A program made the position numbers and the translations under genes. Below, piece after piece: positions 1 to 35,474 of a stretch of 35,474 bases of DNA (within the stretch, counting starts at the first letter, position 1; each line of letters opens with the position of its first letter). Under the pieces are notes generated by a model. The model was given only the letters and a program-made list of their open reading frames with translations, was not told the origin of the DNA and searched no databases. This DNA is from a virus. The stretch is taken from the IMG/VR virus record IMGVR_UViG_3300026519_000035, positions 1-35,474 of that record. The stretch is one strand, 5' to 3'.

Positions 1-2
1 TC

Positions 3-62
3 GAAAACGGTGAATTAAAATGGAGAATAGAGCATCAAGGATTTGAAATAATTGGGCCTGCC
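3..62 (+). CDS. C-terminal end of a protein cut by the left window edge
   Basis: One plus-strand frame is open from the first bases and ends at TAA 60-62, giving about 19 residues (ending EIIGPA). The other two plus frames stop within the first 20 bases. It is too short to identify. It is called only because the rest of this strand is densely coding in the same direction; it could be chance. Confidence 0.35.
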
Positions 63-64
63 TA

Positions 65-104
65 ATTAGATTATTAAAACGGCTTTTTAGCTTGTTACGT
101 GTAG
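65..104 (+). repeat. Diverged copy of the 3' end of the gene at 1125-1391
   Basis: The 18 bases at 79-96 are identical to 1366-1383. After two mismatches the next six bases (99-104, including the TAG stop) match again, and weaker similarity with a one-base gap extends back to 65 (against 1351). In the right frame the copy would encode a C-terminus GFLACYV like GFLACFV of the later gene, but a stop codon lies just upstream. This is a remnant of a duplicated gene end, or a recombination scar, bracketing the first small-gene block. Confidence 0.6.
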
Positions 105-128
105 GTATGAAAGGAAAGGTGACCTGTA

Positions 129-242
129 TTGAAACGACAATCTTATACCTCTTGGCGTGCTACTTATCAAGATCCTAAGGTGGCACGTTTTTGTGTCCGC
201 TGGACGGGATTGTTATGTAAATTTTTGGAGATCATGCGATGA
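129..242 (+). CDS. Possible 37-residue basic peptide with TTG start
   Basis: A TTG codon six bases after an AAGGTGA ribosome binding site (116-122) opens a 37-codon frame ending at TGA 240-242. The peptide is basic and aromatic (starts MKRQSYTSWR) and resembles nothing I know. The binding site is the main argument; no homology supports it. The 63-356 stretch otherwise contains only the repeat noted above, and I see nothing convincing in 243-356. Confidence 0.35.
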   Translation: MKRQSYTSWRATYQDPKVARFCVRWTGLLCKFLEIMR

Positions 243-356
243 TAAGATTTAATTTAATCCCGTAATGCCCTGAAAGTGAAGCAATGGAACAGGATGACTA
301 CGGAGTATGATGATTATTAACATAACTGTTATTCCGCGACAAAAAAGGAGAGACTC

Positions 357-593
357 ATGATAAATACAGAGCGCAAACTGGCACTCACAGTTGGAAATGA
401 AGGGGTTAAAAACCTTGGTGAATTGTGGAAGAGCTTAAAGGATTTGTCGGCCCACATAGTTGAGGACAATAATAAGCATGATTATTGCCCAGAATATGTT
501 AGGCGGTTACAGATTCACGCAATAAAGGCTATTTTAAGAGAAATTGAAGCAATTTTTGACGCACGAGACTTTGGAAACTCCAAGAAACAGTAG
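357..593 (+). CDS. Small phage protein of unknown function (78 aa)
   Basis: The ATG follows AAAAAAGGAGAG with good spacing. The protein is mostly helical and charged: a middle stretch (LGELWKSLKDL) followed by an Arg/Ile-rich C-terminal half. It has no signal peptide, membrane segment or cysteine cluster. It is the first clear gene of the early-type region and precedes a membrane protein gene. I do not recognise a family. Position and size fit the small host-interaction genes phages express early, but that is inference from place only. Confidence 0.7.
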   Translation: MINTERKLALTVGNEGVKNLGELWKSLKDLSAHIVEDNNKHDYCPEYVRRLQIHAIKAILREIEAIFDARDFGNSKKQ

Positions 594-662
594 GAGGCTA
601 ACAATTAAGTAGGCGGGTAGGAAGAAAAATTAATGAAGTTTAACTGAAAAGAGGACTTAAGT

Positions 663-1007
663 ATGAACGATTACTCTGAAATGCTGCAGGCATTAGCAGA
701 CAAGTTTGGCACAACTGTGAAGCACTTGTGGGAGGTTATGGTATATCAGGCCCATATAAGTGCTACGGTATATATTACTACCCTTATAGGGTGTATAGCA
801 CTTTTAGTCTGGGGACACAAGGAAATTAAGAAAAAGACAGCTCATCCATATCCTGAATGGGATAGCGAGAAGGCGTTCTTCGCTTGGCTGCTATGGTGGT
901 TTGCGGCGCTAGCAATTCTTTTTACGTTTACCTACAACATTGAAAGCATAGTGGCAGGATACTTAAACCCAGAATATTGGGCATTGATGAAGTTAAAGCC
1001 CCAATAA
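663..1007 (+). CDS. Two-helix membrane protein of unknown function (114 aa)
   Basis: The ATG is preceded by AAAAGAGGAC. Two hydrophobic segments are clear: about residues 33-51 (TTLIGCIALLVWG) and about 77-92 (WLLWWFAALAILFTF). Between them is a charged loop (KEIKKKTAHPYPEWDSEKA), and the C-terminus (LNPEYWALMKLKPQ) is of a kind I associate with small membrane proteins in many tailed phages. That is recollection, not a search. It likely sits in the host inner membrane. Function is unknown; superinfection exclusion or an accessory lysis role would fit, and neither is shown. Confidence 0.75.
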   Translation: MNDYSEMLQALADKFGTTVKHLWEVMVYQAHISATVYITTLIGCIALLVWGHKEIKKKTAHPYPEWDSEKAFFAWLLWWFAALAILFTFTYNIESIVAGYLNPEYWALMKLKPQ

Positions 1008-1022
1008 AAGCTAGCCTAATCT

Positions 1023-1099
1023 GTCTCGTTAGTTTAATTTGGCAAAGTAGCGGACTCATAATTCGTTCGATCTAAGTTCAAGTCTTAGGCGGAGCACCA
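1023..1099 (+). tRNA. tRNA with CAU anticodon, weak acceptor stem
   Basis: A full cloverleaf can be drawn: acceptor 1023-1029 with 1089-1095, D loop with the GG pair, anticodon stem GCGGA/TTCGT around loop CTCATAA (anticodon CAT), a perfect five-pair T stem (CTAAG/CTTAG) with loop TTCAAGT, discriminator A1096 and encoded CCA 1097-1099. The acceptor stem is poor: three G-U pairs and one C-A mismatch at position 3-70. It could be elongator Met, initiator, or an Ile tRNA read after lysidine modification. The intact T arm and CCA argue for function; the acceptor argues for decay. Confidence 0.75.
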
Positions 1100-1124
1100 C
1101 TTTTAAAAGCGAGGAGGAAAAGAA

Positions 1125-1391
1125 ATGGACATATCGGCATTTGAGGAAATTTTAAGCTCAAACGATCTTGGCGGAGAGCTTATAATGGAATCTGGGTGCA
1201 GTGTTGTTAAAGGTTTGTTGATAATCCAAAAGTACCTGCCTGACCACGGAATAGAGAGCGCTGAACACGATATTATATATTCAGCTAGTGCTAGCCTATT
1301 AGTCGAGGCTGGTATAACTGCGAAAGACGCGATCTTGTTGCGTAAGTACAATTGGATGATCGAAGACGGCTTTTTAGCTTGTTTTGTGTAG
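1125..1391 (+). CDS. Small acidic protein of unknown function (88 aa)
   Basis: The ATG follows a strong GAGGAGGAAAAG site just after the isolated tRNA gene. The product is acidic, predicted mixed alpha/beta, with a central helical SASASLLVEAG segment and the C-terminus DGFLACFV. No family is recognised. A diverged copy of its last codons lies about 1.3 kb upstream (65-104), which suggests a past duplication. The antisense frame of similar length is a shadow without its own good ribosome binding site. Confidence 0.65.
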   Translation: MDISAFEEILSSNDLGGELIMESGCSVVKGLLIIQKYLPDHGIESAEHDIIYSASASLLVEAGITAKDAILLRKYNWMIEDGFLACFV

Positions 1392-1438
1392 CAGAATCCA
1401 TGCTGATGCAATTGTTATATTTTAACTGGAGGTGACTT

Positions 1439-1625
1439 ATGGCAGGAATTGATTACGTTTCTTGCAATGAGTGTGGAAAAAGCTTGTTTTATGATGGTTG
1501 ACATGCAGGCGCGGGATTATATGATACATGTAAATAGCACGAAAAGCGTCACGTGCGATCATTGCGTTAAAAAATTAAAAAAGAAAATAGACAAGCTAAT
1601 GAAATTTGATAGGCGTAGACATTAA
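1439..1625 (+). CDS. Small zinc-ribbon protein split by an apparent +1 frameshift
   Basis: An ATG after GGAGGTGAC opens a 20-codon frame containing a CNEC pair and stops at TGA 1499-1501, followed by C. Skipping one base at the stop continues as GAC and runs 41 codons to TAA 1623-1625. It then contains a second pair, CDHC, and a basic KKLKKKIDKL helix. The joined 61-residue product has the two CxxC knuckles of a zinc ribbon; neither half does alone. UGA-C is the context used for the programmed +1 shift in bacterial prfB, although no slippery CUU or internal Shine-Dalgarno spacer is obvious. Alternatives are a true mutation, a sequencing error, or re-initiation at ATG 1491. Confidence 0.6.
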
Positions 1626-1665
1626 TAAATACACCGCCTTGAAAATGAAAAATGAGGACTTTATA

Positions 1666-2319
1666 ATGACTAATACAATAATAGAATACGACGAGGCACT
1701 AATTCTTGGAGGAACAAATACGGCAACCCTGTTTGCGGAAAACTACAAAACATCTCTCTACGATGTAGATAGTATAGTCCGAGACTACTCTCTAATCGTG
1801 TTTACCGGAGGCCCTGACGTTGACCCTGCCTCTTACGGAGAAAATCCGCACCCAGAAACACACTGTTCCACGGAAAGAGATTTACTAGAAAGAGAAATTT
1901 ACAAAGAGGCTTTTCGCAATAATATTCCTATGGTAGGAATTTGTAGGGGAGCACAGTTCTTGTGTGTTATGAACGGAGACAAGCTTGTGCAGCACGTCAC
2001 AGGACATTCTTACGGATACCACGACATTATTACAAAAACAGGAGATACAATAAAAGTTCTAGGAGATCATCACCAGATGATGTTGCCAGAAAAAGGAGAA
2101 ATTGTTGCCTTTTCTCATGGATTATCAGATAGATACAGAAATGGAGATGATAAGGAGATTTCTATGCCTCTCGTATGGCCGGGAGGCGCCAAAGAACCTG
2201 AAGCAGTGTGGTATGCTAATTCAAGATGTTTATGTATTCAATGGCATCCTGAATGGGACATAGAGAACGAAAAAGGACTACGATATTTTCAATCATTATT
2301 AGAGGAGCATGTGTTATGA
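1666..2319 (+). CDS. Class I glutamine amidotransferase-like hydrolase, peptidase C26 / PuuD type
   Basis: The 217-residue protein has the nucleophile elbow GICRGAQ (Cys about 93) and the catalytic HPE of QWHPEW (His about 194, Glu about 196). The TGGPDVDP motif near residue 48 is typical of gamma-glutamyl-gamma-aminobutyrate hydrolases (peptidase C26). Family members hydrolyse gamma-glutamyl amide bonds in the cytoplasm. A frame extension reaches back to a TTG at 1606, but ATG 1666 has a GAGG eight bases upstream and puts the known fold at the N-terminus, so I use 1666. It opens a cassette of amidoligases and other glutamyl-bond enzymes, where it could remove or proof-read gamma-glutamyl groups. 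The substrate is unknown. Confidence 0.85.
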   Translation: MTNTIIEYDEALILGGTNTATLFAENYKTSLYDVDSIVRDYSLIVFTGGPDVDPASYGENPHPETHCSTERDLLEREIYKEAFRNNIPMVGICRGAQFLCVMNGDKLVQHVTGHSYGYHDIITKTGDTIKVLGDHHQMMLPEKGEIVAFSHGLSDRYRNGDDKEISMPLVWPGGAKEPEAVWYANSRCLCIQWHPEWDIENEKGLRYFQSLLEEHVL

Positions 2320-2368
2320 ATAGCAGCCATTTACAGTATTATTTAACTTTTGTTTGCTGGAGATGTTT

Positions 2369-2581
2369 ATGAAATTTATCACAAACCTTTTAGGGAAAAG
2401 TAATGGGGATGTTTTTATACATGGGACCTGTATTGAAGCAACCGGCATTACTATAAACTCTGCCGATTCTATAAAAATTAGCTTTTGTATAGAAAAAGTA
2501 GACGTTTACAGGGAAGGAGATTGGATAGAACAGCATTATATACTGTGTCCAGAAATATCTATTACTAAACAAGGAGAATGA
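2369..2581 (+). CDS. Small protein of unknown function (70 aa)
   Basis: GGAG at 2359-2362 lies six bases before ATG 2369 and directly abuts ATG 2363, so 2369 is the better start. The N-terminus is hydrophobic (MKFITNLLG), followed by a predicted beta-rich body with two cysteines. It sits one base ahead of the COOH-NH2 ligase gene and must be co-transcribed with the cassette. No family recognised. Confidence 0.65.
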   Translation: MKFITNLLGKSNGDVFIHGTCIEATGITINSADSIKISFCIEKVDVYREGDWIEQHYILCPEISITKQGE

Positions 2582-2582
2582 T

Positions 2583-3407
2583 ATGGCAGACTTCACACTA
2601 GGACATGATGCAGAAGTATTTGTACGAGACATAGAAACAAAAAAGATAGTTCCTGTATTTGGCATGATAGGAGGAACTAAAAGCGATCCCTTGCCTGTAA
2701 AGCAGGGAGCTTTGCAAGAAGACAATGTCATGGCCGAACTTAACATCTATCCTGCAAAAACAGCACAAGAATTTATAAACAATACTAAAATAGTAATGGA
2801 AGAATTGCGGCAAAAGCTTTTGCCTTACGGAAACGAGCCACACATAGCTCCGGTATGGGATAATGTAAATAACCACGCCCTTAACACTGCTATGATGGAG
2901 GCTTTTGGACGGATTATTCCAGAAGACGAGCAGTTTGGCTGTGAGCCAGATTATTGCGCTTGGAAATTAGTGGAAAACGACCCAATCAATTTAGTAGGAG
3001 AGTCTTTTAGATTTTGTGGAGGACATATACATATAGGAGTGCCGTTTTCAGAAGATCAATGGAAAGTGGTACGTCTAGTAAGGCTGCTAGACCTTACATT
3101 ACTGACGGGGCTTAGGATTTTGTTTGGTACAAATAAAAGAGATCCACATTATGGAATGCCTGGCCGACACAGGCCCAAAGAATATGGAGTAGAATACCGC
3201 TCGCCCAGCAATCAATGGCTTTTGTACGAAAATGTACAAGAGTGGATACACAAAGTAGTCTCTGTTTGTGTAAATAGAGTAGAAGCAGGAGAGGAAGGAG
3301 AAGAAGTACAGCACGATAACCCTCTTCTACTTAAGAAACTTAGACTTTATCCGAGTCGCGTATACTCAGAAATGTTACCGGGCATACCTTTGCCTACAAT
3401 AGAGTAA
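2583..3407 (+). CDS. COOH-NH2 ligase type 2 (phiEco32-type amidoligase)
   Basis: A 274-residue protein with the signature blocks of the glutamine-synthetase-fold COOH-NH2 ligases: GHDAEVFV at 7-14, an acidic QEDNVMAELN block near 45-54, GGHIHIG at 146-152 and EYRSPSNQW at 204-212. In this fold such Glu and His residues bind metal and ATP. The enzymes join a carboxylate to an amine with ATP through an acyl phosphate. Family members occur in phages next to a second amidoligase, an ATP-grasp enzyme and a glutamine amidotransferase, as here. Length is normal and all blocks are present, so it should be active. The acceptor and donor are not known for the phage members. Confidence 0.9.
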   Translation: MADFTLGHDAEVFVRDIETKKIVPVFGMIGGTKSDPLPVKQGALQEDNVMAELNIYPAKTAQEFINNTKIVMEELRQKLLPYGNEPHIAPVWDNVNNHALNTAMMEAFGRIIPEDEQFGCEPDYCAWKLVENDPINLVGESFRFCGGHIHIGVPFSEDQWKVVRLVRLLDLTLLTGLRILFGTNKRDPHYGMPGRHRPKEYGVEYRSPSNQWLLYENVQEWIHKVVSVCVNRVEAGEEGEEVQHDNPLLLKKLRLYPSRVYSEMLPGIPLPTIE

Positions 3408-3423
3408 TTTACAGGAGGATATC

Positions 3424-4062
3424 ATGGATTTAGGAACAGATTCAATAAACGATTTTAATATAAAATATAAAGAAGGAAGTTATTTTATAGTAACAGATCC
3501 AAAAGGAAAAAAGGGGATATTTAAGACGGGTAGATTGCACGAAAATAAGGTTCTTGAAGGACGCATGTGCACAAACCCCAACAAGGGATTTGTTTCAGTA
3601 GCATTTCCTATAGAGGATATAGAAGCAGATTTTTCGTTTCCTAAACTAGGAGCCATTAACTACGACAAAGGAGTATGTATAGTTACTAGAAATGCCGTTA
3701 GGCAGTGGAGAAGAAGTCTTACATTTAGAAAGAATGTAATTTCTATAACTTTAATAGATGCTAATGTATTAGGCATGCATAGTAAAATGCTTACTGAAAA
3801 TGCTAAATCTGTGCACAGCATGTTTTTTCCTGAATATTACAATATAAACGAGGCCATAGAATTAATTCTCAAAAAGAAGAAAGTGACAGTTGCACTAAAT
3901 TCTCGGTACTATATAGGTATAAACTTGAGACTTCCTTATATATATCTAGGGTATAACGGCTATATAATTGGAAGGGTGAGAAAAAGGGACGGAGCGTGTC
4001 TGGTATTTCCTTCTGGAACTCCGTTAATTGAAAGTTTGTCTACTTTAGTGGAGGTAATATAA
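3424..4062 (+). CDS. Unknown protein within the amidoligase cassette (212 aa)
   Basis: The ATG follows ACAGGAGGATATC. The protein is soluble, basic in its C-terminal half and predicted beta-rich (YYIGINLRLPYIYLGYNGY near residues 161-180), with no cysteine pairs, signal or membrane segment. Its start lies 17 bases after the COOH-NH2 ligase and its stop three bases before the second amidoligase, so it is translated within the same unit. I recognise no family. A partner or substrate of the ligases is the natural guess from position. Confidence 0.8.
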   Translation: MDLGTDSINDFNIKYKEGSYFIVTDPKGKKGIFKTGRLHENKVLEGRMCTNPNKGFVSVAFPIEDIEADFSFPKLGAINYDKGVCIVTRNAVRQWRRSLTFRKNVISITLIDANVLGMHSKMLTENAKSVHSMFFPEYYNINEAIELILKKKKVTVALNSRYYIGINLRLPYIYLGYNGYIIGRVRKRDGACLVFPSGTPLIESLSTLVEVI

Positions 4063-4064
4063 TA

Positions 4065-5084
4065 ATGACATTCAACACATTATCAGAAGTATCAAACACT
4101 TCTTTAGATACAAGAAAATATCAAGAAGATCCAGATCTTCCTTTACCTAAAAATAAAGTAGGAATAGAAATAGAAGTAGAAAGTGATTCCCATGAGCTAA
4201 TTATGCAAGCTAACAAACTAACCATTGCCTGTACGGTATGGAAAACAGAGGTGGACTATAGTCTTAGGGAATATAGTACCGAACTTATTTCTAGACCTTT
4301 ATTTGGACTTGATATAAAGGATGCTCTATTGTTAATGGAATCCTTTATCAAACAAGACACTCAGTTAAGATTTTCTGATAGAACATCAGTACATATACAC
4401 ATGGAATGTATTGATATGTCTCCAAAACAGCTGTCTAATTTTGTTCTTTTGTATATTACGTTAGAAGAAGTGCTATTTAAATTTACGGCTCCACACAGAC
4501 ATGATAACATTTATTGTCTTCCGTTCTCTCTATCTGGCGGACTTCAGGCAAATACTAAAGCACTACTAGTACATTTGAACAATAACAATAAATCCGCAAC
4601 TAAGAGAATGTTATCAAGATGGCCTAAGTATTCTTCTATGAATCTTTCTAATATTCCAAACATAGGAACTATAGAATTTCGTGCACTAGACGGAACAGCA
4701 GACGCTTCTAGAATTTTGACATGGATAAAGATACTAATGTCTATTAAGAAGTATTCATTAGAATTCATGGAAGACGTAAATGACATACCAAAACTAGTAT
4801 CTGGAATGTCTCCTGAAGAATATATAGCAAATATTATGGGAGAAGAACTAGCCAAACACTTTGATTATCTAGAAGTGGGAACGGATCTTATGCGAGGCAC
4901 GCGTATTGCACAAGATATTATAATTCAATCTAACTTGGAGGAAAGCTCAGCAAGAATTCTAAGAAAACATACAAATCCAGAGGCTTCTTTGGCGTATAAA
5001 TTATACGGAGACACTCTTGTTTTTAAAGAGACAGTAAGCATAACTGATTGGCAAGTAGCACCACCTTCATTTTTTAATACATAA
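4065..5084 (+). CDS. Amidoligase family enzyme (glutamine-synthetase fold)
   Basis: The 339-residue protein carries the amidoligase blocks: VGIEIEVE at 32-39, VWKTEVDYSL near 58-67 followed by TELISRPL, SVHIHME at 108-114, and GTIEFRALDGT at 201-211. The alternating Glu/His motifs match those that bind Mg-ATP in this fold. It is distinct from the first ligase, so the cassette encodes two different amide-bond-forming enzymes. The start ATG follows GTGGAGGTAA. The C-terminal third beyond residue 215 is helical and not conserved in a way I recognise. The family is known to act on small molecules or peptide side chains; the phage substrate is undetermined. Confidence 0.85.
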   Translation: MTFNTLSEVSNTSLDTRKYQEDPDLPLPKNKVGIEIEVESDSHELIMQANKLTIACTVWKTEVDYSLREYSTELISRPLFGLDIKDALLLMESFIKQDTQLRFSDRTSVHIHMECIDMSPKQLSNFVLLYITLEEVLFKFTAPHRHDNIYCLPFSLSGGLQANTKALLVHLNNNNKSATKRMLSRWPKYSSMNLSNIPNIGTIEFRALDGTADASRILTWIKILMSIKKYSLEFMEDVNDIPKLVSGMSPEEYIANIMGEELAKHFDYLEVGTDLMRGTRIAQDIIIQSNLEESSARILRKHTNPEASLAYKLYGDTLVFKETVSITDWQVAPPSFFNT

Positions 5085-5096
5085 AGGAGACGGCAT

Positions 5097-6443
5097 ATGT
5101 GCGGTATCGTAGGCGTATTTAATACAACAAATTTAGACATTACGTCTAAGATTAAATTCTTTTCTGAGGCGCTGCTGGTAGATAGCCTTAGAGGGCATGA
5201 TTCTACAGGAGTTTTTGTAGTTGATAAAAACCAAAAGGACATCAGCATCTTTAAAAGAGCTATGGATGCTCCCGATTTTCTGGCTATGAATCAGTATTTA
5301 AGTATTAAAGCCGCCATGAGAACAGCTAATTTTATTGTAGGTCATAACAGGGCTGCTACACAAGGAGCTCTGACACACCATAACTCTCATCCTTTTAGTC
5401 ATGGTAAAATTGTCATGGTGCACAATGGCACTTTAACCAACCATAAATCATTGAAGGGAGGCAAGTCATTTTCTGTGGATAGCGAGGCATTCACTTACGC
5501 AATGGATGTTGTAGGAGAAAAGGAAACTTTAGAGACTGTTAAGGGGGCGTTTGCAGTAGTATGGTACAATACTGATACGGGCAAGCTGTACATGGCCAGA
5601 AATGATGAGAGGCCTTTACACTATGCCTTTACCAGTGATGGAAAGTCTGTATTAGTAGCATCTGAAGCACTAATGATTCCTTGGCTAGCTAGTCGTAAAG
5701 GTACGGATTTGAAACTAACTTCTCTTAAAGAAGTTCCAGTAGGAAAAATCTTATGTTTTGATCCAAAGGAGGTGCAAAAAGTAGAAGAAGAGGATTTTAC
5801 CCCGGCCGTACCTTCTTGGGAAAAATATTATCATGGAAACTACAGGGGTAGTTATAAAAAAGAACGCCACAAAAGCAATAGAAAGCATTTTCGCAGTGGC
5901 TCTGTTACTAGAGAGACTATAAAAACTAGACTACAAGAACATAAATTAGACTATGGAGATGATGTTCTGTTTGATGAGGTAGCTTTTTCTCTTTACAGTA
6001 AATCCTCTACCACAGGCAAGTTGTCGGGACTGCTTATAAAAGATAACGCTGCTGACAGCATAGAAATAGAAGCGCATAATGTTCCCGCGATTCTGTACGA
6101 AGAAGACGCTACGTATTGTGGTAAAATCTTAGGATTAAGGAAAGGCAAAGCTCTAGAAGAAGACATACTTCTACTTAATAATGTAGAGTTGGTCAGTCCT
6201 ATAGAGCCTAAAGAGACTCCTAAAGAGGAAAAACACGGAGGGCAATATCGCGGCCCAAAAGGAATATATGTATCGCGAAAAGTGTTCGAGGATCTTGTAT
6301 CCGATGGGTGCGCTTATTGTGGAAAAAATATAAATCCCCTACGGTCTGATGAAGTGAGTTGGATAGATGTAGCACAAGGTGGAGGGGCCGTTTGTCCCGA
6401 ATGCTCCACTATGTTGGCAGGGAGTGGCGCTATACAGCATTAA
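5097..6443 (+). CDS. Class II (Ntn) glutamine amidotransferase with C-terminal zinc ribbon
   Basis: The product starts MCGIVG, so removal of Met exposes the catalytic N-terminal Cys of class II amidotransferases. Other family blocks follow: LRGHDSTG at 31-38, VGHNRAATQG at 81-90, HNGTLTNH at 109-116 and DSEA near 128. This domain hydrolyses glutamine to glutamate and ammonia. The normal synthase partner domain is absent. Instead, residues from about 240 are an unrecognised region with a basic stretch (KKERHKSNRKHFRSG), and the end has two cysteine pairs, CAYC (405-408) and CPEC (433-436), resembling a treble-clef or ribbon zinc site. It probably supplies ammonia to the amidoligases or ATP-grasp enzyme encoded next to it. 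Confidence 0.9.
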   Translation: MCGIVGVFNTTNLDITSKIKFFSEALLVDSLRGHDSTGVFVVDKNQKDISIFKRAMDAPDFLAMNQYLSIKAAMRTANFIVGHNRAATQGALTHHNSHPFSHGKIVMVHNGTLTNHKSLKGGKSFSVDSEAFTYAMDVVGEKETLETVKGAFAVVWYNTDTGKLYMARNDERPLHYAFTSDGKSVLVASEALMIPWLASRKGTDLKLTSLKEVPVGKILCFDPKEVQKVEEEDFTPAVPSWEKYYHGNYRGSYKKERHKSNRKHFRSGSVTRETIKTRLQEHKLDYGDDVLFDEVAFSLYSKSSTTGKLSGLLIKDNAADSIEIEAHNVPAILYEEDATYCGKILGLRKGKALEEDILLLNNVELVSPIEPKETPKEEKHGGQYRGPKGIYVSRKVFEDLVSDGCAYCGKNINPLRSDEVSWIDVAQGGGAVCPECSTMLAGSGAIQH

Positions 6444-6445
6444 TT

Positions 6446-6462
6446 AGTAGTTCTGGACTACT
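6446..6462 (+). repeat. Intergenic inverted repeat, echoed at 9933-9946
   Basis: AGTAGT and ACTACT flank the five bases TCTGG, so the RNA can form a six-pair hairpin between the amidotransferase and ATP-grasp genes. Fourteen bases of its reverse complement recur exactly at 9933-9946, just before the helicase gene. A weak processing or transcription-attenuation site is possible. There is no U-tract, so it is not a standard terminator. Confidence 0.4.
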
Positions 6463-6481
6463 TCATTAGGAGAAATACGAA

Positions 6482-7267
6482 ATGAGGCCTATTATCTTTC
6501 CGTACAAGATGACAAGCGCAGGGGCTAAGGCGCTAGCTAAAAAGTTGGGATGTAAACGAGTTTATCCAAATAGGAAGTATTGCCCTAGTGCATACCATCT
6601 AATAATTAACTGGGGGCATAGCAAAGGGCCAACAACTTGGGGAGAAGACTGTGGAGAGTGGCTAAATCCTGTAATGTCTGTAGCGGCTGCGGCTAACAAA
6701 CTTACTGCCTTTAAAATTATGAATGAGGTGGGAGTATCTATCCCTGAATTTACTACAGATCCTTATGAAGCTGCGGACTGGTTCTATGACGGTCACACTG
6801 TCGTAGAACGCTCAACTCTTACTGGACATGGAGGAGAGGGAATATATCTTCATGTTCCAAATAGTGGCGAGGAAGATGTATTTGATATTTCAGATTCTCC
6901 TTTGTGGGTGAAGTATATCAAGAAAGCTGCTGAATATCGAGTACACGTATTCAACGGAGAAGTTATTGACGTACAGCAGAAAAGGAACCGAAAGGATTTT
7001 GATACCGAGGAGGTAAATTATCAGATTAGAAATTACGATAACGGATGGGTATTTTGTAGAGAAGATGTAGACCCAGATGATACGGTACTTGAAGAAGCTA
7101 TTAAAGCTGTAAAAGCTCTTGGACTAAATTTTGGGGCAGTAGACATTATTTGGAATGAGTATCATGCCAGAGCTTTTGTGCTAGAAGTAAATACTGCTCC
7201 TGGTCTACAAGGAAGTTCTGTGCAAATATATGCAAAAGCTATAGAAGAATATTGTAATAACACTTAA
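6482..7267 (+). CDS. ATP-grasp ligase (RimK-like)
   Basis: This 261-residue protein shows ATP-grasp features: a KLTAFKIMNEVGVSIPEF block near 92-109, a glycine-rich ATP loop TGHGGEGIY near 134, the WVKYIKKAAEYRVHVF strand near 161, and the Mg-binding FVLEVNTAPGLQG at 232-244 (Glu235, Asn237). RimK-type members add glutamate or other amino acids to a carboxylate through an acyl phosphate. Length is short but complete for this group. It follows the amidotransferase by 38 bases and precedes the cyclotransferase by 10, in one cassette. Its substrate may be the product of the amidoligases or a peptide tag. Confidence 0.88.
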   Translation: MRPIIFPYKMTSAGAKALAKKLGCKRVYPNRKYCPSAYHLIINWGHSKGPTTWGEDCGEWLNPVMSVAAAANKLTAFKIMNEVGVSIPEFTTDPYEAADWFYDGHTVVERSTLTGHGGEGIYLHVPNSGEEDVFDISDSPLWVKYIKKAAEYRVHVFNGEVIDVQQKRNRKDFDTEEVNYQIRNYDNGWVFCREDVDPDDTVLEEAIKAVKALGLNFGAVDIIWNEYHARAFVLEVNTAPGLQGSSVQIYAKAIEEYCNNT

Positions 7268-7277
7268 GGAGAATTTT

Positions 7278-7649
7278 GTGGAAGAAAAAACAAAAGTATT
7301 CGTATACGGCAGCTTGTTAAGTACTCTGTCGAACAACTATTTGCTAAAAGACTCCACACTACTAGGAATGCACGAAACAGAAGAAGAGTACACCATGTAT
7401 GAAATGGGATACTTTCCTGGAGTGAGGAAAGGAGGAACCACATCAATAAAAGGAGAAGTATATGACGTAGACCTACATACGCTGTCGCGCCTTGATATAT
7501 TGGAGGGCACCCCAACATTTTATCACCGTCATCACATAGAAACTAATTATGGAAAGGCAATTATGTATCTTCTCACTAATACCTGTAATGCGCCTATAGT
7601 ATTCTCGGGGGACTGGAAAGCACACTTACAAGGAGACACAAAATGCTAG
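7278..7649 (+). CDS. Gamma-glutamylcyclotransferase / AIG2-like protein
   Basis: GTG start, with AAGGAG nine bases upstream. The 123-residue protein has the AIG2/GGCT hallmarks: VFVYGSLL at 8-14, IKGEVYDVD near 57-65, and RLDILEGTPTFYHR at 71-84, whose Glu76 is at the position of the catalytic acid in this fold. Members cyclise gamma-glutamyl groups to 5-oxoproline, releasing the attached amine. In this cassette it would undo or trim gamma-glutamyl linkages made by the ligases. Its 3' end overlaps the next start by seven bases. Confidence 0.87.
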   Translation: MEEKTKVFVYGSLLSTLSNNYLLKDSTLLGMHETEEEYTMYEMGYFPGVRKGGTTSIKGEVYDVDLHTLSRLDILEGTPTFYHRHHIETNYGKAIMYLLTNTCNAPIVFSGDWKAHLQGDTKC

Positions 7650-8467
7650 CTAGCAAGCACGTAGAACCTTACAACTCTATTTACTCGCCCTCATATAACG
7701 AAGACTCCCAATCTTCTGATGTACGATGGAGTCCAGTTGCAGTAAAAAATGGGAACTTGTACCAAACTGGACATTTTTTCAAATGCAAAGATTACTTCAA
7801 TGAAGTGGTGTTGGGATTAAGAACAAAGAGTAAAACGGAGAGTATTTATGGCTTTTCTTTTGACCCTACAAAGCACCCTATCCCAAAAGATTATTTTTAT
7901 GTGCTACTAAAGTCTAAAAAAACCAACAATGTAGTTGAGGGAATTAAAAATATTCTTAATCCTGTAGAGAAGGCCGCGGGACTGGCATTAACTGAAACCT
8001 TCGACACATCTATTAAAAATACTATATTAATTAAAATGGACAGTATTTTTATCAGGGAAACCTACACAATATCAATGCATACTCTCTTAATAAGACTTAT
8101 GTATTATTATGAAGGAGAATCTCTAGAGCTAGAAGAATTTATTATGAGACTATCAGTACGTCTGTCGAATAGAAATACAGACAAAACAGCCCTAGAGAGG
8201 ATTATGCGCCTAATTAATGTACACTTCTTTAGACAGTTTTATAATGTGCTGCCTAACATAGTGTCGTCAGGAAACAAGTTATTTAGTAGCAGAGTAGCTA
8301 AAATGGACAAACATAGTTTTCACAATAGAACTGGTATTTACTATTTTACGAGATATGTGTACTCTATTGTGTACGGAAATATATATAGAGAAACAGATCT
8401 GTATAGTATTTTAACAAAAAGGGCTATTCGTAACATAAAAACAGAACTAGTTCCTTTCATTAAGTAA
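7643..8467 (+). CDS. Unknown protein at the end of the amidoligase cassette (274 aa)
   Basis: The ATG overlaps the cyclotransferase gene and follows AAGGAGACACAAA, so it is translationally coupled. The first 100 residues are polar with aromatic clusters. The rest is helical and strongly basic (many Arg, Lys, Tyr), e.g. IYYFTRYVYSIVYGNIYR near residues 232-249. No catalytic motif, cysteine pair or membrane span stands out. I do not recognise it. Coupling to the cassette is the only functional hint. Confidence 0.78.
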   Translation: MLASKHVEPYNSIYSPSYNEDSQSSDVRWSPVAVKNGNLYQTGHFFKCKDYFNEVVLGLRTKSKTESIYGFSFDPTKHPIPKDYFYVLLKSKKTNNVVEGIKNILNPVEKAAGLALTETFDTSIKNTILIKMDSIFIRETYTISMHTLLIRLMYYYEGESLELEEFIMRLSVRLSNRNTDKTALERIMRLINVHFFRQFYNVLPNIVSSGNKLFSSRVAKMDKHSFHNRTGIYYFTRYVYSIVYGNIYRETDLYSILTKRAIRNIKTELVPFIK

Positions 8468-8485
8468 CAACTAGAGGAGATATTT

Positions 8486-8698
8486 ATGAGTATTTTTACA
8501 TCCGAAGTAGAATGTCCTGTATGTGGCAACAATGTAGATTCAGATAATGATTCTTTTGATTGCATAGAATCAATGTGTCCTTTTGCTGTGTATAATTACT
8601 CAGCAGAAACACCACTAGATTTTGACAACCAAGGCAACAGAGGAGCGGAATATATTCCTTATGATGACGAGGAATTATATGATGATATTACAAAATAG
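8486..8698 (+). CDS. Small acidic zinc-ribbon protein (70 aa)
   Basis: ATG after CTAGAGGAGATATTT. Residues 10-31 hold CPVCG and, further on, a C-x4-C pair (CIESMC), giving a probable single zinc site. The remaining C-terminus is very acidic (YDDEELYDD). Phages encode many such short ribbon proteins, often of unknown role. It closes the cassette and overlaps a possible 23-residue membrane peptide. Confidence 0.75.
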   Translation: MSIFTSEVECPVCGNNVDSDNDSFDCIESMCPFAVYNYSAETPLDFDNQGNRGAEYIPYDDEELYDDITK

Positions 8699-8750
8699 CA
8701 CAGTACTATTGCTCCTTATGGTCATTGTAATAACCATGTTCGCAATGTAA
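8679..8750 (+). CDS. Possible 23-residue single-span membrane peptide
   Basis: ATG 8679 lies five bases after GAGGA and opens a short frame to TAA 8748-8750 that overlaps the end of the zinc-ribbon gene. Residues 8-22 are almost wholly hydrophobic (VLLLLMVIVITMFAM), enough for one membrane span, preceded by a short polar N-terminus. It is too short for homology calls. The start signal and composition are suggestive, not decisive. Confidence 0.4.
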   Translation: MMILQNSTVLLLLMVIVITMFAM

Positions 8751-8917
8751 TTGACACATATACTAAACTATATCGTATATGTTTAACTATTCTTACCTCC
8801 CCTCCTTAGAGGGAAGATAATTATAGTAACAATTACTGTACTTAAGTACTTTTTAAGTATTAGACATCAAAGATTCAATATAGTTCAATAAATAACACAC
8901 CTAGTAAGGAGATTACT
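8751..8917 (+). promoter_or_regulatory. Regulatory gap before the replication genes, with four inverted repeats
   Basis: A perfect -35 hexamer TTGACA is at 8751-8756, with only a poor -10 (TATATG, 8776-8781, 19-base spacing). Overlapping it, ACATATAC (8756-8763) and GTATATGT form an exact eight-base inverted repeat around an 11-base loop. Downstream are CCCTC/GAGGG (8800-8813), AGTAA/TTACT (8825-8837) and the 12-base palindrome GTACTTAAGTAC (8838-8849). A cluster of dyads in a gap this long is unusual for the window. It may be a promoter with operator sites, a 5' leader structure, or part of an origin. It contains no convincing gene. Confidence 0.45.
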
Positions 8918-9757
8918 ATGAATACATCTCATAATCAAGAAATCCTACTGCTAGCCCAAGCACTAGCACCGTTCGAGACTGACAATAGTTCTTCTTGTCC
9001 TTTTTGTTCAGGAGGCATTAGCAAAGATAAGAGCTTTAGTGTTACTAGGGTAGCGGAAGGTGTCTTGTATAATTGTTACAGAGCTACATGTGGGGAATCT
9101 GGATTTATTCCCTCTACTAAAATGCAAGCTTCTGTAGGCACGGTATATGATACAGACGGAAAGAAAAATAAAGCGTTGATGAAGACATTTACTCCCAAAA
9201 TATATAAGTATTCTTTAGTTCCTTTGTCTATAGAACAAGAGGTATTCTTTTTCAACAAGTTTGGTTTGACTCACGCAGAAATAAAAGCTAACGATATTAA
9301 GTGGAGTCCTGCAAGGGGTTCTTATGCCTTTCCTGTATTTGATTATAGGGGCTATACTATAGGCATTATGGACAGGTCATACACCGGAAGAAAGCCCAAA
9401 GCTATTATGTACTGGGAAAAGGACGAACCAAAAATGCACTTTCCACAAGGAGGAAAGCACAACAAGAGTACAACTATCTTTTTAGTTGAAGATCATATTA
9501 GCGCCATCAAGATGTCCCGATACTGTCGTTGTGTGGCCTTGCTGGGCACACACCTAACAGACAGGGCTGCGGTTATTTTAAATTATCTAGCAGATAACAT
9601 TGTATTCTGTTTTGATAATGATGCTACTAATAAAGCCATCAAGCTAGCCAAACATTTCTCTGCTCTATTTAAAGGAACAGAAGTACTACATCTAAACAAA
9701 GATCCAAAGGACATGACAGATAAGGAACTAAAAAAACTGACAAGTAACAAACTGTAA
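8918..9757 (+). CDS. DNA primase (zinc-binding plus TOPRIM domain)
   Basis: The 279-residue protein begins with a zinc-binding domain (CPFC at 27-30, then C53 and C58 in CYRATC) and ends with a TOPRIM domain: FLVEDHISAIK near 188-198 with the conserved Glu, and FCFDNDATNK near 230-239 with the metal-binding acidic pair. This is the primase half of T7 gp4-type proteins, which makes RNA primers for lagging-strand synthesis. The helicase is encoded separately downstream rather than fused as in T7. The start has AAGGAG seven bases upstream. Confidence 0.9.
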   Translation: MNTSHNQEILLLAQALAPFETDNSSSCPFCSGGISKDKSFSVTRVAEGVLYNCYRATCGESGFIPSTKMQASVGTVYDTDGKKNKALMKTFTPKIYKYSLVPLSIEQEVFFFNKFGLTHAEIKANDIKWSPARGSYAFPVFDYRGYTIGIMDRSYTGRKPKAIMYWEKDEPKMHFPQGGKHNKSTTIFLVEDHISAIKMSRYCRCVALLGTHLTDRAAVILNYLADNIVFCFDNDATNKAIKLAKHFSALFKGTEVLHLNKDPKDMTDKELKKLTSNKL

Positions 9758-9823
9758 ACTGATATAATTGAACTATGTGCTAAAGGAGCTGTCTAATTAA
9801 TTTAAATAGTGGAGGAAATTATT

Positions 9824-9910
9824 ATGTGCTGTGATCCTGTAGGCTCTACTTTGCCTGAAGTAGGTAAGTGTTCGGTATGTGGATTCGCTCCCTGTGGCCT
9901 TTCTTGCTAA
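9824..9910 (+). CDS. Cysteine-rich micropeptide (28 aa)
   Basis: ATG 9824 follows GTGGAGGAAATT and opens 28 codons ending at TAA 9908-9910. Six of 28 residues are cysteine: two at the start (MCCDPVG), a CSVCG knuckle, then CGLSC at the end. This could bind one zinc ion. It sits alone between primase and helicase genes, in a gap that otherwise holds only the repeat at 9933-9946. It is too short for confident family assignment, but the ribosome binding site and composition are unlikely by chance. Confidence 0.55.
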   Translation: MCCDPVGSTLPEVGKCSVCGFAPCGLSC

Positions 9911-9932
9911 ATAGTATGACATATTTCTAAAT

Positions 9933-9946
9933 AGTCCAGAACTACT
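9933..9946 (+). repeat. Inverted copy of the 6446-6462 intergenic motif
   Basis: Fourteen bases (AGTCCAGAACTACT) equal the reverse complement of part of the hairpin at 6446-6462. They contain a weaker dyad (TAGT/ACTA around CCAGA) and lie 31 bases before the helicase start. Confidence 0.4.
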
Positions 9947-9976
9947 CTTATACGTACAAAAAAGGATATTATATGA

Positions 9977-11182
9977 ATGTCAGATAATAAAATATTAAAT
10001 CTATGTTTTTCGGATCGCGCAGCTTTTTCAGAAATAACTAAGTATTTGTCTTCAGAAGATTTTGAAGGGCATTCCAATATTCTTTTAAAATATATAGAGG
10101 AATATTATGAAATAGATCCAGATGCTAAAAAATGTGATAAGGATATTATTCTATCTAGAATTGAGCGAGCTCACCCCAAGCACGTTTCTACATTTAAGGC
10201 TATACTAAATGGATTTACTGATATATCAGTTCCTAATATTCTAAAAGAAGTGCTAGAAGTAAAGAAAAGAAACATAAGTCAAGCACTTTCTGGAGCGTTG
10301 CTAGCAGGAAAAAGTGATTCTTTAATATCTTCTTTGATTAAAGAATATTCAGATATACAAGAAGGGCTTTTGCAAGAAGAGGAAGACAGATCGGAGCCAG
10401 ATACCTACATAGCAGAGCCGGTCGAAAACCTATGTACGTCCTTTTCTGAGACGGGCTTGGTGAAGGTATATCCTAAGACTCTCAATGATGTTCTTGGAGG
10501 AGGAGTGCCTAAACAAACACACATTGTAGTCTTTGCTTCTCCAGAAACAGGAAAGAGTCTTGTAGCTATAAATATGGCGGCTGGCTTTTGTAGGGATGGA
10601 AGAAAGACCTTGTTTATAGAGAACGAAGATCCTGCTGCCAGTACTCTTATGAGGTTTGTGAATAGAATGTCTGGTATGTCTAAGATGGAGGTGCTGCAAG
10701 ATTATAAAAAGGCACAGGACAGGGCATTAGAAAAGGGATACGGAAACTTAGTATTTAGTTCCGTATCTCCAGGAAATATTAAAGAAATAGAGGCTTTAAT
10801 AGAAGAGCATAAACCTGAATGTCTGGTAGTAAACCAAATACGACACTTGGCATTTAGAGGTACAGAAGGAGAGGTCGCGCAGATATCTATGGCCGGTAAG
10901 GCCATGAGAACTCTTATAAAGAAATATAATTTAGTAGGAATATCAGTGCATCAGGCAGGGGCTAGCGCAGATAACAAGCTAGTATTAGAGAGATCTGACT
11001 GCTATATGAGCAACACATCACTGCCGGGAGATGCTGATATTATGCTAGGTATAGGAGTTAATGATCAGTTCAAGGACGAAAGTAAAAGAATGTTTTCTTT
11101 AGTAAAAAATAAGATGAACGGAGATCATAGTTTTTTCGCTGTGTCTGTAAATGAGCAACTATCAAAGGTTATGAGCCTATGA
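9977..11182 (+). CDS. Replicative DNA helicase (DnaB / T7 gp4 helicase-like, RecA fold)
   Basis: Residues 1-140 form a helical N-terminal region. From about 165 a RecA-type ATPase follows, introduced by LNDVLGGGVPKQTHIVVFAS. Walker A is SPETGKS near 188-194, an acidic ENEDP follows near 215, and the Walker B strand is PECLVVNQ near 278 with Asn in place of the usual Asp. A late LVKNKMNG motif resembles the arginine-finger strand of this family. It should form the hexameric ring unwinding DNA 5' to 3' with the separate primase encoded upstream. The start is preceded by AAAAAAGGAT. The stop overlaps the next start. Confidence 0.88.
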   Translation: MSDNKILNLCFSDRAAFSEITKYLSSEDFEGHSNILLKYIEEYYEIDPDAKKCDKDIILSRIERAHPKHVSTFKAILNGFTDISVPNILKEVLEVKKRNISQALSGALLAGKSDSLISSLIKEYSDIQEGLLQEEEDRSEPDTYIAEPVENLCTSFSETGLVKVYPKTLNDVLGGGVPKQTHIVVFASPETGKSLVAINMAAGFCRDGRKTLFIENEDPAASTLMRFVNRMSGMSKMEVLQDYKKAQDRALEKGYGNLVFSSVSPGNIKEIEALIEEHKPECLVVNQIRHLAFRGTEGEVAQISMAGKAMRTLIKKYNLVGISVHQAGASADNKLVLERSDCYMSNTSLPGDADIMLGIGVNDQFKDESKRMFSLVKNKMNGDHSFFAVSVNEQLSKVMSL

Positions 11183-11379
11183 AACTTTACGAATTGGAAA
11201 AAGGAATGCAGTTTGTTTTGCAGGGAACCGAGGACAGCCCAGTATTTACACTAGAGCACATTGATGGTATGTACAGCAGCTGTATTTATAAAGAAGAAGA
11301 GGAAACAAAGGTGATGCATATTGTTGCTTTTGCAGACGTAAATATTGTCTTATCTGAGGAGCCTATTAAAAAGGAGTAG
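11179..11379 (+). CDS. Small protein of unknown function (66 aa)
   Basis: ATG overlaps the helicase stop (ATGA), so it is coupled to it. The product is acidic with predicted beta strands (FTLEHIDGMY, MHIVAFADVNIVL). A frame of this size directly behind a replicative helicase may be a small accessory protein; nothing identifies it. Confidence 0.65.
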   Translation: MKLYELEKGMQFVLQGTEDSPVFTLEHIDGMYSSCIYKEEEETKVMHIVAFADVNIVLSEEPIKKE

Positions 11380-11386
11380 AATACTT

Positions 11387-11623
11387 ATGTACATTAGAAG
11401 ATATAAACTACTGTCCAATAGTTCTGATGCCGACATTAAATGGGAGAGAGATTCTAATGGAAACGCACTTAAATTTGAGGACTTTAATGCACTATTACAG
11501 GCCGTAGACTCTTATGTAAGAAGTGTGGATTCTTCAAGTACGGATCTATCAGAAGAAGCACGTACTCTGGTAAAAGTAGTTGCAGCAATGAATGTATTAT
11601 TTGTTGAGGACCTTAAAGAATGA
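11387..11623 (+). CDS. Small protein of unknown function (78 aa)
   Basis: The frame extends back to a TTG at 11345, but ATG 11387 has AAGGAG 12 bases upstream and avoids overlap, so I use it. The N-terminus is basic (MYIRRYKLL) and the remainder acidic and helical. Its end overlaps the phosphoesterase start. No family recognised. Confidence 0.65.
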   Translation: MYIRRYKLLSNSSDADIKWERDSNGNALKFEDFNALLQAVDSYVRSVDSSSTDLSEEARTLVKVVAAMNVLFVEDLKE

Positions 11624-12141
11624 GCAATGTGTACGTGATAGCAGATCTTCATTTAGGGCATACTGATATCCACAAAAAATGGAGAAATAAATTTTCGTCT
11701 CAGCAAGAGCATGATGAATTTATTATTGCTATGTGGAACAGTATTGTAAGATCTAGGGATGTAGTTAAGGTTCTAGGAGATTTTATTATTGGAAGAAAAA
11801 ATCTACATTATCTTAAAGAATTGAAAGGAACAATTCATATTATTGGAGGAAACCATGATGTAAAATTTAATAGAGAATTGTTTAACGATTATCCTAATGT
11901 TTCTTATGTATCTGGAGTAGAGATATATAAAGGGGTCGTTCTATCTCACGTCCCAGTGCACCCATTAGAACTAGGGACTTACAGAGGATGGCAATATAAT
12001 ATGCACGGACATCAGCACAGACAATTTGATCTTGGGCATAGATATTTTAATGTAAATGCAGATGTTATTGGATTCTCTCCAAGAGAATTTAAGACTTTGT
12101 GTAGGGAGGCGGAATGGAAATTAGACTGCCTGACCACATAG
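11620..12141 (+). CDS. Calcineurin-like metallophosphoesterase
   Basis: All five metal-binding motifs are present in a compact 173-residue protein: ADLHLGH near 8-14, GDF near 53, GGNHD near 75-79, SHVPVHP near 109-115 and HGHQH near 130-134. Such enzymes hydrolyse phosphodiesters or phosphomonoesters with two metal ions. It overlaps the polymerase gene by 28 bases. A role in nucleic acid repair or nucleotide turnover during replication is plausible. A second, unrelated-looking member is at 17645. Confidence 0.87.
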   Translation: MSNVYVIADLHLGHTDIHKKWRNKFSSQQEHDEFIIAMWNSIVRSRDVVKVLGDFIIGRKNLHYLKELKGTIHIIGGNHDVKFNRELFNDYPNVSYVSGVEIYKGVVLSHVPVHPLELGTYRGWQYNMHGHQHRQFDLGHRYFNVNADVIGFSPREFKTLCREAEWKLDCLTT

Positions 12142-13958
12142 AGAATCCTGACCCTATTATATATCATTCAGATAATTTTATAACTCTAGACTTGGAGTGT
12201 ACAAATCATGGAAAAGGAACCGCGACAGATACAAATAATTCTATCTTGCTCTCTTGTTGGAGAGAGTTATCCGAACGATCTGATTGTCGCAAGGACGTAT
12301 TGGACTGGGGAGATGAATATTCCCTTGGAAGACTTGTGGACAGAGTTGAGAGAGCGAGTTTCCTTGTCGCCCATAATGCGAAGTTTGAAGTCCAGTGGCT
12401 CAAGAGATGTGGTGCAACGCTAGAGAACATAGTAGTATGGGATACTATGATAGCAGAGTACGTTATATGTTCTAATAAAGGAGGAGCACTAGATCTAAAT
12501 AGCGTAGCAGAAAGGTACGGTCTAGGAACCAAAGACAATTTAGTAAACAAATTAATAAAGTCGGGGGTTTGTCCTTCTACTATCCCTAGAAAATGGTTGC
12601 TTAAATACTGCAAACAAGACGTGCATCTTACTGAAAAAATATTTAAGGCACAGCTACTTTGGATATTAGAAAACAATCCTGAGCTTTTAAATGTAGTGTT
12701 TACTAGGTGCTTGTTTACTCCAGTTTTAGCGGACATAGAATTTAATGGAGTATTTCTAGATAAAGAACTGGTTTATGAGGAGTATGAAAAACACTACAGA
12801 GAATTTTTAACGCTCAATAAGAAACTAGAGGAGTTTGCCAATGGAATCAACTGGAACAGCTCGACTCAAGTGGCAACGTTCTTATATGAAGAACTTAAAT
12901 TTGATGAAGCAAGAGACTACAGAGGAGAAAAAATACGGACGGAATCTGGTGCCAGATCTGCGGCCGCTACAACAATTGATAAACTTAGAGCTAGAACTAA
13001 GCGACAAAGAGAGTTCATAAAAATATACAAACAAAGGAACAAGATAAGTTCTGCGTTGTCTAAGAACCTAGAGTTTTTTAAAGGAGTTGTAGATGAATTA
13101 GGAGGAGTATTCTATGCGCAGTTTAATCAATGCATAACAAAGACACAACGATTATCTAGTAGTGGCAGACCTAAGCTTTTTGAGCAGTTTACTAAGAAGA
13201 AAAGTGTCCAGTTCCAGAATATGCCTAGAATTTTTAAGCGTCTTTGTGCTGCTAGGAATGTTGGATGGAAGATAGCAGAACTTGATGGAGCACAGCTAGA
13301 GTTTCGTATAGCAGCTTTTTTGGGACAAGACTCTAAAGCTATAGAGGATATAAGAAATGGCTTTGATGTCCATTCTTTTACTGCTTCTATTATACAATGC
13401 TCTAGACAGGACGCAAAAGCAGACACTTTTAAACCGTTATTCGGAGGTAAGTCTGGCACAGAAGCACAAAAGAAATATTATAAGGCTTTTGCTGAGAAAT
13501 ATTCAGATATAACGGATACTCAAAAAGGATGGATAGATGAAGTTTTAGCTACTAAGCAACTAAAAACTATTACGGGTCTTGTGTTTTATTGGCCAGATAC
13601 TAAGATGTCTAGGACAGGATATGTTACCAATACTACTAGCATAAGTAATTATCCCATACAGAGTTTTGCTACAGCAGATATAATTCCTATAGCCATAACT
13701 TATCAATGGCATAGAATGAAAGCAGTAAAACTAAAAAGTTTTTTAATAAACACAGTACATGATAGCTCGATAGGAGAAGTTCATCCAAAGGAGGAAGAAA
13801 TCTATGAAAGTATAGGCATAGAGGCATATACTAAAGACATAAAACGCTATCTACGAAAGATATATAATATACATTTTAATGTTCCCTTGGGTGTAGGAGT
13901 CAAGATTGGTCCTCACTGGGGACAAGCAGAGGAGAAGAAGTATGAATATGATTGCTAA
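12114..13958 (+). CDS. Family A DNA polymerase with 3'-5' exonuclease domain
   Basis: The 614-residue enzyme has exonuclease motifs DLE (26-28), HNAKFE near 84-89 (Glu where Asp is usual) and YCKQD near 166. Polymerase motif A is ELDGAQLEFR near 388-397, motif B is KADTFKPLFGG near 434-444 and motif C is VHDS near 548-551. Motif B has Phe at the position equivalent to E. coli F762. There is no 5'-3' exonuclease domain; that activity is encoded separately at 15169. The gene overlaps the phosphoesterase, with GGGAGG ahead of the ATG. It is the replicative polymerase of this phage. Confidence 0.93.
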   Translation: MEIRLPDHIENPDPIIYHSDNFITLDLECTNHGKGTATDTNNSILLSCWRELSERSDCRKDVLDWGDEYSLGRLVDRVERASFLVAHNAKFEVQWLKRCGATLENIVVWDTMIAEYVICSNKGGALDLNSVAERYGLGTKDNLVNKLIKSGVCPSTIPRKWLLKYCKQDVHLTEKIFKAQLLWILENNPELLNVVFTRCLFTPVLADIEFNGVFLDKELVYEEYEKHYREFLTLNKKLEEFANGINWNSSTQVATFLYEELKFDEARDYRGEKIRTESGARSAAATTIDKLRARTKRQREFIKIYKQRNKISSALSKNLEFFKGVVDELGGVFYAQFNQCITKTQRLSSSGRPKLFEQFTKKKSVQFQNMPRIFKRLCAARNVGWKIAELDGAQLEFRIAAFLGQDSKAIEDIRNGFDVHSFTASIIQCSRQDAKADTFKPLFGGKSGTEAQKKYYKAFAEKYSDITDTQKGWIDEVLATKQLKTITGLVFYWPDTKMSRTGYVTNTTSISNYPIQSFATADIIPIAITYQWHRMKAVKLKSFLINTVHDSSIGEVHPKEEEIYESIGIEAYTKDIKRYLRKIYNIHFNVPLGVGVKIGPHWGQAEEKKYEYDC

Positions 13959-14442
13959 GGGTGTTATTGAATTCATCGGAATGAAAAATGGCAACACCAA
14001 TGTAAAGCTAGGAGGAGAGTGGTATAGCTTCTTCAAGGAAGAGGTTGTGGCAAATAAAGGAGACTTAGTGGAGTTTTCCTATGTGCAGAAGGGTAACTGG
14101 AAGAACGGGGATGCGAGCACTTTTAAAGTAAACTCTTCGGGAAGTCCTGTCTCGCCTAGTTCAGCAAGCAAAGAGGTGGACTGGGACGGAAAAGACAGGC
14201 GCATTGCTTATCTTGCTTGTAGAAAAGATGCAATTCAGATTACTAGTTTGCTGTTGGATAGCGGAGGCATTAAACTTCCTACCAAGATCCCAGATAAATT
14301 TGAGGTTATATTGGGAGTAGTTAAGCAGCTAACTGACGATTTTTATGAGGATGTGTACGATGTACACGGATATCCTGTACAAGTTGCCAAACAAAACAAT
14401 AATAGTATGTTCACAGAGGAAGAACTTGATGACGAAGAATGA
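13942..14442 (+). CDS. Probable single-stranded DNA-binding protein
   Basis: ATG 13942 has AGAGGAGAAG upstream; a GTG 36 bases earlier extends the frame but lies well inside the polymerase gene. The first 70 residues look like a small beta barrel (IAKGVIEFIGMKNGNTNVKL, then a WYSF strand), followed by a Ser/Pro linker. The last residues are strongly acidic (EEELDDEE), a tail typical of ssDNA-binding proteins, which recruit partners through it. Position directly after the polymerase fits. The assignment rests on composition and place, not a clear family motif. Confidence 0.6.
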   Translation: MNMIAKGVIEFIGMKNGNTNVKLGGEWYSFFKEEVVANKGDLVEFSYVQKGNWKNGDASTFKVNSSGSPVSPSSASKEVDWDGKDRRIAYLACRKDAIQITSLLLDSGGIKLPTKIPDKFEVILGVVKQLTDDFYEDVYDVHGYPVQVAKQNNNSMFTEEELDDEE

Positions 14443-14692
14443 TATTGTATTTGAGACCCCTATTTATAAAATCATAGTTGCTTCTGCTATAGATTATGAA
14501 GGGCCTTGTCCTGATAGAATTCTATATCAAATTTATAATAAGGATACTGGAGTAATGGAACTAGAGGACTTTACTCTTCCTGGAGCAATTGAAACTGCTA
14601 AGTACCTAACTGATTGCCTTGTGTCTATTAGAGAAGGCAAACAGGCTACAGTTGTGGGAATCTCTAAAAACAAAGATATAGTCAATCACTAG
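14429..14692 (+). CDS. Small protein of unknown function (87 aa)
   Basis: The frame is open from 14345, but ATG 14429 follows GAGGAAG and overlaps the previous gene by only 14 bases. The product is mixed alpha/beta with a helical GAIETAKYLTDCLVSIREG segment. It precedes the tRNA cluster. No family recognised. Confidence 0.65.
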   Translation: MTKNDIVFETPIYKIIVASAIDYEGPCPDRILYQIYNKDTGVMELEDFTLPGAIETAKYLTDCLVSIREGKQATVVGISKNKDIVNH

Positions 14693-14706
14693 TAGAAGAT
14701 ATTGGT

Positions 14707-14781
14707 GCGGGTATAGCTCAATGGTAGAGCACTGTCCTTCCAAGTCAGATGTTGCGGGTTCGAGTCCCGCTATCCGCTCCA
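14707..14781 (+). tRNA. tRNA-Gly (UCC)
   Basis: Acceptor GCGGGTA pairs with TATCCGC, D arm GCTC/GAGC, anticodon loop CTTCCAA (anticodon TCC), T arm GCGGG/CCCGC with loop TTCGAGT, and encoded CCA at 14779-14781. The anticodon stem has one T-T mismatch. It reads GGA, which is very common in the genes of this window. Confidence 0.95.
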
Positions 14782-14794
14782 CTTTTATTTTATT

Positions 14795-14872
14795 GCCCCT
14801 GTGGCCAAATTGGATTAAGGCATGAGATTTCTACTCTCACGATTACAGGTTCGAGTCCTGTCAGGGGTACCA
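14795..14872 (+). tRNA. tRNA-Arg (UCU)
   Basis: Acceptor GCCCCTG/CAGGGGT, anticodon stem TGAGA/TCTCA around loop TTTCTAC (anticodon TCT), T arm ACAGG/CCTGT with loop TTCGAGT, discriminator A and encoded CCA at 14870-14872. It reads AGA, a codon rare in many Gram-negative hosts but common in these genes. Confidence 0.95.
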
Positions 14873-14878
14873 CTTTTT

Positions 14879-14968
14879 ATGCTGGTGGGGATGAAGTAAG
14901 AAGACCCGGCCAACAAGCCGCGACCGCCTCTCTCTGATGCGCACCATCGTTGCCGGGCGCCAGCATTC
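14879..14968 (+). ncRNA. Unidentified GC-rich structured element inside the tRNA cluster
   Basis: ATGCTGGTG (14879-14887) pairs with CGCCAGCAT (14960-14968), nine pairs with one G-U. Within it CCCGGC (14905-14910) pairs with GCCGGG (14952-14957 region), directly stacked on the outer helix on the 3' side and separated by a 17-base asymmetric loop on the 5' side. The intervening sequence is distinctly GC-rich compared with all neighbours. It has no T-loop, D-arm or CCA and is not a recognisable tRNA. A small ribozyme, processing signal or decayed tRNA-like gene is possible. Confidence 0.45.
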
Positions 14969-14980
14969 TATTAGTTTTTT

Positions 14981-15055
14981 GCCAGAGTAGCTCAGTGGTA
15001 GAGCTGGTACCTTGTAAGTACTAGGTTGCAGGTTCGATTCCTGCCTCTGGCTCCA
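14981..15055 (+). tRNA. tRNA-Thr (UGU)
   Basis: Acceptor GCCAGAG/CTCTGGC, D arm GCTC/GAGC, anticodon stem GGTAC/GTACT around loop CTTGTAA (anticodon TGT), T arm GCAGG/CCTGC with loop TTCGATT, and encoded CCA at 15053-15055. It reads ACA. Confidence 0.96.
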
Positions 15056-15060
15056 CACTA

Positions 15061-15138
15061 GGGCCGATAGCATAACAGGTTAATGCAACCGACTCATAAT
15101 CGGAAGAAGGAGCGGTTCGAGTCCGCCTCGGCCCACCA
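15061..15138 (+). tRNA. tRNA with CAU anticodon, probably tRNA-Ile2
   Basis: Acceptor GGGCCGA/TCGGCCC, D stem GCAT/ATGC, anticodon loop CTCATAA (anticodon CAT), T loop TTCGAGT, discriminator A and encoded CCA 15136-15138. Acceptor pairs 4-69 and 5-68 are both C-G, the pairs known to mark E. coli tRNA-Ile2 for lysidine modification by TilS rather than elongator Met. That change would let it read AUA, which is frequent in this AT-rich genome. Elongator Met is the alternative. Confidence 0.92.
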
Positions 15139-15168
15139 ATTCCATAACTCATAACTGGAGAGCGTGCT

Positions 15169-16011
15169 ATGCAGCTTCTATTTGATGGAGATATTATAAT
15201 TTATAGAGCTGCTGCAGCAGCAGAACCTTCCAAATATTATGTTTATATTAAAGGAGAAGAGGAATATGGATACATAGCATCCTTTAAGTACAAAAAAGAG
15301 ATGAACTCCTTCATTAAAGGAGAAGAAGGAGACTTCGTAATAGAAAAGAAAAAAGAAATAGAGCCCGTCGCCAACGCCTTAAATAATATTGATACTACTA
15401 TTGATAATATTGTTTCTGTTTTAAATTTTACAAGTACTAAATTTTATCTAACAGGCACTGGGAACTTTAGAGAAAAATTATATCCAGACTATAAGGCACA
15501 CAGAAAGGACGTAGAGCGCCCAGTACATCTGATGGACTGTACGCAATATCTCATTGAGAAGTATGGAGCCATTGTTATAGATGGGATGGAGGCAGACGAT
15601 GCTATGTCTATTGAGCAATACAAAGATCCAGATACTTCTTGCATAGTAAGTCTAGACAAGGATCTAGACATGGTTCCTGGAGGGCACTATAACTGGGTAC
15701 GAGGAGAATATTACGAAGTAAAAGAACTAGACGGATTGCGTTGGTTTTATACTCAAGTTCTTACAGGAGATTCTGTTGATAATATTAAAGGATTAAAAGG
15801 AATAGGACCCAAAGGAGCACAAAAGCTACTTAAGGATTGTAATACTGAAAAAGAAATGTTTGATGTTTGCGTAGATAAGTATAATCAAAGGCATATAAGA
15901 CACAGTCAGATGGACGTTCCTTCCGGATGTTCTTATGAAGATTTAATATTGAACTGTAAACTCTTATGGATGTCTAAGAAAGAACCAAATGATTGGAGGG
16001 TTCCGGCATGA
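15169..16011 (+). CDS. 5'-3' exonuclease / flap endonuclease (T7 gp6-like)
   Basis: Metal-binding acidic motifs of the FEN family are present: FDGD at the N-terminus, YPDYKAHR near 104-111, GMEADDAMS near 141-149 and SLDKDLDMVPG near 163-173. These are followed by the TGDSVDNIKGLKGIGPKGA helix-hairpin-helix segment near 202-220. The enzyme removes RNA primers and degrades duplex ends 5' to 3', supplying the activity missing from the polymerase. A 50-residue insertion near the N-terminus holds many Lys and Glu residues. ATG follows CTGGAGAGCG, and the stop overlaps the next start. Confidence 0.92.
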   Translation: MQLLFDGDIIIYRAAAAAEPSKYYVYIKGEEEYGYIASFKYKKEMNSFIKGEEGDFVIEKKKEIEPVANALNNIDTTIDNIVSVLNFTSTKFYLTGTGNFREKLYPDYKAHRKDVERPVHLMDCTQYLIEKYGAIVIDGMEADDAMSIEQYKDPDTSCIVSLDKDLDMVPGGHYNWVRGEYYEVKELDGLRWFYTQVLTGDSVDNIKGLKGIGPKGAQKLLKDCNTEKEMFDVCVDKYNQRHIRHSQMDVPSGCSYEDLILNCKLLWMSKKEPNDWRVPA

Positions 16012-16169
16012 TTGTAGGAGGACGTAAGTTTTTTGGTACTGTATTAATTATTATTTTATCTAGTTTATTTTTGGCTACTAATTATTTGTCTGGAGGGGAG
16101 TGGGTAACAATTAATACTCTTGCTTTAGGTATCTTTGGTGGAACTAACGTTTGGCAGAAAAAGCAATGA
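16008..16169 (+). CDS. Small two-span membrane protein (53 aa)
   Basis: The ATG overlaps the exonuclease stop (ATGA), and the TGA overlaps the next ATG. Two hydrophobic stretches, about residues 10-24 (GTVLIIILSSLFLA) and 33-45 (VTINTLALGIFGG), flank a short NYLSGGEW turn, with a basic C-terminus (WQKKQ). Coupling on both sides makes it likely real despite its size. Function unknown. Confidence 0.6.
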   Translation: MIVGGRKFFGTVLIIILSSLFLATNYLSGGEWVTINTLALGIFGGTNVWQKKQ

Positions 16170-16345
16170 ATAAAATTCTTGATTACAAAACTGGTAAAGT
16201 TGTAGAGATTGTCCTTGACAGGGGGGAACAAGAATACCTTTGCAGGTATAATTTACGGGCCATAGAGGCACAAAATAAAGAAGCAGAACAATTAAAAGAG
16301 TACATAAACTATGCCCGAGAAGAAGACTCAGACACTGGGTGTTAA
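16166..16345 (+). CDS. Small charged protein of unknown function (59 aa)
   Basis: ATG 16166 is coupled to the preceding stop (ATGA); a TTG 15 bases upstream is less likely. The C-terminal half is a charged, possibly coiled-coil helix (AIEAQNKEAEQLKEYINYA). Its last 35 bases overlap the start of the resolvase gene. No family recognised. Confidence 0.55.
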   Translation: MNKILDYKTGKVVEIVLDRGEQEYLCRYNLRAIEAQNKEAEQLKEYINYAREEDSDTGC

Positions 16346-16787
16346 AAAATCTTCTATAAGAAAACTTAAACTTAACAAACATAAGGCTAGGATAGAAGCT
16401 AAGGACAGAGGCTTCCGCTCTATGTTTGAGGTGCGTATAGCAGAGGAATTGAATGATGCTAAAGTGCCTTATGAATATGAAACTCTTAAAATAAAGTATA
16501 CTAGGGAGCAAGTATATAATCCAGACTTTATACTTCCAAATGGAATTATACTAGAAGTAAAAGGTAAATTTGACAGTAATGATAGAGCAAAACATTTACT
16601 TATAAAACAACAACACCCTGAACTAGATATACGTTTTGTATTTATGCGGGCCTCTCAAAAACTTTATAAAGGAAGTAAAAGTACTTACGCTGAATGGGCG
16701 GACAATCATGGTTTCAAATATTCTGATAAGAAAATTCCTGCAGAGTGGCTGGAAGAAGCATTACTCGAAGAAAAGAAGGAAACTTAA
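16311..16787 (+). CDS. Endonuclease I-like Holliday junction resolvase (T7 gp3 family)
   Basis: The 158-residue protein has a basic N-terminus, then FRSMFEVRIAEEL near 35-47 with the first catalytic Glu, YNPDFILPNGIILEVKG near 67-83 with the Asp and the Glu-x-Lys pair of the PD-(D/E)XK site, and the DRAKHLLIKQQHPELDIRFVF block typical of the family. These enzymes cut branched DNA and, in T7, degrade host DNA and resolve replication branches. Position between the exonuclease and other nuclease genes fits. Confidence 0.9.
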   Translation: MPEKKTQTLGVKKSSIRKLKLNKHKARIEAKDRGFRSMFEVRIAEELNDAKVPYEYETLKIKYTREQVYNPDFILPNGIILEVKGKFDSNDRAKHLLIKQQHPELDIRFVFMRASQKLYKGSKSTYAEWADNHGFKYSDKKIPAEWLEEALLEEKKET

Positions 16788-16968
16788 TACAGAAGAAGAT
16801 ATCTTTATTTTCTTTTGTGAAAATAAAAACTTTCATATTTCACATCCTTTTTTTGAAGATATGAAAGATCATGTATATTCTATACGAACTAGGACTAACA
16901 GATACTTGGTTCATTTCATTAATGGACAATATTATGGATATAAAGATGTTACATCAGTACCAGGATGA
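16708..16968 (+). CDS. Possible overlapping small protein (86 aa)
   Basis: A frame from ATG 16708 overlaps the last 80 bases of the resolvase gene and runs on for 60 codons, filling a gap that would otherwise be empty. The non-overlapping part (for example HISHPFFEDMKDHVY and YLVHFINGQYYGYKDV) reads like real folded protein. There is no later ATG, GTG or TTG, and the ribosome binding site is weak (GGCGGA). The start is therefore uncertain and the whole call moderate. Confidence 0.4.
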   Translation: MVSNILIRKFLQSGWKKHYSKKRRKLNTEEDIFIFFCENKNFHISHPFFEDMKDHVYSIRTRTNRYLVHFINGQYYGYKDVTSVPG

Positions 16969-17161
16969 TGTAGAAGTTTATGGGTGTTATAAATGTGGCA
17001 CTATAAACGGCTATGTTGTAGATAGAGTATGTCAAGAATGCGGCTCTGAGAATAGTACGCTCACATTCTTAAATGCTCTGGACATCATAAATGATATGCA
17101 CTTAAGAGACACCTTGGATACTGCCCTATTAGACGAGGAAGAATTAGATGCACTCTTATGA
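16946..17161 (+). CDS. Small zinc-ribbon protein (71 aa)
   Basis: Two CxxCG knuckles (CYKCGTI and CQECGSE, 17 residues apart) form a classic zinc ribbon, followed by an acidic helical C-terminus (TALLDEEELDALL). ATG 16946 begins shortly before the first knuckle. An earlier in-frame ATG at 16871 would overlap the previous frame more. The 3' end overlaps the HNH gene. It may recruit partners to nucleic acid; role unknown. Confidence 0.65.
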   Translation: MLHQYQDDVEVYGCYKCGTINGYVVDRVCQECGSENSTLTFLNALDIINDMHLRDTLDTALLDEEELDALL

Positions 17162-17648
17162 AATAAATGATACTGGCAGAGAGTGCACTCAGTGTAGAAA
17201 CATAAAAAATTGGGCGGAGTTCTGCAAAGGATCTTCGGCTAGAGGAAGGTCTTCTAAATGCAGAGAGTGTAGAAATCTAATACAAAAAAACTACAGGAGA
17301 CTTACTAAAAACCTTAGCTCTAAAAAATATGAAAAAACTAAGAAAGGATTTTTAGTACGGCTATATAGAAATATGCAGAGTCGCGTTACTGGGGTAAAAA
17401 AAGATCAGTTTTATTTGTATGCAGGATGCAGACTATTAGACAGAAAAGATTTTTATAGGTGGGCTGAAAATAATGAAGAGTTTCATAGATTGTTTGCTGC
17501 CTGGGAAGCTTCTGGATATGAGCTAAGATCTACTCCAGCAGTATCTAGAATAGACACTCATTATGGATATGAATTATGGAATATGGAATGGGTAACACAA
17601 TCAGAAACTAGTAGGAGAGGTGCAATGAATAGGTGGAATAAAAGATGA
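17148..17648 (+). CDS. HNH-type endonuclease with N-terminal cysteine knuckles
   Basis: Residues 13-41 hold CTQC and CREC pairs. The C-terminal part has the order seen in phage HNH-like homing nucleases: a basic FLVRLYRNMQSRVTG region near 68-82, then SRIDTHYGYELWNMEWVTQSE near 133-153. This matches the SxDRIDxxxGYxxxNxxWVTxxEN signature, with SRID and an Asn before the Trp. It is likely a free-standing nuclease that spreads with the phage, or a packaging or degradation nuclease. The gene overlaps both neighbours. Confidence 0.75.
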   Translation: MHSYEINDTGRECTQCRNIKNWAEFCKGSSARGRSSKCRECRNLIQKNYRRLTKNLSSKKYEKTKKGFLVRLYRNMQSRVTGVKKDQFYLYAGCRLLDRKDFYRWAENNEEFHRLFAAWEASGYELRSTPAVSRIDTHYGYELWNMEWVTQSETSRRGAMNRWNKR

Positions 17649-18361
17649 TTTTATCACGAGGTAAGGAAACGGTACTTGTTATTCCAGACATACAGGCGCC
17701 GTTCCAGCACAAGCACACACTAGATTTCTTAGTAGCCTTAAGGGACGCTGTAAATCCTACCAAAGTGGTCTGTATAGGGGACAGCATGGATGCCAATGCG
17801 CTTAGTCGCTGGGCTCTTGATCCTAACGGAATGTCTCCTCTAGATGAGTACTTGGTTGCTATAGATTTCTTAAAGAAGCTTTATGATGAGTTCCCAAAAG
17901 CACAGGAGGTAATATCTAATCATAATGAAAGAATAATAAAGCGGGTTACTGGAGCAGGAGTTCCTTCTATATTTGTACGCTCTTATGAAGAGATTATGCA
18001 CTATCCTCCTGGCTGGAGTATACATCCGTACATAGAAATAGATGAAGTTATTTATGAGCACGGGCATTCTCAAGGAGGAGAACATGCTGCCAAGAACTTA
18101 GCAAAACATAACGGAAAGTCCACAGTTATAGGACATCATCACTCAGCCGCAGGAATTAATTTCTTTGCAAATAGACAAAAGATGTTGTTCGGCATGAATG
18201 TAGGATGTTTGTTAGATATATCTTCTTACGCATTCTCCTACGCTAAAGATAGCAAATTTAAGCCCACTATGGGAGCAGGAATAGTAGACAGAGGAGTTCC
18301 TAAATTTGTTCCTATGCTACAAGATAGTTACGGCAATTGGACAGGAGAGCTAATATTGTGA
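17645..18361 (+). CDS. Second calcineurin-like metallophosphoesterase
   Basis: The 238-residue protein has PDIQAPF near 14-20 (DxQ in place of DxH), GDSMD near 46-50, SNHNER near 91-96, HGHSQGG near 139-145 and GHHHS near 160-164. The active-site set is thus almost complete. This DIQAPF variety is common in phages. It overlaps the HNH gene by four bases. It is not a close copy of the phosphoesterase at 11620, so the phage carries two distinct enzymes of this fold. Substrate unknown. Confidence 0.85.
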   Translation: MILSRGKETVLVIPDIQAPFQHKHTLDFLVALRDAVNPTKVVCIGDSMDANALSRWALDPNGMSPLDEYLVAIDFLKKLYDEFPKAQEVISNHNERIIKRVTGAGVPSIFVRSYEEIMHYPPGWSIHPYIEIDEVIYEHGHSQGGEHAAKNLAKHNGKSTVIGHHHSAAGINFFANRQKMLFGMNVGCLLDISSYAFSYAKDSKFKPTMGAGIVDRGVPKFVPMLQDSYGNWTGELIL

Positions 18362-18549
18362 TAGATGAATTTACTAATAAAAGATATCTAGAGATGTCTA
18401 AGAAGTTTGTAGACCTTTATTCTGAGGAGAGTCCTGATGTGGCAGCCAAGTATATTATTGATGAAAGACTTCCTGAGAAAGAATATCCAACGCTTAGAGA
18501 ATTTATTGAAAAAGAATTTCTTAGTAGAGGATGGACTTTCGATGAGTGA
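18358..18549 (+). CDS. Small helical protein of unknown function (63 aa)
   Basis: GTG 18358 overlaps the phosphoesterase stop and has AGGAG upstream. An in-frame start further up lies inside the previous gene. The product is charged and helical (LREFIEKEFLSRGW). Its end overlaps the next gene by eight bases. Confidence 0.6.
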   Translation: MIDEFTNKRYLEMSKKFVDLYSEESPDVAAKYIIDERLPEKEYPTLREFIEKEFLSRGWTFDE

Positions 18550-18790
18550 TAAAAAATATTCTAGGATAGATATTATAGGACAGAATGGTAATGAGGGACT
18601 GCACTACAACTACCCTACCAAAGTATGTTTTGATTGTGGAATGCAAGCTATGGGTGCATCTGAGATGATTAACGATACTTACCAGTGGAACGAGGGAGAA
18701 TGTCAAGTTTGTGGATTGAGAGGAGACCTAGTAACTAGTCCTTTCTTTTTTGGATGTCCTGAATTTCCTAATAATGAAGAGGAGAAATAA
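18542..18790 (+). CDS. Small zinc-ribbon protein (82 aa)
   Basis: ATG 18542 follows AGAGGATGG; the longer frame upstream lies in the previous gene. CFDCG and CQVCG pairs about 22 residues apart form a probable zinc ribbon, followed by an aromatic, acidic tail (FFFGCPEF, NNEEEK). It belongs to a run of coupled small genes leading into nucleotide metabolism. Confidence 0.65.
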   Translation: MSDKKYSRIDIIGQNGNEGLHYNYPTKVCFDCGMQAMGASEMINDTYQWNEGECQVCGLRGDLVTSPFFFGCPEFPNNEEEK

Positions 18791-18792
18791 TT

Positions 18793-19047
18793 ATGTCTCA
18801 GTCTGTTTCTATCATGGAAGATTTTGTAGCATACGAAAAGCTAAACGACCCAGTCTCTTCTCCTAAACACTATACTCAAGGAGAAATAGAGGTAATTGAT
18901 TTTATTATGGACCAAGGATTTGATTACTTAGAAGGAAATGTGTGTAAATACCTTTGCAGATATAAGTATAAGAATGGTTTGGAAGATCTTAAAAAGGCGC
19001 AGTGGTATCTGAACAAGCTTGTGGAGGAAACTAGTAACAATGGATGA
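18793..19047 (+). CDS. DUF3310 protein
   Basis: The 84-residue product matches the DUF3310 pattern: PKHYTQGEIEVIDFI near 24-38, CKYLCRYKYKNGLEDLKKAQWYL near the C-terminus. Such proteins are widespread in phages, usually among nucleotide-metabolism or replication genes. They have been called nucleotide kinase-like in annotation, but their function is not established. It immediately precedes and slightly overlaps the ribonucleotide reductase gene. Confidence 0.88.
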   Translation: MSQSVSIMEDFVAYEKLNDPVSSPKHYTQGEIEVIDFIMDQGFDYLEGNVCKYLCRYKYKNGLEDLKKAQWYLNKLVEETSNNG

Positions 19048-20018
19048 TTACCAAACTTTTATAGCGACGTCTAGGTACAGTAGGTGGCTAGAAGATGAAA
19101 GAAGACGGGAGACTTGGGAAGAGACTGTAAAACGATACATTACTTTTATGCAGAAGACAGCAAGCAAGTCTGTTGGCCTAGATGATGGCATCCTTAATGC
19201 CTTGTATAGATGCGAAGACAAGATACTATCTCTAGAAGTTATGCCTAGTATGAGAATGCTAATGACCGCAGGTCCTGCTCTAGCTCGTGATAATATGGCA
19301 GGCTTTAATTGTTCTTTTTTGCCTATAAATACTATTCGTGCTTTTGATGAAGCTATGTATATATTGCTATGTGGCACAGGAGTAGGATTTAGTGTAGAAA
19401 GACAGTATATAAATGACTTACCAGAGGTGCCTTATGAGCTTTATGAAACGGACACTGTGCTTACAGTACGCGATTCAAAAATTGGATGGGCTTCAGCGTA
19501 CAGAGAACTCATTGCGCTTCTATATTCTGGAGTCATTCCGAGATGGGATACTTCTAGAGTTAGACCGGCGGGAGCTAGACTTAAGACTTTTGGAGGCAGA
19601 GCGAGCGGCCCGGAACCTCTTGAAGACTTGTTTAGATTTACAATCTCGGTATTCAAAGGAGCTGCTGGAAGAAAATTAAACAGTATTGAATGTCATGATA
19701 TTGTATGTAAAATAGCGGACATAGTAGTTGTTGGCGGGGTTCGTAGATCCGCACTTATTTCTCTTAGTAACCTCACAGATGAAAGAATGCGTAAGGCCAA
19801 ACACGGACAGTGGTGGGAAGAAAATCCACAGAGAGCTCTGGCAAATAACTCAGTATGTTATACTGAGAAGCCGGACATGGGAATTTTTATGAAAGAATGG
19901 AGGGCATTGTACGAGTCTAAATCAGGAGAGAGGGGAATATACAATAGACAGGCTGCTAAAAAAGTGGCAGCAAGAAATGGTAGAAGAGATATATCTTATG
20001 ATTTTGGAACAAATCCGT
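19040..20018 (+). CDS. nrdJ: Class II ribonucleotide reductase, exon 1
   Basis: Exon 1 encodes residues 1-326 and the first base of codon 327. The family N-terminus YSRWLEDERRRETWEETV is near 12-29. GFNCSFLPIN near 92-101 holds one redox Cys, GTGVGFSVE follows near 113-121, and VGGVRRSALISLSN comes later. The exon ends YDFGTNP, just before the catalytic Cys. GGAGG lies 13 bases before ATG 19040; a TTG at 19019 is less likely. Unspliced reading stops at TGA 20033-20035, so the message must be spliced. The enzyme makes deoxynucleotides using adenosylcobalamin, without oxygen or a second subunit, for phage DNA synthesis. Confidence 0.92.
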
Positions 20019-20863
20019 TAACGGTAGCGGCCTGAAGAAGTAATTCTTTTTGAATAACTATTCTAAAAACGGAGAAACTCCTTGTAAGGACAACCCCGTG
20101 CTAATCCAGTATTGGAGTGTGTAACGACTATGAGTATAGACAAGAAACAGCTTAGTAAACTTCTTTCTTATATGACAACTTTTGGCGGTGGGGTGTATTG
20201 GCCACACAAAAGAAAAGAAACCTCAAAAGTAAACTGTAAGTTTATTATGAATATGAGACAAGAAAATCTAGATTATGTGCTATGGGTAGCCTCGGTACTA
20301 AAAGAGGTAACAGGTGTTAGGATTATAGATCGTAAAGATTATAATGTTGATGGATGTACTAGAAAAGAGCAAGTTCGTTTAGAATCTAGAAGACACCCAT
20401 ATTTCACAAAACTAAGGGAGCGTATTTATATAGATAATCATAAAGTGCTAGATCCTCATATGCTTAAAATGATGGACGCGGAAGCACTTGCTATTATCTT
20501 TATGACTGATGGAAGTTCTAGTCTTGATACTAGATTTAAAAATCCCCACTGTAAGATTACTTTAGAAACAAAAGGCTTTAGCTATGCAGACAATCTTGCT
20601 TTGAGTAAGGCCATCTACACTGCTACTGGTATTAGAACAAATGTACAACGAAGGGGCAAATACTACATGTTGTATGTAAAAACTAAAGACCATAAACTTT
20701 TTGTTGATACTGTAAGTCCTTATATGCTCGACAGTTTCTTGTACAAACTCGAACGAATAGCTCCTGCTTTGCAGGATGGTGATATAGTCTGCACTGATAC
20801 GAAAGTATCAGAGATTGACAGAGATGATCAATCCCTTCTTGAAAAAGAAGAGTAACAATGTGG
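20019..20863 (+). mobile_element. Group I intron in the ribonucleotide reductase gene
   Basis: The 845-nt insert splits the catalytic Cys codon. P1: exon CCGT (20015-20018) pairs with GCGG (20027-20030), giving the required U-G at the splice site. P7: GACTA (20126-20130) pairs with TAGTC (20785-20789), preceded by GATA as in the conserved S element. Two GAAA-capped hairpins follow, CTGATAC/GTATCAG (20794-20811) and CTTCTT/AAGAAG (20835-20850), fitting P9 helices. The intron ends in G20863. Joining 20018 to 20864 restores NPCSEIILRPNQVCNL in frame, 642 codons in all. The subgroup is not determined. Confidence 0.92.
20130..20855 (+). CDS. Intron-encoded LAGLIDADG-type homing endonuclease
   Basis: ATG 20130 has GGAG 12 bases upstream; a TTG at 20112 extends the frame by six codons. 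The 241-residue product has LSKLLSYMTTFGGGVYW near 9-25 and ALAIIFMTDGSSS near 117-129, resembling the two LAGLIDADG helices. The second carries the catalytic-type acidic residue; the first has Gly in that position and may be degenerate. The frame begins within P7 and ends eight bases before the intron end, so it also encodes the 3' half of the ribozyme core. It would cut intron-less copies of the reductase gene and spread the intron. Confidence 0.8.
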   Translation: MSIDKKQLSKLLSYMTTFGGGVYWPHKRKETSKVNCKFIMNMRQENLDYVLWVASVLKEVTGVRIIDRKDYNVDGCTRKEQVRLESRRHPYFTKLRERIYIDNHKVLDPHMLKMMDAEALAIIFMTDGSSSLDTRFKNPHCKITLETKGFSYADNLALSKAIYTATGIRTNVQRRGKYYMLYVKTKDHKLFVDTVSPYMLDSFLYKLERIAPALQDGDIVCTDTKVSEIDRDDQSLLEKEE

Positions 20864-21810
20864 GCAGTGAAATAATTCTACGTCCTAATCAAGTCTGCAA
20901 TTTGACAGAAGTTGTTGTAAGGAGCGAGGATACTTTAGCAAATCTTGCAGAAAAAGTAGAGCTTGCTACTATCCTTGGTACAGTACAATCAATGTTGACT
21001 AACTTCAGATATCTTGGAAAAAAATGGCAAAAAAACACAGAAGAAGAGCGCTTGCTTGGGGTCAGTCTTACAGGAATAATGGATCATCCTATAATGTCGG
21101 GCAATACCCTGCGCGGCAGTTTTGAAAATGGAATGTTCTTAAAAGAAGCGCTTGAGTATCTAAGACAAGTGGCAGTAGATACTAACAAAATATGGGCAGA
21201 ACAGTTAGAAATAGAACAAAGTGCTGCCATAACTTGTGTTAAACCAAGTGGAACTGTAAGCCAATTAGTTAATAGTTCTAGTGGCATTCATGCCAGGCAT
21301 TCCAAGTTCTACATCAGAACGGTGAGGGTTGATAAAAAAGATCCTATATATCCTTTTTTGAAGGAGCAAGGGATTCCTGTAGAAGATGCTTTTGGAAAGG
21401 AACAAAGCACTGCTGTGTTTAGTTTTCCTGTTGCAAGTCCTGACGACGCCACTACTCGTAATGACATGACTGCTATAGAGCAACTAGAGCTATGGAAGAT
21501 TTATGCAGAGCATTGGTGTGAACATAAACCTAGTGTTACTATTTCTGTACGAGAGCATGAATGGATGGAGGTAGGTGCGTGGGTATACAGAAACTTTGAT
21601 ATTTGTTCTGGTGTAAGTTTTCTTCCTCATACAGATCATGTGTACAAACAAGCCCCTTATCAGGACATTACCGAAGAGGAGTACAAAGAGTTTGTTAATA
21701 AAATTCCTGCAATTGATTGGAGCAAACTTAGTGAGTATGAAACCGAAGACAACACTACAACAGACCACGAGCTTGCCTGTTCTGCGGGAGGCTCCTGCGA
21801 AATCCTGTAA
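20864..21810 (+). CDS. nrdJ: Class II ribonucleotide reductase, exon 2
   Basis: Exon 2 supplies the last two bases of the catalytic Cys codon (residue 327) and residues to 641. It starts SEIILRPNQVCNLTEVVVR, holding the second active-site Cys in QVCNL. It includes ACVKPSGT-type CVKPSGTVSQL and the SGIHARHSKFYIRTVR block of monomeric adenosylcobalamin-dependent reductases. The C-terminus has the Cys pair CSAGGSCEIL that is re-reduced between turnovers. An ATG-like frame from 20815 runs through the intron end and is an artefact. The protein is shorter than the about 739-residue Lactobacillus enzyme but has all key residues. Confidence 0.92.
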
Positions 21811-21881
21811 TATTACATGGCCAGACCTAATATTTCCACCTATAACTTTATGGTCAATGCCTTCTTTTAAGAGACAATGAT

Positions 21882-22421
21882 ATGATTAAGTACTTAGCTC
21901 TGGTAGTACTGTTGTTACTTCCTATTTCTTTGCAGGGTAGCTACGACAATCCAGGAAATATAATAAAGGGGGAAACGTGGAAAGGAGAAGTAGAGTGCTC
22001 CAGAGCTAGGTTTGAGTGCTTTTCGTCCCCTTATTGGGGCATAAGAGCAATTCTACTTAATTTAAAGACATATTACTACATTCATAATCTTAGAACTGTT
22101 AGAGGTATTATATCTAGGTGGGCTCCAGAACATGAAAATCCTACAGAAAACTATATTAGATTTGTTTCTGGTTACATGGGTAATAATCCTGACGATACTC
22201 TTGAGTTTACTTCTACCTCTATTAGTCAGTTGGTCATGGCTATAATTATTTTTGAAAATGGACAGCTTCTTTATCCTGAGAAATTTATACGCATGGTAAT
22301 AGAGGCAGTATTTACAGAATTAAAGGAGATAAGATATGCTTCCGTTAGAGCTGATAACCCTTTTGGGCAGCACAGTATTAGGTGGAGTTTTAAAACTATG
22401 GGGAATGTCTCAACAAGCTAA
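21882..22421 (+). CDS. Secreted cell-wall hydrolase-like protein (endolysin candidate)
   Basis: The 179-residue protein starts with a hydrophobic signal sequence (MIKYLALVVLLLLPISLQG). The body has NPGNI near 23-27, then YWGIRAILLNLKTYY near 50-64 and IISRWAPEHENPTENYIRFV near 74-93. This is the pattern of phage structural P5-like muralytic proteins, related to lysozyme or transglycosylase folds. It probably degrades peptidoglycan from the periplasm, with export by the host Sec system rather than a holin hole. Its last 86 bases overlap the next gene. The ribosome binding site is weak (AAGAGA). Confidence 0.72.
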   Translation: MIKYLALVVLLLLPISLQGSYDNPGNIIKGETWKGEVECSRARFECFSSPYWGIRAILLNLKTYYYIHNLRTVRGIISRWAPEHENPTENYIRFVSGYMGNNPDDTLEFTSTSISQLVMAIIIFENGQLLYPEKFIRMVIEAVFTELKEIRYASVRADNPFGQHSIRWSFKTMGNVSTS

Positions 22422-22764
22422 GGCAGAGAATAACATTCTTACTTTACAAGCTTTAAATGCTAAAGCAAACATTGCTAAAGAGGCTAGAGAATACAACAAT
22501 AAAGGATTTCAATGGACTAGAAGATTTATAGCTATAGCCGCCATATCGGCTATTATAGTATGGCCAAAATTTGCCCCATTAATGGACATTCCTGTAGTAG
22601 TAGGATGGACAGAATGGAACCCAGGATTCTTATTTATTCCCGGAAAAGAGTCTACTATGTGGCACGTGATGGAAGGACTTGTCATAACTCCGCTAGACAC
22701 CCACTTAGTAAGTTCCATAGCTGGTCTGTATTTTGGGGCTAGTATAGTAGGAAACAGGACATAA
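22336..22764 (+). CDS. Holin-like membrane protein (142 aa)
   Basis: ATG after AAAGGAGATAAG, inside the hydrolase gene. Three hydrophobic segments are visible: about 1-23 (LITLLGSTVLGGVLKLWG), about 63-82 (FIAIAAISAIIVWPKFAPL) and about 121-138 (HLVSSIAGLYFGASIVG). A charged helix separates the first two and a Trp/Gly-rich loop (VGWTEWNPGFLF) the last two. Position after a wall hydrolase and the three-span layout suggest a holin. I recall similar proteins in other phages without proven function. It ends the plus-strand transcription unit. Confidence 0.65.
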   Translation: MLPLELITLLGSTVLGGVLKLWGMSQQAKAENNILTLQALNAKANIAKEAREYNNKGFQWTRRFIAIAAISAIIVWPKFAPLMDIPVVVGWTEWNPGFLFIPGKESTMWHVMEGLVITPLDTHLVSSIAGLYFGASIVGNRT

Positions 22765-22795
22765 AAAAGAGCCCTCTCTATGAGGGCTTCTTCTT
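22764..22795. terminator. Bidirectional terminator between convergent operons
   Basis: GCCCTC (22771-22776) and GAGGGC (22782-22787) form a hairpin with loop TCTAT, extended by an A-T pair, with an A-run (AAAAAA) on the left and a T-rich run (TTCTTCTT) on the right. It lies directly between the stop codons of the plus-strand holin-like gene and the minus-strand 86-residue gene, so it can serve both directions. Confidence 0.85.
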
Positions 22796-23054
22796 AATTA
22801 CCAAACAGTTTTGGTATGTCTCCAAATCGCAAAGTTAAAATGAGTATGACTATGGCCATAAACCATTTTACTCCTCGATATACAGTCTTGTAAATATTAA
22901 GTTCTTGTTCTATTCTTTCAAGTCTTTTGTTAGTAACTTCCCTACACTTATCCTCTTTCTCCATATGCTTTTTAAGCATAGAAGTTAGATCCTCTACTGC
23001 TCGTTTTAAGTACCCAACATCATGTTCTGACATTTTAAATTCCGTAGTAATCAT
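22794..23054 (-). CDS. Coiled-coil protein with C-terminal membrane anchor (86 aa)
   Basis: The N-terminal 60 residues are a charged heptad-like helix (LKRAVEDLTSMLKKHMEKED, KRLERIEQELNIYK), followed by one membrane span near 63-78 (VKWFMAIVILILTL). This resembles XhlA/hemolysin-type accessory lysis proteins or an internal-virion membrane factor. The first ATG overlaps the stop of the large virion gene by four bases (ATGA); a second ATG seven codons on is possible. It is the last gene of the structural operon. Confidence 0.7.
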   Translation of the reverse strand: MITTEFKMSEHDVGYLKRAVEDLTSMLKKHMEKEDKCREVTNKRLERIEQELNIYKTVYRGVKWFMAIVILILTLRFGDIPKLFGN

Positions 23055-26000
23055 TTGGCCTTGTCCCCATACTGGGTAAGTCGGGAGTCAAGATAATTAT
23101 TAATCATATCCATACGTTTTGCGCACTTAATACTAGCGGAGCATTTATTAAGCCTGTTTTGTAAAGTAGTGTCCTGTAACTTTATTCTGTTTTTAATTTG
23201 CGATATTAATTGTTGTGCGGAGAACCCATTGTCCAAAGATCTGTCAAAAAGCCATCCAGGAAGTTCTTCCCCATTTATCGCTAGCCATGTGGCAGTAGCA
23301 ACCAAAGTATCCTGAGAATCTTGCGCTGATTTTTCTACTCTAGACACTTCATATACAGCTTTTAGTATAGTTGATTCTTTTATACTTTTGGCGGAAAGAT
23401 ATCTAGCTGTCCAGTCATGCAAATTTCTATTAAGAACTCCTCTTCCTTTCTTTTTGGCATCCCTAAAAATATCGTCTTCGTCACGTTGATAATATTTTTC
23501 TACATATCCTTGCATAGATGTAGGCACTATTTCTCTATAAAATCTTTCTGCGTCTTTTGGAGTAGCTGTATCAGTTGCAGCTTTTTTGGCCCATGAGAAG
23601 CCAGCAGCAACAGACTTGCCCACATATTCTAGGGCTGGAAGACTAACCAAATCAGTAGGGGCCAGTCCGGGAGCAGCAAGAGTAGTAGTTATGTCTATAC
23701 CACTAACATAACTAGGAATTCCCCACAGTACCCAGTCTGGATTATTACTTCTCATTAACCTAGAAGTTACTGTCTCTTTTCCCAGCGCTTCCATGAGAGT
23801 GTCTGCCTGCTTGATAGAAATTACTCCGTACAGTCCCGAAGCCAATACCATGCCCCCTACAAAAGTAGCAAGTCCTCTAGGATCTCCTGTGCGCTTAGTA
23901 GTTTTTACATGTTCTACCATCTGGGCAAGATAATTGTGCTGGAAGGTTTTAAAAAGGCCAAACGGCTTTCCTATAACTCCCAAACCATCTTCTCCAAAGA
24001 TCAGAGGACCTTCATAATTATTGTACTCTACCATATATTTATCCGCTAAGTATGCAGACTGTCTAGTAGCCTCTGTCTGTGATTTTCCAGACGACCTTAA
24101 AAAATGATAAAACATTAAGGTAGCATTTAGGCGGCTATATTGTTCCATTCTGGCAGAGGCATTTCTTAAGGTAATAGTATCTAATGTCTTTTTGGGGATA
24201 GACGCCAATCCTTTTTGAAAGAGGCGCTCTCCAGCATACTCAGAAAGAAATTTAGGCTCTATGGTTCTGTTCTGCATAGCATACTTTATTACAGACTTGA
24301 CTTCCTTAGAGGGAAAAATAAAATCCTTTTGTGCCTTTATTATAGACTCTATTACCTTTCCTTCTACTCCATTAATTTGCAGGTCTACTAATTTGGCAGG
24401 TATCATTTGAAAGGGCTGTATGCCTTGAGACGCCATAAACCTCACATTACCAAACAATAACCTGGAATACAAAGTGACAGTATTTACTACTCCCAGAGCA
24501 TTTTGTACTCCTCTCTCTCCTATATAGTCTCTAGTAATATCTTGTATAGCCTTAGTTATTTTTCCTTGATGTCCTAGAGCATTATCTACATAACGCTGTA
24601 CAAAATTTACGGCATTTGGATACTTTCTAACGTTAGGATCGAGCATGAGATCAGACATTTCTTTGCGGACTTTTATAGCTTCAGCAGCTTTTATACCACC
24701 TTCTACATACATAGCATATCCCTTAAGAAATTCAGTTATGCCCTTTCTTCCTCCTTCTGTACCAGCAAAACCTCCCGCTCCTTGTCTCTGGATGCGGTGC
24801 CTGCCAAAGCCTCTTTTAGAAATAACATCTGAAAATAATTTTTGCAGTTTTGCGGCTTCTGGAGTGCTTTTCTCTGCCAACTTAATCGCTTCTGCAAAAG
24901 CAGACACAGCAACATCTTCTCCATCGTAGCGCTTTACGGCGGAAGAATTTATGTCATATTTATCTCCTACAGTCTTAGAGAATTTTCTTTGTATGAGCTT
25001 GGCTTCTATTACATTAGAGGCAGGATATACATACTCTACATTGCCTGTTTTTTTATTTTTTAAATATACTCTAAAACTTCCTATAAACATATGAGGAAGA
25101 TAGTTAGGAAGCTCTTTTATTGGCTCTATCTTACCATCTCCGTACCTAGCAACCATGTCATTGTAATGATTAAGGACTGTTTTTGTTCCGTGCAACAGTC
25201 CTCTGGCCGCCTTAATTTGCTCAGGGTTTAGCCCGCGAGCGGCTAACATAGAATCTGAAACGTCAGTAGTAACGTGGGGGGTTCTCTCCACCTCAAATAG
25301 TACCTTTAATACTTTGTTTGCATCTTTAGTCTTTAACTTTTCTATTGCTGTAAGCGCCCCCCCATCAGTGGACTTAGCAACAGCAGACCTTAGTCCGGTT
25401 AGTCCCCACTTAGTTTCTGAGAACTTAGGAAAGTGTAATACCCTGTCTACATTATGTTCTATAGCAACACGGTGTCGAGACATCCTGTCTACCGACCATT
25501 TTACTACAGGATGCTCCATAAATTTTCCTGGCTGGAGTCTTCCTGTGACCTCTCTCTGAAAAGGAGTTATATCTTTATACTTTAACTTTCCTTCTGGTGT
25601 GACTAAGTCAGCAGACATTTCTCTCATAGGACGTAAATCTTGTCCGTATAGTCTAAGAGAGATCTTATCCACAGTATATAGAGCATCAGCAATGGTACCC
25701 AAATAAAATTCGGTATCTTTTTTTGCTTCTGCCAGAGCAGGAAGCAGACCAGAAGGAGTGTTGGGGTCCTCTATGGCTTTATTTATATCTTCTTTTTGTT
25801 TTGTAAGTCTGTCAAACTCCTCTACAAGCTTATTCTTTTTGGGAACAAAACTGCGATCAAAGGCCTTTAGTCCTACTTTGCCTTGTCCTCCCATAGCTCC
25901 TAAAGTAGCAAACGTGACGCCAGCGGCCACTTTGTCGTCCAGATTACCATCAGTAGTCCCAAAACCAAGAAGTCCTAAAGCAGCAACTCTTTCCGGTATT

Positions 26001-26707
26001 TTAAGTACGGCAGATGCCTCTACTATCTTACCCATAGCCGCGGCCTTAGCAGATTCTATAGCAATAGTATCTAAGTCTTCGTCTACATTTTCCAAGGCGG
26101 CAACAGCAGCGAAGCCTCCGGCAGAGCCGAGAGCTTTTATTCCAGGAATATACTCGGCAACCATAACAGGTGCCATTGCCAGCCCAGCAAGTATCTTATT
26201 TTCTAACGTTTTTGGGGGCTCCATTCCCAGAGCTTGAGGAGATGTCTCTTTTGATACACTTCTAAGATAATCTTCTATATTTTGCAGCACAGTATCTTTT
26301 GACTCTACTCCTGCGCCAGTAACTTCTACTAACCAGTCATTGAGCCTGTTTATTCCTCCAGGAACATTGGCTAGAAGGTTATAAAACCCAGAAGCAGAAG
26401 AATAATAACCGTACTGTATTGCCTTTCCTGCCTTTTCAAAAGTATCAACTAGACTAGCTGTTGTTTTAGGAAGTGACTGCTTGTCTGGTCTATAACTAGG
26501 AGTAAATTCTGAAAAGTCGTTGTCCGCAGGAGTAAAGGCAGAGTCTTGTCCGGCTGGAACAAAGTCTTCTCCAGCAACATCTCGCAGAGCCTTGGCACGA
26601 GCTACCATGCCTGGCTCTTTTAGTTCGTGGGGCTTCTTTGCAAAAAACTCATCGAGATCAGGGTGCCCAGATGCAAAAGGTGCAGAAGGGTCTACAGCAT
26701 TACTCAT
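23051..26707 (-). CDS. Large internal virion / ejection protein (1218 aa)
   Basis: By far the largest gene here. The N-terminal 120 residues are polar and Pro/Asp-rich (AVDPSAPFASGHPDLDEFF). The middle is helical with Ala-rich stretches (for example KALGSAGGFAAVAALENV), and a hydrophobic GLATFVGGMVLASGLYGVISI-like stretch lies near 975. Size, Ala/Lys richness and position last in a P22/T7-like tail and ejection gene run fit the large internal proteins that leave the virion with DNA and line the entry channel. No lysozyme-type catalytic motif is evident. Its start overlaps the upstream gene (ATGA). Confidence 0.72.
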   Translation of the reverse strand: MSNAVDPSAPFASGHPDLDEFFAKKPHELKEPGMVARAKALRDVAGEDFVPAGQDSAFTPADNDFSEFTPSYRPDKQSLPKTTASLVDTFEKAGKAIQYGYYSSASGFYNLLANVPGGINRLNDWLVEVTGAGVESKDTVLQNIEDYLRSVSKETSPQALGMEPPKTLENKILAGLAMAPVMVAEYIPGIKALGSAGGFAAVAALENVDEDLDTIAIESAKAAAMGKIVEASAVLKIPERVAALGLLGFGTTDGNLDDKVAAGVTFATLGAMGGQGKVGLKAFDRSFVPKKNKLVEEFDRLTKQKEDINKAIEDPNTPSGLLPALAEAKKDTEFYLGTIADALYTVDKISLRLYGQDLRPMREMSADLVTPEGKLKYKDITPFQREVTGRLQPGKFMEHPVVKWSVDRMSRHRVAIEHNVDRVLHFPKFSETKWGLTGLRSAVAKSTDGGALTAIEKLKTKDANKVLKVLFEVERTPHVTTDVSDSMLAARGLNPEQIKAARGLLHGTKTVLNHYNDMVARYGDGKIEPIKELPNYLPHMFIGSFRVYLKNKKTGNVEYVYPASNVIEAKLIQRKFSKTVGDKYDINSSAVKRYDGEDVAVSAFAEAIKLAEKSTPEAAKLQKLFSDVISKRGFGRHRIQRQGAGGFAGTEGGRKGITEFLKGYAMYVEGGIKAAEAIKVRKEMSDLMLDPNVRKYPNAVNFVQRYVDNALGHQGKITKAIQDITRDYIGERGVQNALGVVNTVTLYSRLLFGNVRFMASQGIQPFQMIPAKLVDLQINGVEGKVIESIIKAQKDFIFPSKEVKSVIKYAMQNRTIEPKFLSEYAGERLFQKGLASIPKKTLDTITLRNASARMEQYSRLNATLMFYHFLRSSGKSQTEATRQSAYLADKYMVEYNNYEGPLIFGEDGLGVIGKPFGLFKTFQHNYLAQMVEHVKTTKRTGDPRGLATFVGGMVLASGLYGVISIKQADTLMEALGKETVTSRLMRSNNPDWVLWGIPSYVSGIDITTTLAAPGLAPTDLVSLPALEYVGKSVAAGFSWAKKAATDTATPKDAERFYREIVPTSMQGYVEKYYQRDEDDIFRDAKKKGRGVLNRNLHDWTARYLSAKSIKESTILKAVYEVSRVEKSAQDSQDTLVATATWLAINGEELPGWLFDRSLDNGFSAQQLISQIKNRIKLQDTTLQNRLNKCSASIKCAKRMDMINNYLDSRLTQYGDKAK

Positions 26708-27573
26708 CTAGTAAGCTTCCATTTATTGTACTTTTCTGCATCTATATTATTTTTCTTCATGTCAGCCTCTGTAAGGACGTTCCCGGCTCGTTCCCATTTA
26801 AGCGCTCCTACATATACTTTTTCTTCTTGAGGAGACAATTCTATTTTCTTAGAATCAAGATTTGCCTTAAAGGCTTCTGCAAAAGTCGCTATATTTTTAG
26901 CGACCTCTGCTATTTCTTCTGGAGTTTTGGCGGTTATTATAGAACGCATAGCTTCTATATTGTTGCTTATTAGAAAAGAAGCGAGCTTCATAGTACTCTC
27001 TTCTCCTCGAAAAAACTTCTTCTCTACTGCATCTATCTGGGCTTCCGTAAGCTGTGCTGGATCTTCTACATATTGCTGCATCCATCCGGCCAATAGCTTG
27101 TCACTAGAGATTTGTTCTTGAGAAGTTTTAGGATTAAGTATACTATCTCTAACCTTTAGGGAAGACGACTTTCCTGTTTTTTCAAACTCTTTAATACTTT
27201 CTGGATCGAAGTAAGGAATAGTTCCCGGAGGCAATATATTGCTATACTCTTTATTGAGGTCTTTGGCCTCTTGTGCAAGCTCTAAGTCCCCGGAAGCTAG
27301 TGCAGCAGTACTAATCACTTCGGTAGCCTTTGCTGGATCTGTAGGATATTGTTCAGTAGCAGTACTTACTATTTTTTTACGAATATTTTCTCTGTTTTTC
27401 TTGTCTCTGTATATATCCATTTCTTGCAGCAGAGCCTCTCTTTTTAACTGCAAAGAGTCTTTCTGTATGTCCAAGGATCGCCGGCCCTGCTTGACTTTTT
27501 CTATATTAAGCAGGGTCTCGCTAGTAGTGGGTCCTGTTCTCCCTCCTCTGACTATAAGCTCTTCTATGCCCAT
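26704..27573 (-). CDS. Probable internal virion protein (289 aa)
   Basis: Helical, highly charged protein. A coiled-coil-like region near 27-65 (LDIQKDSLQLKREALLQEMD) precedes Ala-rich helices (AVEKKFFRGEE, NIATFAEAFKANLDSKKIEL). It is coupled on both sides (ATGA at 27573 and 26707) to the gp7-like ejection protein and the large virion protein. This suggests it is a further ejected or inner-core component, as gp16 and gp20 sit with gp7 in P22. No family motif is visible. Confidence 0.68.
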   Translation of the reverse strand: MGIEELIVRGGRTGPTTSETLLNIEKVKQGRRSLDIQKDSLQLKREALLQEMDIYRDKKNRENIRKKIVSTATEQYPTDPAKATEVISTAALASGDLELAQEAKDLNKEYSNILPPGTIPYFDPESIKEFEKTGKSSSLKVRDSILNPKTSQEQISSDKLLAGWMQQYVEDPAQLTEAQIDAVEKKFFRGEESTMKLASFLISNNIEAMRSIITAKTPEEIAEVAKNIATFAEAFKANLDSKKIELSPQEEKVYVGALKWERAGNVLTEADMKKNNIDAEKYNKWKLTR

Positions 27574-28181
27574 TAGTAATACGTCCCTGGTTCTGTGTTA
27601 AGTCTTGGATCTACTGCCCCTTGTGTAGCCGGAGGCATTCCCATACTCAATTGTGCCAAAGTAAGCGCCGTATTAGTGCCTTGCTGCATAGCGTTGGACA
27701 CGCCTAGTATACCTGCGGCCCTAATATTTCCTATATTCTGCATAATTCCTCCTGCAGATTGTGCGTAGTTCTGAGCAATGTTGCCAGTTTGCACAGCAGC
27801 GTTTTGTCCCATAGAGGCCAGGTTCTGAAACTGTCCTACTCTGGCATTATATCCCTGCGTAGCCAGTCCACTACTAAAGGCTACTATATCTCTAAGAGTC
27901 CCTCCAGACTGTAAGGTACCTCCGGCAGCAGCACGTTGTGTAAGTCCTCGTAAGCCCTCCTCCCTAGCGAACTGGTATGCAGGATCGGAGGCAAAGGAGC
28001 TAGGATCTTTGAGCAGTGCTTGTAGCCCTTCGAGACCTATTCCTCCAGCCTCTCTATAAGGAGCAAGATCTCTTCTAGCAGTACCGTACATTCTCTCCTG
28101 CAAAGATAGGGCGCGGCGCTGGCCGCGAGCAGCTTCTTTGGAAGCAAAAAAACTAGCAAGTCCTTGTATTAGTGCGCTCAT
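27573..28181 (-). CDS. DNA ejection protein, P22 gp7-like
   Basis: The 202-residue product has a basic helical N-terminus (SFFASKEAARGQRRALSLQE) then DPAYQFAREEGLRGLTQRAAAGG near 67-89, TLQSGGTLRDIVAFSSGLA, and a Gln/Ala/Asn-rich end. This is the usual pattern of P22 gp7-type DNA transfer proteins, which are packed in the virion and released into the host with the genome. Gly and Ala content is high, with no membrane span. Confidence 0.8.
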   Translation of the reverse strand: MSALIQGLASFFASKEAARGQRRALSLQERMYGTARRDLAPYREAGGIGLEGLQALLKDPSSFASDPAYQFAREEGLRGLTQRAAAGGTLQSGGTLRDIVAFSSGLATQGYNARVGQFQNLASMGQNAAVQTGNIAQNYAQSAGGIMQNIGNIRAAGILGVSNAMQQGTNTALTLAQLSMGMPPATQGAVDPRLNTEPGTYY

Positions 28182-28214
28182 TGTCTTTTCCTAAAAGCTT
28201 GTCGGTAGGAAGTA

Positions 28215-28541
28215 TTATACATGTATGACAACTATCCTGTACGTTTCTTCTGGAAGATCTACTGCACTTCCAGTAATATTAATAAAAGTGATTATAACAT
28301 CTCCTGTAGAAGACACTCTAGAATTAACAATGCCTATTCCAGAAGTGTGTGAAAGCTTGTTTACAAATACTATATCTTTGCTACTTATATCTGGCAGAGT
28401 TATTGTTTCTTCTTGTGTGCTATTAGCAGGAATGGAAGAAGGATTTATAGTGATTTCAAAATAGCTAATGGCGCCTTCTACATCACTATACCACCTATCA
28501 TCCGGTCCTGATCTAGACACTCTTGGAAGTACTCTTGGCAT
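28215..28541 (-). CDS. Small structural protein of unknown function (108 aa)
   Basis: Predicted beta-sandwich: alternating hydrophobic strands such as ISYFEITINPSSIP and VIITFINITGSAV with few charges. It is coupled to the gp10-like gene (start at 28541 overlaps its stop). Likely a minor tail or decoration component. No family recognised. Confidence 0.68.
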   Translation of the reverse strand: MPRVLPRVSRSGPDDRWYSDVEGAISYFEITINPSSIPANSTQEETITLPDISSKDIVFVNKLSHTSGIGIVNSRVSSTGDVIITFINITGSAVDLPEETYRIVVIHV

Positions 28542-29953
28542 TATAATTCTCTTCCTGATTGTCTGGCATCTATATATCCAGATATTAACACAGGCTTTAT
28601 AGGGTCTGTTATACGAACTTCAAACACCCTATCTCTGGCATATCCTAGGCGCCTCCATATAAGACGTCTAGAATATTCTCCTATTTTGCCGACAGGCTTC
28701 CAGTATTCATTGCTCCACGTATGTCCATAATCATCGCTCCAACGGAGCATTACTTGTCCATCTACATTGCCGCTTGTGCCATATTCCAACTCTATTTCTA
28801 CAGCGTTGTAAAATAGGTGTCTTTTATCTGAAAAGAAGTGAGAAGTTCTTCTAACTCTTTCTATAATAGAACCATCTTCTGTATACAGATCTGCATCTAG
28901 GTAATATATTTTTCCAGACACATAGTCTCCCATGCACTGCTTTTTATCAAAAAGAGTTCTAGAAGAATATCTAAGTCTTCCTATGTTCCAAGACTCCCAC
29001 TCAAACCATACGCCCTCAGTATTATCATATACCCAGGTAGCGGCGGCTGTTGGGAAAGTAAGCACGTACCAAGTGTGCCCTTTCCATTGAAGTACAAAGG
29101 AGAAGGCATCCTCTAGTGTAGAATACTTAGAGAATTCAGCAGTAACGGCTTTAGTACTTATAATCTTGGGATCGTACCCTCTAGCCTGTACTACTTGGCC
29201 CTCTCCATACTCGTTCTTAGAGAGCCATATCATGGTCTGGTCTACCCTAGCAGCACTGTTCTTAGCAGCTATGCCCCATTCGCTGTATCCAGATCCTACA
29301 GGAGTGAATACAGGATATCCTCCAGTGTTGCTCCAGATTTCTGTACTAGTTTCTCCGAATAGCCACAATTCTCTATGTGATTTTTCTATAGCTAAAAGTT
29401 TATCGGGGTCTCGTTCTGCCGTAGCAAAACTGGTGCCTGTCCAAGAGGTACCATCTCTAAGATCTGACCAAAAGAAACTACCGTTTATATTAAGTCCCTG
29501 TGTGTTGTAGGGATCATTTACTACAAAGTAACCTTCTATAAAGATTACTTGGTCTGCGCCATTAGGGAAATCAACATCAGTTATTTCAGAAAAGGTGGCG
29601 CCGTCCCAGATGTATCCTTTGACGCCGTCAACTATCATAAGACTGTCTTGTCCTACAGCCATAGAAATAGAAGTTCCAGTGCTGCTAAGTGTTCCTTTTA
29701 ATACAGATATCCCAGAAGTATCCACTTCATAAAATTCCTGTCCAGACACAACATAAAGCAAATCATTAAAAGTTTCTATTGCTCTTATAGGACCTACCCC
29801 GACAGTAGTAAACAAAGAAGATCCTGGAGTGGGATATAATGCGGCAGCATTTCTTCCATTAGGGGACTTTTCTAAATACCAGTTTACTGTCTTTTGTGCA
29901 TCTACATTAATGCTATCGGAAGTATTAAAAGAGCCTATAATAGGTAATTTCAT
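28541..29953 (-). CDS. P22 gp10-like tail / packaged-DNA stabilization protein
   Basis: The 470-residue protein starts MKLPIIGSFNTSDSINVDAQ with VNWYLEKSPNGR next, then repeated beta-propeller-like strands: AVGQDSLMIVDG near 96-107, GYIWDGATF, ELWLFGETSTEIWSNTG near 197-213. Its C-terminus is MLRWSDDYGHTWSNE near 405-419 followed by RRLGYARDRVFEVRITDP. These blocks are characteristic of the P22 gp10 family, a tail-hub protein that plugs the portal channel after packaging. It follows the gp4-like adaptor in transcription order, as in P22. Confidence 0.88.
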   Translation of the reverse strand: MKLPIIGSFNTSDSINVDAQKTVNWYLEKSPNGRNAAALYPTPGSSLFTTVGVGPIRAIETFNDLLYVVSGQEFYEVDTSGISVLKGTLSSTGTSISMAVGQDSLMIVDGVKGYIWDGATFSEITDVDFPNGADQVIFIEGYFVVNDPYNTQGLNINGSFFWSDLRDGTSWTGTSFATAERDPDKLLAIEKSHRELWLFGETSTEIWSNTGGYPVFTPVGSGYSEWGIAAKNSAARVDQTMIWLSKNEYGEGQVVQARGYDPKIISTKAVTAEFSKYSTLEDAFSFVLQWKGHTWYVLTFPTAAATWVYDNTEGVWFEWESWNIGRLRYSSRTLFDKKQCMGDYVSGKIYYLDADLYTEDGSIIERVRRTSHFFSDKRHLFYNAVEIELEYGTSGNVDGQVMLRWSDDYGHTWSNEYWKPVGKIGEYSRRLIWRRLGYARDRVFEVRITDPIKPVLISGYIDARQSGREL

Positions 29954-30192
29954 TTAAGTTTAATTAAAACTCCACAATGATTAAGTCCTGCTCCCTGTTC
30001 TTTTTGCGTTATAGCAGATATGTGCTCACAGAAGTAAGATAAGTTTTTATTATGATGTTCTGCTCGCATTATTCCTAGAACAGGATTTAATTGTATTTCA
30101 GGATTATCTAAATTAGGGCTGTGTACTGATATTCCAGCACTAAAAGAACATCCAGATAAGAGTACCATTAAAAACACTATTACAATTTTCAT
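29950..30192 (-). CDS. Small lipoprotein (80 aa)
   Basis: The N-terminus MKIVIVFLMVLLSGCSFS contains a clear lipobox (LSGC, Cys15), so the mature protein should be lipid-anchored after host LspA processing. The mature part has Cys residues near 54 and 73 that may pair, and no other motif I recognise. It lies between two tail genes with a four-base overlap. Candidate roles are an outer-membrane spanin subunit or surface exclusion of further phages. The coding position is unusual for either. Confidence 0.75.
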   Translation of the reverse strand: MKIVIVFLMVLLSGCSFSAGISVHSPNLDNPEIQLNPVLGIMRAEHHNKNLSYFCEHISAITQKEQGAGLNHCGVLIKLK

Positions 30193-30193
30193 T

Positions 30194-31501
30194 TTATTCA
30201 GATAGGCTAAGACTTACTATATAATAAGTAAGATTTCCTCCAGTAGTATTTCTTATTCTGGGAGCGTGTGCCCCAACGCGGACGGAACAAAAAGAGGCAA
30301 CTACAGGAGCTGCACCATTAAATACAGAATCTATTCTCCACGCTCCATTTAAATAATGCTCTATTACAAGACCAGCAGGAAAAAATAAATTAAAATTTCC
30401 TTCTTGTAGAACTCCTGTAGTGGAACTTCCTGCAGTTAAAGTAAATCCTATAGCTGGGTCGTTGTGAGGATGTGTTGGGCGCAGTTTTATAGTGAGTCTA
30501 TTGTTACTCTGGTCTATTGCTATGTCGCCAAAAGTACTATCTTGATTGAAACAAGAAGCTATGTCGGAAACTCTGTCATTATTAGGGACTGTTGTGTAAG
30601 GGCGCAAAATGTCCCCTCCTGACACTGTTGCAGGAGTTACTGCTTTTTCCGCATCCGTTCCAGCATCTACTTCTGCTTGTGTGGCTAGTTCTACTACTCC
30701 TTTATTGGTTTCTGAGGCAGCGGTTATTTCTGATATTACTACATCATCATAATAAGTGGTTCCTGCACTAGAAGATCCAGATATTTCTATTTTTGCAAAC
30801 GTAGCATCATTACCTGGAGTAGCTTGTAATACTTGCTCTGTCCAAGAAGTAGGGGCGGTAGTAGTTACATTATAAATTGTGGAACTGGCAGTAGAAGCCG
30901 CCGCTTTGGCAGAGGTGTACCAAAGAATTTTAACCGTTTGTTGTACAGTAGCAGCGGAAGCCTTTAAGGCAAATCTTATTCCAATCTCTTTTCCTGCTTG
31001 TACCGCAAAGAAAGCAGAAGTGGCAGTTCCTGCACCAGATGCTCCACCAACAAACTTGAGGCTATTTGCTCCATGGGCCTGTTCTGTGGTACTTATGGAA
31101 ATAGTGCCGCCAGAAGACACATTAAGATCCCACTCATCAGGAGATCCATCGCTATCTGAGTCTGTTTCAAAGCTACCATTATTTACAAGATTATAATTTC
31201 CTTGCAGGGAAGTAGAAGCTACAGTAGTGCCTACATTGTCGCGTTCACTAATAAGTACATCTGAAGATGTCTTAATAACTATCTTATAAAGAGCGTCGTC
31301 ATCTAACCATATATCAGCTTCTCCCTGAGCATCAAGTACTACAGGATTAGCATTGGCTGTGGTTTTTTCTTGATCAGAATAGGTTGTCTTAAGGGTAGAT
31401 GTTCCAGCAAGATATGTATATACCTTTCCTCCTGCATTGACCTGAGTACTGTTATCAAGAAAAGATTTAAATTTTGGGTAGTATGCTATAGTAGCAGCCA
31501 T
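30194..31501 (-). CDS. Tail fibre / receptor-binding protein with carbohydrate-binding-like domain
   Basis: Residues 1-90 (YPKFKSFLDNSTQVNAGGKVYTY, split into two strands, then ADIWLDDDALYKIVI) resemble the virion-binding N-domain of P22-type tailspikes. A linker leads to LVNNGSFETDSDSDGSPDEW near 105-124, the start of a jelly-roll carbohydrate-binding-like module. A fibre-type segment NKGVVELATQAEVDAGTD follows near 268-285, and then a beta-rich C-terminus. It probably binds a surface polysaccharide. It is separate from the pectate-lyase-type spike encoded upstream, so the particle may carry two adhesins. Confidence 0.8.
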   Translation of the reverse strand: MAATIAYYPKFKSFLDNSTQVNAGGKVYTYLAGTSTLKTTYSDQEKTTANANPVVLDAQGEADIWLDDDALYKIVIKTSSDVLISERDNVGTTVASTSLQGNYNLVNNGSFETDSDSDGSPDEWDLNVSSGGTISISTTEQAHGANSLKFVGGASGAGTATSAFFAVQAGKEIGIRFALKASAATVQQTVKILWYTSAKAAASTASSTIYNVTTTAPTSWTEQVLQATPGNDATFAKIEISGSSSAGTTYYDDVVISEITAASETNKGVVELATQAEVDAGTDAEKAVTPATVSGGDILRPYTTVPNNDRVSDIASCFNQDSTFGDIAIDQSNNRLTIKLRPTHPHNDPAIGFTLTAGSSTTGVLQEGNFNLFFPAGLVIEHYLNGAWRIDSVFNGAAPVVASFCSVRVGAHAPRIRNTTGGNLTYYIVSLSLSE

Positions 31502-31509
31502 TAACTTTG

Positions 31510-32226
31510 TTACCTACGGAAACTAACTGGTTGAAAATAAATTGAAGTGCCTTCTTCTACATCAAAATCTTCTACTGCTTTTAATATTGGCCGTGCCTCA
31601 AGATATAGCTGTTTGCGCTCGTCTATACTCAGACCATATTCTGGAGCTAATTCTATAGCAAGTGCATACTTCAAGGCCCTATACCATTCTTGTGGAAACT
31701 CAAAGTCATCAGTGGCATTATCTACATCATCAAAAGGCTTCTGATAAAGTATTTCTAAAGTGTACTCTGCTGCTGTGGTGGTGTCTGGCTGCGGCCAGAT
31801 ATGCAGAACTCCATTAGTAAGCTGAGGATCATAATAGTAATTTACTGGTACACTTTCTGTTGTTTTAGGAGTTTGTTCCTTGTATTCATCTTGAGATAAT
31901 TTAAAGACTTCTACTTCATTTCCTGAAGAATCTTTTCTCATAACCTTAAGGATATTCAATGGCCTATCCATAACTATGTCGCCGGAAGGGCCCAAAGAAT
32001 ACGAATTTTTAGAGGCAACAAGATTTATACTTATGCTCTTCCTTGTCCATAACTGAAGGCCAAGTGTTTGCCACGCTTTGATGAGCATATTTAAAGACTC
32101 GGAAGCATCTTCTAGGGCCTCAGCCTCTAGATTTTCTCCATAAGCCTTTACCCCTATGAGTCTCATAGAGGCTTCTATAAGCTTGTTTCTATTTACAGAA
32201 AAGTTTGTAGATCCACTTAATGCCAT
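31510..32226 (-). CDS. P22 gp4-like head-completion / tail adaptor protein
   Basis: The 238-residue protein has an N-terminal helical bundle (ASMRLIGVKAYGENLEAE near 19-36, then SLNMLIKAWQTLGLQLW near 48-64). It continues with EYTLEILYQKPFDDVDN near 158-174 and a C-terminal FPQEWYRALKYALAIELAPEYG block near 182-203. This pattern identifies P22 gp4-type tail accessory factors, which bind the portal ring and start tail assembly. The last 25 residues are strand-like (EEGTSIYFQPVSF). Confidence 0.88.
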   Translation of the reverse strand: MALSGSTNFSVNRNKLIEASMRLIGVKAYGENLEAEALEDASESLNMLIKAWQTLGLQLWTRKSISINLVASKNSYSLGPSGDIVMDRPLNILKVMRKDSSGNEVEVFKLSQDEYKEQTPKTTESVPVNYYYDPQLTNGVLHIWPQPDTTTAAEYTLEILYQKPFDDVDNATDDFEFPQEWYRALKYALAIELAPEYGLSIDERKQLYLEARPILKAVEDFDVEEGTSIYFQPVSFRR

Positions 32227-32232
32227 TTATAT

Positions 32233-32319
32233 TTACTCAATTATGTATACATCGAAATATCCCTGTCCCCACTTGTCACTTTCCCGAGGGGTGAGTGTTG
32301 TTGCGATTAGGGCTTTCAT
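32233..32319 (-). CDS. Possible 28-residue peptide between tail genes
   Basis: A short frame (begins MKALIATTLTP, ends VYIIE) lies in the 114-base gap between the tailspike and the adaptor genes, with AGAGGAAATAGATAA before the ATG. Size and location fit a small tail-assembly peptide or a leader. The rest of the gap shows nothing else. Confidence 0.4.
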   Translation of the reverse strand: MKALIATTLTPRESDKWGQGYFDVYIIE

Positions 32320-32340
32320 TCTTTATCTATTTCCTCTTGA

Positions 32341-34056
32341 TTACCATCTTGCACCATACACAGGAATGAATCCTATACTGTTGCCGAACTCATCAAAAAC
32401 TTCAATATCGTTAGCAGTAGCTCCTGAAGGTGTGTTTATATTAGCCGCATAATTTCCAACGCCAATTCCGCCACCTGCCATTAATTTATTATCAGTTTTC
32501 AGCTTACCTATACCTGACCGGTATAAATTTACGTCAGTAGCACCTGCGCCTCCTCCCCACTCTGTCAGGCCGTCTGCCCGAACTCGATAGCGACTTTCAG
32601 TATCTGTCCCAACGGCCAATTGTATAAGGTAGGCCAGAGCTGAGATATTTCGGCCGAATACTCCGCTGCTTAGATCAATAACGGAATGATCCCTCGTAGT
32701 ATTAAGAGCTAAATAAGATTTAACAGTGCCTTCAGGTAGATACTGATTAGCGGGCCAAGTTCCTCCAAGTATTGCTGACAGGTTTGCTGGCCTAAAGTTT
32801 ATTAGTGTTAAGGATTCTCTACCTGTTGTATTAGTCGTATTTCTGTATAGAACACAATCAGAAACCATGCCAGCCGCATCTGCATAAGTAATATTTTTTA
32901 GCACTAGATCCATAGACCTTACCGCAGTGGGCGTATTCGGTATAGTATATGTTACTATAGCTTGGTTACCTGTCCATGCCTGGTTTATTTCAATACGTCC
33001 GTTTGATATTTCGACAATGCCTAACTCTGCTGCATCAGCAGTGTTATCTATATGTATCATTCCGTTAGAGTTGCCTGCGGTAAGTACATAGTCATATGTA
33101 AATTTGTCTATGATAAATGACGATAAATTTTGGGTGCTCAGGGTAGTGGCGGTTATCATGTATCCGTCAATGTAATCAAAACGTAGATTATCCCAGTGCA
33201 GATTTATCCAGCCCGCATTTACTTTAATGGCATCCCCTCTACTATATGTAAATCTAACTCTTGATAATTGGTACTGTTTATCAACTAATGTATCTATTAC
33301 CAACCAATTTTCTGGTTGAGCTGCAGGAGATTTTGCCCTAAATTCAATACCAAAAATACCTCCGTGAGACGCACCTCCGGGGTACCCAAAGGGTACAGTC
33401 AGTGCAACACCCACCCCGTCTGTTCCAGTCCATAATAATCTAGTTCCCGTGGTAGGGCCAGCACCGACCAAAGGGCATGTTTTTAGAGTCAATTCAGTAA
33501 AAACAAAATCTCCGTCAGGAAAACGTATTTCTGGCCCTGTTTGTCCGTTAGGTGACGCGGTTACAAATGCCTGCATAGAGTCTATGCAATTTTGTATTGC
33601 AACTGTATCGTCAGTTACTCCATCCCCCACAGCGCCATACCGACGGACATCTCCATATTCATACTGATAATTAACAACTCCAACTTCTCCGCTTTTAAGC
33701 GGGTAGTATTGCACTGATGCACTTGTTACATCTGCTGCTGGGCCAAGCTGTACCGAAGCAAGAGCCGCAGTTAACATGCCACTAGACAGCTCCACAGTGA
33801 TAGTCGTCCCTGACACATCAGTAATGACGCCATAGGCGCCTTCCGAGGTCTTTACACGACGACCGACGTGAAAGTTTGAGGCATCAGAAACAGTGAAGGT
33901 TGTAGCAGAGGCATAGGTAGCAGTAGTCTGTGTGTGCCAATCAGGTATAGGAGACACACCATTTCCAAGATCGTCCAATTCTTGAAAATTGTTGTCTAGT
34001 TCTGTGGCTGAGAGAGGAGAGCCCTTAACAAGGCGCTTAGTGGTAGTAATTGTCAT
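32341..34056 (-). CDS. Tailspike with pectate-lyase-type beta-helix
   Basis: The 571-residue protein starts with a fibre-attachment segment (SPLSATELDNNFQELDDL near 14-31). It then has YGDVRRYGAVGDGVTDDTVA near 132-151, the entry motif of pectate-lyase-superfamily beta-helices in phage spikes. A long region of short beta strands follows, then a C-terminal part with ESRYRVRADGLTEWGG near 491-506 and ANDIEVFDEFGNSIGFIPVY near the end, resembling fibre-tip or trimerisation domains. It likely degrades or binds capsule or O-antigen. Catalytic residues cannot be assigned from sequence alone. Confidence 0.85.
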   Translation of the reverse strand: MTITTTKRLVKGSPLSATELDNNFQELDDLGNGVSPIPDWHTQTTATYASATTFTVSDASNFHVGRRVKTSEGAYGVITDVSGTTITVELSSGMLTAALASVQLGPAADVTSASVQYYPLKSGEVGVVNYQYEYGDVRRYGAVGDGVTDDTVAIQNCIDSMQAFVTASPNGQTGPEIRFPDGDFVFTELTLKTCPLVGAGPTTGTRLLWTGTDGVGVALTVPFGYPGGASHGGIFGIEFRAKSPAAQPENWLVIDTLVDKQYQLSRVRFTYSRGDAIKVNAGWINLHWDNLRFDYIDGYMITATTLSTQNLSSFIIDKFTYDYVLTAGNSNGMIHIDNTADAAELGIVEISNGRIEINQAWTGNQAIVTYTIPNTPTAVRSMDLVLKNITYADAAGMVSDCVLYRNTTNTTGRESLTLINFRPANLSAILGGTWPANQYLPEGTVKSYLALNTTRDHSVIDLSSGVFGRNISALAYLIQLAVGTDTESRYRVRADGLTEWGGGAGATDVNLYRSGIGKLKTDNKLMAGGGIGVGNYAANINTPSGATANDIEVFDEFGNSIGFIPVYGARW

Positions 34057-34344
34057 TTAAGAGCATTCCGCATCTGTAAGTTGCACATAAAAATTCTCTG
34101 TTATGTTTGGATCAAAATATCGACACACTGTTACTTCCGTATCGGCAGCCTCAGGACGTGTCCATGGAACAGATTGATCGTCTGGCCGGCCTCTTATAAA
34201 GTCTGATGGGTGCCTTTCTTCATAATCTTTTTTGCAGACCTGTAGTCCGTCCCAACGTTCTCGTAATTGTCCTGATTTAAACTTTCTTCCGCAAATATCG
34301 CAGAGTGCATTCCATTCGCCCTTCTTGTAGTATGTCCTGCTCAT
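34057..34344 (-). CDS. Small zinc-finger-like structural-region protein (95 aa)
   Basis: The N-terminal half is ALCDICGRKFKSGQLRERWDG with a later CKKDYEERHPSDF: a CxxC plus Cys/His set likely to bind zinc. The tail has VTVCRYFDPN. Proteins with this CDICG...CKKDYExRHP layout occur in many phage structural operons, without known function. The start overlaps the stop of the repeat protein. Confidence 0.78.
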   Translation of the reverse strand: MSRTYYKKGEWNALCDICGRKFKSGQLRERWDGLQVCKKDYEERHPSDFIRGRPDDQSVPWTRPEAADTEVTVCRYFDPNITENFYVQLTDAECS

Positions 34345-35195
34345 ATAGAATTCCTGTATCTATGCATAACTCTTCTAACAAGTAAAGATGCCAAAGAAGA
34401 ACCAGAACCTCTACCTCCTTTAGCAGGACTCTTTATAGTGGCAGAAGTACATATAAGAGTTCCTGTTCCCTGTACTCCTCTAGACCCCGTTCCAGATAAA
34501 ATAGCAGAACCTGCAACTAATGTACCAGTACCATTTATAGGAGTAGTGCCCGAGCCTTGTATAGTAGCAGAAGCAGACAGCAGATCTCCTGTGCCAATTA
34601 TGTTTCTAGCTCCTGTTCCTTGTACAGTGGCAGCAGAACTTGTCAGGCCAGCAGTACCAGTAATACTTCTCGTACCCACTCCAGTTAAAGTAGCCTGACT
34701 AGAACTTAGTGATGCACTGCCTGTTATAGAACGTATACCAGAACCTTGTAAAGTAGCGTTATCGGACAGTAGTACCCCCGTTCCAGATACTAGACTTCCT
34801 ACACTGCCAGTACCTTGTATTGTAGCAGAGGAACAGAGAAGGCTACCGGAACCTACTATGCTGCGGACACCAGTTCCTTGTAAAGAAGCAGAAGAGGCAA
34901 CTAAAGATCCAGTTCCTTGAATACCAGAACCAACAGTACCTGATCCAGATATTGTAGCTGTTGCTGAGGATAAAGCGCCCGTACCTACTTCCTTTCTAGT
35001 ACCTGTTCCTGAAATACTTGCAGAAAACGAGTTTAATGCTCCTGTTCCAGAACGACCAATAGTTCCAGTACCTGAAAGAGTCACTGTGTCTGCTGCAAGT
35101 GAGCCGGAACCTGATACACCACTTGGAGGTGGCGCAGAGGCGTAAGGCCCGCCTAGTGGGAATTTACCGAGCTCTGCCCAGCCTGCACCAGGCAT
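34341..35195 (-). CDS. Ser/Thr/Gly-rich tandem repeat protein (284 aa)
   Basis: After a 30-residue start (MPGAGWAELGKFPLGG, then ASAPPPSGV), almost the whole protein consists of about a dozen units of 18-22 residues. The rough pattern is GTGSLxSxSATIQGTGxRSIx, with alternating small residues and a hydrophobic at fixed spacing. A basic C-terminus follows (VRRVMHRYRNSI). Such repeats predict a narrow beta-solenoid or fibrous rod. It lies among tail genes between the zinc-finger protein and the edge-cut gene, and may be a tail needle, fibre shaft or adhesin. No family is recognised. Confidence 0.78.
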   Translation of the reverse strand: MPGAGWAELGKFPLGGPYASAPPPSGVSGSGSLAADTVTLSGTGTIGRSGTGALNSFSASISGTGTRKEVGTGALSSATATISGSGTVGSGIQGTGSLVASSASLQGTGVRSIVGSGSLLCSSATIQGTGSVGSLVSGTGVLLSDNATLQGSGIRSITGSASLSSSQATLTGVGTRSITGTAGLTSSAATVQGTGARNIIGTGDLLSASATIQGSGTTPINGTGTLVAGSAILSGTGSRGVQGTGTLICTSATIKSPAKGGRGSGSSLASLLVRRVMHRYRNSI

Positions 35196-35196
35196 T

Positions 35197-35474
35197 TTAG
35201 ATTGCCCCTAGCTTAGCTATTGCACTGTCTGCGACGGTAGCTGCACGTCGCCATTCACCGGATGTGAGCGCACTAATCTCAGTTATCGCAGGCCTTGCAG
35301 TATCCTCGATTGCAAGCATAACCACTAGCCACCTGTCACGCATACCTAGAATGAAATTAGCTGCGTCCGACACAGATGGTAAATTACTCGCATGCTGCTC
35401 ACTTACCACGAACTCATAGCCAGACGTGTCTGTTAATTCAGTTCCCCCACTAGCGGCTACTGCAGCCAAATAAT
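35197..35474 (-). CDS. Structural-operon protein cut by the right window edge
   Basis: The minus-strand frame is open to the last base of the window, so the gene continues outside; the TTG at 35469 is only the last possible start. The visible 90 residues are helical and Ala-rich (IEDTARPAITEISALTSGEW near 54-73). It ends one base before the repeat protein start. No family can be assigned from the fragment. Confidence 0.6.
   Translation of the reverse strand, partial: YLAAVAASGGTELTDTSGYEFVVSEQHASNLPSVSDAANFILGMRDRWLVVMLAIEDTARPAITEISALTSGEWRRAATVADSAIAKLGAI

Follow-up and report, generated by a model that had tools for sequence, protein, structure and literature searches.

The window, the whole 35,474-nucleotide stretch of viral DNA analysed here, contains at positions 1666-8698 ten open reading frames (ORFs) on the same strand, each with a good ribosome-binding site and with inter-ORF gaps of -7 to 49 nt (Table 1). 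This agrees with the co-directional arrangement described in the original prediction, which was made from the letters alone. Pfam and PHROGs also bear out its gene content: a C26 hydrolase, two amidoligases, a GAT-II, an ATP-grasp ligase, a GGACT-type protein and four small or unknown proteins. No membrane helices are predicted in the ten ORFs. For the ORF after C26, the ATG at 2369 (70 aa) is a likelier start than the 2354 of the ORF list (75 aa).

CNL, AL2, GAT-II and ATP-grasp, together with a gamma-glutamyl cleaver, are clustered on a single strand, which is the composition of the podovirus amidoligase cassette. The literature already describes this cassette in podoviruses under the name 'peptidoglycan modification cassette', a putative function, and the window is a further carrier. 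The name and a cell-wall/superinfection hypothesis (PMC5498523; PMC10580990) were both missed by the original prediction. Podovirus cassettes are also reported by Iyer 2009 and Hardies 2013 (RIO-1), both as cited in later papers, and by Duhaime 2017 (PSA-HP1).

Table 1. Features of the cassette and adjoining genes in the window. Short names: CNL, COOH-NH2 ligase; AL2, Amidoligase_2; GAT2, GAT-II; GRASP, ATP-grasp; GGCT, GGACT-type
Feature	Coordinates	Strand	Description
C26	1666..2319	+	217 aa; Peptidase C26 / class I GATase-fold gamma-glutamyl hydrolase; nearest PuuD / SpuA-type
Small ORF	2369..2581	+	70 aa; no family
CNL	2583..3407	+	phiEco32-type COOH-NH2 ligase, 274 aa
X4	3424..4062	+	conserved partner protein, 212 aa; beta-rich
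AL2	4065..5084	+	Amidoligase_2, 339 aa
GAT2	5097..6443	+	class II glutamine amidotransferase; C-terminal CxxC...CxxC zinc ribbon
GRASP	6482..7267	+	RimK-like ATP-grasp ligase, 261 aa
GGCT	7278..7649	+	gamma-glutamylamine cyclotransferase-type (GGACT/AIG2/YtfP); GTG start
X0b	7643..8467	+	274 aa, fast-evolving
Small acidic zinc-ribbon protein	8486..8698	+	70 aa
Replication genes adjoining the cassette	8918..11182	+	primase 8918-9757; DnaB-like helicase 9977-11182

Family assignments and conserved residues

The Pfam matches are Peptidase_C26 (E 2.6e-21), COOH-NH2_lig (PF14395; 1.5e-9), Amidoligase_2 (PF12224; 3.5e-12), GATase_6 (6.9e-18), RimK-like ATP-grasp (2.8e-5) and GGACT (3e-20). The PHROGs assignments agree: 7218 for C26, 3815 for CNL (3.3e-50), 7469 for AL2, and 4736, 2599 and 2520 for GAT2, GRASP and GGCT, respectively. 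The active sites, which had been read as intact, are so in all of these enzymes: the window proteins match the catalytic columns conserved at >=93% over 58-150 homologues, and the few deviations from columns of that class are all at non-catalytic positions. PADLOC anti-phage defence models gave 0 matches for 8 cassette proteins (E <= 0.001).

Concerning C26, the score is 76.8 bits (Pfam cut-off 20.5) and the triad C93, H194 and E196 is conserved at 98-100% in 88 homologues. PDB profile matches are Lin1909, 7d4r and PuuD (6vtv), and NCBIfam matches are PuuD and, weakly (7.6e-10), gamma-glutamyl-CDP-amidate hydrolase; the scores are far under the NCBIfam equivalog cut-offs (38.8 bits vs 266 for PuuD). 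The fold and triad are common to glutaminases, and C26 could be a second ammonia source. GGCT scores 73.4 bits (Pfam cut-off 22.8), has no NCBIfam match, and carries a YGSL motif and the conserved residues Y10, G11, L13 and E76, the last being the catalytic Glu.

The invariant residues are D9, E11, K33, D47, E52, H148, R197, E204 and R206 in CNL, and E35, E37, S66, E73, H110, H112, E204 and R206 in AL2; no PDB homologues were found for either. The two ligases had been called unrelated, and they do belong to separate Pfam families with no similarity in a profile comparison. However, both bear HxH and ExR-type motifs, and unrelatedness is neither shown nor excluded. In GAT2 the active-site residues are Cys2, R85, N110-G111 and D128. 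Phage annotations label this protein GlmS, but its match to GlmS is confined to the N-terminal glutaminase part and scores 56.8 bits against a cut-off of 418. GRASP (residues E151, R153, K167, D221, E235 and N237) has RimK glutamate ligases and graspetide cyclases / peptide maturases as its nearest families. It passes only the Pfam RimK domain cut-off (24.3 vs 21 bits), and falls below those of NCBIfam RimK (36.6 vs 143.4 bits) and of the R2K ATP-grasp clade (R2K_2, 22.6 vs 26.2; R2K_3, 20.4 vs 26.3 bits).

X4 corresponds to phrog_11055, a function-unknown PHROG. Its AF2 model (pLDDT 88) contains an SH3/Tudor-like small barrel, and Foldseek matched the model to no fold in the PDB at E < 0.001. 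In X0b, C48 and H227 are invariant and D50 and G231 near-invariant; no PDB fold match was found for its model (pLDDT 73). Mean identity is 20% for X4 and 17% for X0a, against 39% and 40% for GRASP in the same pairs. A single superfamily of X0a, X0b, LUZ24 gp14/gp15 and the NJ01 proteins was unsupported by profile-profile and iterated HMM comparisons, an early Cys motif being all that they have in common. Neither the 70-aa ORF (2369..2581) nor the zinc-ribbon ORF (8486..8698) has a homologous ORF in the cassette regions of related loci. Both fall outside any recurrent family, and the idea that the small ORFs are conserved peptide substrates was rejected.

Distribution of the core and interchange of the cleaving enzymes

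The cassette was detected in ~315 phage records. In three scans, independently seeded with three unrelated genes, the four-enzyme core (CNL, AL2, GAT-II and ATP-grasp) was complete in 41/41, 39/39 and 40/40 loci with a 7 kb flank, and the core genes were co-directional in 209/209. In cellular context CNL was found on only 4 MAG contigs, and none of the plasmids carries it. A search for the same gene order in other phages recovered a common core order, which in podovirus cassettes, as in the window, is CNL, X4, AL2, GAT-II, ATP-grasp and GGCT beside the primase. Primase and helicase adjoin the cassette in the window phage and in most relatives, which places it in the early/replication region. 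X4 is missing from the 50-105 kb phage class.

The same enzyme families are found in LUZ24 (gp16-gp22), phiEco32/NJ01, GP100 and CVT22, and core identities between the window and its relatives are 25-50%. The window differs in containing both C26 and GGCT, whereas LUZ24 and NJ01 show GGCT only and GP100 and CVT22 C26 only; it also has a distinct 274-aa protein (X0b) after GGCT.

C26 and GGACT replace each other across cassettes. Among 75 non-redundant loci, 39 have C26 alone, 17 GGCT alone, 19 both and none neither (Fisher 3e-7). On the core tree C26 changes 6 times and GGCT 10 times, and the two never change in the same direction in 200 independent pairings, a tree-aware sign test that is underpowered alone. 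A dependent model of evolution on the tree is preferred to an independent one (2dlnL = 19.7, 4 df, p ~6e-4). When independent evolution was simulated, 'neither' loci were missing in 5% of unconditioned runs and in 0/94 with totals matched. Exceptions exist outside the 75-locus set: L164 (85 kb) and L059 (58.5 kb) have the core and lack both cleavers, although the cassette of L059 lies only 2-3 kb from the contig end. The obligate co-occurrence of the core and the C26/GGCT interchange are new in this analysis.

Proposed pathway and alternative explanations

The nearest relatives of C26 and GGACT cleave gamma-glutamyl amides, and from these enzyme families we infer that a gamma-glutamyl amide is built and then removed. 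Removal by either hydrolysis or cyclisation would explain why at least one cleaver is needed and why it hardly matters which one. We give a probability of about 45% to the cassette being a phage-borne cytoplasmic amide-ligation pathway with a temporary gamma-glutamyl group. One or more of CNL, AL2 and ATP-grasp would join carboxylates to amines, driven by ATP, with ammonia supplied from glutamine by GAT-II; in at least one step glutamate would be joined to an amine by its gamma-carboxyl. The temporary group would be taken off by C26 hydrolysis or by GGACT cyclisation to 5-oxoproline. X4 may be a non-enzymatic ligase partner in the podovirus versions, and the hypervariable Cys protein (X0b in the window) a specificity determinant or acceptor. 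Concerning the final target, an envelope precursor is a tentative choice; a small molecule seems rather doubtful, and a protein tag equally so. The early gene products of phage SU10 that were identified by their peptides include its ATP-grasp, GATase and YtfP proteins (PMC4281155).

Comparable handles are found in known systems. In butirosin biosynthesis (BtrJ-BtrG) an ATP-grasp enzyme adds gamma-Glu and a GGACT-family enzyme takes it off as 5-oxoproline, whereas carrier-protein and aminoglycoside genes are absent from the window cassette. In the Puu/Spu putrescine pathway (PuuA-PuuD) a ligase adds gamma-glutamyl to an amine and a C26 hydrolase, of the type nearest to that of the window, removes it. 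However, the window has no oxidase/dehydrogenase steps, uses other ligases, and has an extra GAT-II and ATP-grasp. The O-methyl phosphoramidate capsule pathway of Campylobacter, which makes a surface modification, also uses a C26 member to take off a gamma-glutamyl handle, but the nucleotidyl/kinase partners are absent in the window and its C26 scores far below the cut-off. A metabolism paper on phage JBD44 eht1/eht2 was rejected as a parallel, the genes being unrelated. A narrower form of the proposal is a protecting-group pathway, which we regard as speculative: a gamma-glutamyl handle would be placed on an amine, two more ligases and GAT-II would elaborate the molecule or protein, and either of two unrelated, interchangeable enzymes would remove the handle. 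The fast-diversifying X0/X4 would set the target, and the product would be a new amide-linked metabolite or tag.

According to the published idea, unusual amide links or amino acids are added to a cytoplasmic precursor of peptidoglycan (or of another envelope component), so that the wall is altered and later phages are excluded. Such a precursor fits soluble enzymes, and the D-Glu of peptidoglycan is linked by its gamma-carboxyl; we nevertheless consider this explanation somewhat improbable. It has been proposed for RIO-1-like podoviruses, phiEco32, LUZ24, tf and others purely on comparison (PMC5498523; PMC10580990; PMC11945000), and the literature found contains no altered muropeptides, peptidoglycan-modification experiment or proven product, in keeping with the original prediction. 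Furthermore, lytic phages are short of time for wall remodelling, and the receptors identified for Gordonclarkvirinae are glycans of the O-antigen rather than peptidoglycan (PMC11990801).

The affinities of GRASP, and the prediction that phage R2K-type ligases act on host proteins (PMC4431377), could also point to host or phage proteins being tagged or modified, either by RimK-like glutamylation or by ligation of peptides. X0 and X4 would then be the subunits that recognise the target; the divergence of X4 and X0a, far greater than that of the enzymes, is expected for recognition parts. We think this unlikely: protein ligation alone calls for neither GAT-II nor a pair of GS-like ligases nor a gamma-glutamyl cleaver, the X0 families lack demonstrable mutual homology, and X4 is missing in part of the phages.

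We consider it improbable that the cassette makes a bulk covalent modification of DNA bases or acts against restriction through some other product. The adjoining replication genes would suit this reading, and cassette-bearing Gordonclarkvirinae are remarkably restriction-resistant without a known modification pathway (PMC11990801), an observation that weighs against the earlier preference for a small-molecule, surface or peptide target over DNA. However, the BASEL authors favour a dCTP deaminase as the cause of the resistance. The earlier preference is otherwise reasonable: DNA of the cassette-bearing phage tf (L062) is cut by RsaI, HpaI, EcoRV, SmaI and HaeIII and was cloned (PMC3517423), and, as had been noted, no base-modifying gene is recognised in the 35-kb fragment. 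Salvage or nitrogen scavenging, in which gamma-glutamyl compounds and glutamine are degraded for nucleotide synthesis while the ligases work separately, would suit the catabolic C26 and GGACT families and the ammonia released by GAT-II, but is very improbable, as four biosynthetic genes are kept together in every well-flanked locus, unlike independent salvage genes.

Hundreds of sequenced phages, with hosts such as Pseudomonas, Escherichia, Vibrio and Aeromonas and with therapeutic candidates among them, carry the cassette, whose product has been unproven since the first proposal in ~2009. The C26/GGACT interchange narrows the likely chemistry to a gamma-glutamyl amide that would be made and removed.

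Gene content and distribution of the cassette

Ten co-directional ORFs, with ribosome-binding sites and intergenic gaps of -7 to 49 nt, lie in the left 9 kb of the window, a linear virus record of 35,474 bp. Firm domain assignments (Peptidase_C26, COOH-NH2_lig, Amidoligase_2, GATase_6, RimK-like ATP-grasp and GGACT) bear out the gene content originally read from the sequence; the class II glutamine amidotransferase (GAT-II) comprises GATase_6 and a C-terminal zinc ribbon. The predicted intactness of the active sites also held: in alignments of 58–150 non-redundant homologues for each enzyme, the window proteins retain the catalytic columns, and their few departures at conserved columns are all non-catalytic.

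Features of the window and of two loci in other phages
Feature	Position	Details
Cassette, ten ORFs	1666-8698	co-directional
Peptidase_C26 (C26)	1666-2319	retains C93, H194, E196
X4	3424-4062	
COOH-NH2 ligase, Amidoligase_2		retain acidic and HxH/ExR residues
GAT-II		retains Cys2, R85, N110-G111, D128; ATG start
ATP-grasp		retains D221, E235, N237
GGACT (GGCT)	7278-7649	retains YGSL, E76
X0b	7643-8467	274 aa; C48 and H227 invariant
tRNA genes	1023-1099, 14707-15138	five; CAT anticodon in two
Ribonucleotide reductase	19019-21810	interrupted
LAGLIDADG endonuclease ORF	20112-20855	within ribonucleotide reductase
Structural module	after ribonucleotide reductase region	minus strand
Split GAT-II, L015 (phage TL-like, 45,696 bp)	10780-11477	N-terminal glutaminase, separate C-terminal part
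Early C[FWY] proteins, L174 (Aeromonas phage LAh_8)	1843-6247	four, 266-322 aa, around GGCT

Outside the cassette the window has an ordinary podovirus gene set, including primase, DnaB-like helicase, PolA-type polymerase, exonuclease and metallophosphoesterase. The LAGLIDADG endonuclease ORF breaks the ribonucleotide reductase exactly at profile position 385-386, immediately past FGTNP in the conserved NPCGEI-type region, with stops between the parts; no Rfam group I intron scored above threshold at this split gene.

The cassette belongs to a known phage cassette of putative function, its gene set being common to LUZ24 (gp16-gp22), UFV-P2, tf, phiEco32/NJ01, GP100 and CVT22. It has been named a peptidoglycan modification cassette, thought to block superinfection (PMC5498523, crediting Iyer and Hardies), a peptidoglycan reading shared by PMC10580990 and PMC11945000. 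A study of SU10 detected the ATP-grasp, GATase and YtfP proteins as peptides in a lysate and counts them among the early gene products (PMC4281155); our literature search found no experiment demonstrating a product.

By tblastn, the COOH-NH2 ligase is found in 315 phage records and GAT-II in 341; the ligase was not found in plasmids, and a search across 84,980 species gave just four metagenome-assembled contigs that carry it. Three viral-contig scans, seeded separately with the mutually unrelated COOH-NH2 ligase, ATP-grasp and C26, returned the identical four-gene core (both ligases, GAT-II and ATP-grasp), complete in 39/39, 41/41 and 40/40 loci with 7 kb either side of the seed. The core genes are co-directional in 209 of 209 loci. 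Their order varies, but the clustering is retained. Three classes are seen: LUZ24-like, to which the window belongs; Zobellviridae-like, with GAT-II preceding the COOH-NH2 ligase; and GGCT, ATP-grasp, C26, ligase, GAT-II, amidoligase without X4, which includes contigs of ~50–105 kb. A group without X4 (e.g. L178, L189, L200, L206, L223, L228), with contigs of about 90-105 kb among its members, has GGCT, often two C26 copies, then ATP-grasp, ligase, GAT-II and amidoligase; elsewhere, two ATP-grasp genes flank the core (L103, L124) or a second GAT-II and GGCT lie downstream (L143, L151).

In 17 loci (L006, L016, L020, L030, L033, L038, L042, L044, L052, L054, L055, L060, L072, L076, L079, L089, L103) the catalytic Cys2 codon of GAT-II directly follows ATT in 11 genes and ATC in 6, and most of these genes have a GGAG-like site a few nt further upstream. 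AUU/AUC are apparently the start codons, and ORF callers therefore drop the active-site Cys. The split GAT-II of L015 may reflect separable domains or gene decay.

Interchange of C26 and GGACT

In a set of 75 non-redundant loci, each with 4 kb or more on both flanks of the core, C26 occurs alone in 39, GGACT, of unrelated fold, alone in 17, both in 19 and neither in 0 (Fisher 3e-7, a figure inflated by relatedness). The distribution was therefore tested phylogenetically, with a tree built from the concatenated core genes, along which C26 changes 6 times and GGACT 10. When independent pairs were drawn at random 200 times, the two never changed in the same direction, although the sign test on these is underpowered; a dependent two-trait model outperformed the independent one (2dlnL 19.7, 4 df, about 6e-4). 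In simulations of independent evolution, 0 of 94 runs with similar totals left every locus with at least one of the two genes, but 5% of runs did so when the totals were not conditioned on. Outside the 75 loci, two records, L164 (85 kb) and L059 (58.5 kb), carry the core but lack both genes over their whole length.

The nearest families of C26 (PuuD/SpuA-type and gamma-glutamyl-CDP-amidate hydrolase) and of GGACT (YtfP, human GGACT) both cleave gamma-glutamyl amides, one releasing glutamate and the other 5-oxoproline, and both freeing the same amine. Together with the interchange, these family relationships suggest, as the economical reading, a pathway that would build a gamma-glutamyl amide and then have to remove it. 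Such a pathway would use the gamma-glutamyl group as a handle or protecting group, as PuuA-PuuD and BtrJ-BtrG do.

Accessory proteins and the putative target

In almost every podovirus version of the cassette, X4 and the amidoligase are neighbours. Its confident model (pLDDT 88) matched no PDB fold at E < 0.001; the sole PDB resemblance is to a small SH3/Tudor-like barrel, and other matches are phage proteins without assigned function. The X0b model is of weak confidence, and its fold search gave no match. X0a, a family of similar size found upstream of C26 in 43/75 loci, has near-invariant Cys and Arg; its homology to X0b is not provable. Compared over the same pairs, X4 and X0a are much more divergent than the enzymes (mean identity 20% vs 39% for ATP-grasp, and 17% vs 40%), a difference that might, speculatively, suggest recognition or acceptor roles. 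The early C[FWY] proteins of LAh_8, two of the four joined to X0a by HMM, are possibly a local X0 expansion.

The cassette proteins are predicted to be soluble, which is compatible with an envelope precursor, a small molecule or a protein as target. Of these, an envelope precursor ranks first, at a probability of roughly 0.35; a small molecule is a more doubtful candidate, and a protein equally so. The original preference for small-molecule, surface or peptide targets stands in part. DNA is improbable: cassette-bearing Gordonclarkvirinae are restriction-resistant from an unexplained cause (PMC11990801), but bulk modification is disfavoured because tf DNA was cut by RsaI, HpaI, EcoRV, SmaI and HaeIII (PMC3517423). 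What is new here for this cassette is a testable constraint on its chemistry.
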